Source: Komagataeibacter xylinus
GTDB taxonomy: Bacteria > Pseudomonadota > Alphaproteobacteria > Acetobacterales > Acetobacteraceae
Assembly (NCBI RefSeq): GCF_031081985.1
Contig: NZ_JARWSK010000008.1
Coordinates: 62,001-126,000 of the forward strand
DNA: 64,000 nucleotides
Direction of reading: 5' to 3'
The position numbers and the translations under genes are program-made. This document shows, piece after piece, positions 1-64,000 of this stretch; position 1 is the first letter of the stretch; every line of letters begins with the position of its first letter. The notes under the pieces were generated by a model. The model searched no databases, was not told the DNA's origin, and was given only the letters and a program-made list of their open reading frames with translations.

Positions 1-207
1 ATGCACACTGATGGAAAATGAGCGCCCTGGATGCGCGTCGGCGATCCTCTCACCGTAAAGCGTTACGGCAGTCGAGATTTCCGCGAGCGTCCGGGCTTCT
101 GTCATCCCCCGTGCACCAAGGTGTTCCATCGGCAGCGCCTTAAGGATGGTGCAGCCGTCGGAACGGATGCGCACGGCGGGAGTGGCAATCAGGGCAAAGA
201 CTGGCAT
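1..207 (-). CDS. Hypothetical protein, cut by the left window edge
   Basis: A reading frame on the minus strand stays open from an ATG at 207 to base 1, so only about the first 69 residues are visible. A GGAG ribosome site lies seven bases before this ATG; an in-frame ATG at 219 is less well placed. The protein begins MPVFALIATPAVRIRSDG and has no signal peptide or membrane segment that I can see. It follows ardC by about 57 bases on the same strand and is probably co-transcribed with it. I do not recognise the family. Confidence 0.5.
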   Translation of the reverse strand, partial: MPVFALIATPAVRIRSDGCTILKALPMEHLGARGMTEARTLAEISTAVTLYGERIADAHPGRSFSISVH

Positions 208-264
208 GATGAACTCCATCACTCAGCGCGCCCTTGCGGGCGCATATATTTTCAGGGTTGGGTT

Positions 265-1164
265 TCAGGCGGCAGAAGCCACGTCCTCGACGGATGGCTG
301 ACGTGTCGATGAGCTGAAAATGTATTGGGCCGCGGCTGAAGCAGCACTCGCTGCGGTGAAAATGGCGCGCTTGTCAGCCTTCAGCAGTTCCAGCCAGTTC
401 CCGATGTAATCAGCATGGCGGACCGTCGGCTCGATCTGCAGTTCCGCGCATACGAAAGCAGATGTCATCTCTGCGACCAGTTCCTCGGCCGCGTAGGCAT
501 GGTCCCCAAACCGCCTGCCAAAGGTGCGCGCCAGTCGGCTTTCGGCCCCGGTCCAATGCCCGATCTCGTGAAAGACGGTTCGGTACCAGTCGATCTGGTT
601 GAAATAGGACTGCTGGGGCGGAACCCGGATGAAGTCCGCATCCGGGGCATAAAATGCCTTGTCACCACCGATGCGAATGTCCGCCCCGGTTTCGGTCATC
701 AGCGCTTCCGCGTGCGGCACGATTTCGCGTTCCGGCAACGGCGCGGTCGGCGCGACCATGCTCTCCGGCAGGTTCTCGCACTGGTCAAGATTGAACACCG
801 TAAACCGCTTTAGAAACGGGATCTGGCGTGGCTCGTCGGAACCTGCTTCCGATTTTGGCGTGAAACGGTCGGCATAAAATACAGTCGTTCCCTTCTCGCC
901 TTTCCTGACATTGCCGCCCTGCGCATGCGCCTGGCGGAACGTCAGCCATTTCTGGGTACAAAACCCCTGCATCTCTACCGAACCCCACAGCATCAGGATG
1001 TTGATCCCGGAATAGGCCCGGTCGGTCGCGGCATTACGCGGCAGGGCAATGCCGCATTTCGTGCGGCTCCACGGGCAGACCCATGGCACGGTTCCCGCTT
1101 CAAGTTCGCGGATGATGCGGTCAGTGACGCACTGGTGGATGTCGGTACGTTCAGTTCTGGCCAT
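265..1164 (-). CDS. ardC: ArdC-type antirestriction protein with zincin-like metallopeptidase domain
   Basis: About 299 aa. The N-terminal half (residues 1-130) matches the ssDNA-binding domain of ArdC (early MARTERTDIHQ, then TVPWVCPW). The C-terminal half carries the metallopeptidase motif HEIGHWTG near residue 200, with a downstream glutamate in YAAEELVAEM as the likely third metal ligand. ArdC proteins protect incoming plasmid DNA from type I and II restriction during conjugation, so this protein should act in the cytoplasm on entering single strands. The ATG at 1164 has GGAG seven bases upstream. The open frame extends upstream of it, but that stretch is arginine- and proline-rich and unlike the family, so I excluded it. 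Confidence 0.9.
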   Translation of the reverse strand: MARTERTDIHQCVTDRIIRELEAGTVPWVCPWSRTKCGIALPRNAATDRAYSGINILMLWGSVEMQGFCTQKWLTFRQAHAQGGNVRKGEKGTTVFYADRFTPKSEAGSDEPRQIPFLKRFTVFNLDQCENLPESMVAPTAPLPEREIVPHAEALMTETGADIRIGGDKAFYAPDADFIRVPPQQSYFNQIDWYRTVFHEIGHWTGAESRLARTFGRRFGDHAYAAEELVAEMTSAFVCAELQIEPTVRHADYIGNWLELLKADKRAIFTAASAASAAAQYIFSSSTRQPSVEDVASAA

Positions 1165-1238
1165 GATCAGTCTCCAGAAAGTGCAGACGCCGCCCCGAAG
1201 GGCGGCGCGGATGGGCAGCGAATGGCGAGGTGGTGGTG

Positions 1239-1394
1239 TCACCTGAGATCGATGATGCCCGTGCACGGATCGAGGAAGACGTCGGGCAGCAGGAGGAAAG
1301 TGACCATGGAGGCCGTCCAGAGGAGCACGATGGCGACGAATTTGGCGATTTCGACGGCGGGGCGGGACGGCGGCGCAATGCGGTTCTGTGCCAT
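1239..1394 (-). CDS. Small single-pass membrane protein
   Basis: A 51-aa frame (starting MAQNRIAPPSRP) with one strong hydrophobic stretch (roughly residues 17-37, IAKFVAIVLLWTASMVTFLL) and a short tail. An AGGA sequence precedes the ATG by about nine bases. It lies between the leader repeat at 1452-1541 and ardC and reads in the same direction, which suggests a co-transcribed accessory protein. No family recognised. The longer open frame upstream reads through the repeat and is probably not coding. Confidence 0.5.
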   Translation of the reverse strand: MAQNRIAPPSRPAVEIAKFVAIVLLWTASMVTFLLLPDVFLDPCTGIIDLR

Positions 1395-1451
1395 TTCCAG
1401 ATCCTTTTTTCGGGGGTTTCGACCCCTTCCGGCGACCGCAGGGCAGACTGG

Positions 1452-1541
1452 CGGGCAAGGGCGCCGCACAGCGGCGGCACCGGAGCCGCGCACAGATGGC
1501 GCAGCCATCGCGCACGGCGAGGAGCCACACCTTGCGCGGCA
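1452..1541 (-). repeat. Structured leader repeat, copy 1 of 3
   Basis: First of three related ~90-base segments (others at 6698-6788 and 12069-12159). It lies about 58 bases upstream of the 51-aa membrane protein, in the leader of the leftward unit that includes ardC. It contains a short hairpin with arms ATGGC and GCCAT around GCA; the corresponding arms differ in copies 2 and 3 with two paired changes. An AT-rich stretch at about 1563-1620, a likely promoter region, lies just beyond it. Confidence 0.65.
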
Positions 1542-1612
1542 GGCTGGACTGTGGTGCCTGCCTCCTTTCTTTACTATTTCATTTATTTCTATATTTTATT
1601 TTTATTATATTT

Positions 1613-2128
1613 TTATTCAGATTTGGCCTTTCCAGAGCCGCCATCCGGTTGTCCGGATCGGGCTTTTTGCGGGGATGCCAGATAGGGGCAACTGATCCGC
1701 GCAGGCGTGACATCAATCCACAAACGATTGCCCGCAGTCGCCTTCAGTGCCTTACGGATGGTATCGGCGGAAAGAAATTCCGCGCCATCGTCACCGCCAA
1801 ACGATGCGCGTTTGACATCGTACCAGTCGTCAGGACATGTGCGCGGGTCCGCTTCGACAGCATAGGCGACAAGGTTCGCCTGCCCCTCGGCATCACTGAG
1901 GCCCGGATAACCATTCGACATCAGGTACACCCCATGATCGCCGACCAGCATAAGTCCTGCCGGTATTCTGGTACGGTCGACATCCGCACCGGTCGGATGG
2001 CGCGACGATACGCCAGCCTTGAGAAAGGCCGGGTCAACAAGCTGATCATAGGTAGGGGAATGTTCGCTCGCGGCTTGCGCATGAGCAAGAAGACGCGCCA
2101 CGAGGGCATGGTCGAAATGCAGTTTCAT
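1613..2128 (-). CDS. DUF3085 family protein
   Basis: 171 aa from an ATG at 2128 with AAGGA eight bases before it. The start MKLHFDHALVARLLAHAQ and the central segment containing GLMLVGDHGVYLMSNG fit the DUF3085 family, small proteins of unknown function common on alphaproteobacterial plasmids next to ardC and large helicases. No membrane segment is present. A rho-independent terminator sits just upstream, so this gene probably has its own promoter. The C-terminal tail (SGQPDGGSGKAKSE) is polar and likely disordered. Confidence 0.75.
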   Translation of the reverse strand: MKLHFDHALVARLLAHAQAASEHSPTYDQLVDPAFLKAGVSSRHPTGADVDRTRIPAGLMLVGDHGVYLMSNGYPGLSDAEGQANLVAYAVEADPRTCPDDWYDVKRASFGGDDGAEFLSADTIRKALKATAGNRLWIDVTPARISCPYLASPQKARSGQPDGGSGKAKSE

Positions 2129-2165
2129 CGCAGTATTCCTTTGTGTATGTCCCTTTCGAGGACAC

Positions 2166-2198
2166 AAAAAAAGGCGGGACACCGAAGTATCCCGCCTT
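2166..2198 (-). terminator. Rho-independent terminator, leftward
   Basis: On the minus strand, a nine-base-pair stem (AAGGCGGGA paired with TCCCGCCTT, ten-base loop) is followed by a run of seven T residues. It lies about 54 bases beyond the stop codon of the DUF5983-like gene, so it should end the leftward unit running from the ~4.5 kb region. Confidence 0.85.
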
Positions 2199-2251
2199 AA
2201 GAAATAACAACCGGCGCCTCTGGCCCAAGGGACGCCCGATGCCGTTGCCGG

Positions 2252-2560
2252 TCATTCATCTTCATCATCATCAAAGAAACGAAGCGAAGCATCGACCGGG
2301 CCGTCCGCATCAAACAGGACGTAATCACAGTCGTGATTCCGGGCTAGGGCGAGAATGGTCCGCAGTGACCGCGACCCCGGCCAATCATGGGAGTATGGAT
2401 CCAGCGGGACATGGACAAACCATCCGTGCGGGCCGGACAGGCAGGTGAGGCCAAAGGAACCACCTGACCTTGCATATCTCTCAAGGTGTCCACGGTCCGA
2501 CAGGGGGAGATGACCGGTGCTTAGGTCGAGGAATTTCCGGATCTGGAAAGGCGCTAACAT
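2252..2560 (-). CDS. DUF5983-like protein
   Basis: 102 aa from an ATG at 2560 with GGGAG eight bases upstream. It shows the hallmarks I associate with DUF5983: an early LSTGHL segment, a central aromatic-rich region, and DYVLFDADGP near the end, followed by an acidic tail (FFDDDEDE). The function is unknown. It follows the PAPS-reductase-family gene by 31 bases and is probably translated from the same message. The open frame continues upstream but has no family signature there. Confidence 0.65.
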   Translation of the reverse strand: MLAPFQIRKFLDLSTGHLPLSDRGHLERYARSGGSFGLTCLSGPHGWFVHVPLDPYSHDWPGSRSLRTILALARNHDCDYVLFDADGPVDASLRFFDDDEDE

Positions 2561-2591
2561 CGGGTTTCTCCCTGCTTCAGGATGAGGCGGG

Positions 2592-3617
2592 TCAGACCGG
2601 CCCGGCGCTCTCGCCGAATGCGCCGGCGGGCAGGACCCATTGTTCGGGGGATGTGAGGACACGGCCACGCCAGCGGTGGCAGAGCGCGCGGCGCACCAGA
2701 CCCGGGTGCTGGCGCACGGGGCCATAAACCGTGCCGCCGCTGGCCAGCGTGCCGAGGTCCCGGTCGCGTCGGATGGTGCAGCCAAATGCGCGTTCCCACT
2801 CACACAGCCGGGCGAACCGATCCGGGTCCATGTGCCGCAGCGTTGCAGCCTGATCAGCAGACATGAATACACATGCCAGGCAGGACAGACGGCCAAACCC
2901 GAGTTGATAGGGAAGCGGCGGAATCACGCCATGCCGACGCAGGATCTGCCAGACATCCGCTTCACTCCAGGCATGTACCGGCCGCCAGTGATCGATATGC
3001 CGTCGGATCCGACCATCACGACAGTCTGCCCGGTGCCGCTCAAAGACAGCGTAGCGGGCACGGTTCGCGGATTCCGCCGCGCGTTCTCCGGTTACAAACA
3101 GGGTCCGGGCATGACTGAAGCGCGCCTGGTTCCGCAGGGCGCCATCCGCAACCATGATCTTGGCGTATGGGGAACACCAGCGGACCGACAGGTTCGCCGA
3201 AACCTGCGGGAAGCGGCGTCGCGTATTGGGCGGTCCCTTGCCACCGACAGTGACCCGCCCCGTCGGCGTATCGAACCAGACCGGTGCGGTCGGCGCATTC
3301 TCGCGCAGCATTTCCCGCACGATCCCGCCCCGGCGCGCGGAAAAATACAGCCTGACGCCAAGGGCTGCAGCCAGATGCCGCCCGTAATCGGGCACATGTG
3401 GCCAGTCAAAAACGTCCCCGTCATCGTCCACACGATGGTGCCACAACTCGATGCGCTGCGGCGCCACGCCCTTTTCGAGCAGGTGCAGGGTACTGGCGAG
3501 GGAATCCTTGCCAAAGGAACAGGCGACGATGACGTGATCATAACGCGCCAGATCAGGTATCTCTCCGGGCTCCGGCACGACGGTTCCCTGACGGGATGAC
3601 AGGCTTGCGGTCACCAT
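2592..3617 (-). CDS. PAPS-reductase-family (adenine nucleotide alpha-hydrolase) protein
   Basis: 341 aa. The PP-loop SFGKDSLAS lies near residue 36, defining an ATP-pyrophosphatase fold related to PAPS reductase and to DndC-type sulfur-transfer enzymes. Later come RWCSPYAKI and a cysteine pair (CLAC, near residue 250) that could bind a metal or a cluster. There is no sign of cysJ/cysI neighbours, so assimilatory sulfate reduction is unlikely; plasmid and phage relatives of this type have no firm function. The ATG at 3617 is preferred over the one at 3623 because AAGGAG is seven bases before it and only one base before the other. Confidence 0.75.
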   Translation of the reverse strand: MVTASLSSRQGTVVPEPGEIPDLARYDHVIVACSFGKDSLASTLHLLEKGVAPQRIELWHHRVDDDGDVFDWPHVPDYGRHLAAALGVRLYFSARRGGIVREMLRENAPTAPVWFDTPTGRVTVGGKGPPNTRRRFPQVSANLSVRWCSPYAKIMVADGALRNQARFSHARTLFVTGERAAESANRARYAVFERHRADCRDGRIRRHIDHWRPVHAWSEADVWQILRRHGVIPPLPYQLGFGRLSCLACVFMSADQAATLRHMDPDRFARLCEWERAFGCTIRRDRDLGTLASGGTVYGPVRQHPGLVRRALCHRWRGRVLTSPEQWVLPAGAFGESAGPV

Positions 3618-3781
3618 GGACATTCTCCTTGTCTGAATGTCTTCTGGCGGTCCGAAGGGATATCGCGGGTCAAACGCGGCGCGTGCGCCGGCATCGCAGG
3701 CCCGCGGAGCGGGACAAGAGCCACCGTTTGACGCGCGATGGCCCTTCGGGCATATTTTTTTCCTGTGTATTCCTGCTTTTC

Positions 3782-4195
3782 CTACGCGTCCGCGTTCAGG
3801 TATTCGTGCAGATACCGGCGCAGCAGCAAGCAGGCTGCATGGGTGTCCCGCTCACCGTCATCCGCAAGGACACGATCCATCACTCTGGCGAGAACGGCGG
3901 CTGCCTCTCGGCCCGGGCTGAAAACAAGGGAAAACCCAAACTGTCCCTGCAGCACGCCGGTCCCGGCATCGTGGACCATGGCCACGATCTCGCCATGGAC
4001 GACTTCCTCGACCTCGAGGTCCACTTCCTGACCGTCAGGCAGAATGGTGGTCCGGATCCCGTCAGAGTCTACACTGTCGGGGACGGCATTGAGGACGATC
4101 CGCGCAGCAGCCTCAGCGTCCGTCGCCGTGACCCTGAAATCGCCGGCATCGGCTTCAAACAGGCGCTCAACCAGCGTGACACGAAAATCAGGCAT
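3782..4195 (-). CDS. Hypothetical protein
   Basis: 137 aa, acidic and without membrane segments. It begins MPDFRVTLVERLFEADAGDF, a pattern resembling small plasmid proteins that open with a beta-strand pair. GGGAGG lies six bases before the ATG. The start overlaps the end of the next upstream gene by eight bases, so the two are translationally coupled. Function unknown. Confidence 0.6.
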   Translation of the reverse strand: MPDFRVTLVERLFEADAGDFRVTATDAEAAARIVLNAVPDSVDSDGIRTTILPDGQEVDLEVEEVVHGEIVAMVHDAGTGVLQGQFGFSLVFSPGREAAAVLARVMDRVLADDGERDTHAACLLLRRYLHEYLNADA

Positions 4196-4526
4196 TGCCG
4201 TCCTCCCTTACCAGGACAAATTCGCTCAGTGTCTTGGCTTCGCGCCATGGGCAGTACCACACCATCACGTCCTTTCCGCAGATTTCGGCGACAGAGCCAC
4301 GCTCTCTCAGCCGGGCCAGCTCGGCCGACGTGACTCTGGGAACCGCCGTGAAAGCGGAAAATTCGACTACTGCCGCCTCCACGCTTTCATAGGGCCCCCG
4401 CCATCGGCGGGCCGCGGGCGGATAGATTTCAGGCGTTCGGATCAGAACCCCACCATCCGGGTGGAAGCCCAGTTCAACCACATACCTGCCGATCAGACGC
4501 TTTTCCGTCATGTAGTCATGGGTCAT
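4188..4526 (-). CDS. Hypothetical protein
   Basis: 112 aa from an ATG at 4526 with AAGGAG seven bases upstream (a GTG one codon earlier is also in frame but badly spaced). The protein starts MTHDYMTEKRLIGRYVVELG and ends in a segment rich in tryptophan and cysteine (VMVWYCPWREAKT). It precedes, and overlaps by eight bases, the 137-aa protein on the same strand. No family recognised. Confidence 0.6.
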   Translation of the reverse strand: MTHDYMTEKRLIGRYVVELGFHPDGGVLIRTPEIYPPAARRWRGPYESVEAAVVEFSAFTAVPRVTSAELARLRERGSVAEICGKDVMVWYCPWREAKTLSEFVLVREDGNA

Positions 4527-4635
4527 CACGGTTCTCCTTCGCCGACGCAGGTGAACGCGTAACCTGACGTTCTGGATAAGCCCGGTGGGGGCGCATCGCA
4601 GAATTTCCCGGTCGACGTCCTGCCTGAGGCCGTTG

Positions 4636-4683
4636 CTGGCTCACCGCCCGATCTCACCATTGGGACGGCGGGCCGTGAGCCAG
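4636..4683 (-). terminator. Imperfect 15-bp inverted repeat after the ParB-like gene
   Basis: Arms at 4636-4650 and 4669-4683 (CTGGCTCAC plus CGCCCG and its near complement) pair with a single mismatch around an 18-base loop. It starts 25 bases past the stop codon of the 641-aa ParB-like gene. There is no T run, so it may be an attenuator or an RNA-stabilising hairpin instead of a classical terminator. Confidence 0.4.
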
Positions 4684-4708
4684 AGCATCACGGCGGCAAC
4701 AGCCTCGC

Positions 4709-6634
4709 TCAGCTGAAACCTACAAACTCAACATGCGTCCTGAGGAATTCTTCAGGTGTCTGCGATGGCGGAGCCGGACTTTCAGCCCTGCCATGCGGCA
4801 CATCATCCCCCTGATCTGCCGCCAGGTCTGCGGGCGTGTCGGTCACTTCATCGAACTCAATGCCCGTCGCGGCAAGATCATCGGTTCCCGGGCCATCCGT
4901 CGGCGCACCAGCATCCACGTCGTCTTCCAACTCGGTATCGTCGTCATGCGCCAGGTCCCCATCATCGTCATCCGCTTCGGATGTCGGGGCGAGCGCTTCC
5001 GCGAAGGTGGCATTCAGCGCTGCGACATCGACCTGGAAACGCGCTGCAGGATGCACCCAGATCCCCTGCCCGACATGGTCCATCAGGGCGCGGCGCATTT
5101 CCTTGCCGGTATTGCGCGGCAGGATACCTTCCGCCTTTATGGCCTTCGTGATGCCGGACTTACTGAGCGTTTTCAGGAAGTCTTCATCCGCCATGGCGGG
5201 CAGATGGTCGTCCGCTTTCACGATATGGCCGACCAGGACACCCCAGTCGCCGCTATTCGTCGCGTTCTTCTCGCAGGACAGCACGGCTTTCAGCACGTCG
5301 ACAGCCGCGCCACGCAGGAGCGCCTCGTCCAGCGCCATCTCGCCATCCTGGAACAGCCCGGCAGCAGCTACGAGCCGGCGTGACGGACGGCGCTGCGGGT
5401 AGTGTGCGTTGGAATCCCCATCCACCCGGACATTCTGCGCGTTGAGGGCCGCGATCATCAGCCCGACCAAGACCCATGGATCGGCAGAGCCCCGCATGCC
5501 GTCCAATGCGGCATGCAGCGCCTGGGTGCGGAAACTGCCGATCATGTCAAAACCGCGCCCCGAGATATCCGCCCGTTCCCGTGACCCTTCGGGCAGGGCT
5601 TCAATGACGGCGGACGGCGTTACGCGACCTGCCGCCTCGCTGCCCGGCAGGACACACCAGCCCTCGCGAACCTTCAGGCGATGATCGAGCCAGAAGAATT
5701 TCGTGGCGCCCTCGCGCTGCCAGTAGATCCGCACCATGCCGGGTTCGAAGACCGGCTCGCCGTTCTCGTCGCTCTGGAGGATCAATGCGTCTTCAGGCGT
5801 GTTCTGACCCAACCACTGGCGCTGCGCCTTCTCATAGGCGAGGCCGTCATCGGTATAACGGCCGTCCTTCCCGGCTTCACCGAACAGATCTTCCTGCCAG
5901 GCGATCCGGCAGCTTTTTGCAATGGCGTCATCAAACGAGGCCTCGATTGCATAAAAACGGTCCTGCCGCAGGGCTGACGCAATCCGGTCCCAATCGGGGA
6001 TGGCAGCACCGGGTTCCCAATTTCCGTCGGGCAGTTGCTCGCCCTCATCTTCGCAGGCTTCGACATCCTCGGGCGGCGACGAGCCAACCGGGAACCCGAA
6101 ATGGCCCCAGACCTGTTCCTGCAGCGCGGTTGACGCAAGGGCGATGCTCGCCAGTTCACGATTGTCGGGACCTTTGCCCGCCTCGATCCACGCCAGAATC
6201 TCAGGCAGGATGGCAGACAGGCGGCCGATCTGCTTCAGCTGCACCGGTGTGAGCATCAACGCCTTGCAGATCGCGGTGTCATTCCACTTTTTTTCCTCCC
6301 GGAGCCTGGCAACGACCCGCCACTGTTCAACCTGGGTCATGGGCTGACGGATCATGTTCTCCGATGCGGCACGCATCCGGTCCAGTTCCGCATCGTCGCC
6401 TGCCACCGTCACCTGAATGGTTTTCAGGCCGGCCTTGACCGCGGCACGCCGGCGGCGATGCCCCGCAACGATCTTCAGGCCGTCAGGAGTTTCGCGGACC
6501 AGGGGCGGGTGGATGATCCCGACGGCCTTGACGTTCAGCGCCAGCTGGCGCTCTTCCGTCTCGTTGGGCGTGGATTTCCGCGGGTTTTCGGGGTTGTCGA
6601 GCAGGGTTTTCGGATCAACTTCGCGCAGTTCCAT
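4709..6634 (-). CDS. Large ParB/Srx-domain protein (accessory, not the partition ParB)
   Basis: 641 aa. Residues 1-110 form a ParB-type nuclease/CTPase-like domain: the family box shows as IVAGHRRRRAAVKAG, followed by ENMIRQPMTQVEQW. A helix-turn-helix-like segment (ICKALMLTPVQLKQI) lies near 130. The remaining ~450 residues include an acidic low-complexity tail (540-620) and match no domain I know. GGAG precedes the ATG at 6634. A separate, conventional parA/parB pair exists at 14.8-17.2 kb, so this is probably a conjugation- or maintenance-related ParB homologue of the kind found beside ArdC and giant helicases on alphaproteobacterial plasmids. Leader repeat copy 2 lies 64 bases upstream. 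Confidence 0.8.
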   Translation of the reverse strand: MELREVDPKTLLDNPENPRKSTPNETEERQLALNVKAVGIIHPPLVRETPDGLKIVAGHRRRRAAVKAGLKTIQVTVAGDDAELDRMRAASENMIRQPMTQVEQWRVVARLREEKKWNDTAICKALMLTPVQLKQIGRLSAILPEILAWIEAGKGPDNRELASIALASTALQEQVWGHFGFPVGSSPPEDVEACEDEGEQLPDGNWEPGAAIPDWDRIASALRQDRFYAIEASFDDAIAKSCRIAWQEDLFGEAGKDGRYTDDGLAYEKAQRQWLGQNTPEDALILQSDENGEPVFEPGMVRIYWQREGATKFFWLDHRLKVREGWCVLPGSEAAGRVTPSAVIEALPEGSRERADISGRGFDMIGSFRTQALHAALDGMRGSADPWVLVGLMIAALNAQNVRVDGDSNAHYPQRRPSRRLVAAAGLFQDGEMALDEALLRGAAVDVLKAVLSCEKNATNSGDWGVLVGHIVKADDHLPAMADEDFLKTLSKSGITKAIKAEGILPRNTGKEMRRALMDHVGQGIWVHPAARFQVDVAALNATFAEALAPTSEADDDDGDLAHDDDTELEDDVDAGAPTDGPGTDDLAATGIEFDEVTDTPADLAADQGDDVPHGRAESPAPPSQTPEEFLRTHVEFVGFS

Positions 6635-6697
6635 GGTTTTTACTCCGTGTTCTCAGGACGCCTTTCCTGATGCACTCCGGCGGCCAGCACCGGGCTG

Positions 6698-6788
6698 GCG
6701 GGGCAAGGGCGCCGCGCAGCGGCGGCACCGGACCCGCGCGCAGGCGGCGCAGACGCCGAGCACGGGGAGGCGCCACCCCTTGCGGCGC
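6698..6788 (-). repeat. Structured leader repeat, copy 2 of 3
   Basis: About 90 bases, very close to copy 3 (12069-12159) and more diverged from copy 1. It fills most of the gap between the end of the methylase-helicase gene and the ParB-like gene, in the leader of the latter. A terminal hairpin has perfect six-base arms (GGCGCC on each side of ACCCCTTGC). Confidence 0.7.
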
Positions 6789-6811
6789 CTGACCGGAGAT
6801 GGCAGCCCTTC

Positions 6812-9800
6812 TCAGGCTGCCGCCTCTTCTTCCTTCTCCCTGTCCTCGGTGTCGTCATGCACCGGGTCTTCATCGGTCGCGGTCGCCGCCAGATCGTCTT
6901 CCAGCGCTTTCAGCTCAGCACGCTTTTCATCAAGCATCGCCTGTTCCGCGAACGGCAGGCCCAGACGGGCCCGGTATGATGGCAGGCGACGCTGCGCTTC
7001 CTCCCGCATCAGGATTGCGTCACGGAGCGCGTCATCGATCCGAAGCAGCGCATGTTCAAGACGCGAGGTCAGCCCAAGGCCCTTCGTGTCGTCCTCGATG
7101 ACAATCTCAATGCGACCCGAGCGCGCTTCCACAAACAGCGTCACGTCGACCGGGCGCTTTTCGCCGCGCACGCGACGGCCAGGCCCAGCTTCGCACATGA
7201 CGGCGAACCCACCGATGCGTCCGAGGTTCCAGACCCCTGCCTCGCCGTTCTTCGCCGCCAGGCGGACCTGTGACAGGAGCCATGACCCGGCCTTCTCACG
7301 TTCGCTGACATCCCCCTTGTCCCGACGCAGTACGAACGCATCCCCCTTCGTGGGCTGACGGCTGGCAATATCCGCCTCGATAAGCGGGATCTGGCGCTCC
7401 GCGCCCGCAATCTCACGCTCGGCCCGGTCGATGGCACGTTTTACGGCGAACTGGTCGTCATAATGGGCGGCCGCGAGTCTCTCGAGCCGCGCAAGATCGG
7501 CCTCCAGCCCGGCTTTGTGCATCAGCCGGGCATCGCCTGAGGCGAGCGCCTTGGCCATGGCGAACTGGTTTCCCCCTTCCCCGCCAATGTCCTCAATCCG
7601 GCGGATGGAACGGTCACCTGACATCGCAAGGCCAATAAAGCGCTGCTTGCGTTCGAGGAGTTGCCAGTTGGTCGCGTCAACAGAACCCTGCTGGGCATAG
7701 GCGTAGAGTTCGATTTCCGCGTGCTGGTTGCCCTGCCGCTCGATGCGTCCCTCGCGCTGGATGATGTCGGAGACCAGCCACGGCACGTCGAGATGGTGCA
7801 GGGCCTTGAGGCGCTGCTGGGCGTTGACGCCGGTGCCCATGGTCGCCGTCGAGCCGATCAGGATCCGCTTGCGGCCGGCATTGAGATCACCGAACAGCTT
7901 CTGCTTCGCCGCACTCTTCCTGTAGTGCTGCATGAACGCGATTTCCGCGCGCGGCACGCCCAGGCGGATCAGTTCATCGCGGATCCACGTATAGGCGGAA
8001 AAACCGCGTGTCTCCATCGCGCTCTCGGTGCCCAGATCCGAAAAGATCATCTGCACCGCCCCCGGCAGGTCGTACGGCCGACCGGTTTCAGGATCGCTGT
8101 AACGGCTTTCCGATGTCTCCTGCCAGATCCGGAACACGTTCCCGATCATCAGGTTGAGCTTCGATGTATCGTCATTCGCGGCGAGAGGGGCGACGAAGCG
8201 CAGGTCGATCGCGGCGTGACGGGCATCCGTGATGACGGACAGGAGGATGTCATCGCCCTTCTGGGGACGCCCCTGGCGTGCTTCGATGGCGTTGATGCGG
8301 GCCGCCAGCGTCTTCTGGTAGGCCCTGAAGTTATCGTTTGTCGGTGCGACAATAATCTCGCGACGTCCGCCCCGGATCGCTGGCAGATTCACGTACTGGC
8401 GCAGGTCATCGTGCTGCACGACATCCGCGAAGTCGCGATACATCGCCATGAGGTCGGCGACGTTGACGAACTCGGTGAAGCGCGTGACCGGCTTGTAAAG
8501 CCCGCTTGGCTGCAGTTCCAGTTCGGTACGGGTTTCGCCGAAATTGGCTGCCCAGGCATCGAATTCATGCAGGTAGCGCTTCTGCAGCGCCTCAAGATCC
8601 ATATAGCGGCTGACCGTCCACATTTCGGCGAGCGTATTGGTGATGGGGGAGCCGGACGCCATGATTAGCGGACGTTCCGGATTTTTTGCCGCCAGATAGC
8701 GCGTCTTTACGAAGAGATCCCAGGCCCGCTGCGAGCCGTTCGGATCGACCCCCTTGAGGTCGGACTGGTTGGTTGCAAAACTCAGCTTCCGGAACTGCTG
8801 CGCTTCATCGACGAGGATCTGGTCGATGCCAATCTCTCCCAGATGCACGAGATCGTCCTTTCGAGCGGAAAGGCCTTCCAGCTTCGCCTGCATCTTCTCC
8901 TTCATGCTCTCGACCCGCTTGCGCGACAGGCGGTCGGCCGCGTCGACGCTTTCCAGCACTTCCTCGTAAGACGCGATCTGCGCCTCGATCATCTGGCGCT
9001 CGAAATCCCCCTCCACCGGGATGAACCTGAATGCGTCATGCGTGATGATGATCGCGTCCCAGTTTCCGGTCGCGGCCCGGGCGAGGAACCGCTGGCGCTT
9101 TGCCTTCACGAAGTTCGTCTCGTCGGCGACGAGGATCCGTGCGGTCGGGTAGAGCATGAGGAATTCGCGGGCCATCTGGGCGAGGCAGTGACCGGGGACG
9201 GCGATCATCGCCTTGCTGATCAGCCCAAGCCGCTTCTGCTCCATGACGGCCGCAACCATCGAGAAGGTCTTTCCGGAGCCGACCGCGTGCGCGATATACG
9301 TGCCGCCCGCGGCGATGATCCGCCAGATGACCCGTTTCTGGTGGGGGCGCAGGCTGATCGTGGTGCTTGCACCGGGCAGGCGCAGATGGGAGCCATCAAA
9401 CGCGCGAGCCACGAGGTTGTTGTAGGTGTCGTTATACAGCCTGACCAGCCTCTCGGCCCGATCGCTATCCTGCCAGACCCATGTCTCGAACGCACGCCTG
9501 ATCGCCGCCAGTTTTTCCTTTGCGGCTTCGGTCTCCTGTGTGTTCAGTTCGCGGTGCTCATTGCCATCGCCATCACGCCAGACATCCCATATCTTTGGCG
9601 ATGCCTGCGTCAGGGCATCTTCCAGCAGTTCGCCGGCATGTCGCCGTTCCGTTCCCCAGACTGACGTAGCCTCGGCCTTGCCCATGAACGCCCGTTTCTC
9701 CACGGTCCAGCAGGCGACAGCAGGCGCGTGATAGATGACCGTTTCGACCCCGAGCACCTCGGCGGTAAAGGCGATGATGTCACTGACCGGCAACCAGGGA

Positions 9801-11911
9801 GCGCCAAGGCGCGCGGTGATCTCCGACGGACGCAGATCGGCTGGCTGGACGGCTTCCAGCGCCGTCACGTTCCGGGCGTAGCGTCCATCGATCCGGGCTG
9901 CATCGCGTGCCTCTTCCAGCTTGGTCCGCACGGCGCCGGAGAGCATTTCATCAGTCGTGACCCAGACATCGCGACCGTCCACACTCCGTGCCGGATCGAG
10001 ATAGACCGCATCCCCCAGTGCGGCCGCGACCTCAGCTTCGGACTGTCCCATGAGTTCCGCGATCCGCGGCATTTCCACGCCGCCTGTTTCATGCAGGCAG
10101 ACGGCCAGGGCGTCGTGGGCGGAATGGATCTCGGGTTCGGCAGGCGCATGAATGACCCGTTCCGAGAAAATCGGTCCCATCCGGCCTTTCTGTGTCGCCT
10201 CGTCGTATTCCTCGATGGACGAGACCAGCCAGACGTCGGGATCATCGTAAAATGGCGTCAGGTTTGGTCGCCGCTGGGTTTCGTTTTCGACCCCGGTTTC
10301 CGGATCGATCCTGACTGTCACACTCATCAGGTTGATCGGGCCGAACTGCCGGACAAAGCTGAAATAGGCACGCTTCAGATCACCCTGCAGGCGTCCATAG
10401 GGCAGGTTCTCCATCTGCGCCCGCAGGACCGCGCGTGCCGCATCCCGGACGGGTATCAGCGCGGTAATGATCCGGGCATGCTTCTGGAAGAGGCCGTCCT
10501 TCTGATGCCCCTTCCTGATGGCGACCGTGGCGGCCTGTCCGTCGCAGATCTGCTGCAGGACGCCCTTCGTGACGAAGTAGGAGCCCTCTTTCAACTGGGC
10601 GCCATCGGCAGCCGTGCCGACCAGCACACCGGCTCCCGCCGGCCGGACAATGCGCTGGTCCAGGGGTTCCGGAAAGCGCACGTCCTGCCCGATCCGGTCC
10701 AGGGCCTCGGGCAACATCACATCGAGCCTGCCGTCGGCACGCGCGTCGCATGTGTAATCGGGACCGAACTGGGTGGTGGTCCAGCCGTGACGGCCAAGCA
10801 CCTGCTCCGGGTGGTCGAGGAAGTAGCGATTGACGAGGAGCGGACCGTTACCATGGTCGCTATTCGCAAGGGCGCCGGTTTCCAGCCAGGTCTCGTCATC
10901 GACCATGTCGCCGATCATGCGCTTGCGGAACACCAGTACGTCCACCACCACGTCCGTGCCAGCGTCATCGCGCATTGCCCCGGCGGGGAGCCGGATCGCC
11001 CCCACGAGGTCAGCCATGTCGGCAATGGTCCGGCGCGCGGTGCTGTCCGTCTTGTCCAGCGTATGGCGGGACGTCACGAAGATTGCGATGCCGCCTGGGC
11101 GGAGTGCCTCGACGGATCGGGCAATGAAAAAATCATGCAGGCTCAGGCCAAGCCGTCCCAGACCTTCCGGGCCACGCACGGTGCGATTGGAAAAGGGTGG
11201 ATTACCGATCGCAAGATCATACCCGTCTGCGAGCTTCACTGTCGTGAAATCCTCGCTGCGGATCCACTGGTTCGGATAGAGCCTGCGCGCAATCCTTGCC
11301 GTAATCGGATCATTCTCGATCCCGGTAAAGGCGATGCGTCCCTCGAGCCTTTCCGGTCGGGCCGCGATGAAAAGACCGGTCCCACAGCCGGGTTCAAGCA
11401 CGGAACCGCCTCTGAAGCCCATCCGCAGCACTTTGTTCCAGAGCGCGTGCACAATCAATTCAGGGGTAAAGTGCGCATATTGTGTCGCGCGCTTCAGTCC
11501 TGCCCTTTCAACGTCTGTTGTGGAGGCATGGATCGCTTCGCCAAACTCTTCCCAGCCTGGGCGGGGGCTATCGCTCCCGGATGGAAACAGGTTGTTCGCC
11601 AGTTCTCCTGCTCCAAAGCCGATGAAGCGTGACAGGACGATCTGTTCGGGAGAAGAGGCGTTTCGGTCTGCTTCTTCGATCTCCTTGAGCAGCGCGATAG
11701 CCAGTGCATTGTCACGGGCCCGCTGTTTCCAGGTGTCAGCGAGACTTCGGTTGGTCACCATATGAAAGTCGATCTGGGGAAGGGTCATCGGGGCCGGTGT
11801 GACGGGCGAGACAGGGGAGGTGCCGTCTTCACCTTCAAGTTCGCCCCAGAAAAGGTCGTTCTGGGTATCTGCGAGAGCGGTTGTACCGAAGAGGTTGAGC
11901 TGAAACGACAT
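6812..11911 (-). CDS. Giant N6-methylase / SNF2-type helicase fusion
   Basis: 1,699 aa. An N-terminal adenine-methyltransferase-like domain occupies about residues 90-340, with LEPGCGTGLF (cofactor loop) and GNPPFSN (catalytic motif IV). A superfamily-2 helicase follows, with Walker A HAVGSGKT, Walker B VDEAQ, MASGSPITNT, and a motif VI version QREGRIERQGNQ. A coiled, charged C-terminus ends in a Glu/Ala-rich tail. Proteins of this size and order are widespread on large plasmids and phages; P1 DarB is the best known relative and protects DNA from type I restriction. Together with ArdC next door, an antirestriction or DNA-processing role in transfer is likely but unproven. GGAG is seven bases before the ATG. 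A second methylase domain is not visible. Confidence 0.85.
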   Translation of the reverse strand: MSFQLNLFGTTALADTQNDLFWGELEGEDGTSPVSPVTPAPMTLPQIDFHMVTNRSLADTWKQRARDNALAIALLKEIEEADRNASSPEQIVLSRFIGFGAGELANNLFPSGSDSPRPGWEEFGEAIHASTTDVERAGLKRATQYAHFTPELIVHALWNKVLRMGFRGGSVLEPGCGTGLFIAARPERLEGRIAFTGIENDPITARIARRLYPNQWIRSEDFTTVKLADGYDLAIGNPPFSNRTVRGPEGLGRLGLSLHDFFIARSVEALRPGGIAIFVTSRHTLDKTDSTARRTIADMADLVGAIRLPAGAMRDDAGTDVVVDVLVFRKRMIGDMVDDETWLETGALANSDHGNGPLLVNRYFLDHPEQVLGRHGWTTTQFGPDYTCDARADGRLDVMLPEALDRIGQDVRFPEPLDQRIVRPAGAGVLVGTAADGAQLKEGSYFVTKGVLQQICDGQAATVAIRKGHQKDGLFQKHARIITALIPVRDAARAVLRAQMENLPYGRLQGDLKRAYFSFVRQFGPINLMSVTVRIDPETGVENETQRRPNLTPFYDDPDVWLVSSIEEYDEATQKGRMGPIFSERVIHAPAEPEIHSAHDALAVCLHETGGVEMPRIAELMGQSEAEVAAALGDAVYLDPARSVDGRDVWVTTDEMLSGAVRTKLEEARDAARIDGRYARNVTALEAVQPADLRPSEITARLGAPWLPVSDIIAFTAEVLGVETVIYHAPAVACWTVEKRAFMGKAEATSVWGTERRHAGELLEDALTQASPKIWDVWRDGDGNEHRELNTQETEAAKEKLAAIRRAFETWVWQDSDRAERLVRLYNDTYNNLVARAFDGSHLRLPGASTTISLRPHQKRVIWRIIAAGGTYIAHAVGSGKTFSMVAAVMEQKRLGLISKAMIAVPGHCLAQMAREFLMLYPTARILVADETNFVKAKRQRFLARAATGNWDAIIITHDAFRFIPVEGDFERQMIEAQIASYEEVLESVDAADRLSRKRVESMKEKMQAKLEGLSARKDDLVHLGEIGIDQILVDEAQQFRKLSFATNQSDLKGVDPNGSQRAWDLFVKTRYLAAKNPERPLIMASGSPITNTLAEMWTVSRYMDLEALQKRYLHEFDAWAANFGETRTELELQPSGLYKPVTRFTEFVNVADLMAMYRDFADVVQHDDLRQYVNLPAIRGGRREIIVAPTNDNFRAYQKTLAARINAIEARQGRPQKGDDILLSVITDARHAAIDLRFVAPLAANDDTSKLNLMIGNVFRIWQETSESRYSDPETGRPYDLPGAVQMIFSDLGTESAMETRGFSAYTWIRDELIRLGVPRAEIAFMQHYRKSAAKQKLFGDLNAGRKRILIGSTATMGTGVNAQQRLKALHHLDVPWLVSDIIQREGRIERQGNQHAEIELYAYAQQGSVDATNWQLLERKQRFIGLAMSGDRSIRRIEDIGGEGGNQFAMAKALASGDARLMHKAGLEADLARLERLAAAHYDDQFAVKRAIDRAEREIAGAERQIPLIEADIASRQPTKGDAFVLRRDKGDVSEREKAGSWLLSQVRLAAKNGEAGVWNLGRIGGFAVMCEAGPGRRVRGEKRPVDVTLFVEARSGRIEIVIEDDTKGLGLTSRLEHALLRIDDALRDAILMREEAQRRLPSYRARLGLPFAEQAMLDEKRAELKALEDDLAATATDEDPVHDDTEDREKEEEAAA

Positions 11912-12068
11912 GGCCGTGCTCCGTACAAACGCCGGCGCCCGGCACTGCTTCTGCAGGCCGGGGTGTTTCCGGGTTAGGTTTTCGGGATGTCAGGAACGGG
12001 CTTGCTAATCAGGTTGTGTCGCCTGATTACTCTTTCCTTCAGTTCTCATTGCAACCGGGTCGGGCAGT

Positions 12069-12159
12069 GCGGGGCAAGGGTGCCGCGTAGCGGCAGCACC
12101 GGACCCGCGCGCAGGCGACGCAGACGCCGAGCACGGGGAGGAGCTACCCCTTGCGGCGT
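12069..12159 (-). repeat. Structured leader repeat, copy 3 of 3
   Basis: Nearly identical to copy 2 and located 158 bases upstream of the methylase-helicase start, again in the leader of a leftward gene. Its first hairpin pairs GGTGC with GCACC outside CCGC/GCGG. The rest of the 11912-12463 gap is AT-rich and holds a palindrome (12353-12374) but no gene that I can support. Confidence 0.7.
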
Positions 12160-12352
12160 GCTGGCCGAGCTGGTGCCAATCCCTAAATGACTTTGCGGAC
12201 TAATCTCTTAATCTTATTCTTCTTGTGGAAGCAGACTTACCACCCGTTCAGCTTGAATCTTACGAAAAAGCGGGTAGTCACACATCCGATCGCTATGTTG
12301 CAGTCGTTTAAATTTTTACAGTCGACCGATAGTTAAAATGGATTGTCGCTGG

Positions 12353-12374
12353 AAAATTGCAACGTTGCAATTTT
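12353..12374. other. Candidate centromere palindrome, site 1
   Basis: A perfect 22-base palindrome with half-site AAAATTGCAAC. The same core (ATTGCAACGTTGCAAT) appears at 14107, 14282 (one mismatch) and 16073. The copies surround rep, the origin and parA/parB, as expected for parS sites bound by the plasmid ParB. Confidence 0.65.
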
Positions 12375-12463
12375 TGAGAAACCTCTAAATCGACATAGAG
12401 ACGACCTGCGTTGTCGCCCCCTATTCGCATTTTTAGCGTTATAGAAGCGTTCTCGGCTCACGT

Positions 12464-13561
12464 TTATGGATTGCCTCGACGGTTGTGATAACTTTCGCAA
12501 AAGCCTTTCCATGCCGCTTTAAGCTTGGAACCATGCAGCTTGCCAAGTCGCTCACCGAGATGGTCTCGGAATGCATCGGCAATCAGGTCGATATCCCAGC
12601 CCCCGCCAGAGGAACGCGCTATTCTAGCGAATATCTCTTGGTCGGCTCCAAACTGGAGAGAACCGGCTGGGAACATTACCTGCCCATCGCTTTTCGCTGC
12701 CGCGGATCGTACTACTTGATTGCGTTGTGTTTCTAATTCGCGTGTAGTCGCTTGATGATCTATAACCTTTGGGGTTTCCTTAGGTTGGAAAACAATCTCG
12801 AGTTCTCTTACTGCTCTTCCTTGTCTTATTTCCGTCCACTCGACCGTAAAATGCGCCAGTTCGTCGATTTCATTTTTGCAAACGGTCAATACTTTTCGCC
12901 GCAACTGAGCAAAGTCTTTATAGACGTTAGGTGAGATCCCTAAAGCAGCACGAAATGCGATGACGTCACCTTTCCACACGGTTTGACGTCTCTTCACGCG
13001 CAAGGCCCCGATTTCGTAAAGTTTAAGCGCGTAAGCCGAACGAAAACCCAATACAGCGGTGCGGTTCATGACCGCATAGGTCTCAGACTCCTGGATTAGT
13101 CTTCGGGCATCAGGAGTAAATTCCCACTCAATCCAACCGACTTCTTTTCCAGGCTCTGTGTCTTCAACCTCTTCCCTTGAAGAAGCAATCAGAGAAAATC
13201 GTCGCGTCGCTTTTTTACCTCGCCAGGAAATGTCGTCTTCGGCAAATAGAGTACCATGCAGTTCTTCAAGCATGTCACTTATGCGTTCGTTACCTTTATG
13301 ACCTCGCCTGATGTCTGCTTTGCGCATGCGGTGGACCACTGGCTTCCAAGCATCGCCACCGGCTACAAGGATCATCAACGCGAGTAAACGTGATGCAGTC
13401 AGGCTTAGCGATTGGCCTCTGACGAAACGTATCTCTACAAGGTGGCCAGGTTTGGCGAACTCGTCGGCACCCTTATGCTGTAGAGCGCGAGCAACACGCA
13501 TGGCGCGCTTTGGAGCTTCATCACTTTCGGATGCGTATTGCATGGGCGGGTTATCCAGCAC
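12464..13561 (-). CDS. rep: Rep_3-type plasmid replication initiator
   Basis: 365 aa from a GTG at 13561, or 359 aa from an ATG at 13543; neither has a convincing ribosome site. The two-winged-helix layout of Rep_3 (RepA/RepE/Pi-like) initiators is recognisable from FRSAYALKLYEIGALR in the first winged helix and FRAALGISPNVYKDFAQLRRKVL in the second (given here as separate landmarks around residues 175 and 210). It binds iterons to open the origin and usually represses its own gene when dimeric. Its neighbours support this: an inverted half-iteron operator 24 bases upstream and iteron clusters beyond. GC content is lower than in the leftward block. Confidence 0.85.
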   Translation of the reverse strand: MLDNPPMQYASESDEAPKRAMRVARALQHKGADEFAKPGHLVEIRFVRGQSLSLTASRLLALMILVAGGDAWKPVVHRMRKADIRRGHKGNERISDMLEELHGTLFAEDDISWRGKKATRRFSLIASSREEVEDTEPGKEVGWIEWEFTPDARRLIQESETYAVMNRTAVLGFRSAYALKLYEIGALRVKRRQTVWKGDVIAFRAALGISPNVYKDFAQLRRKVLTVCKNEIDELAHFTVEWTEIRQGRAVRELEIVFQPKETPKVIDHQATTRELETQRNQVVRSAAAKSDGQVMFPAGSLQFGADQEIFARIARSSGGGWDIDLIADAFRDHLGERLGKLHGSKLKAAWKGFCESYHNRRGNP

Positions 13562-13584
13562 CTAACGGGATGAACGATTCGTAT

Positions 13585-13613
13585 CCTGACCTTAGAATGA
13601 GAATAAGGTCAGG
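13585..13613. promoter_or_regulatory. Probable Rep autoregulatory operator
   Basis: A perfect ten-base inverted repeat, CCTGACCTTA and TAAGGTCAGG, separated by nine bases. CCTGACCT is the left half of the iteron sequence found at 13796-13879, so this is an inverted pair of half-iterons just before the rep start, the classical place for dimeric initiator binding and repression. Confidence 0.8.
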
Positions 13614-13795
13614 TGAAGGGGAAATTGGGCATCTCAGCACCTTCTCGCGGCCGCGCGTGATGCTGAGAAATAAGGTTTCTTATGAAGATTTTTATAAACA
13701 CGACCGCAGCGTGCTGAGGGGGATTCTGATTCTATTCAAGTGATTCTGATTCAGGACAAAAAATACTAGGAAAACCAACGACTTTTAGAGCATTT

Positions 13796-13879
13796 CCTGA
13801 CCTGGTGGGGGACCTAGCCTGACCTCTTGGGGGATAGTAACCTGACCTCGTGGGGGATCTAACCTGACCTCGTGGGGGA
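13796..13879 (+). repeat. Iteron cluster I (four direct repeats)
   Basis: Four 17-base iterons (consensus CCTGACCTCGTGGGGGA) start at 13796, 13818, 13841 and 13863. The 22-23 base period puts each on the same face of the helix. Together with rep this marks the replication origin. The two inner copies at 13841 and 13863 are identical; the first two differ by one or two bases. Confidence 0.9.
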
Positions 13880-14106
13880 CAGTCAGTTAAGATAGCTAGT
13901 TTTGGGAAATGCCCACACGTTATTTTAAGAACTTTCATGTTGACGGTCGCAAACCGGTATCTATGGGGCTTGCGCGTGTTTTTTAATGAAATCTATGAGT
14001 GCGATTCGCAGTTTAACGGGCTTTCGTCTCTTTTTTAGATCTCGTTCATAGCTGCCGTGGCTGCCATGACGATGTTCCACGCCAGATGATTGCCCAGTGT
14101 GGGTGG

Positions 14107-14122
14107 ATTGCAACGTTGCAAT
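14107..14122. other. Candidate centromere palindrome, site 2
   Basis: A perfect 16-base palindrome, ATTGCAACGTTGCAAT, inside the origin region. Confidence 0.6.
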
Positions 14123-14172
14123 TGTTTGAAGGTATATGGATTCCCTTGCGAAAAACGCGAGGTTACTAGCCT

Positions 14173-14181
14173 TTTTCCACA
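14173..14181 (+). promoter_or_regulatory. Possible DnaA box
   Basis: TTTTCCACA differs at one base from the DnaA consensus TTATCCACA. Its position between the two iteron clusters fits a Rep_3-type origin that recruits DnaA. A single one-mismatch site can occur by chance. Confidence 0.35.
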
Positions 14182-14281
14182 AGTAACTGACCTACCCGGT
14201 CGGCAGTAAGCGACGGTATGGGTAACCCAACTCGCAGCACTATGCCGATGTCTCTGAGGCAACTGAACGTATTTGTCCCAA

Positions 14282-14297
14282 ATTGCAATGTTGCAAT
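14282..14297. other. Candidate centromere palindrome, site 3 (one mismatch)
   Basis: ATTGCAATGTTGCAAT, one base away from the perfect palindrome seen at the other three sites. Confidence 0.5.
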
Positions 14298-14490
14298 CTC
14301 TAATATGTGGCAAAGAAAATTTCGAAAAAAAAAGCTCACTAAAGATTAAAGCGAAAGTGACTGGGTAACTGAAGGTCTAATGTGGTTGCTTATTTTGGTA
14401 GTGCCACCGAGATGCTCGACTGGAAGCTATTGCATTCGGCTAGGGGTGGAATTCAGTGTTCCGCTGTTCTCATTGATGCAGGGACAAATA

Positions 14491-14629
14491 TCCCCCACGA
14501 GGTCAGGGTAAGCATTTGTACCTTGCCCCCCCCCCCAAGAAGTCAGGATAGCGACGTGCGCCGATTGGGATCCCCCATAAGGTCAGGATACCTCGTACAT
14601 CTTATCACATGCTCCCCCAAGAGGTCAGG
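14491..14629 (-). repeat. Iteron cluster II (four inverted copies, wider spacing)
   Basis: Copies of the iteron in reverse orientation (TCCCCCACGAGGTCAGG and variants) start at 14491, 14531, 14571 and 14613. The 40-42 base period is about four helical turns, nearly twice that of cluster I. The second copy is preceded by an unbroken run of eleven C residues (14526-14536). The cluster lies upstream of parA and could serve in copy-number control (handcuffing) or in Rep control of the par operon. Confidence 0.85.
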
Positions 14630-14807
14630 ACACTCATCTTTTCGGTTTTTATGTTCGCTACCTAATCCGGCACATGATCGTCGCGCTTTGCCAGCATTAA
14701 AAAAAGGGAATGGCTATCGAGTTAAGTCTCGACTTTCGAAAAGATAGACATTATCAACTGGAAATCGAAAGTTAGTGCGCGCCGGACGTTTATCGAAAGA
14801 AAGATTT

Positions 14808-16010
14808 ATGACAGCTGATCTCGAGCAAGCCGGATATACGAGTCTCCAAATGGTTGAAGGGCTGGCGGATAAAGCCGCGGCAGTTCTGGAGAATTTGAGG
14901 GAAAGCGCTGTTGCCGCGCGAGCCGGCGAGCGACGAGAACCGACATTTCAGATTGGCCAGGCTGCAGAACTCGTAGGCCGGACGCCTGCAGCCATACGCG
15001 ACGCAGAAAAGGATGGTCGTCTGCCCAAACCTGAACGGGGAGCCAATAACAGGCGTGTGGGATATACGCTTGAACAGGTTAACGACATGCGCGGGATCTT
15101 TGGCACGCGTCCGTGGCGTGATCCAGGCGACCCGCCGGCAATCATCGCTGTTCAAAACTTTAAAGGCGGTGTCGGGAAATCAACAGTTGCTGTTCACCTT
15201 GCGCAATATCTCGCGATCCAAGGCTATCGCGTGGCGCTGATCGATTGTGATAGCCAAGCGTCAGCAACAACGCTCTTTGGTTACGTGCCAGATTTAGACC
15301 TTACTGAGGATGAGACGCTTTACCCGTTTTTGCGGCACGATGAACGTTCGTCACTGAGCTACGCGCTCAAACCTACGCATTTCGATGGTCTATATCTGAT
15401 ACCGTCTAATCTTCGGCTGTTTCAATCTGAGTATGAAATCGCCGCGCGGATGGCTCAGGGCGAGCCTGGGCTTGTGGATCGGTTGTCGGTAGGGCTGGCG
15501 TCTATAGCGCCAAATTTTGACGTTATAATTATGGATCCTCCTCCTGCCTTGGGAGCAATCTCGCTTTCTGTGCTGAGGGCAGCAAATGCATTGGTCGTTC
15601 CGGTGCCCCCGACAATTATGGACTTTTCGTCAACGACAGCCTTCCTGTCGATGCTGGAGGAGACATTGCGGACGCTAGCGCAGTTTGACAGGGCTCCTTC
15701 TCTAGAGTTTCTCAAATTTGTGGCTTCTCGGGTCGAAGAGAACAAATCGATTCACAAGGAACTTATCAAGCTGATGCAGGCTATTTTCGGCCATCATCTA
15801 GTTAGAGCCCCTCTGAAAAATTCTGCTGAAATAGACAATGCCACAGCTCGACTCATGACTGTGTACGAACAGCAAGGAGCGATCACAAGCAAGTCGGTTC
15901 GTGATCGCTGCCTTACCTATCTGAACGCAGTGTGTAAGGAGCTTGAAACGGATATTCGGGGAATGTGGCCTAGTCATCAGGAGCGGCTTCGCAAGGAAGG
16001 ACTGGTGTAA
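14808..16010 (+). CDS. parA: ParA-type partition ATPase with N-terminal MerR-like HTH
   Basis: 400 aa from an ATG at 14808 preceded by GAAAGAAAG; a GTG at 14775 is the alternative. Residues ~45-100 hold a MerR-like winged helix (IGQAAELVGRTPAAIRDAEK), as in P1 ParA and RepA of repABC plasmids. The deviant Walker A KGGVGKST begins at about residue 119, and the Walker B region reads FDVIIMDPPPALG. It should form ATP-dependent patterns on the nucleoid that segregate the plasmid and should repress its own promoter. It is followed by parB, with a palindrome between them. Confidence 0.93.
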   Translation: MTADLEQAGYTSLQMVEGLADKAAAVLENLRESAVAARAGERREPTFQIGQAAELVGRTPAAIRDAEKDGRLPKPERGANNRRVGYTLEQVNDMRGIFGTRPWRDPGDPPAIIAVQNFKGGVGKSTVAVHLAQYLAIQGYRVALIDCDSQASATTLFGYVPDLDLTEDETLYPFLRHDERSSLSYALKPTHFDGLYLIPSNLRLFQSEYEIAARMAQGEPGLVDRLSVGLASIAPNFDVIIMDPPPALGAISLSVLRAANALVVPVPPTIMDFSSTTAFLSMLEETLRTLAQFDRAPSLEFLKFVASRVEENKSIHKELIKLMQAIFGHHLVRAPLKNSAEIDNATARLMTVYEQQGAITSKSVRDRCLTYLNAVCKELETDIRGMWPSHQERLRKEGLV

Positions 16011-16072
16011 TTTTTTCTTGGAGATGGCGGTTCATTGAACTCTCGCAAATCGTCAATTTCTGAAAATTGCAA

Positions 16073-16094
16073 CGTTGCAATTTTGGATTGGGAG
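16073..16094. other. Candidate centromere palindrome, site 4 (between parA and parB)
   Basis: A perfect 22-base palindrome with half-site AAAATTGCAAC, identical to site 1, located in the 165-base gap between parA and parB. Intergenic placement within the par operon is typical of repABC-type centromeres. Confidence 0.7.
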
Positions 16095-16175
16095 CGGAGC
16101 GAGAAGCGAAGCACGCATTTTCAAAGCATCATTCGAACTTTTTGCAGGTCGAGTAATGTGAAAAAGGAGGGATAA

Positions 16176-17210
16176 ATGTCGGGGAAAAACAGGGCTTTTG
16201 CGGACGGGTTAACAGCTGCAATTTCAGGCGTAACCGCTAGACAAGGCCAGTCTCGTCCAAATCGGTCAATCATTAATGATCGTACTAACCGATTAGCAGA
16301 AGTTGCTAGCGGTAAAGTTGTTACTCGTACTCACGAGTTTATTGACCCTGCACGATGCAAAATGTGGGAGGGTCATAATCGTGATTACGCCGCGTTGTCT
16401 TATGAAAACTGTCGCGAACTTATCGAAAGCATTCGTGCGCAGGGACGCCAAGAGGTTCCGGCCATCGTTCGGCGATTGACCAACAACCCAGATTTTGATT
16501 TCGAAGTGATCTGTGGCGCACGCCGACATTGGTCTGTTTCGTGGCTTAACGCCAATAATTATCGTGACATTAAGTTCCTTGTTGAGCCTCGTGAAATGGA
16601 GGACGAGGAAGCCTTCCGTATTGCGGACCTAGAAAATAGGGCGCGTGAGGATCTTACCGATTACGAGCGCGCAAAGGATTACTTGTTGGGTCTGGATCGG
16701 TACTATCATGGTCGCCAAAAAACGATGGCAGATCGGTTAAACGTCTCTGAAGCATGGTTAAGCCGGTACCTCGACCTTGCTAGATTGCCTGAAGCAGTCA
16801 CTCGGGCATTTGTTAGCCCGCATGATATTCGGCTTAAGCACGTGATGCAGATAAAGCCCCTTATTAAAGACAGTGCATCACGCGAAGTGGTTTACGAGGC
16901 TGCTGAACGTATTGCTGCGTTGAGAAGCAAAGATCAGAACTACCTTGTGGAACCTGCTGCAGTGGCTCGCGAACTCGAGAATGCGGTAGCAACGGAACTG
17001 GGACATCTACGTCGCGGCAGCCCGCGCTCGCCTAAACGTGGCGCCGTCGCTATCACTCGCGATACGGATGGCAAAGAGATTGTAAAAATAGATGCGAAGT
17101 CGCCTAAGCGTTTGCAGGTCACTTTCATGCTGGCGGAGCTACGTTCTCGCGAAGAGATGGAGGAGGCAGTTAAACTGCTGACGGATCGCTACTGGCCCGT
17201 TCAAGAATGA
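16176..17210 (+). CDS. parB: ParB-type centromere-binding protein
   Basis: 344 aa with a strong site (AAGGAGG, seven bases before the ATG). The ParB N-domain spans roughly residues 45-140 (QEVPAIVRR, then CGARRHWSVSWL in place of the GERR box). A helix-turn-helix follows (RLNVSEAWLSRYLDLARLP, about 185-205), and the C-terminal region is basic. It lies 165 bases after parA. Its likely target is the palindrome present four times around this locus. Confidence 0.92.
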   Translation: MSGKNRAFADGLTAAISGVTARQGQSRPNRSIINDRTNRLAEVASGKVVTRTHEFIDPARCKMWEGHNRDYAALSYENCRELIESIRAQGRQEVPAIVRRLTNNPDFDFEVICGARRHWSVSWLNANNYRDIKFLVEPREMEDEEAFRIADLENRAREDLTDYERAKDYLLGLDRYYHGRQKTMADRLNVSEAWLSRYLDLARLPEAVTRAFVSPHDIRLKHVMQIKPLIKDSASREVVYEAAERIAALRSKDQNYLVEPAAVARELENAVATELGHLRRGSPRSPKRGAVAITRDTDGKEIVKIDAKSPKRLQVTFMLAELRSREEMEEAVKLLTDRYWPVQE

Positions 17211-17760
17211 ACTTTTGCTTAGGATACGTAACCTGCAGCAGTCAGCGTATCAGATTTGTTTCTGCGTGAATTACCGGTACTGGGTCTGAGTGGTAATGTT
17301 GGGTCACCATTGCACGAGTGTATGTGCCTTGTGTCCGAAATACGTGCTGGGGCTCGTTTGAGAGGACTAAGCGATTTCAGAACAAGCAGGCTGGGCATGT
17401 AGCTCGTGGAGGCACTGCGTGTCGATAGGACGGTCTTGCTTGCGTACCTGATGACTGTAAACGTGATGTCATCGCCATACCAACGGTTCTGCAATCATTG
17501 CTGGTTAGAGTATTTTTTTCTGACCGTCCTTTTTGTTTTTGGTAGGCCGACTACTCATTGGACTGATTAGTAATTAATGGGCACAGTGGCCCATGACGAT
17601 ATCAGCCGCGTTCTCGAGGCATAGCCAGAGATGCCTGCGGCTTCGAAAGTCATTGCGTCGTCTGCGGATTGGTCATCAACAGGTCTTCATCAGGGGAAAT
17701 ACTAGTTTCCTGATATTCTGCTTTTCTGCTGTGTGCCACTGGACGAATGCAGGTGAAAGC
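17211..17760. other. Intergenic region after parB
   Basis: 550 bases. A minus-strand frame at 17219-17494 has no recognisable similarity and no clear ribosome site, so I do not call it. I see no repeat here that matches others in the window. The last ~30 bases carry the ribosome site (AGGTGAA) of the dehalogenase gene. Confidence 0.4.
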
Positions 17761-18654
17761 ATGACCGTAGTCAGGAAATTCCCCGATCTATTGCCGGGCT
17801 TTAGCTGGCGGGATATCGAGGTGAATGGCGTGCGGATCCGCACGGCTACCGGCGGAAACGGACCACCGCTACTCATGCTACATGGTCATCCGCAGATGCA
17901 TCTGACCTGGCACAAGGTTGCGCCCGCACTGGCGAAACGTTTTACCATCGTGGCCCCAGATCTGCGGGGTTATGGTGATAGCGCCAAGCCTGAAGGTGGG
18001 ATGGATCACGCCAACTATTCCAAGCGGGCCATGGCGGATGATCAGGTTGGCGTCATGCACCAGCTTGGATTTGAACGGTTCATGGTTGTCGGGCATGACC
18101 GGGGCGGACGGGTGGCGCACCGCATGGCGCTGGATGCACCGCAGTCGGTGGAAAAACTGGTGCTGGTCGATATCGTACCGACAGCAACGATGTATGCCCG
18201 GACCAATATGGAATTCGCCCGACGCTATTTCTGGTGGTTTTTTCTGATCCAGCCCGCCCCCCTGCCTGAAAGGCTGATCAGTGGAGATCCGGACTTTTTT
18301 CTCGAAAGCCACATTGCAGGACAGATCAAGATACCAGGATCGGTCGATCCGCGTGTCATGGCCGAATATCGTCGATGCTACGCCGACCCGGCAATGCGTC
18401 ATGCAGCATGCGAAGACTACCGCGCTGCAGCAGGCATCGATCTAGTCCATGATGCGACTGATGCAGACAGGCGGATTGAGGTCCCATTACTGGCTCTGTG
18501 GGGCGCACGCGGCACCGTGGGCGCGCTATATGATGTTGTCGAGACATGGCGCGAAAAAGCAGTGGACGTGCGGGGATACGCGATCGACTGTGGTCATAGT
18601 CCGCAGGAAGAATTACCGGCAGAGTTGTTATATCGGCTTGATGCGTTTCTCTGA
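17761..18654 (+). CDS. Haloacetate dehalogenase-like alpha/beta hydrolase
   Basis: 297 aa from an ATG with AGGTGAA just upstream. The nucleophile elbow is GHDRGGR with Asp113, followed by Arg114 and Arg117, matching the aspartate and the two carboxylate-binding arginines of fluoroacetate dehalogenase. DLRGYGDS and the late CGHSPQEE (catalytic histidine) complete the family pattern. The substrate would be a haloacetate, giving glycolate and halide. At the halide pocket, known enzymes have a His-Trp pair; here the segment reads YFWWFFLIQPAPLPE, so the histidine is replaced by tryptophan. It converges with the tetR gene. Confidence 0.85.
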   Translation: MTVVRKFPDLLPGFSWRDIEVNGVRIRTATGGNGPPLLMLHGHPQMHLTWHKVAPALAKRFTIVAPDLRGYGDSAKPEGGMDHANYSKRAMADDQVGVMHQLGFERFMVVGHDRGGRVAHRMALDAPQSVEKLVLVDIVPTATMYARTNMEFARRYFWWFFLIQPAPLPERLISGDPDFFLESHIAGQIKIPGSVDPRVMAEYRRCYADPAMRHAACEDYRAAAGIDLVHDATDADRRIEVPLLALWGARGTVGALYDVVETWREKAVDVRGYAIDCGHSPQEELPAELLYRLDAFL

Positions 18655-18787
18655 CCTTCGCGAAACAGTTGGAGTAAAAGCTCGATTTTCACCGCATTAC
18701 AGTCAGTTATGCTTTGAAAAGCAGACCCGTTCAATCCAGATGACGCGATCGCTGGAGATACCGATTGGTTGTGTGCGGATTCAGAGG

Positions 18788-19417
18788 TTACGGAGCGACT
18801 TCTGACCCGGATCGGCGGGAAGCGACCGCATGTTCCAGATAGAGCCGCAGCACCGTAACGGCTTCCTTGTCTTGGGCCGGGCGGGGGACCGAATGATCCT
18901 GTGGCAGGGCAAAGATCGCCTTGACCAGATGCAGCAGCATCACGGCCCGTTCGTCATGTGGTCCCGGAGAACCACCCAGCCGTGACAACAGCTGGCTCAT
19001 GCGCGCGATCAGTGCCTTGCGGAGCGTTCCTGTCCCATCTGGTAGGGTAATCCCGCTGTCGAGCAGAGAAAGGACGACTGAGCGTTCCGTCCGTAGACGC
19101 TGGATGATGTCCAGCAGTCCTTCTGCTGCATCACGTGGCGACAGCGGCGGATCGCGATCGACCAACTCATCCAAGGCATGTAGTAACCGCGCGCCGTAGC
19201 GTTCGAGCACTGCGGCGGCCAGCACGTCCTTGGTCGGAAAAAAACGGTAGAGCGAACCGATTGCCGTGCTGGCGCGGGCAGCGATCTCGGTCATTGTCGC
19301 CGCCTCGTATGACTTCTCGCCAAAGACCGTTGTTGCGGCCGTAAGGATCGCTTCAACGCGGTCGCGTCCGCGCTGCCGCTTGGGCGCGAGTGGTGATGAA
19401 CGGGGCGGGCTTGACAT
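18788..19417 (-). CDS. TetR-family transcriptional regulator
   Basis: 209 aa. The DNA-binding domain is at about residues 20-65, with MTEIAARASTAIGSLYRFFP as the helix-turn-helix. The ligand-binding half is divergent, so the inducer cannot be guessed. It is transcribed away from the YecD-like gene, and the ~115-base gap contains a perfect inverted repeat (19444-19467) that is the likely operator for both directions. Confidence 0.9.
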   Translation of the reverse strand: MSSPPRSSPLAPKRQRGRDRVEAILTAATTVFGEKSYEAATMTEIAARASTAIGSLYRFFPTKDVLAAAVLERYGARLLHALDELVDRDPPLSPRDAAEGLLDIIQRLRTERSVVLSLLDSGITLPDGTGTLRKALIARMSQLLSRLGGSPGPHDERAVMLLHLVKAIFALPQDHSVPRPAQDKEAVTVLRLYLEHAVASRRSGSEVAP

Positions 19418-19443
19418 AATGCGAAGGCACCCTCAACTTTCTT

Positions 19444-19467
19444 TTATGCGAGACAGTCCTCGCATAA
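19444..19467. promoter_or_regulatory. Probable TetR operator
   Basis: Nine-base arms TTATGCGAG and CTCGCATAA separated by six bases, 27 bases upstream of the tetR start and between the divergent genes. Arm length and spacing are normal for TetR-family sites. Confidence 0.75.
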
Positions 19468-19533
19468 CCGATTTTCCAATGCCGGTCGATGTTTGACCCG
19501 ACCATGTATCCAGATCCCGGAAGGCGCCGATCC

Positions 19534-20103
19534 GTGAACAGATTTGACCCGCGAACCACCGCCCTTGTCCTCATTGACCTGCAGAATGGCATACTTGCCC
19601 TGCCAACCGCCCCGCGGCCATCGTCGCAGGTGCTGGAGAGCGGTAAATCGCTTGCTGCCCGCTTCCGGGATGAAGGTGCTACGGTCGTACTGGTTCGGGT
19701 CGCGTTTGCACCCGACTTTGCCGACGCGCCACCCGGTCTGGCCGACCAGCCCTTAAGCCCGCCGGAAGGCGGCCTGCCAGCGGACTGGGCGCACCTGGCT
19801 GACGGGCTGGTGGCACCCGGCGATATCGTCATCACCAAACATCAGTGGGGGGCATTTACAGGCACGGAACTGGACCTTCAGCTTCGCAGGCGGGGCATCC
19901 GGACGGTCGTGCTGGGCGGTATTGCGACGAATTTCGGGGTTGAATCCACAGCACGGCATGGCTGGGAACTTGGCTACCATATTGTCATCGCCGAGGATCT
20001 CTGCACCAGCCTGTCAGCAGACCTTCATGATGTCTCCATCCGCTCGATCCTCCCGCGGATCGCACGCGTGCTGCCTTCCGATACAATCGTGTTTGGCGGT
20101 TAA
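19534..20103 (+). CDS. YecD-like isochorismatase-family hydrolase
   Basis: 189 aa from a GTG at 19534 preceded by GGAAGG; ATGs at 19489 and 19504 are in frame but have weak ribosome sites. The protein from the GTG matches E. coli YecD in length and order: TTALVLIDLQNGIL (catalytic Asp), KHQWGAFTGTEL (Lys), then GIATNFGVESTAR. In cysteine hydrolases of this fold the last motif carries a nucleophilic Cys; here, as in YecD and true isochorismatases, glycine occupies that place, so a cysteine amidase mechanism is unlikely. It is followed at three bases by the membrane protein gene. Confidence 0.85.
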   Translation: MNRFDPRTTALVLIDLQNGILALPTAPRPSSQVLESGKSLAARFRDEGATVVLVRVAFAPDFADAPPGLADQPLSPPEGGLPADWAHLADGLVAPGDIVITKHQWGAFTGTELDLQLRRRGIRTVVLGGIATNFGVESTARHGWELGYHIVIAEDLCTSLSADLHDVSIRSILPRIARVLPSDTIVFGG

Positions 20104-20106
20104 GCG

Positions 20107-21162
20107 GTGAGGGTGGGGCCATCAGCGTGGCTGCTGACCGGGCGATGGGGCTTACTGGCGCTGCTTTCGCTGGTTTTCGGTATGCTTCTGGCCGTCTTAC
20201 GCCTGCCGGCCGCGCCGCTGCTGGGACCACTGGGGGCGGCGGTCGTACTGGCCACACGGGGTAGTGCGGTCCGTATTCCCCGCTGGGCCTTTCTCGGCGC
20301 ACAGGGCGTGGTCGGGGTCATGATCGCCAGCTATCTTTCAGCCTCGATCTTTCACGAAATGGCAGCCAGCTGGCCGGTCTTTGTTGCCGGTACGTTTTCT
20401 ACCCTGTCTGCGGCAGCCCTTCTCGGCTGGCTGCTGACACGCTCGCGCCTGCTACCCGGCAATACCGCGATCTGGGGTTCATCACCCGGTGCGGCCACGG
20501 TCATGACCCTGATGGCGGAATCATACGGGGCGGATATGCGGCTCGTCGCCTTCATGCAATATCTGCGCGTGGCCTGCTGCGCCGTCATTGCGGCTGCTGT
20601 TGCGCGCGTAGCCGGAACGCCGTCCGCCCCGCTGGTCGTGGCACAGACCCTCTCATGGCAGGGTGCTTTACTGGCGCTGGTGATCGCACTGGCAGGGAGC
20701 GCCGTGGGAACCCGTCTGCGCGTACCGGCCGGGGGACTGCTTGTGCCCATGGGGATCGGGATGGCTGCAAGGCTTGGCGCCCATCTGCCGGTCGAACAGC
20801 CGCATCTTCTGCTGGTCGCGGCCTATGCCTTGGTCGGGTGGGGCATCGGCATGCGGTTTACGCCAGATGTGCTGGCTTATGCGGGACGTGTCTTTCCACG
20901 CGTGCTGGGTTCCATCCTCGCGCTGATTGCGGTGTGTGGCGGGTTTGCAGTGGTGCTTGCCCGGTTGGCGCATGTGGACCTGCTGACGGCTTATCTTGCA
21001 ACCAGCCCTGGTGGGGCTGATTCCGTCTCCATTATCGCCTCGACCACGAAAGTGGACATGCCTTTCGTCATTGCCATGCAGGTCGCCCGGTTTTTCTGCG
21101 TTCTGGTCACCGGGCCAGCTCTGGCGCGTTTTCTATCTCGTAGGTCGTCGGCAAAGGGATAA
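20107..21162 (+). CDS. AbrB-type (duplicated-domain) membrane protein
   Basis: 351 aa, GTG start three bases after the previous stop, so translation is probably coupled. About ten hydrophobic segments are arranged as two repeats; the repeat motif shows as LLGPLGAAVV early and LLVPMGIGMAARLG later, with a central SSPGAATVMTLMAE and a late TSPGGADSVSIIA. This matches the AbrB duplication family, often mislabelled ammonia monooxygenase; the substrate is unknown. Its coupling to the YecD-like hydrolase and to TetR control suggests uptake or export of the hydrolase substrate or product. Confidence 0.85.
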   Translation: MRVGPSAWLLTGRWGLLALLSLVFGMLLAVLRLPAAPLLGPLGAAVVLATRGSAVRIPRWAFLGAQGVVGVMIASYLSASIFHEMAASWPVFVAGTFSTLSAAALLGWLLTRSRLLPGNTAIWGSSPGAATVMTLMAESYGADMRLVAFMQYLRVACCAVIAAAVARVAGTPSAPLVVAQTLSWQGALLALVIALAGSAVGTRLRVPAGGLLVPMGIGMAARLGAHLPVEQPHLLLVAAYALVGWGIGMRFTPDVLAYAGRVFPRVLGSILALIAVCGGFAVVLARLAHVDLLTAYLATSPGGADSVSIIASTTKVDMPFVIAMQVARFFCVLVTGPALARFLSRRSSAKG

Positions 21163-21331
21163 CAGGTCGTATCGCGAGAGACACATGGGAAACAGGTGGC
21201 AGGGAAGGAGGGAGTTGCCGAAGACCAGTGTGACAGATCCTTCCATCGCAAACTCGCTGGTGCTGAAATTTGACGACTGTTTCCGGTGGATGACGGGAGC
21301 AGCCATTTGTTCACCAAAGTATCCGCCTAAG

Positions 21332-21369
21332 CCGTCTGTCTGTTTACGGAACGTCCAGCAGACAGACGG
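21332..21369. terminator. Hairpin between convergent genes
   Basis: Eleven-base arms CCGTCTGTCTG and CAGACAGACGG around a 16-base loop, placed between the ends of the AbrB-type gene (+) and the HEPN-like gene (-). A bidirectional terminator is the natural reading, although there is no long T run. Confidence 0.5.
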
Positions 21370-21439
21370 TTTCCGCCTCATAGCGGTCTTTCGGAGACGC
21401 TTTCTTAAGCCTTAAGGCTGCCGTTTAACGCAATGGTCC

Positions 21440-22093
21440 TTATGAAGTTAGCGGCTTTTGCGGACCAGAATTAGATACAATTTCAAAAGCTTCCTCAACG
21501 TCTGCTCGCTTAATGGATATTGCATCCGCTCCAAAGCAAGATATGAAAAATTTATCTTTTCTCTCAAATAAATCTGGATACGTATCTAGCAGCCTTCTTA
21601 TATTACGTCTGTTTCCATGTTTAAGAGAGTTTGCCACGTCCTTTATTTTTTCAATTTCCTCTCCGATTTCATAATGCCTGGATATTCTTTTTTTAAGTGA
21701 AAAATAATCCTGAAATTCACTATATTTAAAATTTTTCTCTTCGACTTCATTCATTTCCTTTCCTTTTATTATATCGAACCAATACCTCTCCCAAAAATGA
21801 TATATGCTTATAATAGTATTTTTATTTATACTTTCTATAACGTCAATGCATATTCCTTTATGATCATGTAGCCTTGTTTCTTTAGGAAAAAAATTTATAC
21901 TTGCCGCATCGCCTGAAATTAAAGGTGTCTCACTATACCCACATTTCACTCTTAAATTATATGAGTCGATTTCTCGTTCAACTTCAGTAAGCTGCTCTTC
22001 GACAGGTTTAACGGATCTTTCATATATCTCTCTGTATCTAGATATTTTTGATAGATACATATGATTAGATAAATTAAATTCATTAGAAATCAT
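21440..22093 (-). CDS. HEPN-like hypothetical protein of foreign base composition
   Basis: 217 aa, strongly AT-rich compared with everything around it, which points to recent acquisition. AAAGGAG lies seven bases before the ATG. The protein is mostly helical and charged. A segment near residue 155 (DVANSLKHGNRRNIRRLL) resembles the 'A-x-x-L-K-H' helix of HEPN-fold proteins such as AbiV/MAE-type families; the usual R-x4-6-H RNase motif is not obvious. Function unknown; its place at the start of a likely defence island suggests a conflict role. HEPN membership is my inference only. Confidence 0.6.
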   Translation of the reverse strand: MISNEFNLSNHMYLSKISRYREIYERSVKPVEEQLTEVEREIDSYNLRVKCGYSETPLISGDAASINFFPKETRLHDHKGICIDVIESINKNTIISIYHFWERYWFDIIKGKEMNEVEEKNFKYSEFQDYFSLKKRISRHYEIGEEIEKIKDVANSLKHGNRRNIRRLLDTYPDLFERKDKFFISCFGADAISIKRADVEEAFEIVSNSGPQKPLTS

Positions 22094-22180
22094 CTTGTAC
22101 TCCTTTTGAGATATTTTTTATATTTTGATCACTCCGATGTCTCAACGTAAATAGAAAACTCTACATCGTTTCATCCCATA

Positions 22181-22262
22181 GCCGACATGCTGCTCTCCCC
22201 CCCCGGATTTGCCTGTCTGCTCAGCGGACTAGGAGCAGACAGGCAGCAGTCGCCTCATTGCA
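22181..22262. repeat. REP-like hairpin repeat, copy A
   Basis: The core is a hairpin (TGCCTGTCTGCTC, short loop, GAGCAGACAGGCA) preceded by a C run and followed by GCAGTCGCCTCAT. An almost identical unit lies at 27839-27925, and a decayed one at 23262-23312. Copies A and B bracket the island between them. Confidence 0.7.
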
Positions 22263-22321
22263 GAACTATTTGCGTGAATGCGGTCATCCCGTAAGCGGAC
22301 ATTGTCGTGTGACCCGCTAGG

Positions 22322-22360
22322 CCGCCTGATAAACGAAGCCATCGTTCGTTTATCAGGCGG
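22322..22360. terminator. Perfect 16-bp hairpin
   Basis: Arms CCGCCTGATAAACGAA and its exact complement around a seven-base loop, 41 bases past the stop of the leftward 228-aa gene. Without a T run it is either an unusual terminator or part of a mobile repeat; such a long uninterrupted stem is striking. The rest of the 22094-22400 gap holds repeat copy A. Confidence 0.6.
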
Positions 22361-22400
22361 ACGCAAGACTTGATCGGCTGTAAGCTTACCCTGTCCTAGC

Positions 22401-23087
22401 TCAATCCTCCATCTCGTCACATGGATCATCGGGGCGGTCCTCGCTAGCCATATAGCTCAGCGGAACCTTGAGGCGATAACGCTTGGGAAATACTGCTAGC
22501 ATCCAGGGCGTCTCGAGAAACTCATCGGTATCGGCGCGATGTTCGTCCGCAGTCGTCGAGCAGAGAGAGTCGCAATTGCCCTTTTTCCAGCAAGTGTCAT
22601 ACGCATTGTAGCGATTGGTAATTTTGTCAAAATGGGAGGAGTCTTTTTCATCCTCTGGAACATGCACGCCGTAGGCATCCACCAATGCTCCGTCAGGACG
22701 TTGGACTAGAAAATGGTCGATCCCTAATTGTAAGATAGGCCAGCCGGACAACTCGTGCATGCGCACGGCAAGCAACGCGCATTGCCCATGCGCCCAGATT
22801 TTCACGTCGTCTGCAGTCGCTTGAGGATCGGCACCATATTTCTCAACGACCGAGTAATCCTCGTCAATGATCAGCGGATTAGGGGCATCTTCATATCCCG
22901 CGGGGGCACAAAATACGAACTTTGCGTCCGCTTGGTGTGTGCAAAGCAATGCTTGAAGCTCGCGCTCGATTTCTATTCTGCGCGTTGGGCAAGGATCGGT
23001 ACTGACCTCGGACCAGACCACAGTCCATTCATCGATGCTAGTTCGGCCAATAGTGGCAATTTCAAGGGGAAGGTTATCGATGTCCAT
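22401..23087 (-). CDS. Possible papain-like cysteine protein, uncharacterised
   Basis: 228 aa from an ATG at 23087 with AAAGGA seven bases upstream; the frame is open further but without a better start. The mid-protein pattern is AHGQCALLAVRMHELSGWP, then DHFLVQRPDG and LVDAYGVH. A Cys at the head of a helix, a His in a strand and an Asp before a glycine are the order seen in papain-like and NlpC/P60-like folds. This is a pattern judgement, not a domain hit. The rest includes a cysteine-rich stretch (DTCWKKGNCDSLC) and an acidic tail. The neighbours suggest an antiphage or toxin-type setting. Confidence 0.6.
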   Translation of the reverse strand: MDIDNLPLEIATIGRTSIDEWTVVWSEVSTDPCPTRRIEIERELQALLCTHQADAKFVFCAPAGYEDAPNPLIIDEDYSVVEKYGADPQATADDVKIWAHGQCALLAVRMHELSGWPILQLGIDHFLVQRPDGALVDAYGVHVPEDEKDSSHFDKITNRYNAYDTCWKKGNCDSLCSTTADEHRADTDEFLETPWMLAVFPKRYRLKVPLSYMASEDRPDDPCDEMED

Positions 23088-23261
23088 TCTGTTCCTTTTG
23101 AGTGATGTCTGAAGAATGGGGATAGTAGAGGTCGTCTCGTCCACTAAAACGGGAGCGGGACCGTGGAGAAGAGCTTGATCAATCTTGATGTGATTCGGGA
23201 ATGAACGACAGCTTTCTATCACTTCTCACTGCCAGCCTGCATTCCGCTTCCTCCTAAAAAA

Positions 23262-23312
23262 TCCTATCTGTTCCATGATGAGTAGACAGTCGGCAGTCGC
23301 CTCATGGCAGAC
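23262..23312. repeat. REP-like hairpin repeat, degraded copy C
   Basis: A diverged relative of copies A and B keeping GCAGTCGCCTCAT and a broken stem (TATCTGTTC / GAGTAGACAG). The remainder of the gap up to 23599 has an open frame on the minus strand (23302-23520) with no credible features; I call no gene there. Confidence 0.45.
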
Positions 23313-23599
23313 ATTCAGGACGTTTTATCGCTTTCCACATAGCGGACATAACTGATTCAAAGCCTATCGGCCGACTTGCGCAGGAAGCGGGCACAGATCC
23401 TTTGGCATTCCCAACCAGATAGGCCGCCGCTTCCGCTCCACAGCCGAGCTTGGTCCGACCACCTTTCGCCTCACTGCAGAGCAATAATGCATGGACACAG
23501 GCTAGTATTGAGCGCGGCATATCGGGAGCAATAAATGTTGTATTTTAAGTCTAGGTCCAACAGACTTGGGAGATAGGTCTACCAGGAGTTCAATTGCCA

Positions 23600-23821
23600 A
23601 TGGATCAAGATCAAGGCCCGCCAATTTCACCCACACTTGCGAAAGTATTGAAGAAGTTTCTTGAGGTGATGAAGTCCGACGAGGCCATCGAAGACGATGC
23701 AGCAGACCGACTGGATGCGCTGCTGCGCAGTGGCAAGGTCCCTAAACCGGACGAGATCAGTGCCGCGCTATTTCCGCCGCCGGAAGATGAGGCGAATGGT
23801 GTGATAGGAGACGGTGCATGA
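23600..23821 (+). CDS. Small acidic protein coupled to the SMC-like ATPase
   Basis: 73 aa from an ATG at 23600 (a TTG six bases earlier is equally possible given AGGAG at 23584). It is helical and acidic, with SPTLAKVLKKFLEVMKSD near the start and KPDEISAALFPPPEDE near the end. The stop overlaps the next start as ATGA, so the two are certainly co-translated. A small helical partner before an SMC-like ATPase is a layout seen in several defence families; I do not recognise this one. Confidence 0.7.
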   Translation: MDQDQGPPISPTLAKVLKKFLEVMKSDEAIEDDAADRLDALLRSGKVPKPDEISAALFPPPEDEANGVIGDGA

Positions 23822-26295
23822 TCCGGCTTAAGACAATCCGCATAGAAGAGTTTCGGGGTATCAAAGACCTCACCCTTGATCTGGGCGGCAAGAATTTTGG
23901 AATATGCGGACCGAACGGAACGGGCAAGAGCGGCGTTGTCGATGCTATAGAATTCTGTCTCACGGGAAGTTTGACCCGCCTGTCGGGGCAGGGGCAAGGA
24001 GAACTCAGCGTCGGCAAGCATGGCCCGCATGTCGATAGCCGAACCGCACCTGAGAAGGCCAAGGTCGAGATTACAGCGTATATTCCCTCGCTCGGGAAGG
24101 ACGTGATTATCGCGCGGTCGGTCAAATTTCCGAAGCAGGTGAGCGTCACGCCTTCCGGCGGAGCTGAGGAGGAGATCGTCTCCAGCCTGCAGGCCCATCC
24201 CGAGTTTGCGCTTTCTCGGCGAGAGATCGCCAAATACATCATCACGCCGCCGTCGCAGCGCTCGACCGATGTGCAGAATCTCCTACGTCTCGATCACATC
24301 GGAGATCTCCGCAAAGCATTGAATACATTCAAAAACAACGCTTCCAGGGAGGCGCGAGACGCGACGGGCGTGAAGCGTAAAGCGGAACAAGACCTCAAAA
24401 CTGCTCTTGGCGTTGACAAGCTCAAACGTGAAACCGTGCTAGAGAAGGCCAATGAACACCGCAAGGTGCTCGGGCTCCCCGATCTCACGGAACTGACCCC
24501 CGAAATCATCTTCATAGGCGCAGTGGAGGATGAGAAGGAAGATGAAAGGGGCAAGCAGTCCGCTCTGGGCAAACCCGTCGCGCTGGCTGACCTCAAGGCT
24601 CTGACTGAGAGTGCCGCACAAGACGAGCCCGATGCACTGTCCGGCGCACGCAGTGATGCGCTTACCGCGCTGAATACGCTAAAAGAGGACAGCGCTGCGC
24701 TGACGCTGGCGCGGCAGCATGGCTTCATCACTAAGGGGCTGGAGTTCGTAAGTGACGGTAGTGAAGTGTGTCCGCTTTGCGATACGCCGTGGGAGGCCGA
24801 GGCGCTGCGCACGCGTCTTGAAGAAAAGCTAATCAGCAGCGATGCCATCGGCAAGCTACTCAAGAAGCTGGACACGGATTTCCAGACCATCGAGCAAACC
24901 GTCAAAGACCGCATCGACGATCTGCGCACAGTAGCGAGCTATGCCAAGACTATGGAACCAGCCATCGCGACCGCGACGCTGGCCACATATGCGGCGCGGC
25001 TTAGACAGATTCTGACCACGATCAAAGACTTCCGGGAGGATCACGCGCAGCTAGACCCCGCAATCACCGCCATGCAAGACGCCTGGTGGGAATTACCCGG
25101 CGACGTTCAGGCCCTGCTTGAGAAGTTAAGCAAGGCCGTCGCGGCACTGCCCGACAGTTCCGCCAAAGACAAGGCAATCCAGTTCCTGACGGTGCTACAG
25201 GAACGCTATGTCCGTCTGATCGAAGCGAACCGCACCGCAAAGGAAAGCGCACAGCGTAGCACCGCAGCTGAGAAGGTCTATGATCATTATGTACAGACTT
25301 CGAACGACGTGTTGGAAGATATTTATGACGCTGTCGCGAAGGAGTTCACAGAGCTTTACAAGGCCATCAACGATGATGAGGGTAAGTTCGTCGGAGAACT
25401 CAAGGCCGAACCCGCAAAACTGAGCTTTAATGTGGACTTCTACGGCAGGGGCACGTTCCCGCCTGGCGCATATCACAGCGAGGGACACCAAGACGGGATG
25501 GGGCTGTGTCTCTATCTTGCGCTGATGCAGCACACGCTCGGGGACAAGTTTACCTTCGCCGTGCTCGACGATGTGATGATGTCCGTCGATACGGGCCATC
25601 GACGTGAGGTGTGTCGCCTGCTCAAGACGAAGTTTCCAAACACGCAGTTCGTTCTCACGACTCATGATCGGGTCTGGCTGCAGTATATGAAGACAGAGAA
25701 GCTGATCGCGAAGAGCCAGCTATTCGGCGGCTGGAGCGTGGAGTTCGGGCCGCGTATCTGGGATGATCAGGATATTTGGACGGAGATCGACCAACAGCTC
25801 GTCAAGAACGACGTGCCGCGCGCAGCCTGGCTCCTGCGCCGCTACCTAGAATACATCGCCACTGTCCTTGCCGACAATATCCGCGCTCAAGTGGAGTTTC
25901 GCGGTGACGGCCATTACGACCTTGGCGATCTTCTGCCGCCCGTCTTGAAACGCTGGCAAAATCGTCTCGATAAAGGGATCAAAGTCGCCGCCCACTGGGG
26001 CAACGACGAAGAGAAGAGCATACTCACAGAAAAACGCGACAAATCGAAAGCGTTGATTGCGGCAACATACGTTGAACAATGGGCTATAAATCCATCGGTT
26101 CATTTCAACGAGTGGGAGAACTTCGAGAGCGGCGAATTCGCGAAAGTCGTTGCTGCATACAAAATTCTACTCGACAGTATGCGTTGCTCGAACGAGAAAT
26201 GCGGAACTTTGCCCTACGTCGTCCCTAGAAAAGGGAGCTCGGTGCAGTTGAGGTGCGATTGCCAGTTGATAAACATTAACCTCAAGGGAAAATAG
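23818..26295 (+). CDS. SMC/RecF-like ATPase with zinc-hook motif and C-terminal extension
   Basis: 825 aa. Residues 1-45 open an ABC-type SMC/RecF head (EEFRGIKDLTLDL; Walker A GPNGTGKS at 31-38). A charged coiled-coil region follows, with CPLC at 318-321, placed like the Rad50/SbcC zinc hook. The head returns near 550 with a signature-like SEGHQDGMGLCLYLAL, Walker B VLDDV (Asp584-585) and the H-loop TTHD near 611. Residues ~640-825 are an added domain ending in a cysteine set (C-x4-C, then C-x-C) that may bind zinc. The protein is shorter than cellular SMC or Rad50. Such ATPases act as DNA or phage sensors in Lamassu-, Wadjet- and ABC-3C-type systems. It shares a message with the 73-aa gene. 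Confidence 0.85.
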   Translation: MIRLKTIRIEEFRGIKDLTLDLGGKNFGICGPNGTGKSGVVDAIEFCLTGSLTRLSGQGQGELSVGKHGPHVDSRTAPEKAKVEITAYIPSLGKDVIIARSVKFPKQVSVTPSGGAEEEIVSSLQAHPEFALSRREIAKYIITPPSQRSTDVQNLLRLDHIGDLRKALNTFKNNASREARDATGVKRKAEQDLKTALGVDKLKRETVLEKANEHRKVLGLPDLTELTPEIIFIGAVEDEKEDERGKQSALGKPVALADLKALTESAAQDEPDALSGARSDALTALNTLKEDSAALTLARQHGFITKGLEFVSDGSEVCPLCDTPWEAEALRTRLEEKLISSDAIGKLLKKLDTDFQTIEQTVKDRIDDLRTVASYAKTMEPAIATATLATYAARLRQILTTIKDFREDHAQLDPAITAMQDAWWELPGDVQALLEKLSKAVAALPDSSAKDKAIQFLTVLQERYVRLIEANRTAKESAQRSTAAEKVYDHYVQTSNDVLEDIYDAVAKEFTELYKAINDDEGKFVGELKAEPAKLSFNVDFYGRGTFPPGAYHSEGHQDGMGLCLYLALMQHTLGDKFTFAVLDDVMMSVDTGHRREVCRLLKTKFPNTQFVLTTHDRVWLQYMKTEKLIAKSQLFGGWSVEFGPRIWDDQDIWTEIDQQLVKNDVPRAAWLLRRYLEYIATVLADNIRAQVEFRGDGHYDLGDLLPPVLKRWQNRLDKGIKVAAHWGNDEEKSILTEKRDKSKALIAATYVEQWAINPSVHFNEWENFESGEFAKVVAAYKILLDSMRCSNEKCGTLPYVVPRKGSSVQLRCDCQLININLKGK

Positions 26296-26588
26296 GTTTC
26301 GAAGATAGCTGAGGTTGTTTGGAGAAGTGCGGCTCACCTTACGTTTATTCGCGCGTGCCGCGAATGTCCGCAGCCCGCCCTTCGTGCCGATTTGAGCGTT
26401 ATGCTACAGCCAAATGCGATAGTCCGCTTAAGACATACATAGTGGGTGAGCAGAATGAACCAGTATACCAGACCTATCTCAACCCCGGTTAAATTTCTCG
26501 AAACCAGCTCTCAACATGGGAGAAAATAACAGTCCCGATTGACTGGCCTGTAAGTCATGAGTTTATGAGGGGAATAGAGGAGACGGTT

Positions 26589-27596
26589 ATGACGGCCCAT
26601 ACATTTTTAGTTGGAGCGGCGCTTGACAAGGCGGTCAGAGATATCGCGGGGTCTGATGATCCTCGCTGCGCCGTCGCGTTTCTTGGGCGGCGCTCTCCCG
26701 TCATCTTCCAGGGTGGGCATGCGCGGATTATCTGCAATTTGGCCTCTGGAGCGACCAACCCTGACGCAGTGCGCGAACTGCAAAAGCATAATCATGATGT
26801 CAGGCAGAACAGTAGACTTCACTCCAAGGTCTATCTGGGAGGGGGGAAGGCCCTAACTGCATCCGCTAACTTGTCAGCAAATGGTCTTGGATTTGAGGAT
26901 ACTGAGGTCGCCCATTGGATCGAGGCAGGTTGCTACACTGAAGACGTAAACGGTGTCGCCAACTGGTTCGAGGAACTCTGGAATGATCCTCAGACGGCAC
27001 CGATCACAAACAGCGATTTGCAGGTAGCTGAGACACTCTGGAAGCAGCGTCGATCATTTAAACCCACACTGTCATTTTCGGATTTTGATGCCGAAGCTCT
27101 GGATGTTCCTTTGATCGTCTGGTTTGCAGAATTCGAATATAAAATCAATCCTGAGTATACCGATCATGACGAAATCAACGGCAAGACCGTCAAGAAAGAC
27201 GAATTTTATCCCATTGAGAATGAGTGTGACAGGACTTTTCTTACTCCAGGAACGTGGCTTCTTTGGTGGAAAAGAAATGCCAATGGTCATCCCAGCGTGC
27301 TGACTGAATGTCAATGGTTCCGAGCTGGGCGCCTAAAGGATAATTATGTAAAGATTGGTGATGACAGCAAATGGAACGACGCTATTATCGATCAAAGCGA
27401 AGGCATACCACCGCCTTTTGATTGCAATGAGCCACTTTTCAACGAAATTTTCAGACAAACTATCATGAAGGATGAATTTAAAGCGCTTCGAGATGGCAAA
27501 TATGAAGGGAGCTTTCTTGAGGGGCGGGTGCCGCTAATGCGGAAGATGTGGCCTGCACTCAAGCAGGCATACGTAATGAAAGCGAAAGCCCGTTAG
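26589..27596 (+). CDS. Phospholipase D-family (single HKD) protein
   Basis: 335 aa from an ATG at 26589 preceded by GAGGAG; an ATG at 26565 is less well placed. The HKD half-motif is HSKVYL near residue 78, followed by SANLSANGLG, typical of bacterial PLD-fold nucleases such as BfiI or of DrmC-type defence proteins; two subunits would form one active site. The C-terminal ~200 residues, rich in tryptophan, match nothing I know. The gene follows the SMC-like ATPase by 293 bases on the same strand, so it may be that system's effector, or a separate defence gene. Confidence 0.75.
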   Translation: MTAHTFLVGAALDKAVRDIAGSDDPRCAVAFLGRRSPVIFQGGHARIICNLASGATNPDAVRELQKHNHDVRQNSRLHSKVYLGGGKALTASANLSANGLGFEDTEVAHWIEAGCYTEDVNGVANWFEELWNDPQTAPITNSDLQVAETLWKQRRSFKPTLSFSDFDAEALDVPLIVWFAEFEYKINPEYTDHDEINGKTVKKDEFYPIENECDRTFLTPGTWLLWWKRNANGHPSVLTECQWFRAGRLKDNYVKIGDDSKWNDAIIDQSEGIPPPFDCNEPLFNEIFRQTIMKDEFKALRDGKYEGSFLEGRVPLMRKMWPALKQAYVMKAKAR

Positions 27597-27617
27597 AAGA
27601 TTATCAGGATGGCGTGT

Positions 27618-27802
27618 CTACGTGTCGGCCGCGATCCAGAGGTCCATATCGTCCTGGTGCGTCAGGATGACGGGCATATCTTTCGGATACACCAAGCCGA
27701 CCTCCAGGTTGGCGTCGGTGGTCAAGAAACCGAACAAATCGTCCGTCGTCTCGCTGTCAGCCAGTTTCCGCACCGCCGTCCACTGCCACATCTGGGACGA
27801 GG
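27618..27802 (-). pseudogene. Truncated SRAP/YedK-like gene
   Basis: Read leftward, this stretch encodes WQWTAVRKLADSETTDDL and DMPVILTHQDDMDLWI, closely matching the C-terminal part of the intact SRAP protein at 57789-58415. The N-terminal part with the catalytic Cys2 is missing, and the frame ends early at 27618. It is a decayed second copy at the right end of the island. Confidence 0.75.
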
Positions 27803-27838
27803 CTTGCTAACGCGGTGATCTGCTTTTCCCGACATGCG

Positions 27839-27925
27839 CCGAAAAGCGGACATTCCGCTCCCCCCCTGATCTGCCTGTCTGCTCAGTGATGCAGGAGCAG
27901 ACAGGCAGCAGTCGCCCTCATAATG
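27839..27925. repeat. REP-like hairpin repeat, copy B
   Basis: Contains TGCCTGTCTGCTC and GAGCAGACAGGCA around a short loop, preceded by a C run and followed by GCAGTCGCC, as in copy A. AAGCGGACAT motifs flank it. It lies beside the SRAP pseudogene at the far end of the island. Confidence 0.7.
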
Positions 27926-28055
27926 GAAATTATTGTCGGTTCCTGTTCCTTCTGAAAGCGGACATATCTTGCCCCGCTTAAACGGGGGCCTGGACTGATG
28001 TGCCTTTGATCGCGCAATAAAATGTTTTACGATCTGTGGCCGATATGACGCTTTT

Positions 28056-28083
28056 TCTGGCCAAAAGCGTTCTGTTGGCCAGA
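28056..28083. promoter_or_regulatory. Probable operator before the hydrolase-AraC operon
   Basis: Nine-base arms TCTGGCCAA and TTGGCCAGA separated by ten bases, 44 bases upstream of the hydrolase start. A site for the co-encoded AraC regulator or another dimeric repressor is plausible. Confidence 0.5.
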
Positions 28084-28126
28084 GGGCTAAATCAATATCA
28101 TGAAGCATCGTGAAAGGAAGGTCGCA

Positions 28127-29032
28127 ATGCGGACTGATATTGAGTTTCTATCTGAGGGAAGAACGCTCCGTGGCTGGCTTTATCGCCCAGAAGGAGAGAA
28201 GGGTGGATATCCGGCTATCGTCATGGCGCATGGTCTTTCCGGAGTTAAGGAGCAATATCTCGATCGTTATGCCGAAGTTTTCGTCTCGGCGGGGTTTGGG
28301 GTGATTCTATATGATCATGTCAATTTCGGAGCGAGCGATGGCGTCTCCAGGCAGGAAGCCGATCCTGTGCTTCAGAGGCGGGGTTACCGTGACGCCATTA
28401 GCTTTGCCCAGACGGTTTCATGGATTGATCCGCAACGGATCGGCCTGTGGGGCACAAGTTACAGTGGTGGCCATGTCCTGGAAGTTGCGGCTCTCGACCG
28501 CCGGGTGCGATGCGTGGTGAGTCAGGTACCTACAGTCAGTGGATATCGCTCTTCTCAGCGGCGTGTCCGTTCTGATCTTGTACCGTCACTTCTCTCCGGT
28601 TTTGCCACTGACCGTGCCGCACGGTTCCAGGGCAAAACCCCTGCGGTGTTTCCGGCAGTCTCAGACCGGCCAGAAGTTGTGTGCGCCATGGGCGGAGCAG
28701 ACGCCTATGCTTTCTTCACCGGAACCCGGAGTTTCGCACCGACATGGCGGAATGAATTGACCCTTCGCAGTGCCGAACTGGCGCGTGAGAATGAGCCCGG
28801 TATCCATATTGCTCGAATCAGTCCCACCCCTCTACTGATGATCGTGGCCGATCAGGACATCCTGACGGCAACGGATATCTGCCTCGAAGGCTACCAGTCG
28901 GCATTGCCGCCCAAAAAACTGCACATGATCCACGGGGGACATTTCGACCCTTATGTGCGGTGCTTTGAAGAGACCAGCCAGGCCGCCCGGGACTGGTTCA
29001 CTGAACATCTGATCGATGATGCCATACATTGA
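28127..29032 (+). CDS. Alpha/beta hydrolase (dienelactone hydrolase/YcjY-like)
   Basis: 301 aa from an ATG at 28127 with AAGGAAGG upstream; an ATG at 28100 is also open. Nucleophile elbow GLWGTSYSGG (Ser in GTSYSG), early oxyanion region AHGLSGVKEQY, and a late acid and histidine (DQDILTATD, HGGHFDPY). No signal peptide. The substrate is unknown; esters or lactones are typical. The next gene, an AraC regulator, overlaps by 17 bases and probably senses the substrate or product. Confidence 0.8.
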   Translation: MRTDIEFLSEGRTLRGWLYRPEGEKGGYPAIVMAHGLSGVKEQYLDRYAEVFVSAGFGVILYDHVNFGASDGVSRQEADPVLQRRGYRDAISFAQTVSWIDPQRIGLWGTSYSGGHVLEVAALDRRVRCVVSQVPTVSGYRSSQRRVRSDLVPSLLSGFATDRAARFQGKTPAVFPAVSDRPEVVCAMGGADAYAFFTGTRSFAPTWRNELTLRSAELARENEPGIHIARISPTPLLMIVADQDILTATDICLEGYQSALPPKKLHMIHGGHFDPYVRCFEETSQAARDWFTEHLIDDAIH

Positions 29033-29768
29033 TGAGTCTAAACCCACTGATATACGGGCGCTTGCGAGGGATTACGTGGATGGCGAGAGGGTCGGTGAAC
29101 ATTGCCACAAAGACAGTCAGTTCATTCATGCGACTGAGGGCGTCATGGAGATCCGCACGCCGATGCGTCTGTGGCTTGTGCCTCCGCAACGCGGTTTGTG
29201 GATACCGCCTTGTACCCCGCATGCTTTGAGGGCGCGGGGCAAGGTTACCCTTCGGACAGTTTATATTGCAGCCAGCAAGGTAACATCCTATCTCGGTGAA
29301 CAGCCTGGTGGGTTCATGGTCTCAGCATTCCTGCGTGAAATCATTCTGAAGATGCTCTCGCAGAATACGATTACAGATCATCCACGGTTTCATCGCCTCG
29401 CTGCAGTACTTCTGGACGAACTCAGCCATCTGACGCCTGATCTTTTGTCTCTGACGATGCCCGTTGATAAACGTCTTGCGCTGGCCTGTGCTGAAATTCT
29501 CTCAGCCCCCGGCATCAATCCGGGCATGGAGGCTTTATCGAAGCAGGCTGGAGCGTCCATCAGAACCCTTACCCGCCTAGCCCAGAAAGAATTTGGCTGT
29601 TCTCTCTCGATTTGGCGACAGCAGGCGCTCATTCTGACAGCTGTCCCAAAGCTCATTGCTGGCGAACCGGTGGCTTCAATAGCTGACACATTAGGCTATG
29701 AGACGCCAAGTGCATTTGCGGCTATGTTCAGGCGGATTATGGGGGTTACTCCAGGCAACTATCGCTAG
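29016..29768 (+). CDS. AraC-family regulator with N-terminal cupin
   Basis: 250 aa. The cupin half shows GEHCHKDSQFIHATEGVMEI and later RGLWIPPCTPHALR. The C-terminal AraC domain has two helix-turn-helix motifs, the second with ASIADTLGYETPSAFAAMF and the closing FRRIMGVTPGNYR. It overlaps the hydrolase by 17 bases and so is in the same operon. This cupin-AraC type usually activates one adjacent metabolic operon. Confidence 0.88.
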   Translation: MMPYIDESKPTDIRALARDYVDGERVGEHCHKDSQFIHATEGVMEIRTPMRLWLVPPQRGLWIPPCTPHALRARGKVTLRTVYIAASKVTSYLGEQPGGFMVSAFLREIILKMLSQNTITDHPRFHRLAAVLLDELSHLTPDLLSLTMPVDKRLALACAEILSAPGINPGMEALSKQAGASIRTLTRLAQKEFGCSLSIWRQQALILTAVPKLIAGEPVASIADTLGYETPSAFAAMFRRIMGVTPGNYR

Positions 29769-29899
29769 CACTTTTCTGGTAGACGAATGCCCGTGTCCAC
29801 AAAGGCAGTAGCGAAAGATTTCTGCATTCAAATTTATGGCTGCTTACATCTTCCAGTAACTCGAAAACAGATATTCCGCTCTCCCACCCCCTTGCTGCC

Positions 29900-30793
29900 T
29901 CACTCCGAATATCGCAACGCCTCGACGAACAGCCTGAAAGCGACGGGTGACTGTCGCCGGTTGGGGTAGTAAAGGTGATACCCCGGCAAAGGGGGCGTGA
30001 ACTTTGCGAGCACCTGCACCAGATCGCCGCGCTCCAGATCAGACTGCACCATGTCCAGCGGCAGGTAGGCCAGCCCATGCCCGTCCAGAGCGGCATCGCG
30101 GATAAGGTCGATGGTATTGAGCATCATCTGCCCCTCCAGCCGCACCCGTGTTTCCCGACCGCCCCGCATCAGCCGCCAGCCATTGACGGTCTGCGATGTC
30201 GGCAGCCGCAGATTGACCGCCTTATGCTCCACAAGCCGTGCTGGAGACGTTGGCACCGGGTGGGTGCGGAAATAATCCGGTGACCCGACAATGGCCATGG
30301 GGATATCCGGACTGATCCGGACGGCAATCATGTCTTTCGCAATTTCACCGCCCAACCTGATGCCGGCGTCGAAGCGATCCGCCACCACGTCTGCCAGTCC
30401 GTAATCAATGGTCACGTCCACGCGGATATCGGGATTGTCTCGCAGAAGCTGCTTCACGCCGGGAAGAAGGATGGTTTTCGCCGCATGTTCCACGGTCGTC
30501 ACCCGGATGGTGCCCGATGGACGGTCCCGCAAATCACCCAGGGAGGCGACCGCTGCATCCAGATCATGCAGCATGGGACCGAGTGTCGCGAGCAGCCGCT
30601 CGCCCGCTTCCGTTGGTGCCACGCTGCGGGTCGTGCGTGATAGCAGGCGCATGCCCAGCCGTTCTTCCGTGCGTCGCACGATCTGGCTCAGGCCGGACTG
30701 TGCGATGCCAAGGCGACGGGCCGCTTTGGTAAAGCTGCCTTCCTCGGCCACCACGACGAAAGCTGCCAGATCGGCGATTTCATCCCGCCTCAT
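29900..30793 (-). CDS. LysR-family transcriptional regulator
   Basis: 297 aa. The winged helix-turn-helix at residues 15-40 (GSFTKAARRLGIAQSGLSQI) and the effector domain with IRVTTVEHAAKTILLPGVKQ are standard for the family. It is divergent from a pair of tandem hydrolases; two inverted repeats in the gap are candidate binding sites. It resembles regulators that control a single divergently transcribed enzyme. Confidence 0.9.
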   Translation of the reverse strand: MRRDEIADLAAFVVVAEEGSFTKAARRLGIAQSGLSQIVRRTEERLGMRLLSRTTRSVAPTEAGERLLATLGPMLHDLDAAVASLGDLRDRPSGTIRVTTVEHAAKTILLPGVKQLLRDNPDIRVDVTIDYGLADVVADRFDAGIRLGGEIAKDMIAVRISPDIPMAIVGSPDYFRTHPVPTSPARLVEHKAVNLRLPTSQTVNGWRLMRGGRETRVRLEGQMMLNTIDLIRDAALDGHGLAYLPLDMVQSDLERGDLVQVLAKFTPPLPGYHLYYPNRRQSPVAFRLFVEALRYSE

Positions 30794-30795
30794 TG

Positions 30796-30838
30796 ATCAC
30801 TCCAGTGATAGGGCCATGACGGATTATCCGTCTAATCC
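30796..30838. promoter_or_regulatory. Two candidate LysR-type binding sites
   Basis: ATCACT/AGTGAT with a two-base centre at 30796-30809, and GGATTA/TAATCC with a six-base centre at 30821-30838, the latter containing a T-N11-A core. Both lie between the divergent lysR and hydrolase genes. Confidence 0.6.
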
Positions 30839-30885
30839 GCGCAATGGGTTTGTCCTACCATGCTTTCATCAACAGGAGACAGACC

Positions 30886-31803
30886 ATGACCAAGATCAGT
30901 TTCGCGAACAGCAACAACCCGGCCATTAGCCTGTCGGCGGTGATCAATTTTCCCGATGGCTTCGACGAGGAGAAAAAATGGCCCGCCATTGTCGTCTCCC
31001 ATCCTGGCGGCGGTGTGAAGGAGCAGACGGCTGGCACCTACGCGCAGAAACTCGCGGAACAGGGCTTTGTCACCATTGCGTTCGACCGGTCCTGTCAGGG
31101 GGAAAGCGGCGGTGAGCCACGCCAGCTTGAAAACCCCTACGTCAGCACCGAAGACGTCAGCGCCGTTATCGACCATCTGACGACACTGCCCTACATCGAC
31201 CAGAACCGCATCGGCGCGATGGGCATCTGTGCGGGCGCGGGCTACACGGCCAATGCCGCCATTCAGGATCGTCGCATCAAGGCAATCGGCACCGTCAGCG
31301 CGGTCAATATCGGCTCCATGTTCCGCAATGGCTGGGACAATTCGGTGCGCTCGATCGACGCACTCCCGCTGATCGAAGCCGGGTCCAATGCCCGCACAGC
31401 AGATGCCGCAGGCAACGGTTACGCCACCATGCCACTCGCGCCGCTGACGGAGAAAGATGCGCCGAACGAGGAACTGCGTCAGGCCTGGGAGTATTATCAC
31501 ACGCCCCGCGCCGAGTGCGCGACCGCGCCCGGCTTTGCCACGCTGCGGAGCCTGAACCAGATCGTCACCTATGATGCCTATCACATGGCCGAAACCTATC
31601 TGACGCAACCGATCCAGATCGTCGTCGGCAGCGACGCGGGCAGCAAGTGGATGAGCGACGACCTGTATGACCGCGCGGCCAGCACGGACAAGTCGGTCCA
31701 TATCGTGAAGGGCGCCAATCACATGGATCTCTATGATGGGAAAGCCTTCGTGACCGAAGCCGTTTCCGTGCTGGCTCCGTTCTTTCAGACCAAACTGGCG
31801 TAA
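30886..31803 (+). CDS. Alpha/beta hydrolase with Cys nucleophile, paralogue 1
   Basis: 305 aa from an ATG at 30886 with AGGAGA upstream. The elbow is GICAGAG, so the nucleophile would be cysteine as in dienelactone hydrolases, with a late acid (GSDAGSKWMSDD) and histidine (GANHMDLYD). No signal peptide. It is adjacent to a close paralogue and opposite a LysR gene. The family resembles YcjY-like proteins of unknown substrate. Confidence 0.8.
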   Translation: MTKISFANSNNPAISLSAVINFPDGFDEEKKWPAIVVSHPGGGVKEQTAGTYAQKLAEQGFVTIAFDRSCQGESGGEPRQLENPYVSTEDVSAVIDHLTTLPYIDQNRIGAMGICAGAGYTANAAIQDRRIKAIGTVSAVNIGSMFRNGWDNSVRSIDALPLIEAGSNARTADAAGNGYATMPLAPLTEKDAPNEELRQAWEYYHTPRAECATAPGFATLRSLNQIVTYDAYHMAETYLTQPIQIVVGSDAGSKWMSDDLYDRAASTDKSVHIVKGANHMDLYDGKAFVTEAVSVLAPFFQTKLA

Positions 31804-31835
31804 CGAGCATATAGGACAGAACGAGGACCATTCAG

Positions 31836-32783
31836 ATGAAGTCTATCCAGATACAGAATGCCGATATGGCATGGCCGATTGCAGCCAACATCCTGCTCCC
31901 TTCCGACTTTAATGAAAGCCGGGCCTACCCGACCATTGTCAGCGTTCACCCGTTTGGAAGCTGCAAGGAACAGACCTCGGGGAATGTCTATGGCAAGGCG
32001 CTGGCCGAGGCAGGTTTCGTCGTTATCGCCTATGACGCTTCCTATCAGGGTGAAAGCGGCGGCGCGCCACGCTGGATTGAGAGCCCGACCCAGCGGGTCG
32101 AAGACATCAGCTATGTGATCGATTATGCCGTGACGCTGCCTTATGTGGACGCAGACCGCATCGGTGTAATCGGTGTCTGTGGCGGCGGAGGCTATGCCCT
32201 AAACGCCACGCTGACTGAAAAGCGGATCAAAGCTGTTGTCGGCATCACGCCAGTCAATCTCGGCCGCCTGTTCCGCGAAGGGTTCAGTGGTTTCAATCCA
32301 CTCGGCACACTGGAGGCCATGGCGGCGCAGCGCACGAAAGAGGCGCGTGGCGGCGAATTGCAGGTCAATGAACTGCTGCCACCGAGCGTCGAGGCTGCCC
32401 GTGCGAATGGTCTGACGGACCGGGATGTTCTGGAAGCCACGGATTACTACAAGACGCCTCGCGGCCAGAAGCCGGGTGGGTGGACGCGGATGCTGTTCAG
32501 CCACGCCCAGAAAACCCTGTCATGGGATGCGTTTGCCTTTGCTGAAACCCTGCTGACCCAGCCTGTCATGGTTGTAGTGGGAGAAAAGGTCGGCGCGTTC
32601 GGAGCCTATCGCGATGGCACGGAGATTTATGGCCGAGCCACCGCGTCAAAAGACCGGCAGATCGTGTCCCTGGAAAACAGCTCGCATTATGATCTGTATG
32701 ACAAACCGGAAGCCGTTGGTCCGGCGCTGGAGAAACTGGTGCCGTTTTTCAGGGTGCACCTTGGAGACAGTGCTTCAGCATAA
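31836..32783 (+). CDS. Alpha/beta hydrolase with Cys nucleophile, paralogue 2
   Basis: 315 aa, 32 bases after paralogue 1 and clearly related to it (shared CKEQTSG/VKEQTAG, SYQGESGGAPR, GVCGGGGYALNA). The cysteine elbow is kept; the late acid region differs (GEKVGAFGAYRD), and the His is in NSSHYDLYD. Tandem duplication followed by divergence is the natural explanation. It is probably co-transcribed with paralogue 1 under the divergent LysR. Confidence 0.8.
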   Translation: MKSIQIQNADMAWPIAANILLPSDFNESRAYPTIVSVHPFGSCKEQTSGNVYGKALAEAGFVVIAYDASYQGESGGAPRWIESPTQRVEDISYVIDYAVTLPYVDADRIGVIGVCGGGGYALNATLTEKRIKAVVGITPVNLGRLFREGFSGFNPLGTLEAMAAQRTKEARGGELQVNELLPPSVEAARANGLTDRDVLEATDYYKTPRGQKPGGWTRMLFSHAQKTLSWDAFAFAETLLTQPVMVVVGEKVGAFGAYRDGTEIYGRATASKDRQIVSLENSSHYDLYDKPEAVGPALEKLVPFFRVHLGDSASA

Positions 32784-32960
32784 GAACTTTGTTTTGTCCG
32801 CTTTCATCGTCGCCTGCATTGAGAGCGGACAAGCCGTTCGCTCCCCAAATCAGACGTTCCATTCCAGCTGTTCATGCGCGGAAAATTATCGTCAAACAAG
32901 GAAGGCATGATCTCCGAAGCGGATATGTCTGCCGGTGCCTCGTGCCTGCCCTGCGTGTCT

Positions 32961-33890
32961 TCACGCGTGCCTTTGCTGTTCATACACGCGCAGATTCAGG
33001 TCCGTGAGATCCAGGAGAGGCGTCGGGACCCGATGGACGCGCGCGCGCCTGACCAGGTCACCAATAATCTGCTGCGCCTCCACAGGCGCATCCTGCAGCA
33101 GATCCCGGAACATGGAGGACGTCAGGGTGGAGTCCGTTTTCGTCAGGAGACTGACAGTGCCCTTCAGCGCGGCATCCCGCAGGGGATAACCGGCGGCAGC
33201 TGCCGTTGACGCACATTCATGGATCACCGCCTGTGCAAAATCCTGACCTGCTGGCTGGCTGGCGACATCCCCCACGGTTCCGCGCATCAGGCAGCAGATG
33301 CTGCCCAGGGCGGCGAGCAGAACCCATTTGTCCCACATATCCTGCAGGATGCGGGTGGAACACACCGTTTCAAATCCGGGCCCCGACAGGGTTTCCGCAA
33401 TACTGCACGCCGCTGGCGTCTCACGACCGTCCCGCTCCCCCACGGAAAGCCGGGGGAGAGAACCCGCCTGGACAATGCGCCCTTGCGCATCAAGCTTGCT
33501 GACGATAAAGCACGTCCCCCCCATGACCGCGGCAGGGCCAAAGCGGTCTGCCAGAATATCAAGATGCTGCATGCCATTGAGAAGCGGGACAATCCGTGTC
33601 TGTGGTCCTACCGCAGGCGCAAAATCGTTCATTGCACCCGTTAGGGAATAGGCTTTTACGCTGAGCAGGATGATGTCGTAGGGACCCTCAATCTCCCCGG
33701 CCATCACCGTCCGGGGAGTGACGGTGACGTCGCCCACGGAACTGATCAGACACAGGCCCTCGGTACGGAGCTGCTGCAGGCGCCTTTCGCGCACCAGAAA
33801 GGTCACATCATGCCCGGCGCTGGCCAGACGGGCACCAAAATACCCACCCACGGCACCCGCACCGACAACAAGAATTCTGGAACCCATCAT
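32961..33890 (-). CDS. Ketopantoate reductase-family (PanE/ApbA) protein
   Basis: 309 aa, ATG at 33890 or 33887. The N-terminal NADPH-binding motif is GAGAVGGYFGARL; central LLNGMQHLDIL and the C-terminal helical domain (DKWVLLAALGSICCLMRGT, later EAQQIIGDLVRRA) match 2-dehydropantoate 2-reductases. The usual catalytic Lys appears in WDKW. The family has many members with other substrates, so true pantoate synthesis is not assured. It stands alone on the minus strand. Confidence 0.85.
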   Translation of the reverse strand: MMGSRILVVGAGAVGGYFGARLASAGHDVTFLVRERRLQQLRTEGLCLISSVGDVTVTPRTVMAGEIEGPYDIILLSVKAYSLTGAMNDFAPAVGPQTRIVPLLNGMQHLDILADRFGPAAVMGGTCFIVSKLDAQGRIVQAGSLPRLSVGERDGRETPAACSIAETLSGPGFETVCSTRILQDMWDKWVLLAALGSICCLMRGTVGDVASQPAGQDFAQAVIHECASTAAAAGYPLRDAALKGTVSLLTKTDSTLTSSMFRDLLQDAPVEAQQIIGDLVRRARVHRVPTPLLDLTDLNLRVYEQQRHA

Positions 33891-33973
33891 GCTGTTTCCT
33901 CTCTTTGATCCGCCCTGACGTGTGGCGGTTGAAGGCGAGTTGAAGCGCGCTGGCGGCAGGGGTCAAGACAGGT

Positions 33974-35419
33974 TCAGAATCTCGATCTTCCCGGGTGCCG
34001 GGCCTTGATGCTGGCTTCGTCGATATAGGTCTCGACGACCTGAAGGCTTTTGTGCCGCGAGAAGCGCTTCAGTTCCAGAAGATCATACCCGTCCTTTGCG
34101 CCCGTGGTGATGGCCCCGCGGCGCAGGCTGTGTCCGCCAAAGTCCCCTTCGAGGTGCGTGTCGCCGCAGCGTTTGCGGATGATGTCCGTGACGGCCCGGT
34201 CCGACAGGGCGTGCGGCCCGATCCTGGGCAGGGTCCCGACGGGCGTGGCGCCCGCCCTGTGGCCCTGTGCTGACCAGATACGCCGGAAAACCGGACCGTC
34301 CGTGATCCCGGCCAGCCGGAGCCAGGTCTCGTATGCCAGAACCGGGCAGTTCCGGGTCAGGCCCCGCGGGGTGCCGATCAGCGCGCCCTTGCGCTGGGGA
34401 TCCCCCTTGGACCGGCCCAGCCGGATCTGCATGCCATCCTCGTCCACCGTGATGTCTTCTACCTTTAGTGCGGCAAGCTCGGAGCGCCGGAACGCACCGG
34501 CAAAACCGAGCAGAAGAATGGCCCGGTCCCGCGCACCGACCAGATCGTGGGGACTGATGGCCTCGACGACCCGGACCAGCCTGTCCCAGGTGAGCGCGGT
34601 CTTCTGGCGGGGCAGGGTCTCCTTTGCCTCCCGCCTGATGCCGGCAAGCGTTGCGGTGACCATCGGGTGGGTGGTGGGTACGGCAATCTGCGCCAGGTGG
34701 TGCAGGTAACGCAGGGCGGCACGATGCAGGTCGATGGTGCTGGTCCTGCGCCCCTGCAGTGCCATGTCGGCCAGATAGGCGGCAACATCCTCGCTGCGGG
34801 CCGGCAGGGCGGGTAGCGCATGACCGGCAGCCCAGCGACACCAGGACCGCACGGCGGCGCGATAGGTGCGCAGCGTGTTTTCGGCCTTGCTGCGGTGCAT
34901 ATAAGCATCGGCCGCCTGACGGGCCGTGGCCAGGCGGCCATCATGTTCGGGGACGGGCTGTGCCGAGACGGCGGAAAACCATTGCGCGACGGCAGCGGCT
35001 GGCTGGCCAACGGGCGCAGGGGGCGCTGTATCTGCCGTCCCGGGACAGGGCCCTACGGGCTGGAGCGGCCGGAACCAGGCCAGGAAGCGGGGTACGCCAT
35101 CATCGACTTCCAGTCCGACGGCCAGTTCGAACCCCGATGGGATGTCGGCCAGGTGGTCCTGAGCCATCTGCTGGGCTGCCGACGCATACGGCACGCCGTG
35201 CGCGAGCAGGGTATCTGGGGAATAGCTACCGTCCGGCAATTCGATGCCGGCCAAAAGCAGGGGCAGGGGCGGGGTGAACCGCGCGGTCGAGAGGATTTCG
35301 CGCCAACGCGCCGGATCCTGTGTCTCGGCCAGACGCTGCCGCGTCAGAGGGTCAACACGGGCATGCAGCGCGGCCTGCGCCTGCCTGCTGGAGCCGAGGA
35401 TCCGGACGTCGCTCAGCAT
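33974..35419 (-). CDS. Tyrosine-type site-specific recombinase
   Basis: 481 aa. The C-terminal catalytic domain has the first arginine in GAFRRSELAALKVEDI, then HSLRRG and a late histidine region (SRHKSLQVVETYIDEA) ending with the catalytic tyrosine in TYID. A SAM-like DNA-binding domain lies at about 165-270 (STIDLHRAALRYLHHLA). The ~150-residue N-terminal extension is unusual. A 32-base near-palindrome 134 bases upstream of the start is a candidate recombination site. Confidence 0.9.
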   Translation of the reverse strand: MLSDVRILGSSRQAQAALHARVDPLTRQRLAETQDPARWREILSTARFTPPLPLLLAGIELPDGSYSPDTLLAHGVPYASAAQQMAQDHLADIPSGFELAVGLEVDDGVPRFLAWFRPLQPVGPCPGTADTAPPAPVGQPAAAVAQWFSAVSAQPVPEHDGRLATARQAADAYMHRSKAENTLRTYRAAVRSWCRWAAGHALPALPARSEDVAAYLADMALQGRRTSTIDLHRAALRYLHHLAQIAVPTTHPMVTATLAGIRREAKETLPRQKTALTWDRLVRVVEAISPHDLVGARDRAILLLGFAGAFRRSELAALKVEDITVDEDGMQIRLGRSKGDPQRKGALIGTPRGLTRNCPVLAYETWLRLAGITDGPVFRRIWSAQGHRAGATPVGTLPRIGPHALSDRAVTDIIRKRCGDTHLEGDFGGHSLRRGAITTGAKDGYDLLELKRFSRHKSLQVVETYIDEASIKARHPGRSRF

Positions 35420-35552
35420 GGCAGGGTTGCCTGCGCATATGACCCCTGGCCATCACCTGGACAGCGGGGAAGGGGCACACGGACAGGCTTGGCGAAAAGG
35501 CTCGGAAACAGGCACATTTCGGAATTTTAGCAGGCATTCTGGAAATTTTCAC

Positions 35553-35584
35553 CTACTTCCGACAAGATAACTTATCGGAAGTAG
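35553..35584. other. Near-palindromic candidate recombination site
   Basis: Ten-base perfect arms CTACTTCCGA and TCGGAAGTAG flank a 12-base centre that is itself partly symmetrical. Arm and spacer sizes resemble tyrosine-recombinase core sites. It lies in the 435-base gap between the recombinase and the next gene; the rest of that gap shows no gene. Confidence 0.6.
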
Positions 35585-35854
35585 ACTTTTGATCGGTCAG
35601 ATTTAGCCCGGCGGGGTGGTGAGGGGGGAAGAAAGTCTGGAAAACCGCGCCTTTCGGGATCAATCGGGCGCTTTTTTGTTCTCAAAAAACCCATTAACAT
35701 GATACGACATATTATATGACGCGCAAACGCCTTAATATGGTCAGGGTCAGGCGGTGCGGTTGCCCGCTGAGGATGGGCAGGCTGCCGTCTTCGAAAGCCC
35801 GTTCGGGATCGGCCCGCAGGGCGTGCAGGCTGGAAAACTGCGGATCCCATCAGA

Positions 35855-37192
35855 ATGGCTGAGACCGGCCGACCGCTGCAGGCGGCGCGGCCCCCGACCG
35901 GCCTGTCGCCGGCCACGGCACGGGCCTATGCGGCCTCCTGGCGCGCCTTTGTCAGGACCCAACCAGCCGATAGCGGCTTTCCGGTCGGCCCTGTTGCGGT
36001 GGCAGCGTGGCTGCACGCTCGGGCCAAGGCGGGACGGCCGCGGCAGAGCCTGGTGGTGGATCGCGCGGCGCTGACGGCATGGTGTGCCGCCAATGGCGAG
36101 GGGCTTGATGTTGCCCTGCCCGCTACGCGGGTGCGCCGGACCGGGGCCGGGGTCGATGCAGCTTCGCTGCTGGCCGCCGCGCGACGTTGCGGGCCCGACC
36201 TGCCCGGTCTGCGCGACCGGGCTTTGCTGCTGCTGACGGTCGCGCTGGACATCGGCGCTGAAGCATTGGCGCGGCTGACGGTGGAAGACATCACCGACAC
36301 GACAGACGGGATGACCGTCGCCCTGCTGCGGCCCCGGTCCGGGCGTCACCAGTTGCGTCGCCTGCGGCGGCGCCGGGATCCGGCCGTCTGTCCGGTGAGG
36401 TCCTGGGCGGCCTGGCGCGATGCCGCGCAACTGCGTTGGGGAGCGGCATTCCGGGGGATCGATGCGCACGGCACCGTCGGGGATCCGCTTTCGGTGTCGG
36501 GGTTCCGGTTCGTGCTGGACCGGGCACTGAGACGTCCAGACCACCCAGCCCACCGCGCGCGGCGAACAAAATCGGGGTCCCCGCCAGAGTCCCCAGTTGG
36601 GACGGCGGCGCGTCGACGCACGACAACGCCCGCCCCGGACTGGGTTCGGACAACGCTGACGGTGAGCGGTCCGGTGGACGTGGTGGCCCGGTTCCGGGCG
36701 GCGGCCCATGGGCCGGGGATCATTCCCTGGCAGGTGGATTTTGACTACGAACAGGCCCGCCTGCTGGCACCGATGGCGGGGAAGGGAACCCAGGCGGTGA
36801 CGCTGGCCCGGCTGCTGCGCCAGGCATCCGAACGCCTGCATCGGATCGCCCTGCAGCATCAGGCGGCGGGCACGCCGTCATGCGCGTTTGACCTACATCG
36901 GCTGGTGCCAGTTCCCGGTCCCATTCTGGAAGCCGGGTCGGACTCCCGCGCGGCGGCGGCATGGCTGCAGGCGCAGTGGGGCACGCTGCTACCGCTGCGC
37001 CGGGTGGAGGTCGAAGCCGTGCGCGATCAGCGCGCCCGCCGCAGTGCCCGGCTGGTCTACCGCTTCTGGTCGGCGGAATGGACACCGTGGCAGGCGCTGG
37101 ACCGGGTGCGGACGGACTGGCCAGAGCTGGTTTTCGACATCCGGCCGCAGTACGCGCGCGCTGATGCCGGGAAGACCGCCGATGCTGCCTGA
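35855..37192 (+). CDS. Degenerate integrase-like protein fused to an unknown domain
   Basis: 445 aa. Residues ~15-230 follow the tyrosine-recombinase plan: SAM-like SPATARAYAASWRAFV, then LPGLRDRALLLLTVALD and LARLTVEDI, closely like its neighbour at 33974. The catalytic arginine (R-R-S-E-L in the neighbour) is replaced (G-A-E-A-L), and no H-x-x-R or tyrosine box follows. Instead a different domain begins near 265 (WVRTTLTVSGPVDVVARF, later WQVDFDYEQARLLAPMA). The gene overlaps scpA by 11 bases. The protein probably binds DNA but cannot recombine; its partner may be ScpA. Confidence 0.75.
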   Translation: MAETGRPLQAARPPTGLSPATARAYAASWRAFVRTQPADSGFPVGPVAVAAWLHARAKAGRPRQSLVVDRAALTAWCAANGEGLDVALPATRVRRTGAGVDAASLLAAARRCGPDLPGLRDRALLLLTVALDIGAEALARLTVEDITDTTDGMTVALLRPRSGRHQLRRLRRRRDPAVCPVRSWAAWRDAAQLRWGAAFRGIDAHGTVGDPLSVSGFRFVLDRALRRPDHPAHRARRTKSGSPPESPVGTAARRRTTTPAPDWVRTTLTVSGPVDVVARFRAAAHGPGIIPWQVDFDYEQARLLAPMAGKGTQAVTLARLLRQASERLHRIALQHQAAGTPSCAFDLHRLVPVPGPILEAGSDSRAAAAWLQAQWGTLLPLRRVEVEAVRDQRARRSARLVYRFWSAEWTPWQALDRVRTDWPELVFDIRPQYARADAGKTADAA

Positions 37193-37958
37193 CAAGGACG
37201 AAGACTGGGGTGATCCGCCGCGTCGGCTAGCGCGCGCGGTGGTGCCCGAGTTCCATGTCGAGGGGTTTGACGGGCCGCTGGACCTGCTGCTGGATCTGGC
37301 GGAGCGGCAGCGTCTGGATCTGGGCGTGCTGTCCATCGCGGATCTGGCAGCCCAGTTTGTCGCTGAGGCGGAGCGACTGGCCCGCACGACGCCGCTCATG
37401 CAGCGCGCGGACTGGGTGATCTGGATCGCCCGGCTGGTGTTCCTGCGTTCGCGGTTACTGTTTGCCACGCAGGCGGAAAAACAGCTTGCCGAAAATGAGG
37501 CGCGCCGGACGGTCGGCCAGATCGAGGGGCTGCTGGAGATGCGCGCAGCGGCGGACTGGCTGGAGGCGCGACCGCAGCTTGGCGTGTCGGTTTTTACACG
37601 GGGCGGAACAGACGCGGATCGTAGTGTTTCTGTACGGCAGGGGACGTATTTCAGTCTGATGGAAGCCTGTCTCGGTGCGCTGGAACGGGAATTGGTGAGG
37701 GTCGAGACATCCGTTCCGATCTATCGGATCGATGTGCCCTCCTACTGGCGTGTGACCGATGCATTGGCTTTTATGCGAGCGAAAATGAGAAACGGAACTC
37801 TCCGAAGTATATGGGATTGTGTTCCTGCGACGCGGTCTAGTCAGCCTGAGGGACTAATCGCTCGTCGAGCGGCCGTCGCTGCGACGTTTATGGCTGGACT
37901 TGAAATGGTGCAGCGAGGAGAGGTATCGCTTGGCAGCCTCATATTTCCCGCGGAATGA
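37182..37958 (+). CDS. scpA: ScpA-family condensin kleisin subunit
   Basis: 258 aa from an ATG at 37182 inside the end of the previous gene (11-base overlap, translationally coupled). Typical ScpA features: EGFDGPLDLLLDLAERQRLD at residues ~25-45, then the coiled N-terminal SMC-contact region and a C-terminal winged helix. Kleisins bridge SMC heads together with ScpB; neither smc nor scpB is nearby. A plasmid copy coupled to an integrase-like protein suggests a specialised DNA-binding role instead of chromosome condensation. Confidence 0.8.
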   Translation: MLPDKDEDWGDPPRRLARAVVPEFHVEGFDGPLDLLLDLAERQRLDLGVLSIADLAAQFVAEAERLARTTPLMQRADWVIWIARLVFLRSRLLFATQAEKQLAENEARRTVGQIEGLLEMRAAADWLEARPQLGVSVFTRGGTDADRSVSVRQGTYFSLMEACLGALERELVRVETSVPIYRIDVPSYWRVTDALAFMRAKMRNGTLRSIWDCVPATRSSQPEGLIARRAAVAATFMAGLEMVQRGEVSLGSLIFPAE

Positions 37959-38060
37959 CGTGCGGACGTGGGCATTGTATGTCGCTTTACCAACAGCGTG
38001 CAGGAACGATTAGATTGCGCGTGCTTTCCACTGAAGCCGACCATGGTTTACACGGACAAT

Positions 38061-38080
38061 CCCACCCAGAATGGGGTGGG
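38061..38080. terminator. Possible hairpin after scpA
   Basis: Seven-base arms CCCACCC and GGGTGGG around a six-base loop, about 100 bases past the scpA stop and no T run. The rest of 37959-38291 is AT-rich and empty. Confidence 0.35.
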
Positions 38081-38291
38081 CATTCACGATACGGTATTCC
38101 TTGAAAGGGAGACAAAAAGGCTCAATCAATGTCCTCAAATTGTCAAATAGTAAGAACGAGCTGCTCTTTTGGTTGTCCCCATGAAAAAATCTAAATCATT
38201 AACTACCACTTATCCCAACAAATTAATAGGTTCCGGACTCAAGAATAAATCATAATGAAATCGACATTGAAATGCGAACGTGAAACGCTCA

Positions 38292-40328
38292 TCATACCTC
38301 TGGTGTCTGTGTCAGCGGTATTTTTGCGACATTGTCGCACAAATATAAAACTGAAACTCTTAATCCTTCCTTAAATAGAGGCGAACCACCGGATTGTTTC
38401 ACGGTAGTTTTAAGAGCCTCGCTTAGTTCATGAAACCACGTAAATTCTGGATGTAACGCACCGCTGGAGTGCACAGTTCTGTCGAATCGTTCTTTCATAC
38501 AGCTAAGAAAATAAATCCTCTGATCGGGGGGAAGATTAATAATTTTCTTAGAAAATGTTATCGCATCTAGATGTTGCAGAATAGGTGTGTGCTCGTACAC
38601 GGCTGGAGCTTCGCTTACGCGAAATAGAAGTGAGATAAGCTTATTGACATTTCCAGGTAATAACTCATCAAGTTCGTGAGATTTTATTTTAAGGCCTCTA
38701 TTCCGCCATAAATTTTTCTCACTAAAGTAAAACTCCTTCACTTCCCTAAACTCGGGAGTTCCTTCTTCGCTGAACTGTCTACCGAAAGGAGCAAAAAAGA
38801 AGGGATCGGCACGACTATCAAACGCCGTCTGGATATCTTTCTCAGTCAGTATTCTTTTAGCAAAAATATCACGGATGTAAGACTTTACGACGCTAACAGG
38901 ATCATGGCTGTCAAAGCTTGGTTCGCCGATACGGTGGAGCGTCAAATACAGGCTGCAGGCATGTAGCATATCGAGGCCGATAAACTTCCTTTCATTAAAA
39001 TCAAGTGCGAATGCGGCTACAGCACTGACCGCTTCCTGCTCTGACGCCTGGGCGTAATTCCATACACGAAGCCATGAGGGTAGCTCCGTCTCTGCTGTGA
39101 AGCGATTATCCAGCGCCAAAGCCGCATTAATCGACTTTCCTTGGACGGTCCCCCGCATCACTAGTGATTCGAGATCCTCCATCGAAATCAACGATGAATG
39201 CAATACCGCATAATCATACGATTGTAGCCTTTTGCGAATGTTCTCATGTTCCTCGTTCGCTTCTGTCTCGTGCGGCTCCCCACGCCTTCGCTGATCGGCT
39301 GAAAACCATCTTGGTTTTCTCACAAGTTCCACAAAAATCGGGAACGGTATGCCATGCACGCGATTTTCTACTAAGGCGATGTAGACAAGCATGAAGAGTT
39401 CGGAAAGTGCTGCATAATGGCTTTCAGTCCGATAGGCTGGCTTGATTTCTCTAAATAATCCCTCTCCTAGTTGTACGAAGAAGGAAAGCAACCGAAGGTT
39501 AGATGAACCGGCCTTGATAATCAGAGGTGCTAGTCGTTCCCCCAGATATTCGAGAAAATCCCGAAAATCACTATTTTTAATGTTTTTACTAAGACTAGTA
39601 AAAGTTGACTGAAAATCCGCTTTTACTTCGAGCGTTAGACTCACTGTCTTTTCTTTCGTACGCCGGTAATGCTCCGTTTCAGGACTATCGTCATCTATGA
39701 ATTCCTCTTCGTTGGCCAAGAGAACCACTCGATTTTCACCGCTCCCGACAAGTGGGTGGATGGCGGCCAAAACATCCGTCACGGGCATCCTTGCGCGTTC
39801 GATATCATCAAAAACGATGATACGACGGCGTGGTTTGCCATCAGGTCCAAGGCCACTTAAATCGGCGCCCGCCAGCGTCACGCTTCCGCCGGCTTTTCCT
39901 GCTGCTCCATTGCCAACAAGTTCTTTAAGGTCAATTCGTAGTGTGGTTTTCAGGAGGCTTCTCACAACAAAGCCTCCCAGTTGACCAGGCTTACCGGCCA
40001 GAAACGGATGCAATTCGGCGTAAAGGGCGTCTCCGATTTCCGTTGCTGATGTGACTCCAAAAAGCGACACACGCAAAGGGAACCAGCTTGCGTCATCATT
40101 GCTTCGGTTCTGCTTCTTCTCTTCGAAAAACCGGTCTACTAGCCATGTTTTGCCGCAACCCCATGTTCCTCGGAGCATCAACGCAAACGGCGCCACATCT
40201 TCCCCATAGCAATATTCGTCTAAAGCTCGGACCAAATCATAGTTAGGGCCGGTCCACGCCCATTGTTCGGTAGTTCTTCTCTTCTCTGAGGCTGTTATGC
40301 TGCTATTTGTTTTTTGTATCTTTGTCAT
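38292..40328 (-). CDS. KAP-type P-loop NTPase
   Basis: 678 aa from an ATG at 40328 with GGAGGA seven bases upstream; the frame runs on but has no better start. Walker A is GTWGCGKT (residues 54-61), Walker B IIVFDDIER near 170, with the long middle region and helical C-terminus of KAP NTPases. I see no membrane segments, unlike classical KAP/PifA. Such proteins occur in antiphage and plasmid-exclusion settings. It stands alone, so any partner must be elsewhere. Confidence 0.8.
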   Translation of the reverse strand: MTKIQKTNSSITASEKRRTTEQWAWTGPNYDLVRALDEYCYGEDVAPFALMLRGTWGCGKTWLVDRFFEEKKQNRSNDDASWFPLRVSLFGVTSATEIGDALYAELHPFLAGKPGQLGGFVVRSLLKTTLRIDLKELVGNGAAGKAGGSVTLAGADLSGLGPDGKPRRRIIVFDDIERARMPVTDVLAAIHPLVGSGENRVVLLANEEEFIDDDSPETEHYRRTKEKTVSLTLEVKADFQSTFTSLSKNIKNSDFRDFLEYLGERLAPLIIKAGSSNLRLLSFFVQLGEGLFREIKPAYRTESHYAALSELFMLVYIALVENRVHGIPFPIFVELVRKPRWFSADQRRRGEPHETEANEEHENIRKRLQSYDYAVLHSSLISMEDLESLVMRGTVQGKSINAALALDNRFTAETELPSWLRVWNYAQASEQEAVSAVAAFALDFNERKFIGLDMLHACSLYLTLHRIGEPSFDSHDPVSVVKSYIRDIFAKRILTEKDIQTAFDSRADPFFFAPFGRQFSEEGTPEFREVKEFYFSEKNLWRNRGLKIKSHELDELLPGNVNKLISLLFRVSEAPAVYEHTPILQHLDAITFSKKIINLPPDQRIYFLSCMKERFDRTVHSSGALHPEFTWFHELSEALKTTVKQSGGSPLFKEGLRVSVLYLCDNVAKIPLTQTPEV

Positions 40329-41208
40329 CTGTCTTCCTCCAATCGTTATCGCCCGGCCGTTGTGACGAGGCCTGTCTATCTGTAGAACATCTGGATGTCG
40401 GAACGGCAGGTCAGTGGTCGCGACCATGCCGGAAACAGGGCGGTGATCGCCGTTCTCACCGAATCGAATTGAAGCCAGGTTAGGCTTACTCATAGCTGAG
40501 ATTAGAGCAAAAATGGATATTTCGTTCGTTGAACTGGGGGAGAAACTGGCAACGGACGCGGCATCCGCTTTGCGCCGAGCGCGATCTGGCGCTACCTTTA
40601 CCGTCACAATATGACCATCAAAAAAACAGCGTATGCTATACTACCCTACAACCTCACCTCCTCACAGGGGAGGGCAACGTGACAGGCTGCTAGGTTTCTA
40701 AACGTTCTGAGCGTTCGAAATCTGCTGTTGTTACGAAATCCCAGGGTAATGACGCGCTATTCTTACCATACTTGCATAGAATACTTTGACGTGGTCAAAC
40801 ATCGCCTGCCGCCTCCCAGTCTGTTTTCCGCAGGGTAATGCGGTCTCTGCATGACGGAATAAGCAGCGGAATAGGAATTCCATGCATTAGCAGATCTTGA
40901 CAGACGCTGTCGTTGGCATATTCCCGGCCAGCCCGCAGGGCATTCCGGACACTCTATCCAGTCCACCGATAAAAGCGACATACACTCAGTTCCACGTGCC
41001 GTAGTGCTCGTGCGTGGCGCGTCAGGGGTAACCCATAAACGGGTCAGTCGCAGCCTCTTCGTTATTCGTCGGATTGTCGCACCATGCATAATTCATTATT
41101 CTTCCTCTCCACGGCACTACTGAATAAAATATCAAGACAATTTGACAACTATTTTCAATTCGACTTAAACTATTTTCACCATTGACTGCAGGGTGTTTTT
41201 TTCACTTT
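40329..41208. other. Gene-free stretch between the NTPase gene and the IS
   Basis: About 880 bases. Minus-strand frames here (for example 40763-41089) lack recognisable motifs and ribosome sites. It may include decayed mobile DNA, but I cannot identify any. Confidence 0.4.
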
Positions 41209-41212
41209 CTAG

Positions 41213-42039
41213 GATCAGGACTCATAGCCAGAACATGACGGTTGCGGCGAGGCAGATCGCCGAGAAGAATACGGTGGGGCATCTGTCATAGCGTGTCGCG
41301 ACCCGTCTCCAGTCCTTGAGCCTCCCGAACATGATCTCGATACGGCTGCGTCTTTTGTATTTCCGCCTGTCGTATTTTATGGGTTTCCTTCGGGATTCCC
41401 GTCCCGGAATGCAGGGTTTGATCCCTTTCTCCTCCAAGGCATCCCTGAACCAGTCAGCATCATAGCCCCGATCTGCCAGCATCCATTCGGCTGGTGGAAG
41501 ACCGTCCAGAAGGGCAGCCGCACCGGTGTAATCACTGATCTGGCCTGCCGTCATGAAGAAGTCGAGCGGACGTCCGTTCCGGTCGGTGACGGCATGCAGC
41601 TTCGTATTCATCCCGCCTTTGGTGCGCCCAATCAGACGGCCTGGAGCCCCTTTTTTAACCGCAGGCTCGAAGCTGTGCGATGTGCCTTGAGATAGGTCGC
41701 ATCAATCATGATCGTCTGAGGCTCTGCCTTGCCGGTAGTCAGTCCCTCCATCATGCGGATGAATATCCCCATAGCACTCCGGCGCTTCCAGCGATTGTAG
41801 AGCGTCTTGTGTGGACCGTATTCCCGGGGTGCATCACGCCAACGCAGACCATTTCTGTTCACGAAAATGATCCCACTCAACACACGACGGTCATCAACGC
41901 GAGGTTTGCCATGGCTCTTCGGAAAAAAGGGCCGCAGACGCTCCATCTGCTCGTCCGTCAGCCAATACAGGTCACTCATCTTCAGTCTCCTCAAGGAGCC
42001 TGAATCACATCCGGCCACTCATATCAATGGGTCCTGAGC
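41213..42039 (-). mobile_element. IS5-family insertion sequence (IS427-like)
   Basis: 827 bases. The ends read GATCAGGACTCAT on the left and, read inward from the right, GCTCAGGACCCAT, an imperfect terminal inverted repeat. Each end is flanked by CTAG, consistent with duplication of a CTAG target as in the IS427 group. It carries one split transposase gene and sits directly against an older relic of a related element. Confidence 0.88.
41222..41979 (-). CDS. IS5-family transposase made by -1 frameshifting
   Basis: Two frames: the first from an ATG at 41979 (MSDLYWLTDEQMERL) to a stop at 41632, the second down to 41222 (with HAVTDRNGRPLDFFMTAGQ and the DRGYDADW and R-x-x-I-E DDE boxes). The second frame is -1 relative to the first, and the slippery heptamer A AAA AAG lies at 41656-41650 just before the first stop. 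The first protein holds the helix-turn-helix and the first catalytic Asp (IMIDATYLKAH). The gene looks intact. Confidence 0.88.
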
Positions 42040-42043
42040 CTAG

Positions 42044-42385
42044 AGCCGCGATGTTCCGGTGTAACTTTGTTTCTCGGCTGGCGGGTTATCCTCCCTCTGC
42101 AGGAAATTACCCTTGCCGCGCCGGCGTTTCCAACGATTATAGAGCGTCTTGCGTGGCCCATATTTCTTTGGATCTTTTTGCCGGCGCCAGGCGGCGCCGA
42201 TTAACAGAGATGATGCCGCGCAGCACGCGACAGTCATCGGCGAAGGGTTTACCATCGCCTGCTGGGGGAAAGGGGCGCTACCTGCGTTTCATTTTCTCGC
42301 CCATCAAACAATACAGGTCGCTCGTCTTCCGCCCCCTACCGGAGCCTGAATCAGATTTCCGTCCGCAAATTCATGGATACTGAGC
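42044..42385 (-). pseudogene. Relic of a second IS5-family element
   Basis: On the minus strand, KKYGPRKTLYNRWKRR matches the first-frame transposase of the neighbouring IS, but frames are broken and the catalytic half is gone. The right end keeps ATGG and TGAGCC of the terminal repeat followed by CTAA. It is a truncated, decayed element next to the active one. Confidence 0.75.
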
Positions 42386-42390
42386 CTAAG

Positions 42391-42899
42391 TGCGGGCGTA
42401 GCAGAAAAGTCGAATGTGGGTATTAACTTTTCCAGAGCTTTGGACCCGAATAAAGCAGCCAGATTATGTTTTGATGCTATCAAACAGGCTTTCGTATTCA
42501 ATTTCATATGATCAGGGATGCAGGCGCAACAAGGCTTCGGCTCAAGTCTGGCTAGCCCACATTATGTCTGGAATGAATAAGCAGGACGCGTGAAGAAACT
42601 CTCTTTCGCCTAAAAACGGGGGATATCCGCCAAATATTCTGTGATCGATTATTAATGTTTTTCGATTATCTATATCCCGTCATAACTATACGTAACCTGC
42701 CAATGCTCCGGTTATAAACGCTGTTTATGATCTTATGTATAATCTGTCTTGGACGTCATGCGTCTGATTGATCTACTACGGTTTCCAAGACACCGCAGCG
42801 TGAACCCGTCGTTCAGGTCGGCACATTGCTTGCGGGATCACTATGCCGAGAAGCTGTTTATAATTTTACGCCTCTCGCCATAAGTTTTGGAAAGTATAG
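42391..42899 (+). promoter_or_regulatory. Upstream region of the cio operon
   Basis: About 510 bases with no gene. A perfect TATAAT at 42859-42864 could be the -10 of the cioA promoter; no well-spaced -35 is evident, which may mean activator control. I found no clear FNR-type palindrome. Confidence 0.4.
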
Positions 42900-44333
42900 A
42901 TGCAGTACGCACATGACCCGGCGCTCCTTCTGGCGCGCTTTCAGTTCGCCTTTACCGTAGGCGTCCATATCATCTTTCCAGCCTTTTCAATCGGACTGGC
43001 AGCCTATCTGGCGGTTCTGGAAGGGCTATGGCTCAGGACCGGACGCCCTGTATTCCTTGACCTGTACCGATACTGGATCAAGGTGTTCTCCATTGTTTTC
43101 GGCATGGGCGTGGTGTCGGGACTGGTCATGTCGTATGAGTTCGGCACGAACTGGTCGATCTTTTCGAAAAAAGCAGGGCCGATTACAGGCGTGCTTCTGT
43201 CCTATGAAGTCATGACTGCCTTCTTTCTGGAAGCAGGCTTCCTTGGCGTCATGTTGTTCGGCATGAACAAGGTGGGGCGCAAACTGCATTTTGCGGCCAC
43301 ATGCTGCGTGTCGGTTGGCACACTGATTTCCATGACATGGATCCTGTCGTCCAATTCATGGATGCAGACGCCGCGCGGCTACACCATCGACCCCGCCACG
43401 GGTCGGTTCATGCCCGCGGACTGGCTGGCCATCATCTTCAACCCGTCCTTTCCGTTCCGCCTGGTGCATATGGGTCTGGCGGCCTTCCTGTCGGTGGCCT
43501 TCATCGTGGGGGCCACGGGGGCGTGGCATATGCTCAAGGCCCGCAAGGCAGGAAAGATCTCCAGCGAGCCGGTGCGGGTCATGTTCTCCATGGCCATGTG
43601 GATGGCGGCGATCGTAGCCCCGCTCCAGATCCTTGCTGGCGACGCGCATGGCCTGAACACGCTCAAATACCAGCCCGCCAAGATTGCGGCGATGGAAGGG
43701 GACTGGGTCTCGGAAGATCATGCGCCCGAACTGCTGTTCGGCATTCCCAACATGAAGACCGAGCATACGGATTATGCCGTCAAACTGCCGCTGGCCGGAT
43801 CACTGATCCTGACACACAGCCTGAACGGCAAGGTGCCGGGCATGAAGGACTTTCCGCGTGACCAGCGGCCGCCTTCACCGGTCATCTTCTTCTCCTTCCG
43901 CATCATGGTGGCGCTTGGCATGCTGATGATGCTGGTGGGGCTATGGTCACTCTGGCTGCGACGGAACAGCACCCTGTTCACCAACCCGGTCTTCCACCGT
44001 GTCGCACTCTGCATGGCACCGGCGGGCTTCCTGGCCCTGCTGTGCGGCTGGATCACGACCGAAGTGGGGCGTCAGCCCTGGACGGTCTATGGCCTGCTGC
44101 GCACGTCTGACAGCGTATCGCCGGTTGCCCTGTCTTCCCTGGCGTTCTCGATGACGGCGTTCGTGGTGGTCTATGTGCTCGTGTTCGGCTCGGGGCTGGG
44201 CATTCTGGTCCGCATGCTGGGCCGCGCGCCTCAGGAAGGCGAGCACGCGACCCCGCCCGACCACGCTACCGAGATTCTGGCGGCCCGCATGCATCCGGGC
44301 GTGATTGATCCCTCTACTGGCAAAGGAGCCTGA
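42900..44333 (+). CDS. cioA: Cyanide-insensitive bd-type quinol oxidase subunit I
   Basis: 477 aa, polytopic membrane protein. The conserved GRQPWTVYGLLRT and the N-terminal LARFQFAFTVGVHIIFPAFS with its haem-ligand histidine identify subunit I; the short quinol loop indicates the CIO subtype (CioA), which is less sensitive to cyanide than CydA. It transfers quinol electrons to oxygen at the inner membrane. cioB follows at three bases. In acetic acid bacteria such an oxidase is a known second branch of the respiratory chain. Confidence 0.93.
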   Translation: MQYAHDPALLLARFQFAFTVGVHIIFPAFSIGLAAYLAVLEGLWLRTGRPVFLDLYRYWIKVFSIVFGMGVVSGLVMSYEFGTNWSIFSKKAGPITGVLLSYEVMTAFFLEAGFLGVMLFGMNKVGRKLHFAATCCVSVGTLISMTWILSSNSWMQTPRGYTIDPATGRFMPADWLAIIFNPSFPFRLVHMGLAAFLSVAFIVGATGAWHMLKARKAGKISSEPVRVMFSMAMWMAAIVAPLQILAGDAHGLNTLKYQPAKIAAMEGDWVSEDHAPELLFGIPNMKTEHTDYAVKLPLAGSLILTHSLNGKVPGMKDFPRDQRPPSPVIFFSFRIMVALGMLMMLVGLWSLWLRRNSTLFTNPVFHRVALCMAPAGFLALLCGWITTEVGRQPWTVYGLLRTSDSVSPVALSSLAFSMTAFVVVYVLVFGSGLGILVRMLGRAPQEGEHATPPDHATEILAARMHPGVIDPSTGKGA

Positions 44334-44336
44334 GGC

Positions 44337-45356
44337 ATGATGGACTTTGCATACTGGCTCCCCATCGTGTGGGCCGTCATACTGGTGGCCGCCATTTCGA
44401 TCTATGTCGTCCTCGATGGCTTTGACCTTGGGATAGGGATGCTGTTCGCACTTGAACGCCACCCGGACCGTCGGGATGTGATGGTCAACACCATCGCCCC
44501 CGTGTGGGATGGCAACGAGACGTGGATGGTACTGGGCGGGGCGGTGCTGTACGGCGTCTTTCCCGGTGCTTATGCCACCTTGCTGCCAGCCTTCTACCTC
44601 CCTATCGTGCTGATGCTGCTTGCGCTGATCTTCCGCGGCGTGGCGTTTGAATTCCGTGTCATGACACGCGATACGGGCAGGGAAGGGATGTGGAATGCGG
44701 GCTTCATGGCCGGCTCCGCCATCGCTGCCTTCTGCCAGGGCGCGATCCTCGGCGGCGTGGTGCAGGGCATAAGGGTGGTCAATGGCGCCTTTGCCGGTGG
44801 CCCACTCGACTGGCTGACCCCGTTCAGCATCCTGTGTGGCCTGTCCGTCATGTGTGGTTATGCCCTGCTGGGGGCGACATGGCTGATCTGGCGCACCACC
44901 GGCGTGCTGGAGGAATCCTGCCGCCGCTGGGCCGCCCGGCTGGCCGTGGGCCTGTTCATCGGCATTGTCGCGGTCAGCCTGTGGACACCGCTGCTGCATG
45001 CCCCCTACCTGCGCCGTTGGACCGACTGGCCCAACATCGCGCTCGTCGCCCCCGTGCCGGTTCTGGTGGTCGTGCTGGCCGTGCTGTTTGTCATGGGGCT
45101 GCGCAGGGGCCACTCGAAGGGGCCCTTCCTGTGCGCGCTGGGCTGGTTCTTCCTGTGCCTGTCCGGTCTGGGCATTACGGTATGGCCCTATGCCGTGCCG
45201 CCGGGCCTGACGCTGTGGGATGTGTCTTCCCCGCCATCCAGCCAGTTCTTCCAGCTGATCGGCACCGCCATCCTGCTGCCGATCATCCTGACCTACACGA
45301 TCTATTCCTACCACGTCTTTCGCGGAAAGGTGACGGAAACCGATGGCTATCACTGA
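44337..45356 (+). CDS. cioB: Cyanide-insensitive bd-type quinol oxidase subunit II
   Basis: 339 aa, nine or so membrane segments. WAVILVAAISIYVVLDGFDL at the start and APVWDGNETWMVLGG are hallmark subunit II sequences. It pairs with CioA to hold the haems and is co-transcribed with it. The end overlaps the small third gene by 14 bases. Confidence 0.93.
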   Translation: MMDFAYWLPIVWAVILVAAISIYVVLDGFDLGIGMLFALERHPDRRDVMVNTIAPVWDGNETWMVLGGAVLYGVFPGAYATLLPAFYLPIVLMLLALIFRGVAFEFRVMTRDTGREGMWNAGFMAGSAIAAFCQGAILGGVVQGIRVVNGAFAGGPLDWLTPFSILCGLSVMCGYALLGATWLIWRTTGVLEESCRRWAARLAVGLFIGIVAVSLWTPLLHAPYLRRWTDWPNIALVAPVPVLVVVLAVLFVMGLRRGHSKGPFLCALGWFFLCLSGLGITVWPYAVPPGLTLWDVSSPPSSQFFQLIGTAILLPIILTYTIYSYHVFRGKVTETDGYH

Positions 45357-45492
45357 GATTGTCCGGGGCAACGGAGATGATGCGCCCCCGCGCACCGGTG
45401 CACGGATTGCGTGGTTTGTTGCGATCTGGTCGCTGAGCACCACGGTATTTTTCGGGGCGGCGTCGCTGCTGCACCTGATCGTTCCCCGGTAA
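45343..45492 (+). CDS. Small third subunit of the bd-type oxidase (DUF2474-like)
   Basis: 49 aa from an ATG overlapping the end of cioB. After a short polar N-terminus there is a single membrane segment (ARIAWFVAIWSLSTTVFFGA). CIO operons often end in a small DUF2474/CydX-type subunit that stabilises the oxidase; size, position and topology fit, although the sequence itself is weakly conserved. Confidence 0.75.
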   Translation: MAITEIVRGNGDDAPPRTGARIAWFVAIWSLSTTVFFGAASLLHLIVPR

Positions 45493-45547
45493 ACCGGGCG
45501 GCATGACTGTCCGATATTTCCCTCCCTCCAATACGGGATCTGGTCCA

Positions 45548-46063
45548 ATGCTTTTTGACTTTGAACGTGACTTTGCAGGGTCGCTGCGGTGCATTCCGAT
45601 GATTGCCCGCCAGAAGCTTGATATCGTCGGCATCAAACTGAGCCTGCGTCAGTGGAGCCGGTTTACACGCGAGGAAAGGGGCCAGTTGGCCGACCTGCCG
45701 TGCGAGACCGTGCCCGAACAGGCCACCTACCGCGAACTGGTCGCCCATCTGATCGCAACCCGTAGTGACGAACCGCTGCGCCACCTTGTGACGCGTGGAT
45801 TGGAAGCCTGGCGGGACGCTGACCACATGCCTGATGCGGTCAAGACCCAGGCACGGGCTGACGGAATAGCGCCACCCACAGCAAGGCAATGGGCCAGCCT
45901 TTTGCCGCTCCAGCGATTTGCGCTGGTGAAGCTGGCCCGCTCGAAGCATGAAAATGAAAATTTCGTGCCGGCAATGCGGGAGTTCGGCCTCCTGCAACAG
46001 CATGTGGGGGCTGCTCCCGGTTCTGCAGCCGTATCGCATACCCAAGCCCGCCTGCCCAACTGA
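45548..46063 (+). CDS. Nitrate-reductase-associated protein family (PF09655-like)
   Basis: 171 aa from an ATG at 45548, chosen because the family begins with FDFERDFAGSLRCIPM; an ATG at 45503 is also open. KLSLRQWSRFTREERGQL is the second landmark. The family is of unknown function but is encoded next to molybdenum enzymes. Here it directly precedes a YdeP/FdhF-type enzyme; as I recall, the two-gene formate dehydrogenase FDH4 of Methylorubrum pairs a similar enzyme with a small protein. Confidence 0.78.
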   Translation: MLFDFERDFAGSLRCIPMIARQKLDIVGIKLSLRQWSRFTREERGQLADLPCETVPEQATYRELVAHLIATRSDEPLRHLVTRGLEAWRDADHMPDAVKTQARADGIAPPTARQWASLLPLQRFALVKLARSKHENENFVPAMREFGLLQQHVGAAPGSAAVSHTQARLPN

Positions 46064-46081
46064 AAGAAGAGGGTTGAGATC

Positions 46082-48385
46082 ATGAGCAACGAAAAAACGC
46101 CTGAATACAAACCCTATCATCATCCGGCAGGTGGGTGGGGTGCGGCCGGGGCCACCGCAAAAGTGCTGATGGAACAGAGCGTTCTGGTCAAGGGATCACG
46201 CGGGCTTTTGTCCATGAACCAGCCGGGCGGTTTCAAATGCCCCAGTTGCGCATTTCCCGACCCGGATCATCGCAAGACGCTGGAGTTCTGTGAAAACGGG
46301 GCCAAGGCGCTGGCGCATGAAGCCACAAAGGGGCGTGTGACGCGCGAATTCTTTGAAAAATACACCGTCACTGAACTGATGCAGAAAAGCGATTACTGGC
46401 TGGAAATGCAGGGTCGCCTGACCGAGCCGATGCGCTACGATGCCCAGAGTGATCGCTACGTGCCCGTGGCATGGGATGACGCATTCGCCCTGATCGGCCA
46501 GCACCTTCAGGCCCTCGACAGCCCGCACCAGGCCGAGTTCTATACATCCGGCCGTACGGCAAACGAGACCGCGTTCCTGTATTCGATCTTCGTGCGCGAA
46601 TTCGGCACCAACAATTTCCCCGACTGCTCGAACATGTGCCACGAGCCGACCAGCCGTGGCCTGCCGCCCGCCATAGGCATTGGCAAGGGCACGATCGTCA
46701 TGAGCGATTTCGAGCATGCCGAGGCGATTTTCGTCATAGGGCAGAATACCGGCACCAATTCGCCGCGCATGATGACGAACCTGGTGGAAGCCCGCAAACG
46801 TGGTGTGCCGATTGTCCTGATCAACCCGATGCCGGAACGGGCGCTGATCCGCTTTACCGAACCGCAGGATGTGCTGCAGATGGGCACGTTCGGCTCGACC
46901 CCCATTTCCAGCGAATTCGTCCATGTGCGCATCGGTGGCGATCTGGCCATTTTCAAAGGAATGATGAAGGCGCTTTTTGAGGCCGAAGCACGTGGTGAAA
47001 AAGTACTGGACCTTGACTTCATTCATGAACACACGGCCGGACTGGATGCCGTGCGCGATGACGTCATGGGCTGTAGCTGGGAAGATATTACCCGGATATC
47101 GGGCATAACCGAGGACCAGATCCGCAGGATTGCGGATATCTACATGAAATCCAATGCCACGATCATCTGTTACGGCATGGGGCTGACCCAGCATCAGGAA
47201 GGGTCACGCCTGCTGCAGCAGGTGGCCAACCTGCTTCTCCTGCGCGGCAACTTTGGCAAGCCCGGTGCTGGTATTGCGCCGATCCGTGGCCATTCCAACG
47301 TGCAGGGCGACCGCACGGTTGGCATTGATGAAAAACCGACCCAGGCCTATCTGGACCGCGTGCGGGATGTATTCGGGTTTGAACCACCGCGCGAACACGG
47401 CCACCATGTGCTGGAGGCGGTTGAAGCCATGGAAGCGGGCACCGCCAAGGTGTTCTTTGGCATGGGGGGCAATTTCATCCGCGCCGTACCGGATACGGAC
47501 CGCTCCTATGCCGCCATGCGCAACCTCAATCTGACGGTCGGTGTGGCCACAAAGCTGAACCGGGGCCATCTAGTGCACGGCAAGGATGCACTCATCCTGC
47601 CGGTCGTGGCCCGCTCCGAAATCATCCGCACCGAGGCTGGCGAGCAGTTCGTGACCATTGAGGATGCGATGGCGAATGTCACGGCATCGCGCGGTGTGTT
47701 CGAACCCGTGACCGAACATGTGCGGCCGGAAACGGAGATCGTCTGCCGCATGGCCATGGCAACACTGCCCAATTCCCGCACGCCGTGGGCGGATTACATG
47801 GTCGACTATACCCTGATCCGGGACAAGATTGCCGAGGTCTATCCGGAAATCTATGCCGACTTTTCTGAAAAGATCAAAAATCCGCATGGCCTGCACCTTG
47901 ATGTCCCGCCGCGTCGCCGCGTATGGCAGACGCCCAATGGCAAGGCAAACTTCCTTGTGCTGCCGGGGCTGGAAGTGAATGTGCCGGTGAAGGATACGGC
48001 TATGCTGCGTCTGGCGACCATCCGTTCGCACGATCAGTATAATACGACCATCTACAGCAATAGTGACCGTTATCGTGGGGTGTACAATACGCGCCTCGTC
48101 ATCTTCATGAATAAAGAGGACATGGCCGAACGCGGTCTTGCGAACGGGGACGTGATTGGCCTGGAAACCTATAGCGATGACGGGGTCAGGCGTTATGTCG
48201 ATGGCCTGAATGTCCTCGACTACCCCATGCCGCGCGGCGCCATTGCCGGATACTACCCGGAACTGAACCCGTTGCTGCCACTCGATTACTTTGACGAGAT
48301 CAGCGGAACGCCTGCGGCCAAATCCATTCCGGTCAGGGTGGTGGAAAGTGTTGCATCCGCACCGCCCATCCGGATTGCGGGCTGA
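46082..48385 (+). CDS. YdeP/FdhF-type molybdopterin oxidoreductase
   Basis: 767 aa. N-terminal GFKCPSCAFPDPDHRK is typical of YdeP-like enzymes and does not form a normal [4Fe-4S] spacing. The molybdenum-site segment DCSNMCHEPTSRG aligns with the Cys/Sec-His of formate dehydrogenase H, giving Cys as the likely metal ligand and an adjacent His. Later come molybdopterin-binding landmarks such as GQNTGTNSPRMM and GIAPIRGHSNVQG. No twin-arginine signal, so it is cytoplasmic. Genes for cofactor synthesis and FdhD follow, which supports a formate or aldehyde-type oxidation role. Confidence 0.88.
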   Translation: MSNEKTPEYKPYHHPAGGWGAAGATAKVLMEQSVLVKGSRGLLSMNQPGGFKCPSCAFPDPDHRKTLEFCENGAKALAHEATKGRVTREFFEKYTVTELMQKSDYWLEMQGRLTEPMRYDAQSDRYVPVAWDDAFALIGQHLQALDSPHQAEFYTSGRTANETAFLYSIFVREFGTNNFPDCSNMCHEPTSRGLPPAIGIGKGTIVMSDFEHAEAIFVIGQNTGTNSPRMMTNLVEARKRGVPIVLINPMPERALIRFTEPQDVLQMGTFGSTPISSEFVHVRIGGDLAIFKGMMKALFEAEARGEKVLDLDFIHEHTAGLDAVRDDVMGCSWEDITRISGITEDQIRRIADIYMKSNATIICYGMGLTQHQEGSRLLQQVANLLLLRGNFGKPGAGIAPIRGHSNVQGDRTVGIDEKPTQAYLDRVRDVFGFEPPREHGHHVLEAVEAMEAGTAKVFFGMGGNFIRAVPDTDRSYAAMRNLNLTVGVATKLNRGHLVHGKDALILPVVARSEIIRTEAGEQFVTIEDAMANVTASRGVFEPVTEHVRPETEIVCRMAMATLPNSRTPWADYMVDYTLIRDKIAEVYPEIYADFSEKIKNPHGLHLDVPPRRRVWQTPNGKANFLVLPGLEVNVPVKDTAMLRLATIRSHDQYNTTIYSNSDRYRGVYNTRLVIFMNKEDMAERGLANGDVIGLETYSDDGVRRYVDGLNVLDYPMPRGAIAGYYPELNPLLPLDYFDEISGTPAAKSIPVRVVESVASAPPIRIAG

Positions 48386-48399
48386 GTGGGCAGGCGGCC

Positions 48400-49485
48400 A
48401 TGGATGACGATCATAACAGCCGACTGGGCAGCCATGTGCCGCCTGTCGACAGGCTTGGCCGCCCGTTGCGCGACCTACGCATTTCGGTCATGGACCGGTG
48501 CAATTTCCGGTGTCCCTACTGCATGCCCGAAGCCACCTATCACGAGGGCTTCCGGTTTCTTGGCCCGAAGGAACGGCTGGATTTTGATGAGATCGAGCAG
48601 GTCGCGCGCATGGCCGCCGAACTGGGGGTGACGAAAATACGGCTGACCGGCGGGGAACCGCTCCTGCGGCCCGGCCTGCCCGATCTGGTCCGCCGCCTTT
48701 GCGCCCTGCCGGGCATTGAGGATGTGGCGCTGACAACCAATGGCGTGCTGCTGCCGCGCTTCGTGCCAGCACTCCGTCAGGCCGGATTGCGGCGCGTGAC
48801 AGTCAGCCTGGACAGTCTCGATCCAGTCATATTCGCCCGTATGAGTGGCGGCAGGGGAAGCCTGCCTGCCGTGCTGGAGGGCATCGATGCTGCATACTCT
48901 GCAGGCTTTGAGGGCGGCGTCAAAATCAACACGGTAGTCCAGCGAGGCGTGAATGACATGGATGTGCCAGATATTCTGGCGCGCTTTCGCCATACCGGCG
49001 TCACGGTCCGTCTGATCGAATACATGGATGTGGGCAATCGCAACGGATGGGACCGTGCCGATGTCGTGCCCTCCAGCGAACTTCGCGCCCGCATTGCAGA
49101 ACTCTGGCCCCTTGAGCTGCTACCGCCACGCTATCGCGGCGAGGTAGCCCGTCGTTATCGCTATGCGGATGGGGCAGGGGAGATCGGGTTCGTCTCGTCC
49201 GTCAGTGCACCATTCTGTGGTGCATGCTCCCGTGCGCGCCTGTCTTCCGACGGCAAGCTTTATACCTGCCTTTTCGCAACGTCTGGCACAGATCTGCGCG
49301 CACTCCTGCGCGGGAATGCCGGTGATGCCGAAATGGATGAACAACTGCGCACAACCCTGTCAAGGATCTGGCGCCAGCGGACAGATCGCTACAGCGAGGA
49401 ACGCACGCGCCAGTCGGCATTATTGGCCAGTGGGGAACAGGCAGTCCGGCAGGAAAAAATCGAAATGCATTATATCGGGGGATGA
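48400..49485 (+). CDS. moaA: GTP 3',8-cyclase MoaA
   Basis: 361 aa, 14 bases after the molybdoenzyme gene. Radical-SAM cluster motif CNFRCPYC near residue 31, the GGEPLLRPGL box, the second cluster motif CGACSRARLSSDGKLYTC near 275, and the C-terminal Gly-Gly needed for activity. It makes the first intermediate of molybdopterin. moaC is not in the window. Confidence 0.93.
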   Translation: MDDDHNSRLGSHVPPVDRLGRPLRDLRISVMDRCNFRCPYCMPEATYHEGFRFLGPKERLDFDEIEQVARMAAELGVTKIRLTGGEPLLRPGLPDLVRRLCALPGIEDVALTTNGVLLPRFVPALRQAGLRRVTVSLDSLDPVIFARMSGGRGSLPAVLEGIDAAYSAGFEGGVKINTVVQRGVNDMDVPDILARFRHTGVTVRLIEYMDVGNRNGWDRADVVPSSELRARIAELWPLELLPPRYRGEVARRYRYADGAGEIGFVSSVSAPFCGACSRARLSSDGKLYTCLFATSGTDLRALLRGNAGDAEMDEQLRTTLSRIWRQRTDRYSEERTRQSALLASGEQAVRQEKIEMHYIGG

Positions 49486-49528
49486 TGAATTTCATGGGCA
49501 GATCCCGATGCTCACAGGGGCGCGAGCC

Positions 49529-50146
49529 ATGACAGCATTACTGTATGGACTAGTCCTGGCCGGTGGCGAAAGCCGTCGCATGGGACAGGATAAAGCGGCA
49601 CTGTCTTATAATGGACGGCCGCAGCTTGCCCGTGCCGTTGACCTCGTGGCGCGGCATGCAGAGCGCTGTTTTGTCTCGATACGTCCTGATCAGCAGCCTG
49701 ATCCTCTCCGGGCGTCCTATCCCTGCATTATGGACAGGCGGGAGATAAAGGACAGGCTTGGCGGCGGCCCGATGGTCGGCGTGCTTTCTGCTCATCTGGC
49801 CTATCCGGGAGTAGCCTGGCTCGTCGTCGCCTGCGACCTGCCGATGCTGGACGATATGACGCTTGCTGCCCTTGTGCAGGAACGCAATGCGGATCTGGCT
49901 GCCACGGCCTATGTAAGCGAAAGCGACGGACTGCCTGAGCCGCTTTGCACGATATGGGAGCCCGCGACACTGGCTGCCCTGCACAATCAGGCGGCAAACC
50001 AGAAAATTCGGCTGCGCCGGATGCTCGGCGGTTCTGCGGTTCGTCGCCTTGAAGTAAAAAAAACAGGTGCGCTGGAAAACGTAAACGTACCTGATGAACG
50101 CGACCAGGTGTTGAAACGCCTGGGTTGCTTTGAACAGGAAGTATGA
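49529..50146 (+). CDS. mobA: Molybdenum cofactor guanylyltransferase MobA
   Basis: 205 aa from an ATG at 49529 with AGGGG upstream; ATGs at 49508 and earlier are open but weaker. LAGGESRRMGQDKAAL is the nucleotide-binding motif, followed by GGPMVGVLSAH and the metal-binding VVACDLPML. It attaches GMP to molybdopterin, giving the bis-MGD used by enzymes such as the YdeP-type protein here. The end overlaps moaD as ATGA. Confidence 0.9.
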   Translation: MTALLYGLVLAGGESRRMGQDKAALSYNGRPQLARAVDLVARHAERCFVSIRPDQQPDPLRASYPCIMDRREIKDRLGGGPMVGVLSAHLAYPGVAWLVVACDLPMLDDMTLAALVQERNADLAATAYVSESDGLPEPLCTIWEPATLAALHNQAANQKIRLRRMLGGSAVRRLEVKKTGALENVNVPDERDQVLKRLGCFEQEV

Positions 50147-50388
50147 TGCTCAATATAGAGTTGCAGTATTTCGCCCAGCTTCAGGATGAAGCCGGACGGG
50201 CACACGAAAGACGACAGACCCCGGCCCCCACGGCAGCCGCGCTGTATGATGAACTCCGTGACGCCTATGGCTTTGTGCTTGAACCGGCCCGCATGCGGGT
50301 TGCGATCAATTCGGCATTCGCGCCATGGGATCAGCCGCTATGCGAAGGCGATCATGTAGCCTTCATCCCGCCGGTGACGGGCGGATGA
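50143..50388 (+). CDS. moaD: Molybdopterin synthase small subunit MoaD
   Basis: 81 aa ubiquitin-like protein ending in VAFIPPVTGG, the Gly-Gly that is thiocarboxylated. It overlaps mobA and moaE by four bases on each side (ATGA). Confidence 0.9.
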   Translation: MMLNIELQYFAQLQDEAGRAHERRQTPAPTAAALYDELRDAYGFVLEPARMRVAINSAFAPWDQPLCEGDHVAFIPPVTGG

Positions 50389-50807
50389 ACGACTTCATCA
50401 TGGCGGAGACGCCTGTGGACATCAGCGCGCTGCGCAAGGTGCTCCTTTTCCCTGAAGCGGGCGGGTTCTGCTCCTTTGAAGGGTGGGTCAGGCAGACGAA
50501 CGAAGGTCGCGCCGTCTCCGGGATTGATTACAATGCTTTCGTTCCACTTGCCCTGACGGAAGGGCAGGCCATCCTGCAAGAGGCGAAACAGCGGTTTGCA
50601 ATCTGCCGTGCGACTGCCATCCATCGGACCGGCTATCTGTCCATAGGCGAAACGGCGGTGTGGATTGGTGTCTCTGCAGCACATCGCGATGCGGCTTTCG
50701 ACGCCTGTCGTTACATTATCGATGAAATCAAGCAGCGCGTTCCAATCTGGAAAAATGAACATTATGCGAGTGGAGAGACCGGATGGGTGCCGTGCCATAC
50801 CCTCTGA
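50385..50807 (+). CDS. moaE: Molybdopterin synthase large subunit MoaE
   Basis: 140 aa from the ATG within ATGA at the moaD stop. EGWVRQTNEGRAV, the HRTGYLSIGE region and the C-terminal RVPIWKNEHYASG (with the catalytic lysine region) are all present. It acts with MoaD to insert the dithiolene sulfurs. Confidence 0.92.
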   Translation: MNDFIMAETPVDISALRKVLLFPEAGGFCSFEGWVRQTNEGRAVSGIDYNAFVPLALTEGQAILQEAKQRFAICRATAIHRTGYLSIGETAVWIGVSAAHRDAAFDACRYIIDEIKQRVPIWKNEHYASGETGWVPCHTL

Positions 50808-50817
50808 CCATTGAACA

Positions 50818-51648
50818 ATGTCCCTCTCGATGCCTGAGGCTGCTGTGATGTCCGCCCTCTTTTACCCGTTGGAGGTGCGTTCCCTGTCCCGGCCGGATGA
50901 AACATTCAGCCTGAACGTGGCGGAGGAAGTGCCGGTCAGTCTTCTGTTCAACGGAATTTTTCCGTATGGCACGATGATGATGACGCCCGCGGACCTGAAA
51001 GATTTCGCTTATGGGTATTGTATAACTGAACAGATCGTTGGTTCAGCAGCAGATATTCGTTCGGTGAACATTATACAGGTGAAAGACGGCCTGACCCTTG
51101 ATATTTTTATCAAGGGCAGGGCGCTGACGCAGCTCATGCGCCGTAATGTCCGCATGCAGACGGGCCATTCGAGTTGTGGCATATGCGGCAGCGAAACCGT
51201 GCCGGAACATGATGCGGTAGCGGCGGTGCCGTTGGAGGATGGGCCGAGCCTGTCCGTAACAGCAATACGCAACGCATTGCATGAACTGCGTAAGTGGCAG
51301 ACGCTGAACGCGGCGACACGCATGGTGCACGCAGCCGCATGGGCAAACAATAACGGTAATATTCACATGATCCGGGAAGATGTAGGGCGACATAATGCGC
51401 TCGATAAACTGATCGGTGTGCGTGCCTGCCATCCTGAAGTTTTTCACGAAGGTTTCTGCCTGCTGACAAGCCGGTATTCATTTGAGATGGCGCTCAAGAC
51501 CGTGCGGGCAGGTATCGCCGTTGTGGTCGCAATTTCTGCCCCGACCTATCGTGCGTTCCGGACGGCCGAAACAATGAACCAGACCCTGATCGCCATCGCG
51601 CGGCAGGACGAGCAGACGCTGTTTTGCGGCGGAAGTCGTCTTACCTGA
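50818..51648 (+). CDS. fdhD: FdhD formate dehydrogenase sulfurtransferase
   Basis: 276 aa. The essential CxxC appears in GHSSCGICGSE near residue 125, and ALDKLIGV and VAISAPTYRAFRTAE match the nucleotide- and cofactor-binding regions. FdhD moves sulfur from a cysteine desulfurase to the molybdenum of formate dehydrogenases, which is the best local evidence that the YdeP-type enzyme needs a sulfido ligand and acts on formate. Confidence 0.93.
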   Translation: MSLSMPEAAVMSALFYPLEVRSLSRPDETFSLNVAEEVPVSLLFNGIFPYGTMMMTPADLKDFAYGYCITEQIVGSAADIRSVNIIQVKDGLTLDIFIKGRALTQLMRRNVRMQTGHSSCGICGSETVPEHDAVAAVPLEDGPSLSVTAIRNALHELRKWQTLNAATRMVHAAAWANNNGNIHMIREDVGRHNALDKLIGVRACHPEVFHEGFCLLTSRYSFEMALKTVRAGIAVVVAISAPTYRAFRTAETMNQTLIAIARQDEQTLFCGGSRLT

Positions 51649-51783
51649 TCATATCCTACATCCTGAACAAATAAAATATTCCCATTATTCTGATCGTTCC
51701 GGAATATGGAGAAAAATATCACATAAATAGGGAAATGATCGCGCGATATGGCTGGCGGTCAGTAAGTATTCGTGGAGTATGAC

Positions 51784-52707
51784 ATGTTTCTCAAGCAGCT
51801 GTACTATCTTCGGGAGATAGACAAATTCAAGAGCTTTTCGAAGGCGGCGGCTGCATGCAACGTATCGCAGCCATCCCTCTCGCGTGCCATACGTGTCATG
51901 GAGGAAGAGCTCGGCGTTGTTATTGTTGACCGGAAGAGAAAAGTTTTTGGTCTGACACCTGAAGGTACCCAGATACTCAAATGGGGACATGAAATCCTGC
52001 ACGGTGTTGCAGAGATCCAGAATGTTGTCTCCCTATCCCACCAAAAACTGGCAGGTGCGATCAGAATAGGCGTCATTCCAACGGCCGTTCACATCATCCC
52101 TCTCCTTATGGATGCGGTAAAGGAGCGTATCGGGGACTTCGTATGTGACGTTCTGGTTCTTTCCAACGCAGAAATCATTGAAAAGCTGAATATAAAGCAG
52201 CTGGACATTGGCATCATGTATTGCGAGGAGTGCCCCAGAGCACCAGCCTTCGCCATGCACGAACTTTATAAGGAAAACCAGGTCCTTGCCGGAGCGGCGG
52301 ATTACGATTTTCCGCCAGGCGATGAAGTCAGTTGGGAGACGGCCGGACAGTTTCCGCTTGCTTTACTTAACCGAAGCATGCGCTGCAGGCAGTTTATCGA
52401 TGTGGGGTTCCAGACCGCGGGGGTCAAGCCGGCTGTCCGGCTTGAAACCACCTCGCTGGAACTGATCCATGCTGCGATCATGAAGGGAACGCATGCGACA
52501 ATATTGCCAATTTCCTCGTTTCCGCTAAGGGTGCCCCCTCGGGGCAGATTGCAGATACGGCGTCTTTCCGGGTTTTCCGCGGGTTCGATTGGTCTGGTGA
52601 GATTGTATGAATCCCCGTTGCCCTCTTTTGTGGGGGAGGTCTGGAAGATCATCGTAAAGATAGATTTTGAAGGACAACTGGATGATCTCTGTCGCCAGCA
52701 GCCATAA
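51784..52707 (+). CDS. LysR-family regulator of the molybdoenzyme island (probable)
   Basis: 307 aa from an ATG at 51784 with GGAG upstream; a GTG four codons earlier is the alternative. HTH SFSKAAAACNVSQPSLSRAI at residues 17-36. It follows fdhD by 135 bases on the same strand and is likely to control the island. The effector domain gives no hint of ligand. Confidence 0.88.
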   Translation: MFLKQLYYLREIDKFKSFSKAAAACNVSQPSLSRAIRVMEEELGVVIVDRKRKVFGLTPEGTQILKWGHEILHGVAEIQNVVSLSHQKLAGAIRIGVIPTAVHIIPLLMDAVKERIGDFVCDVLVLSNAEIIEKLNIKQLDIGIMYCEECPRAPAFAMHELYKENQVLAGAADYDFPPGDEVSWETAGQFPLALLNRSMRCRQFIDVGFQTAGVKPAVRLETTSLELIHAAIMKGTHATILPISSFPLRVPPRGRLQIRRLSGFSAGSIGLVRLYESPLPSFVGEVWKIIVKIDFEGQLDDLCRQQP

Positions 52708-52802
52708 TGAATAAAAAACCTTACATAACGAATATATATTAAAAATAAACGCATAAATACGGTTTATGTTTTTCACCATTTAGAACATATATGGAGCATT
52801 CG

Positions 52803-53255
52803 ATGCATGACTGCCCGATCGTTACGCGTATAGGTAGAGACGATATCCGGAGACAGGTTGTAACTATTGTTTTGTCGTATATAAATAACAATAAGATTGC
52901 GGCAGATGATATTGATCCATTGATCAGATCTGTCTACGCTGCGCTCAGCGGTGAACGACCCGGGAAATCGGGAAAGGGTCTCAAGAAGAAACCAGCCGTC
53001 CCTGTAAGCAAATCAGTGTTTCCTGAATATATCATCTGTCTGGAAGACGGTACAAAGCGTAAAATGCTTAAACGCTATCTCCATACTGTTTACGGTATGA
53101 CGGTAGATGAATATCGTGAACGATGGGACTTGCCCCGGCACTATCCCATGGTTGCGCCAAATTACGCGATACGACGATCAGCTATCGCACGCGTGGCGGG
53201 TTTTGGGCGCGTAGTTCAAAGTCGCGCCGGCGACGATATAGACAAGGGTGTCTAA
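52803..53255 (+). CDS. MucR/Ros-family regulator with degenerate zinc finger
   Basis: 150 aa from an ATG at 52803 with GGAG six bases upstream; an ATG at 52791 is also possible. The MucR signature (MLKRYLHTVYGMTVDEYRER, then HYPMVAPNYAIRRS) is clear. In the zinc-finger region the usual C-x2-C reads CLED and the first ligand histidine is tyrosine, so normal zinc binding is doubtful; some rhizobial relatives also lack zinc ligands yet bind DNA. It is upstream of a terminator and converges with serA. Confidence 0.85.
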   Translation: MHDCPIVTRIGRDDIRRQVVTIVLSYINNNKIAADDIDPLIRSVYAALSGERPGKSGKGLKKKPAVPVSKSVFPEYIICLEDGTKRKMLKRYLHTVYGMTVDEYRERWDLPRHYPMVAPNYAIRRSAIARVAGFGRVVQSRAGDDIDKGV

Positions 53256-53368
53256 CTTCTTTCGGGCATTCGACGGGCTGTCATATTCTGGATACACTTA
53301 TCGTTTTAGATATATATGTGTATATAGGCATAAATAAAAATATACATAGACGAATATATTCGGTGAAA

Positions 53369-53392
53369 GGGACACACCATTCGGTGTGTCCC
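53369..53392. terminator. Hairpin between convergent mucR-like gene and serA
   Basis: Ten-base arms GGGACACACC and GGTGTGTCCC with a four-base loop, between the ends of two convergent genes. Stem quality supports a shared terminator. Confidence 0.7.
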
Positions 53393-53415
53393 GATATGAT
53401 ATCTAGAATAATTGT

Positions 53416-54681
53416 CTACTTCTGCTTGTACAACAGGCGGGCACGCAATGTGCCCCTGAGTGCGCGCAGGCGGTCAAGGAGACGGTTGTCTTTTTCGACA
53501 TCGTGGCCGGTATCGGCTTCCACCACCACATAGCCCAGTTCGCCCGCTGTCTGCAGGTACTGCGCGGTGATGTTGCAGGACTCACTGGAGAAGATCTCAT
53601 TGACCCGTGACATGATGCCTGGCACGTTTTTATGCACATGCATGAAGCGCGTGCCGCGCGGGTTCTCGGGCAACTGCACGGTAGGGAAGTTCACCGCGCC
53701 CAGCGTGGAGCCGACATCCGAATATTCCGCCAGCTTGCGCGCCACTTCCACGCCGATGCGCTCCTGCGCTTCCGCTGTGGAGGCGCCGATATGGGGCGTG
53801 AGGATCACATTATCCAGGCCACGCATGGGCGTTTCCAAAGATTCACCGGCCTGCTTTGGCTCCTTGGGGAACACGTCGATCGCGGCACCCAGCAGGTGGC
53901 CGTCCTTCAGGGCGGCGGCCAGCGCGTCAAGGTCCACCACGTTGCCACGGGCGTTGTTGATCAGGAACGCCCCCTTTTTCATCGCGCGGATCTGGGCTTC
54001 GCCAATCATGCCCGCCGTTTCCGGGGTCTGGGGCACGTGCAGGCTGACAACGTCGCTCAGCGCCAGCAGGGTTTCCAGCGAATCGACCGGCGTTGCGTTG
54101 CCATGCACCAGCTTGTCGATCACGTCGTAATAGAACACGCGCATGCCAAAGGCTTCGGCCAGCACGGAAAGCTGCGAGCCAATCGAGCCATAGCCCACGA
54201 TGCCCAGCGTCTTGCCGCGTACTTCCCAGCTGTTGGTAGCGGATTTTTTCCAGATCCCGGCATTGCATTCTTCCGACTTGGGGAAGATGCGGCGCATCAG
54301 CATCACGATCTCGCCCATGACCAGTTCTGCCACCGAGCGGGTGTTGCTGTACGGCGCATTGAACACCGGGATACCGGCCTCACGCGCGGCATCCAGGTCC
54401 ACCTGGTTGGTGCCGATACAGAAGCAGCCGATGGCGATCAGGCGGTCCGCCTTCTCGATCACTTCGCGCGTCAGCTGCGTGCGCGAACGGATGCCCACGA
54501 TATGCACGCCTTCAAGCGCCTTCTGCAGGGCTTCGCCTTCCAGCGCCGTTTTCAGGAATGTGATGTTTTCGTAGCCGTTGACCTGTAGGATTCTGACGGC
54601 GCTTTCATGAACTCCTTCAAGCAGGAGGATACGGATCTTGTCCTTGGGAAAGGAAAGGTGCCCGTTGGATTGGCTGGTCAT
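53416..54681 (-). CDS. serA: Phosphoglycerate dehydrogenase
   Basis: 421 aa from an ATG at 54681. The NAD-binding domain shows GIVGYGSIGSQL; catalytic residues are in the usual R-E-H places (NNARGNVVD, ILTPHIGAST). The C-terminal ACT-type domain (FMHVHKNVPGIMSRVNEIF) allows serine feedback. Length matches E. coli SerA-type enzymes (410 aa). Serine synthesis is normally chromosomal, so its presence on a plasmid-like replicon is unusual. The frame upstream of this ATG lacks homology. Confidence 0.92.
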   Translation of the reverse strand: MTSQSNGHLSFPKDKIRILLLEGVHESAVRILQVNGYENITFLKTALEGEALQKALEGVHIVGIRSRTQLTREVIEKADRLIAIGCFCIGTNQVDLDAAREAGIPVFNAPYSNTRSVAELVMGEIVMLMRRIFPKSEECNAGIWKKSATNSWEVRGKTLGIVGYGSIGSQLSVLAEAFGMRVFYYDVIDKLVHGNATPVDSLETLLALSDVVSLHVPQTPETAGMIGEAQIRAMKKGAFLINNARGNVVDLDALAAALKDGHLLGAAIDVFPKEPKQAGESLETPMRGLDNVILTPHIGASTAEAQERIGVEVARKLAEYSDVGSTLGAVNFPTVQLPENPRGTRFMHVHKNVPGIMSRVNEIFSSESCNITAQYLQTAGELGYVVVEADTGHDVEKDNRLLDRLRALRGTLRARLLYKQK

Positions 54682-55100
54682 ATCGCATGCTTTCGCTTCG
54701 GTAGGGAAAGGCTGGGGCAGGCCGCGCGAATAGCCGACACGGTCCAGTTGCCGGAATGCGGCGTAACGACAGGGAACGGATCCTGTCCGGCGCAGGGCGG
54801 AGTTTAAGGGATTTGCCTGCCTTCCGTCCGGATCGGTCTTATCGTCCATGTACGAATAAACGTCTGCCCCCAAAACATCCCGACGCTGTCTGTTGTATTT
54901 TGATATGCTGTCTATATCGTCATGTAATTAGGTGTCTAATACTATCTGTTTATCTTAATATGCGGTTTGGTTATGATGATATCTGTATTCCTTTGCTCCC
55001 GGTTATGCTGTAAGGTCATCAAATCAGGATTATTTGTCAGGTTTTTCGCCAGAACGCTTTCTCCATGTCTTTCGAAAGCGATACAAGGAGGTTCCATACA
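54682..55100. other. Intergenic region between serA and the peroxidase gene
   Basis: About 420 bases containing promoters for two divergent genes. The part before the peroxidase is AT-rich. I see no recognisable riboswitch, repeat or extra gene. Confidence 0.4.
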
Positions 55101-56150
55101 TTGGTCACACCTCAATCCGTTGATACCAGGCTGACCCGGGCGGCTGTATTCCTCGTCCTTACCCTGAACGAAGGCGATCGCACCGTTCTTGGCAAACAGG
55201 TTCGTGATTTGCTTGGTGACATGTCTTCGTTATTGCGTGGCGTCGGTTTTCGCATACCCGATGGACGCCTGACCTGTGTGACCGGGATTGGGTCGTCAGC
55301 CTGGGACGTGATCTTCGGTGTGCCGCGTCCAAGGGATCTGCATCCGTTCAGGGAAATCCATGGCGTTCATCATGCGCCAGCAACATCTGGTGACTTCCTG
55401 TTTCACATTCGGGCTACACGAATGGATCTGTGTTTTGAACTTGCTGCGACAATTGTTTCACGCCTTGAAGGTGCAGCAACGGTTGTCGATGAGGTCCACG
55501 GGTTCAAATATTTTGACGAGCGTGATTTGCTTGGTTTTGTGGATGGGACCGAGAACCCGTCCGGTCAGGCGGCCATCAACTCTACGATCATTGGCGAGGA
55601 AGATTCGGAATTCGCTGGCGGCAGTTATGTCATTATTCAGAAATACCTGCACGACCTGAAAAAATGGAACGCCCTTCCGACCGAGACGCAGGAGGACGTC
55701 ATTGGTCGCAAGAAGCTTTCCGACATTGAACAGGCGGATGCCGCCAAGAAAAGTTATGCCCACAACGTTCTGACGACGATTGAAGAAAATGGCGAGCAAC
55801 TTCAGATCGTCCGCGACAATATGCCGTTTGGCCAGGTGGGGAAGGGCGAATTCGGTACATATTTCATCGGATATGCCCGTTCCCCCGCGCGGATGGAACA
55901 GATGCTACGAAACATGTTCGTTGGACAGCCGCCGGGGAATTACGACCGTATTCTGGATGTCAGCACGGCAGTCACCGGCGCGCTTTTTTTTATCCCGACA
56001 GCTGACTTTCTGGATGGCGCGCCGGACATGGGGCCGCCCGCTTCTTCGGCTGATGCCGCCTTCCATGCAGAGGTATCTCCAGCGCCCGCAATCGTAGCAG
56101 CAGCCGATGGCACGTCCCTGCGTATCGGTTCACTCAAAGAGGACTCATGA
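55101..56150 (+). CDS. DyP-type haem peroxidase, encapsulin cargo
   Basis: 349 aa. The start is set at a TTG (55101) because AAGGAGG lies nine bases before it and the protein then begins like DypB enzymes; an ATG at 55065 would add 12 residues without a ribosome site. GFVDGTENP holds the distal Asp; the overall order agrees with class B DyP. After a flexible linker the tail reads DGTSLRIGSLKEDS, the type of peptide that targets cargo to encapsulin shells. Encapsulin follows after one base. It should oxidise dyes or phenolics, or degrade peroxide, inside a shell. Confidence 0.92.
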   Translation: MVTPQSVDTRLTRAAVFLVLTLNEGDRTVLGKQVRDLLGDMSSLLRGVGFRIPDGRLTCVTGIGSSAWDVIFGVPRPRDLHPFREIHGVHHAPATSGDFLFHIRATRMDLCFELAATIVSRLEGAATVVDEVHGFKYFDERDLLGFVDGTENPSGQAAINSTIIGEEDSEFAGGSYVIIQKYLHDLKKWNALPTETQEDVIGRKKLSDIEQADAAKKSYAHNVLTTIEENGEQLQIVRDNMPFGQVGKGEFGTYFIGYARSPARMEQMLRNMFVGQPPGNYDRILDVSTAVTGALFFIPTADFLDGAPDMGPPASSADAAFHAEVSPAPAIVAAADGTSLRIGSLKEDS

Positions 56151-56151
56151 T

Positions 56152-56970
56152 ATGAATAATCTCCATCGTCATCTTGCCCCAATTTCCAGTCCGGCGTGGA
56201 GCCAGATTGAAGAGGAAGCTTCACGCACCATCCGGCGCCATCTGGCGGGTCGATGCATTGTTGATATGCCTGAGCCAAAGGGACTGCCGCTGGCGGGTAT
56301 CGGAACTGGGCGCGGCAGCGAGATCGCATCGCCGGATAATGGTATTCATGTTATAAAGCGAGAGGTCCTGCCGCTCATCGAACTGCGTGTTCCCTTTACG
56401 CTTTCACGCGACGAAATTGACGCCGTGGAGCGCGGTTCCCAGGACTCCGACTGGCAGCCGGTGAAGGACGCGGCAAAGAAAATCGCTTTTGCTGAAGACC
56501 GGGCCATTTTCGATGGTTATGCAGCCGCCGGGATTCCAGGCATTCGGGCAGCCACGTCCAATATTCACCTGAAACTCCCGTCCGTCGTAAAGGATTACCC
56601 GCGCGTCATTGCCCAGGCGCTGACCGAACTGCGTCTGGCCGGTGTTAATGGTCCGTATTCGATTGTTCTGGGCGCGCAGGCCTATCAGGCAATCAGCAGT
56701 GGCGATGATGATGGCTATCCTGTTCGTAAACACATCGAGGCCATAATTGACGGCAAACTCATCTGGGCGCCTGCTATTGAAGGGGCATTTGTCGTTACCA
56801 TGCGTGGTGGTGATCTTGTACTGGATATCGGACAGGATTTTTCGATCGGTTATCTGGCTCACACGGCCGATACTGTCGAACTGTATCTGGAAGAAAGTTT
56901 CGTTTTCCGTGTACTGACGACCGAAGCGACGGTCGCCATTGATCAATCTGGTCAGTCTACAAGGTCCTGA
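56152..56970 (+). CDS. Encapsulin shell protein (family 1, HK97 fold)
   Basis: 272 aa. The linocin/encapsulin start is present (MNNLHRHLAPISSPAWSQI), as are RVPFTLSRDEIDAVERG and the late FSIGYLAHTADTVELYLEES. The length is normal for T=1 encapsulins. The ATG is one base after the peroxidase stop, so the two are co-translated. Shells of this type hold DyP cargo through its C-terminal peptide. Confidence 0.95.
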   Translation: MNNLHRHLAPISSPAWSQIEEEASRTIRRHLAGRCIVDMPEPKGLPLAGIGTGRGSEIASPDNGIHVIKREVLPLIELRVPFTLSRDEIDAVERGSQDSDWQPVKDAAKKIAFAEDRAIFDGYAAAGIPGIRAATSNIHLKLPSVVKDYPRVIAQALTELRLAGVNGPYSIVLGAQAYQAISSGDDDGYPVRKHIEAIIDGKLIWAPAIEGAFVVTMRGGDLVLDIGQDFSIGYLAHTADTVELYLEESFVFRVLTTEATVAIDQSGQSTRS

Positions 56971-57076
56971 TACGCAGAAAAGTCGCTATTCTTCGGCGTT
57001 GGTCCATGACCGATAATATAAATCATGGCATATCTTGTCGATTAGGTTTCTTTTTATAGCATAAAAGGTTTGAGTT

Positions 57077-57319
57077 ATGTCTGATGATCGCGTTCTGCAT
57101 GCGGCAAGTTCACTGCGAGACCTTGGACGAAAAGCCTTGCATTCGCCAAAACTTCTTACGCGTGAAAAAGTTATCCGCCTTGCCGAGCACGTGCTCAAAG
57201 GCGACGAGCATGCAAACGAACTGGAACGAGAAATAGCCAAAAAGGCAACGCACAATCCCGAAGGCGTTGAAGTCGATCAGTTGGAGCTTCTTGAGAAAAA
57301 GATACTCAAAGACAAATAA
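57077..57319 (+). CDS. Small helical hypothetical protein
   Basis: 80 aa, highly charged, helical (LHSPKLLTREKVIRLAEHVL, ending VDQLELLEKKILKDK). An AAAGG site precedes the ATG. It lies 106 bases after encapsulin on the same strand, so it may be expressed with it. No family recognised. Confidence 0.5.
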   Translation: MSDDRVLHAASSLRDLGRKALHSPKLLTREKVIRLAEHVLKGDEHANELEREIAKKATHNPEGVEVDQLELLEKKILKDK

Positions 57320-57418
57320 TAGTATCTTATTGTGCGGATCTCGTTGCGGCGTCCTTTGTTTTGTCGTTAGACGAGTATCAACAAACGGGCATTGCTGTTC
57401 AGAAACGGAGAAAACATT

Positions 57419-57598
57419 ATGATCCCTTTATTTCTCGATAAAACGACGAACCCGCCAGCACCTCAGGAAGATGGTTGGTATGTTCTCAGTGGTTCCAGGA
57501 TTCTCGACGGTGGCCCATTCACAAGCGAGGGGGAGGCATTGCTCTGGATCGATGATCGGCAGCCAGATCCTGATGCGGGTGGACAGTCACCGTTCTGA
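57419..57598 (+). CDS. Small hypothetical protein
   Basis: 59 aa from an ATG at 57419 with CGGAG upstream. It contains EDGWYVLSGSRILDGGPF, which looks like a compact beta-type domain. It precedes a strong hairpin. Function unknown. Confidence 0.5.
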   Translation: MIPLFLDKTTNPPAPQEDGWYVLSGSRILDGGPFTSEGEALLWIDDRQPDPDAGGQSPF

Positions 57599-57639
57599 AC
57601 ACGCTTAGGTTATTGTTCCAGTGACATTGGTTCTGTAAT

Positions 57640-57676
57640 ACAATCAGGCGCTAAGGTAGTAGGAGCGCCTGATTGT
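57640..57676. terminator. Perfect 13-bp hairpin
   Basis: Arms ACAATCAGGCGCT and AGCGCCTGATTGT around an 11-base loop, 41 bases past the 59-aa gene and 112 bases from the end of the convergent SRAP gene. A likely shared terminator. Confidence 0.7.
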
Positions 57677-57788
57677 CATCGTATAGATAATATGATTTAT
57701 TCCCGAAAATCATGAATTATGTTGTAATTAATAATTAAAGTTATAATATTCTATACTTACTGATTCGGTTTCGTATTTCCTGTATATA

Positions 57789-58415
57789 TTACGGAATAGC
57801 CAAGGTATTGTCAGGTAAGGGACGTTGCAATCGCAGCGCTTCGGCCAGCGGCGCATTCATCCACAGCTCCAGTTCTTCCGACCGAGTCAGGATGACCGGC
57901 ATGGCTTTTGGGTGAATGGCACCGACTTCCCGATTGGCGGTGGTGGTCAGGAAGCCGAACAGGTCATCCGTCGTCTCGCCATCCGCCAGTTTTCGCACTG
58001 ACGTCCACTGGCACCAGATCCCTGCAAAGAAAGCCAGAGGCTCCCCATCACTCCGGGCAAACCAGGCGGGCCTGCTGGTCCCATCCGGCAGGCGCTCCGG
58101 TTCGGAAAAGGCCGTGAGCGGCACCAGGCAGCGATGCGCGATACCTTCCCAGCGCTTCCACCAGGTCGAGGTGGGATTGCGGATATTGGTCACACCCCGA
58201 TCGACCCTGTGGCCTTTCAGGTAGCCCGGCGGCGTGGGCATGCCCCAGCGCGCCATGACCAGTTCACGCCCATCCGGCGCGTTCCGCACGATGGGCGCCA
58301 TGGTGTTGGGCCAGATCTCGGGCAGGGGTTGGAGATTGCCGGTGCGGTCGGTCATGACCCGGGCCGCCTCCCGGATCGCCTGCTGACTGCTGGTCATCGC
58401 ATAGAGGTTGCACAT
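57789..58415 (-). CDS. SRAP-family (YedK/HMCES-like) protein
   Basis: 208 aa from an ATG at 58415 (a GTG one codon earlier is also in frame). The second residue is cysteine (MCNLYAMTSS), which after loss of Met forms the active site that crosslinks to abasic sites in single-stranded DNA. HPKAMPVILT holds the conserved His; the FSEPE region carries the conserved glutamate. It lies beside the SOS cassette, consistent with a DNA-damage role. A truncated relative exists at 27618-27802. Confidence 0.9.
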   Translation of the reverse strand: MCNLYAMTSSQQAIREAARVMTDRTGNLQPLPEIWPNTMAPIVRNAPDGRELVMARWGMPTPPGYLKGHRVDRGVTNIRNPTSTWWKRWEGIAHRCLVPLTAFSEPERLPDGTSRPAWFARSDGEPLAFFAGIWCQWTSVRKLADGETTDDLFGFLTTTANREVGAIHPKAMPVILTRSEELELWMNAPLAEALRLQRPLPDNTLAIP

Positions 58416-58615
58416 CACGCCATCCTTTCGCGAGTCCGGATATGGGTGTCCTGACGGACGGTATCCACCCTGCAGGACGGGGGTGGCCGGACTGTTCCTG
58501 ATAAATCCCTGTACTTCAGACAGTTTTCATCAAGCCTGGACCGTGTGGCAGGCCTGTGCCCGCGTCCGGATCACAGTCGCTCTTCCAGGATGGGTTGACA
58601 TTCGTCACCGTACCA

Positions 58616-58630
58616 GAACAAATAACGAAC
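58616..58630 (+). promoter_or_regulatory. LexA box upstream of imuA
   Basis: GAACAAATAACGAAC: two GAAC repeats with seven bases between, the alphaproteobacterial LexA motif. It overlaps the likely -10 region of a promoter with TTGACA at 58595-58600, so LexA would block transcription until DNA damage. Confidence 0.85.
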
Positions 58631-58679
58631 ACAATCATTGATTCCATGCCAGAAACACCCGAATGGACTGTCCGACCCC

Positions 58680-59456
58680 ATGCCCGCATCCCAACCCCAT
58701 CCCGCGCTGGAGGCGCTGAGAGCACAGGTCAGCCGTCTTGAAGGCCAGGGTCGACGCAGGCGGGGCGTGCTGCCCTTCGGCATGCCCGAGATTGACGGTC
58801 GCCTGCCGGATGGCGGCATGGCGCTGGGCGCGCTGCATGAGGTGGCAGGTGGCGGCCATGACGCCCTGAATGCAGCAGCGTCCGGTCTGTTTTCCGCCGG
58901 GATCGCAGCGCGGACACGGGGCAAGGTGCTGTGGATCGCCACCCGTCAGGACCTGTATGCCCCGGCACTGCAGCAGGTCGGCCTGTCGGCGCGACGGACC
59001 ATCTATGTCGCGGCCAGTTCGGACGTCGATGTCCTGGCCTGTTTCGAGGAGGCATTGCGCCATCAGGGGCTGGGCGCGGTTGTCGCCGAGGTCGCCCGCC
59101 TGTCCATGACAGCGTCACGCCGCCTGCAGCTGGCGGCCGAGACATCCGGTGCGCTGGGCATCGCCATACGGCGCTGGCGGCGACAGACGGATGCGGCCGA
59201 CTTCGGCCAGCCCACGGCTTCGGTTACGCGGTGGCGGGTCTCGGTCCTGCCATCCGTGCCGCTGCCAGTGCCCGGCGTCGGCCGGTCCCGCTGGCTGCTG
59301 GAACTCATCCGTGCCCGCGCGGGCGAATGCGCCGATTTCGAAGTGGAGGCCTGTGATGCCAAAGGGAGACTGGCACCGTGTCGTCTCGCTCTACCTGCCG
59401 CTCTGGCCGACAGACCGGATCAGGAAGCGGCTGGGCACCGACGTGCCCGCGCCTGA
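58680..59456 (+). CDS. imuA: ImuA, RecA-like mutagenesis factor
   Basis: 258 aa from an ATG at 58680. RecA-like fold landmarks: GVLPFGMPEIDGRLPDGGMA, ALHEVAGGG near 62, TRGKVLWIATRQDLYAP. It begins the SOS-induced imuA-imuB-dnaE2 operon and is thought to help ImuB recruit the error-prone polymerase. A LexA box lies 50 bases upstream. The end overlaps imuB by about 100 bases. Confidence 0.9.
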   Translation: MPASQPHPALEALRAQVSRLEGQGRRRRGVLPFGMPEIDGRLPDGGMALGALHEVAGGGHDALNAAASGLFSAGIAARTRGKVLWIATRQDLYAPALQQVGLSARRTIYVAASSDVDVLACFEEALRHQGLGAVVAEVARLSMTASRRLQLAAETSGALGIAIRRWRRQTDAADFGQPTASVTRWRVSVLPSVPLPVPGVGRSRWLLELIRARAGECADFEVEACDAKGRLAPCRLALPAALADRPDQEAAGHRRARA

Positions 59457-60894
59457 CTGCCCATTGGTGCTGGCCGGACGGGAAGGGCGGCGACGGGTCA
59501 TCCTGTCGGTAGACCTCGCCGCCCGCAGGCTGGGCCTGCGTCCCGGCACGCCTGTCGCGAAAGCGCAGGCGCTCCATCCCGATCTGCTCATCATGGATGC
59601 CGACCCGGACGGTGACCGGGCAGGGCTGGAGCGGCTGGCGCTGTGGTTCCAGCACCGCATCGCCCCCATCGTGGCCCCCGATCCGCCAGACGGCATCGTG
59701 CTGGATACGACCGGTGCCGATCACCTGCATGGGGGCGAGGCCGTCATGCTGGAGAACATGGTCACACGCCTGAAGGAGTCCGGGATTACGGCCCGGGCCG
59801 CGATTGCCGATACGTGGGGTGCCGCCCATGCGCTGGCGCGCTATGGCCGGGGACGCATCACCCTCGTGCCGCCCGGTGAGACGGCGGCAGCGATTGCCGA
59901 CCTGCCCATCGAAGCCCTGCGCCTGCCAGCGGATATCATTGATGGCCTCCATGGACTGGGCGTGTCACGCATCGGGCCGCTGGCCGGCCTGCCGCGCGCG
60001 CCGCTGGCCCTGCGCTTCGGCCCGGATGTCGCCCGCAGGCTGGACCAGGCTTTCGGACGGCAGGCAGAAGCCATTGTCCCGGTCCGGCTGCAGGCACCGG
60101 TGCAGGTCAGCCGGAACTTTGCCGAACCGATCAGCGCCGCCGAGACCATAGCCCGCTACATCACCAAACTCGTGCCACCCCTGTGCGCCGGGCTGGAGGA
60201 ACGCGAGCAGGGCGTGCGCCGCCTTGACCTGCTGCTGCACCGGGTGGACAGCCGCACCGAGGCCATCCGCGTGGCCACGGCCATGCCGGTGCGGGATGTC
60301 AGACGCCTGACCCGTCTGCTCTGTGACAGGATCGAGACCATCGATCCGGGCTTCGGGATCGAGCGCATGGTGCTGACCGCGTCGCTGGCCGAGCCGATCC
60401 TGCACCGCCAGGGTGTATCCGCCCTGATCGAGGAAGAAGAGGCCGACGTCTCCGACCTGATCGATACCCTGGCCAATCGTGTCGGCACGCAGGCCCTGTA
60501 TCGCTTCGCCCCGGTGGAAAGCGACGTGCCAGAGCGGGCCGTCTGCCGCGTGGCTGCCCTTGCACCCGAAGATACACGGGACTGGCCTGATCACTGGCCG
60601 CGCCCCACGCGCCTGCTGCCCCGTCCCGAGCCGATCCAGACCATGGCGGTGTTGCCCGACCATCCGCCGGTCTTCTTCATCTGGCGTGGTATCCGCCGCC
60701 GGATCAGATGCGCCGATGGCCCTGAGCGCGTGTTTGGCGAATGGTGGAAAGGGGATGCCGAACTGACCACCGTGCGCGATTACTTCCGGGTGGAGGATAC
60801 CAGCGGCGAGACATTCTGGGTTTACCGGACAGGGGATGGCGAACATGGAGAGACCGGTTCGCAGGGCTGGTTCCTGCATGGTCTCTTTGAATGA
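59356..60894 (+). CDS. imuB: ImuB, inactive Y-family polymerase-like mutagenesis protein
   Basis: 512 aa. [17 protein letters not shown] at the start and the Y-family landmarks ([12 protein letters not shown], later [20 protein letters not shown]) identify it; ImuB proteins lack catalytic acids and act as a bridge to the beta clamp. The ATG at 59356 lies within imuA, and the stop overlaps dnaE2 as ATGA, so the three genes are one operon. Confidence 0.92.
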
Positions 60895-63800
60895 GCGTGC
60901 CATACGCCGAACTGCAGGTGACGAGTTACTTCTCGTTCCTGCGCGGCGCATCCTCACCGATTGAACTGTTCGAGCAGGCAAAGGCCCTTGGCATTGAAGC
61001 GCTGGGGATCTGCGACCGCAATTCGCTGGCAGGCATGGTGCAGGCCCATGTCGCGGCCAAAGAGACGGGCATCCGCCTGGTCGTGGGCTGCCGTCTGGAC
61101 CTTGCCGATTTCGCGCCAGTGCTGGTCTACCCGATGGACCGGGCTGCCTATGGCCGATTGTGCCGACTGCTGAGCCTTGGCAAGGCCCGGGCCGGGAAAG
61201 GGAAATGCCATCTGCTCTGGGATGATCTGGTGGCATGGGGCGAGGGCCTCCTTGTCATCCTGCTCCCGGATACGGCGGATGATGCCTGCGCCCTGCATCT
61301 GCGCAAGCTGCAGGACGTCTTTGCCGATCGGGCCTATATGGCGCTGACCCTGCGGCGCCGGCCCAATGACCAGATGCGGCTGTATGAACTGGCGAACCTC
61401 GCCCGGCAGGCGCGGGTGCCAGCGGTCGTGACCAATGACGTGCTGTTCCACACCCATGACCGGCGCATCCTGCAGGATGTGGTGACCTGCATCCGCAACC
61501 ACACCACCATCGACGAAGCCGGCTTTGCCCGCGAGCGCCATGCGGACCGTTACCTCAAGCCGCCCGCGGAAATGGCCCGGCTGTTCAGCCGCTATCCCGA
61601 AGCGATGGCCCGGACCATGGAGATCGTGGCCCGTTGCCGGTTCAGCCTTGATGACCTGGCCTACCAGTATCCCGATGAGGTCTCCGTCCCGGGCCAGACG
61701 CCGCAGCAGGCGCTCGAAGCCCTGACCTGGGAAGGGGCGGCAGCGGCCTATCCTGAAGGCATTCCCCCCGAGGTCAGGAAAACCCTCACCCATGAACTCG
61801 CCCTGATCGGGCGCATGGATTACGCGCCGTATTTCCTCACCGTGCACAGCATCGTCCGTTACGCCCGATCGCAGGGCATCCTGTGCCAGGGGCGGGGATC
61901 GGCGGCCAATTCCGCTGTCTGCTACGTGCTGGGGATTACCGCCATCGATCCGGCACGGACGTCACTGCTCTTCGAGCGGTTCGTGTCCGAAGAGCGCCGT
62001 GAGCCACCCGATATCGACGTGGATTTCGAGCATGCGCGCCGGGAGCAGGTGATCCAGTGGATTTACGGTCATTATGGCCGCAACCACGCCGCTCTCACGG
62101 CGGTGGTTACGCGCTATCGCGCCAAGGGCGCGCTGCGCGATGTCGGCAAGGTCATGGGCCTGCCCGAAGACCTGATCCGCACCCTGTCCGGCCAGATCTG
62201 GGGCTGGGGGCGGAAGCTGGATGAGGACGCGCTGAATGAGACGGGGATCGACCTGTCCGACCGGCGCATCCGGCTGACGCTGGATCTGGCGCGCTGCCTG
62301 ATCGGCGTGCCGCGCCACCTGTCGCAGCATCCCGGCGGGTTTGTCCTGACCCATGACCGACTGGATGAGCTGGTACCGATCGAACCAGCGGCCATGGACG
62401 CTCGCCAGATCATCGAATGGGACAAGGATGATATCGACGTCCTGAAATTCATGAAGGTGGATGTGCTGGCACTCGGCATGCTGACCTGCATGAAGAAGGG
62501 GCTGGACCTTCTGGGCGAACACAAGGGACAGCATTACACGCTGCAGACCATCCCGGCCGAGGACCCGCGCACCTACGCCATGATCCGGAAGGCCGATACG
62601 ATCGGGGTGTTCCAGATCGAGAGCCGGGCGCAGATGTCCATGCTGCCGCGTCTCAGGCCCCGGGTGTTCTATGATCTGGTGATCGAGGTGGCCATCGTCC
62701 GGCCCGGCCCCATCCAGGGCGACATGGTGCATCCCTATCTGCGCCGGCGGGCCGGGCAGGAAAAGGAAATCTACCCGACGCCGGAACTCGAAAAGGTGCT
62801 CAGGAAGACCTTGGGCATTCCGCTGTTCCAGGAACAGGTGATGCAGGTGGCCATGGTGTGTGCCGGGTTTTCGGCATCCGAGGCCGACCAGCTGCGCCGG
62901 GCCATGGCGACGTTCAAGAATACCGGCACGGTCTCACGCTTCCGCACGCGCCTGATCGAGGGGATGACGGCGCGCGGTTATCCCGAGACCTTTGCCGAGC
63001 GCATCTTCCAGCAACTGGAGGGGTTTGGCAGTTACGGCTTTCCCGAAAGCCATGCCGCCTCATTTGCCATCCTCGCCTATTCGTCATCCTGGATGAAATG
63101 TGCCCATCCGGATGTATTTCTGGCAGCACTCCTGAACAGCCAGCCCATGGGATTCTATGCCCCGGCGCAGCTTGTGCGTGATGCGCGCGAACATGGGGTC
63201 GAGATCCGGCCGATCTGCATCAACGCCTCGCGCTGGGACAGCACGCTGGAAGGCCCGGAGCGGGATGACGGGCTGTTTGCCGTCCGCCTGGGCATGAACC
63301 TGGTGAAAGGGCTGGCCAATGAGGATGCGGCCCGCATCGTGGCGGCGCGGGGCGACCGGCCCTTTGCCTCGGTCGATGATCTGTGGCGTAGGGCAGGGGT
63401 GAAGGGGGTGACCCTGACCCATCTGGCCGAGGCGGACGCCTTCCGGCCGGGACTGGGTCTGGCCCGGCGCGAGGCGCTTTGGGCGATCAAAGCACTACGT
63501 GACGAACCCCTGCCGCTGTTTGCTGCAGCCGCTGTCGTGCGTGAAGCAGAAGAACCTGATGTGCTGCTCCAGCCCATGCGGGACGGGGCCGAGGTCGCAC
63601 GGGATTACAACCGCACCGGCCTGACCCTGCGGGATCATCCCCTGGCCTTCCTGCGTGCCGATCTTATCGAGCGTGGGATGGTGACGTGTCGGCAGGCCTT
63701 CGAGGCACGGGACAGGAGCAGCCTGTCGGTGGCTGGGCTGGTACTGGTTCGTCAGCGGCCCGGTTCGGCCGAGGGCGTGGTGTTCATGACGCTGGAGGAT

Positions 63801-64000
63801 GAGACGGCGGCGATCAACGTGATTATCTGGCCCGATATGTTCGAGCGCTGTCGTCGTGTGGTCCTGTCGGGCCAGATGCTGGGGGTTGTCGGGCGGCTGC
63901 AGAAAGAAGGGGAGGTGGTGCATCTCGTGACGCGTGAGATTGTGGATCTCTCCTTCCTGCTGGCCGATGTGGGAAATCGGTCGTCGCAGATACTTCCAGA
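60891..64000 (+). CDS. dnaE2: Error-prone DNA polymerase DnaE2, cut by the right window edge
   Basis: About 1,036 residues visible, no stop before the window ends; full proteins are ~1,050-1,080 aa, so only a little is missing. N-terminal PHP domain begins [18 protein letters not shown]; palm has [16 protein letters not shown] and catalytic acids in [26 protein letters not shown] is also typical. DnaE2 performs damage-tolerant synthesis after SOS induction. It overlaps imuB by four bases. Chromosomal cassettes are the norm, so a plasmid location would be notable. Confidence 0.93.

Follow-up and report, generated by a model that had tools for sequence, protein, structure and literature searches.

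The window, a stretch of 64,000 nucleotides from Komagataeibacter xylinus, carries a set of leftward genes, each preceded by a copy of a repeated structured element (Table 1). The genes that follow the elements are of the leading-region type: ArdC, ParB-like proteins and methyltransferases, with SSB elsewhere. In three MOBF plasmids, the home plasmid among them, the gene block is oriented toward the relaxase gene mobF, and this layout suggests that the + strand is the T-strand on the home plasmid. The Pfam matches of the methylase-helicase (Helicase_C, ResIII, SNF2-rel_dom and Eco57I) all fall under the curated cut-offs; its relatives are annotated as DEAD/DEAH helicase or N-6 DNA methylase. 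A counterpart of the 51-aa protein is annotated at locus L021 (17447-17602), and a longer, 89-aa reading of the 51-aa gene gave no match in Pfam.

Table 1. Genes and element copies in the window (positions are counted from its first nucleotide)
Feature	Position	Strand	Basis or placement
ArdC anti-restriction protein	265..1164	-	Pfam ArdcN, MPTase-PolyVal
51-aa small membrane-like protein	1239..1394	-	Sequence; first gene after copy 1, precedes ardC
Element copy 1	1436..1554	+	42 nt upstream of the 51-aa membrane-like protein gene; right-arm TTG 1532-1534
PAPS-reductase-family protein	2592..3623	-	Pfam; first gene after copy 4
Element copy 4 (diverged)	3651..3750	+	28 nt upstream of the PAPS-reductase-like gene
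Copy 4 right arm	3728-3756		TTGACG-N17-CATATT
ParB_N-domain protein	4709..6634	-	Pfam; first gene after copy 2
Element copy 2	6684..6802	+	50 nt upstream of the ParB-like gene; right-arm TTG 6780-6782
Methylase-helicase, 1,699 aa	6812..11911	-	Pfam, relatives' annotation; first gene after copy 3
Element copy 3	12055..12173	+	144 nt upstream of the methylase-helicase gene; right-arm TTG 12151-12153

A sequence-only reading of this DNA had described three copies of about 90 bases. The repeat is real, but a diverged fourth copy (3651-3750) was detected at E 9e-10 with covariance model R1 and at E 3e-14 with model R2, bringing the count in the window to four, each of ~100-120 nt. Over the 90-nt cores of copies 1, 2 and 3 (1450-1539, 6698-6787 and 12069-12158), copy 1 is 82% and copy 3 93% identical to copy 2; the true element extends to ~119 nt rather than 90, because an outer helix, whose sequence differs from copy to copy, is also paired. 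The copies do lie upstream of leftward genes, as had been claimed, although the measured distances are 28-144 nt and not 58-158 bases, and their fold strand is the + strand, that is, the template strand of those genes. When the own genome was searched by blastn with the query copy, no further strong copy was found, the next match having an E of 0.014. Intrinsic terminators in the region number 12 matches against 10.9 expected; one match, at 6800-6822, overlaps the last bases of copy 2.

The predicted shape is a long imperfect hairpin with a crown of two smaller hairpins. Two compensated pairs had been noticed between copies 1 and 2, and both were recovered in alignment A1 (columns 61/73, G-C to A-T; columns 62/72, C-G to T-A), the next inner pair being a G·A mismatch in copy 2. 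These are not the only pairs changed on both sides: among 10 plasmid copies, two-sided changes occur in 12 of the 38 pairs, and moving the pairing partner by 1-3 columns lowers the paired cells from 93% to 30-46%. Alignment A2 comprises 130 matches at E <= 1e-4 from 69 sources; 60 stretches were taken from the family matches for diversity, with most near-identical Komagataeibacter copies and weaker matches omitted. In the set of 123 distinct copies, changes on both sides are seen at 35 of 38 pairs (1019 cells), and the covariation score is 0.545, compared with 0.132 (sd 0.005) for shuffled alignments, none of 500 reaching it; with RNAalifold's own structure for the same alignment, the count is 37 of 38. 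Selection on a nucleic-acid structure common to plasmid-entry genes, as proposed earlier, is strongly supported.

The complementary strand folds too, and its own alignment covaries equally (35 of 38 pairs). Mismatches and folding energies do distinguish the strands. In the R1 alignment (130 rows), the fold strand contains 44 G·T against 15 A·C mismatches, and 151 purine-purine against 16 pyrimidine-pyrimidine ones. A mirror model, R3, the exact mirror of R1, was used to answer the discovery bias of this strand test; it recovers largely the same places, and its alignment (129 rows) gives 44 against 17 and 144 against 16, respectively. After clustering at 70%, G·T still outnumbers A·C by 32 to 11 with R1 (p 0.002) and by 32 to 13 with R3 (p 0.007); AA and TT mismatches run the opposite way (4 vs 7). 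A C-to-T bias on exposed single-stranded DNA could inflate G·T, but not G·A or G·G. The DNA fold energy is lower on the strand opposite the mRNA in 113 of 123 copies (mean -5.1), compared with 121 of 253 control pieces (mean -0.14), and RNA parameters favour that strand in 89 of 123; the energy result and the mismatch result should not be counted as independent evidence. The constrained strand is probably the one opposite the mRNA, and the element probably not an RNA leader.

With the covariance model, the element was found in at least 74 of 397 Acetobacteraceae genomes; blastn-level similarity to the query copy extends to 10 plasmid records of Komagataeibacter/Novacetimonas, at 29 places. Outside the family few copies turn up at the sensitivity of this search: 2 of 385 genomes of the class have one, the own genome among them. 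The element is so far found mainly in Acetobacteraceae. At the densest locus, L086, eight copies lie within 16.5 kb. At eight annotated loci, 27 of the 29 R1 matches (E <= 0.03; weaker R2 matches, such as L033 11400 and 10551, were excluded) are found on the template strand of an annotated gene, 28-144 nt ahead of its start. Once near-duplicates on L022, L030 and L031 were left out, the remaining 19 elements proved nearer to the downstream start (median 50 nt) than to the upstream gene (median 144 nt; p 0.005), in a set where five of the 19 are weak matches (E 0.0005-0.03) and the true value of one upstream distance, given as 2660, is at least that large. With a crude ORF caller, only 107 of 130 elements fell before a gene in the expected orientation, 22 before one in the other and 1 before none; the caller missed an annotated case too, and this orientation statistic was replaced by the annotated records.

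The right arm of the fold has a promoter-like signature. A TTG resembling a -35 box is almost invariant in the helix near the gene, where the neighbouring pairs covary, and a -35-like element is in this way rebuilt in the stem. At the extended -10 position, 16-17 nt past the TTG, the right arm carries TG in 60 of 98 cases (shuffles: mean 11, maximum 22); TG also exceeds shuffles on the duplex mRNA strand, at 23 of 82 (mean 7, maximum 18). Compared over 81 elements, TG is present on the right arm only in 26, on the duplex mRNA strand only in 2, on both in 22 and on neither in 31 (p 3e-6); the four copies in the window divide into two with TG on the right arm only, one with both and one with neither. 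As for a -10 hexamer, the best right-arm match to TATAAT scores below shuffles in the family alignment (1.96 vs 2.26), and copy 4 and its close relatives have CATATT. A TATAAT -10 was not found on the duplex strand, which is GC-rich at that place, and a sigma-54 box (GG-N10-GC) was rejected by eye in copy 3 for wrong spacing.

We consider it probable that each copy is a single-stranded-DNA promoter. The structure, strand, position and TTG/TG geometry of the element are results of the computation; the identity of the T-strand on the home plasmid is inferred from the gene layout, and polymerase as the reader and the timing of expression are likewise inferences. During conjugation, the strand entering first (here presumably the + strand) would fold into the crowned imperfect hairpin, and by computation this putative transferred strand does form a stable fold when single. 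The stem would provide a short duplex with the 5' (left) arm as template and the 3' (right) arm as non-template, the latter supplying the -35-like TTG and, 16-17 nt on, the TG at the extended -10. Host RNA polymerase would then dock on the stem and, with the incoming strand as its template, proceed leftward through the entry genes ahead of second-strand synthesis. In ordinary duplex DNA, a different sequence takes the non-template role; TG is kept less often there, and the promoter would therefore be largely off.

The strand, the fold and the absent -10 would also be accounted for by a single-stranded-DNA priming site, at which a primase or primosome, perhaps the plasmid TOPRIM protein, starts the second strand at the hairpin. 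A DUF3991/TOPRIM gene is annotated inside the block in many stretches, not in some others, and a priming role is described for Frpo as well, to go by the title of Masai and Arai. We nevertheless think a priming site unlikely, given that the copies sit closer to the downstream start codon than to the upstream gene, that up to eight occur in 16.5 kb, and that the spacing conserved between TTG and TG is that of a promoter. The sequence-only reading had instead proposed a post-transcriptional switch, and a structured leader at the 5' end of the downstream mRNA, be it a switch or a protein-binding leader, would agree with elements that precede start codons, with the strong covariation and with a complement that folds and covaries equally. 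A fold of the mRNA strand, however, would have A·C, U·C and C·C as its mismatches in place of G·U, G·A and G·G, and that strand is the less stable with both DNA and RNA parameters. Furthermore, with a -35-like box in the gene-proximal helix, a transcript starting at promoter distance would therefore exclude the structure. Rfam gave no match in the window and, in six further loci, ar15 alone, at a place outside the element; weak scores for sraL, CcsR1 and mir-4488 are far under gathering. The identification as radC, STAXI or another Rfam family was rejected on these grounds. A leader RNA is in our judgement quite improbable.

A small structured RNA made from the fold strand, antisense to the pre-gene region, predicts the same strand asymmetry, and RNA energies favour that strand. 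We give it very little credence: sigma-70-like promoter matches in the region number 2 against 3.1 expected, the one on the + strand at copy 4 lies on the right arm and is directed away from the element, and both the closeness to start codons and the TTG-TG spacing would be left without a reason. Short conserved sequence blocks inside the inverted repeat would suit a site that a plasmid regulator binds as duplex or cruciform, a highly improbable reading as well, because a duplex would show no strand preference in its mismatches and its binding needs no branched fold with freely covarying spacer pairs. For RP4, derepression has been proposed as an alternative source of early leading-gene expression (PMC7314908).

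A simpler hairpin precedes DUF1419 at all eight aligned Rhizobiales plasmid loci, on four of which model R2 was run. It is more stable on the template strand in eight of eight, and TTGA-TG is present on its right arm in eight of eight, compared with three of eight for the duplex strand. In the six Rhizobiales loci that have Ti-type tra genes in view, the related gene block is oriented toward traC/traA. A sequence which we take to be the Ti-type nic core served as oriT query; with at most one mismatch, L034, L131 and L133 carry it in the traC-traA interval, in the orientation expected, the core being no commoner than chance in two of four loci, and in L036 it gave a stray match only.

We put it at somewhat better than even that these elements constitute an independent alphaproteobacterial class of single-stranded-DNA promoters, present in up to eight copies in 16.5 kb, with a TTG and an extended -10 TG on the far arm that the entering strand forms on folding, which would make genes readable while single-stranded and leave them largely silent once double-stranded, and with a simpler cousin in Ti-type and symbiotic Rhizobiales plasmids. 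No such alphaproteobacterial element was described among the open-access papers listed, nor under alphaproteobacterial names in the accessible parts of PMC11541004 and PMC12826799. If true, this would be a second class of such promoters, with its own architecture, in acetic-acid bacteria and, in simpler form, on Rhizobiales plasmids, where anti-restriction and SSB genes would be turned on at entry as on F. The mismatch asymmetry together with the mirror model also offers a sequence-only test that separates folded DNA strands from RNA leaders.

Several known structures invite comparison with the element. The radC RNA motif (RF01754), proteobacterial like the element, precedes DNA-handling genes; the element has no Rfam match to it. 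The ssNA-helicase motif is possibly of single-stranded-DNA nature. Complementary-strand origins (ssi/sso, for example that of ICEBs1) are folded single-stranded DNA read after transfer, as we propose here, but no link to start codons or promoter boxes is known for them. The STAXI motif (Weinberg 2010) is likewise a repeated structure near ssb, antirestriction and other DNA-handling genes, for which its authors considered single-stranded DNA and judged RNA more likely (PMC2864571); it consists of tandem pseudoknots, and by this description is set apart from the element.

The nearest known systems are the Frpo/ssi promoters (Frpo1, Frpo2) of F and ColIb-P9. Frpo drives leading genes from single-stranded DNA in vivo on F (PMC9849209), and single-stranded-DNA promoters have been proposed on other plasmids by BLAST or consensus (PMC11541004). 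Like the plasmids studied here, F has repeated copies (two, of Frpo) in a leading region whose genes read toward tra and include ssb, ParB-like, methylase and anti-restriction genes, and, like the element, Frpo has its hairpin on the strand opposite the mRNA and its -35 within the stem. In the F region upstream of ssb, taken as Frpo2, the template-strand fold is the more stable (-44.8 vs -39.9), although over windows upstream of six F genes the template strand is favoured in only four. Model R2 gave no match up to E 10 against F 48-68 kb, and no sequence similarity to Frpo1 or Frpo2 was found; the crown of the element is branched and GC-rich, whereas the tip of the F fold is AT-rich, and the element, unlike Frpo, is without a -10 hexamer. 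The best reading of the element is a new family of single-stranded-DNA promoters, Frpo-like by function and not by sequence.

The element, a repeated folded motif, is present in the window in the three copies described by the sequence-only reading and in a fourth (copy 4), found with R1, a covariance model built from ten plasmid copies; it also occurs at 29 places in 10 Komagataeibacter and Novacetimonas plasmid records. On folding, the conserved 90 nt proved to be the interior of a structure of about 119 nt, the outer helix of which varies in sequence among copies and largely keeps its pairing. The compensatory changes reported earlier were confirmed; across the ten copies from plasmids, two-sided changes affected 12 of the 38 pairs, and 93% of cells were paired, against 30-46% when the partner was slid by 1-3 columns. 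A covariance-model check bore the structure out: in A2, an alignment of 130 matches (E up to 1e-4; 69 sources) from 60 fetched stretches and the plasmid loci, two-sided changes were found in 35 of 38 pairs (123 distinct rows), with a covariation score of 0.545, against 0.132 (sd 0.005) in shuffles and 0.040-0.076 in slid structures. Given A2, an alignment already fitted to R1, RNAalifold returned its own structure of 38 pairs, 37 of them with two-sided changes, and continued the outer helix as far as a conserved CC/TGG base. Overall the structure consists of a long outer stem, one small hairpin and another arm that is interrupted. At the A2 loci the element is flanked on both sides by tens of nucleotides that are rich in pyrimidines on the fold strand, which a Shine-Dalgarno sequence alone is insufficient to explain; on single-stranded DNA such flanks would isolate the hairpin.

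Positions of the features in the window and at one compared locus
Feature	Location	TG on right arm or duplex strand	Remarks
Element copy 1	1436-1554	right arm only	
Element copy 4	3651-3750	neither	E 9e-10 (R1)
Element copy 2	6684-6802	both	
Element copy 3	12055-12173	right arm only	
Methylase-helicase gene	6812-11911		1,699 aa
CCTGACCTNNTGGGGGA repeats	13796-13879; 14491-14629		iteron-like
ATTGCAACGTTGCAAT palindromes	12356; 14107; 14282; 16066		one with 1 mismatch
ar15 sRNA (Rfam RF02345)	L034:5409-5518 (-)		upstream of TOPRIM gene; Ti-type plasmid entry block

The placement upstream of genes also held; of the 29 matches that R1 gave at E up to 0.03 on eight annotated loci, 27 have an annotated start 28-144 nt downstream, and their fold strand is the template strand of that gene. 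The exceptions are L033:19451, at 372 nt from a start, and L030:6645, where the next gene is absent from the annotation table. For 19 non-duplicate copies the median distance was 50 nt to the downstream start versus 144 to the upstream gene (p 0.005), so that the element belongs with the gene behind it. The genes that follow include ArdC, ParB-like, methylase-helicase, cytosine methylase and SSB, and the block points toward the mobF relaxase on the plasmid studied here, on pGXY010 and on an Acetobacter plasmid, with mixed-orientation genes in between. Relatives of the methylase-helicase on several plasmids are named 'lactate dehydrogenase' in RefSeq, in what looks like a propagated misannotation.

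All four genes downstream of the window copies read leftward and so give mRNA with the sequence of the minus strand. Selection on a fold in that mRNA should leave G·U permissible on the minus strand, which on the plus strand appears as A·C; the opposite was observed. Among mismatches with a Watson-Crick pair on either side, counted over 130 rows, the plus-type strand had G·T 44 versus A·C 15, G·A 99 versus T·C 9, and GG 48 versus CC 0; AA 4 versus TT 7 ran in the opposite direction. Since R1 itself favours G·U on the plus-type strand, an exact mirror model, R3, was built; it recovered largely the same places, and its alignment (129 rows) gave G·T 44 versus A·C 17 and purine-purine 144 versus pyrimidine-pyrimidine 16. 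In 70% identity clusters the G·T to A·C counts were 32 versus 11 (p 0.002), or 32 versus 13 (p 0.007) in the R3 alignment. Deamination bias could add to the G·T excess, but not to G·A or G·G. In folding energy, which shares information with the mismatch test, the strand opposite the mRNA folded better in 113 of 123 elements with DNA parameters (mean -5.1 kcal/mol) and in 89 of 123 with RNA parameters; the same strand was favoured in 121 of 253 control pieces (DNA parameters). Mismatches and energies thus favour the strand opposite the mRNA, contrary to the post-transcriptional RNA leader that had been proposed.

TTG is nearly invariant in the stem (T 87%, T 84%, G 93%; mRNA sense, 113 copies), followed by C/A C C, and the rest of that stem covaries freely. 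If the entering strand folds, the right (3') arm becomes the non-template strand. On this arm 60 of 98 elements have a TG at the extended -10 position, 19-20 nt from where TTG begins (11 on average in shuffles, maximum 22); the duplex mRNA strand has TG at that spacing in 23 of 82, which again exceeds the shuffles (mean 7, maximum 18). A paired comparison within 81 elements found TG confined to the right arm in 26 and to the duplex strand in 2, present on both in 22 and on neither in 31 (p 3e-6); at offset 20 alone the split was 21 versus 6 (p 0.006), so the folded form keeps the promoter signature better than the duplex does. The right arm of copy 4 reads TTGACG-N17-CATATT, and its duplex strand lacks such a -10; a promoter scan of the surrounding region gave 2 matches versus 3.1 expected, not above chance, and TATAAT-like hexamers were not enriched in the family (1.96 versus 2.26 in shuffles).

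The best reading of the element is a single-stranded-DNA promoter, for which fold, strand, position and box spacing were computed. The entering strand would fold, polymerase would bind the stem of the folded strand, and the entry genes would be read before second-strand synthesis; polymerase binding, T-strand identity and timing of expression are all three what we infer. The main rival reading is that the element serves for priming on that strand. As to the transfer strand, a related block points toward traC and traA in the six Rhizobiales loci where Ti-type tra genes are in view. The putative nic core used in the oriT search occurred, with one mismatch, on the template strand between the traC and traA genes of L034, L131 and L133, and L036 gave only a stray match; match counts by themselves were near chance in L131 and L036. 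These positions fit a template strand that enters first; for the MOBF plasmids the presumed T-strand is assigned from gene layout.

The promoter-like element was found in at least 74 of 397 Acetobacteraceae genomes and at least 31 of 102 genera (R1, E up to 0.05), and in at least 2 of 385 genomes sampled from the whole class (R2, an improved model, E up to 0.001), the source genome included in each; these are lower bounds because nine candidates per genome were scored in both surveys. R2 gave at least four matches in the source genome (E up to 0.001), every one of them on the window's contig, and a Methylosinus plasmid (L036) also carries the element.

Elsewhere in the window, the CCTGACCTNNTGGGGGA repeat occurs four times on each strand (one - strand copy with 2 mismatches), in two groups about 600 nt apart that adjoin a rep-like gene; judged from sequence, the region is likely a replication origin. 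Four copies of ATTGCAACGTTGCAAT (0 in 100 shuffles) surround the rep-like and parAB-like genes and may be partition-protein or repressor sites.

A simpler hairpin lies upstream of DUF1419 in 8 of 8 aligned Rhizobiales loci, with the template strand more stable in 8 of 8; the right arm carried TTGA[C/T]G plus TG at nearly the same spacing in all 8 loci, the duplex strand in 3 of 8. Common descent with the element is only a candidate, since R2 matched three (E 0.0001, 0.001, 0.2) of the four loci searched with it and found no match in the fourth, L133; convergence is possible.

On F, the region upstream of ssb, which we take to be Frpo2, favours the same strand direction as the element (folding energy -44.8 versus -39.9), and longer windows upstream of six F genes favoured the template strand in 4 of 6. 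The right arm of this presumed Frpo2 of F (L138) contains TGCGGCAGG, and Rhizobiales right arms contain TGCGGCA[GC], a likeness possibly due to chance or to a shared polymerase contact. We rate the element, which matched no Rfam family and whose model found no match in F's Frpo region, as a probable promoter that is Frpo-like in function. The F leading region holds the same kind of genes as those after the element; such genes are enriched and T-strand-encoded in leading regions, according to PMC11541004, and the single-stranded-DNA promoter reading has, for F, been shown in vivo (PMC9849209).
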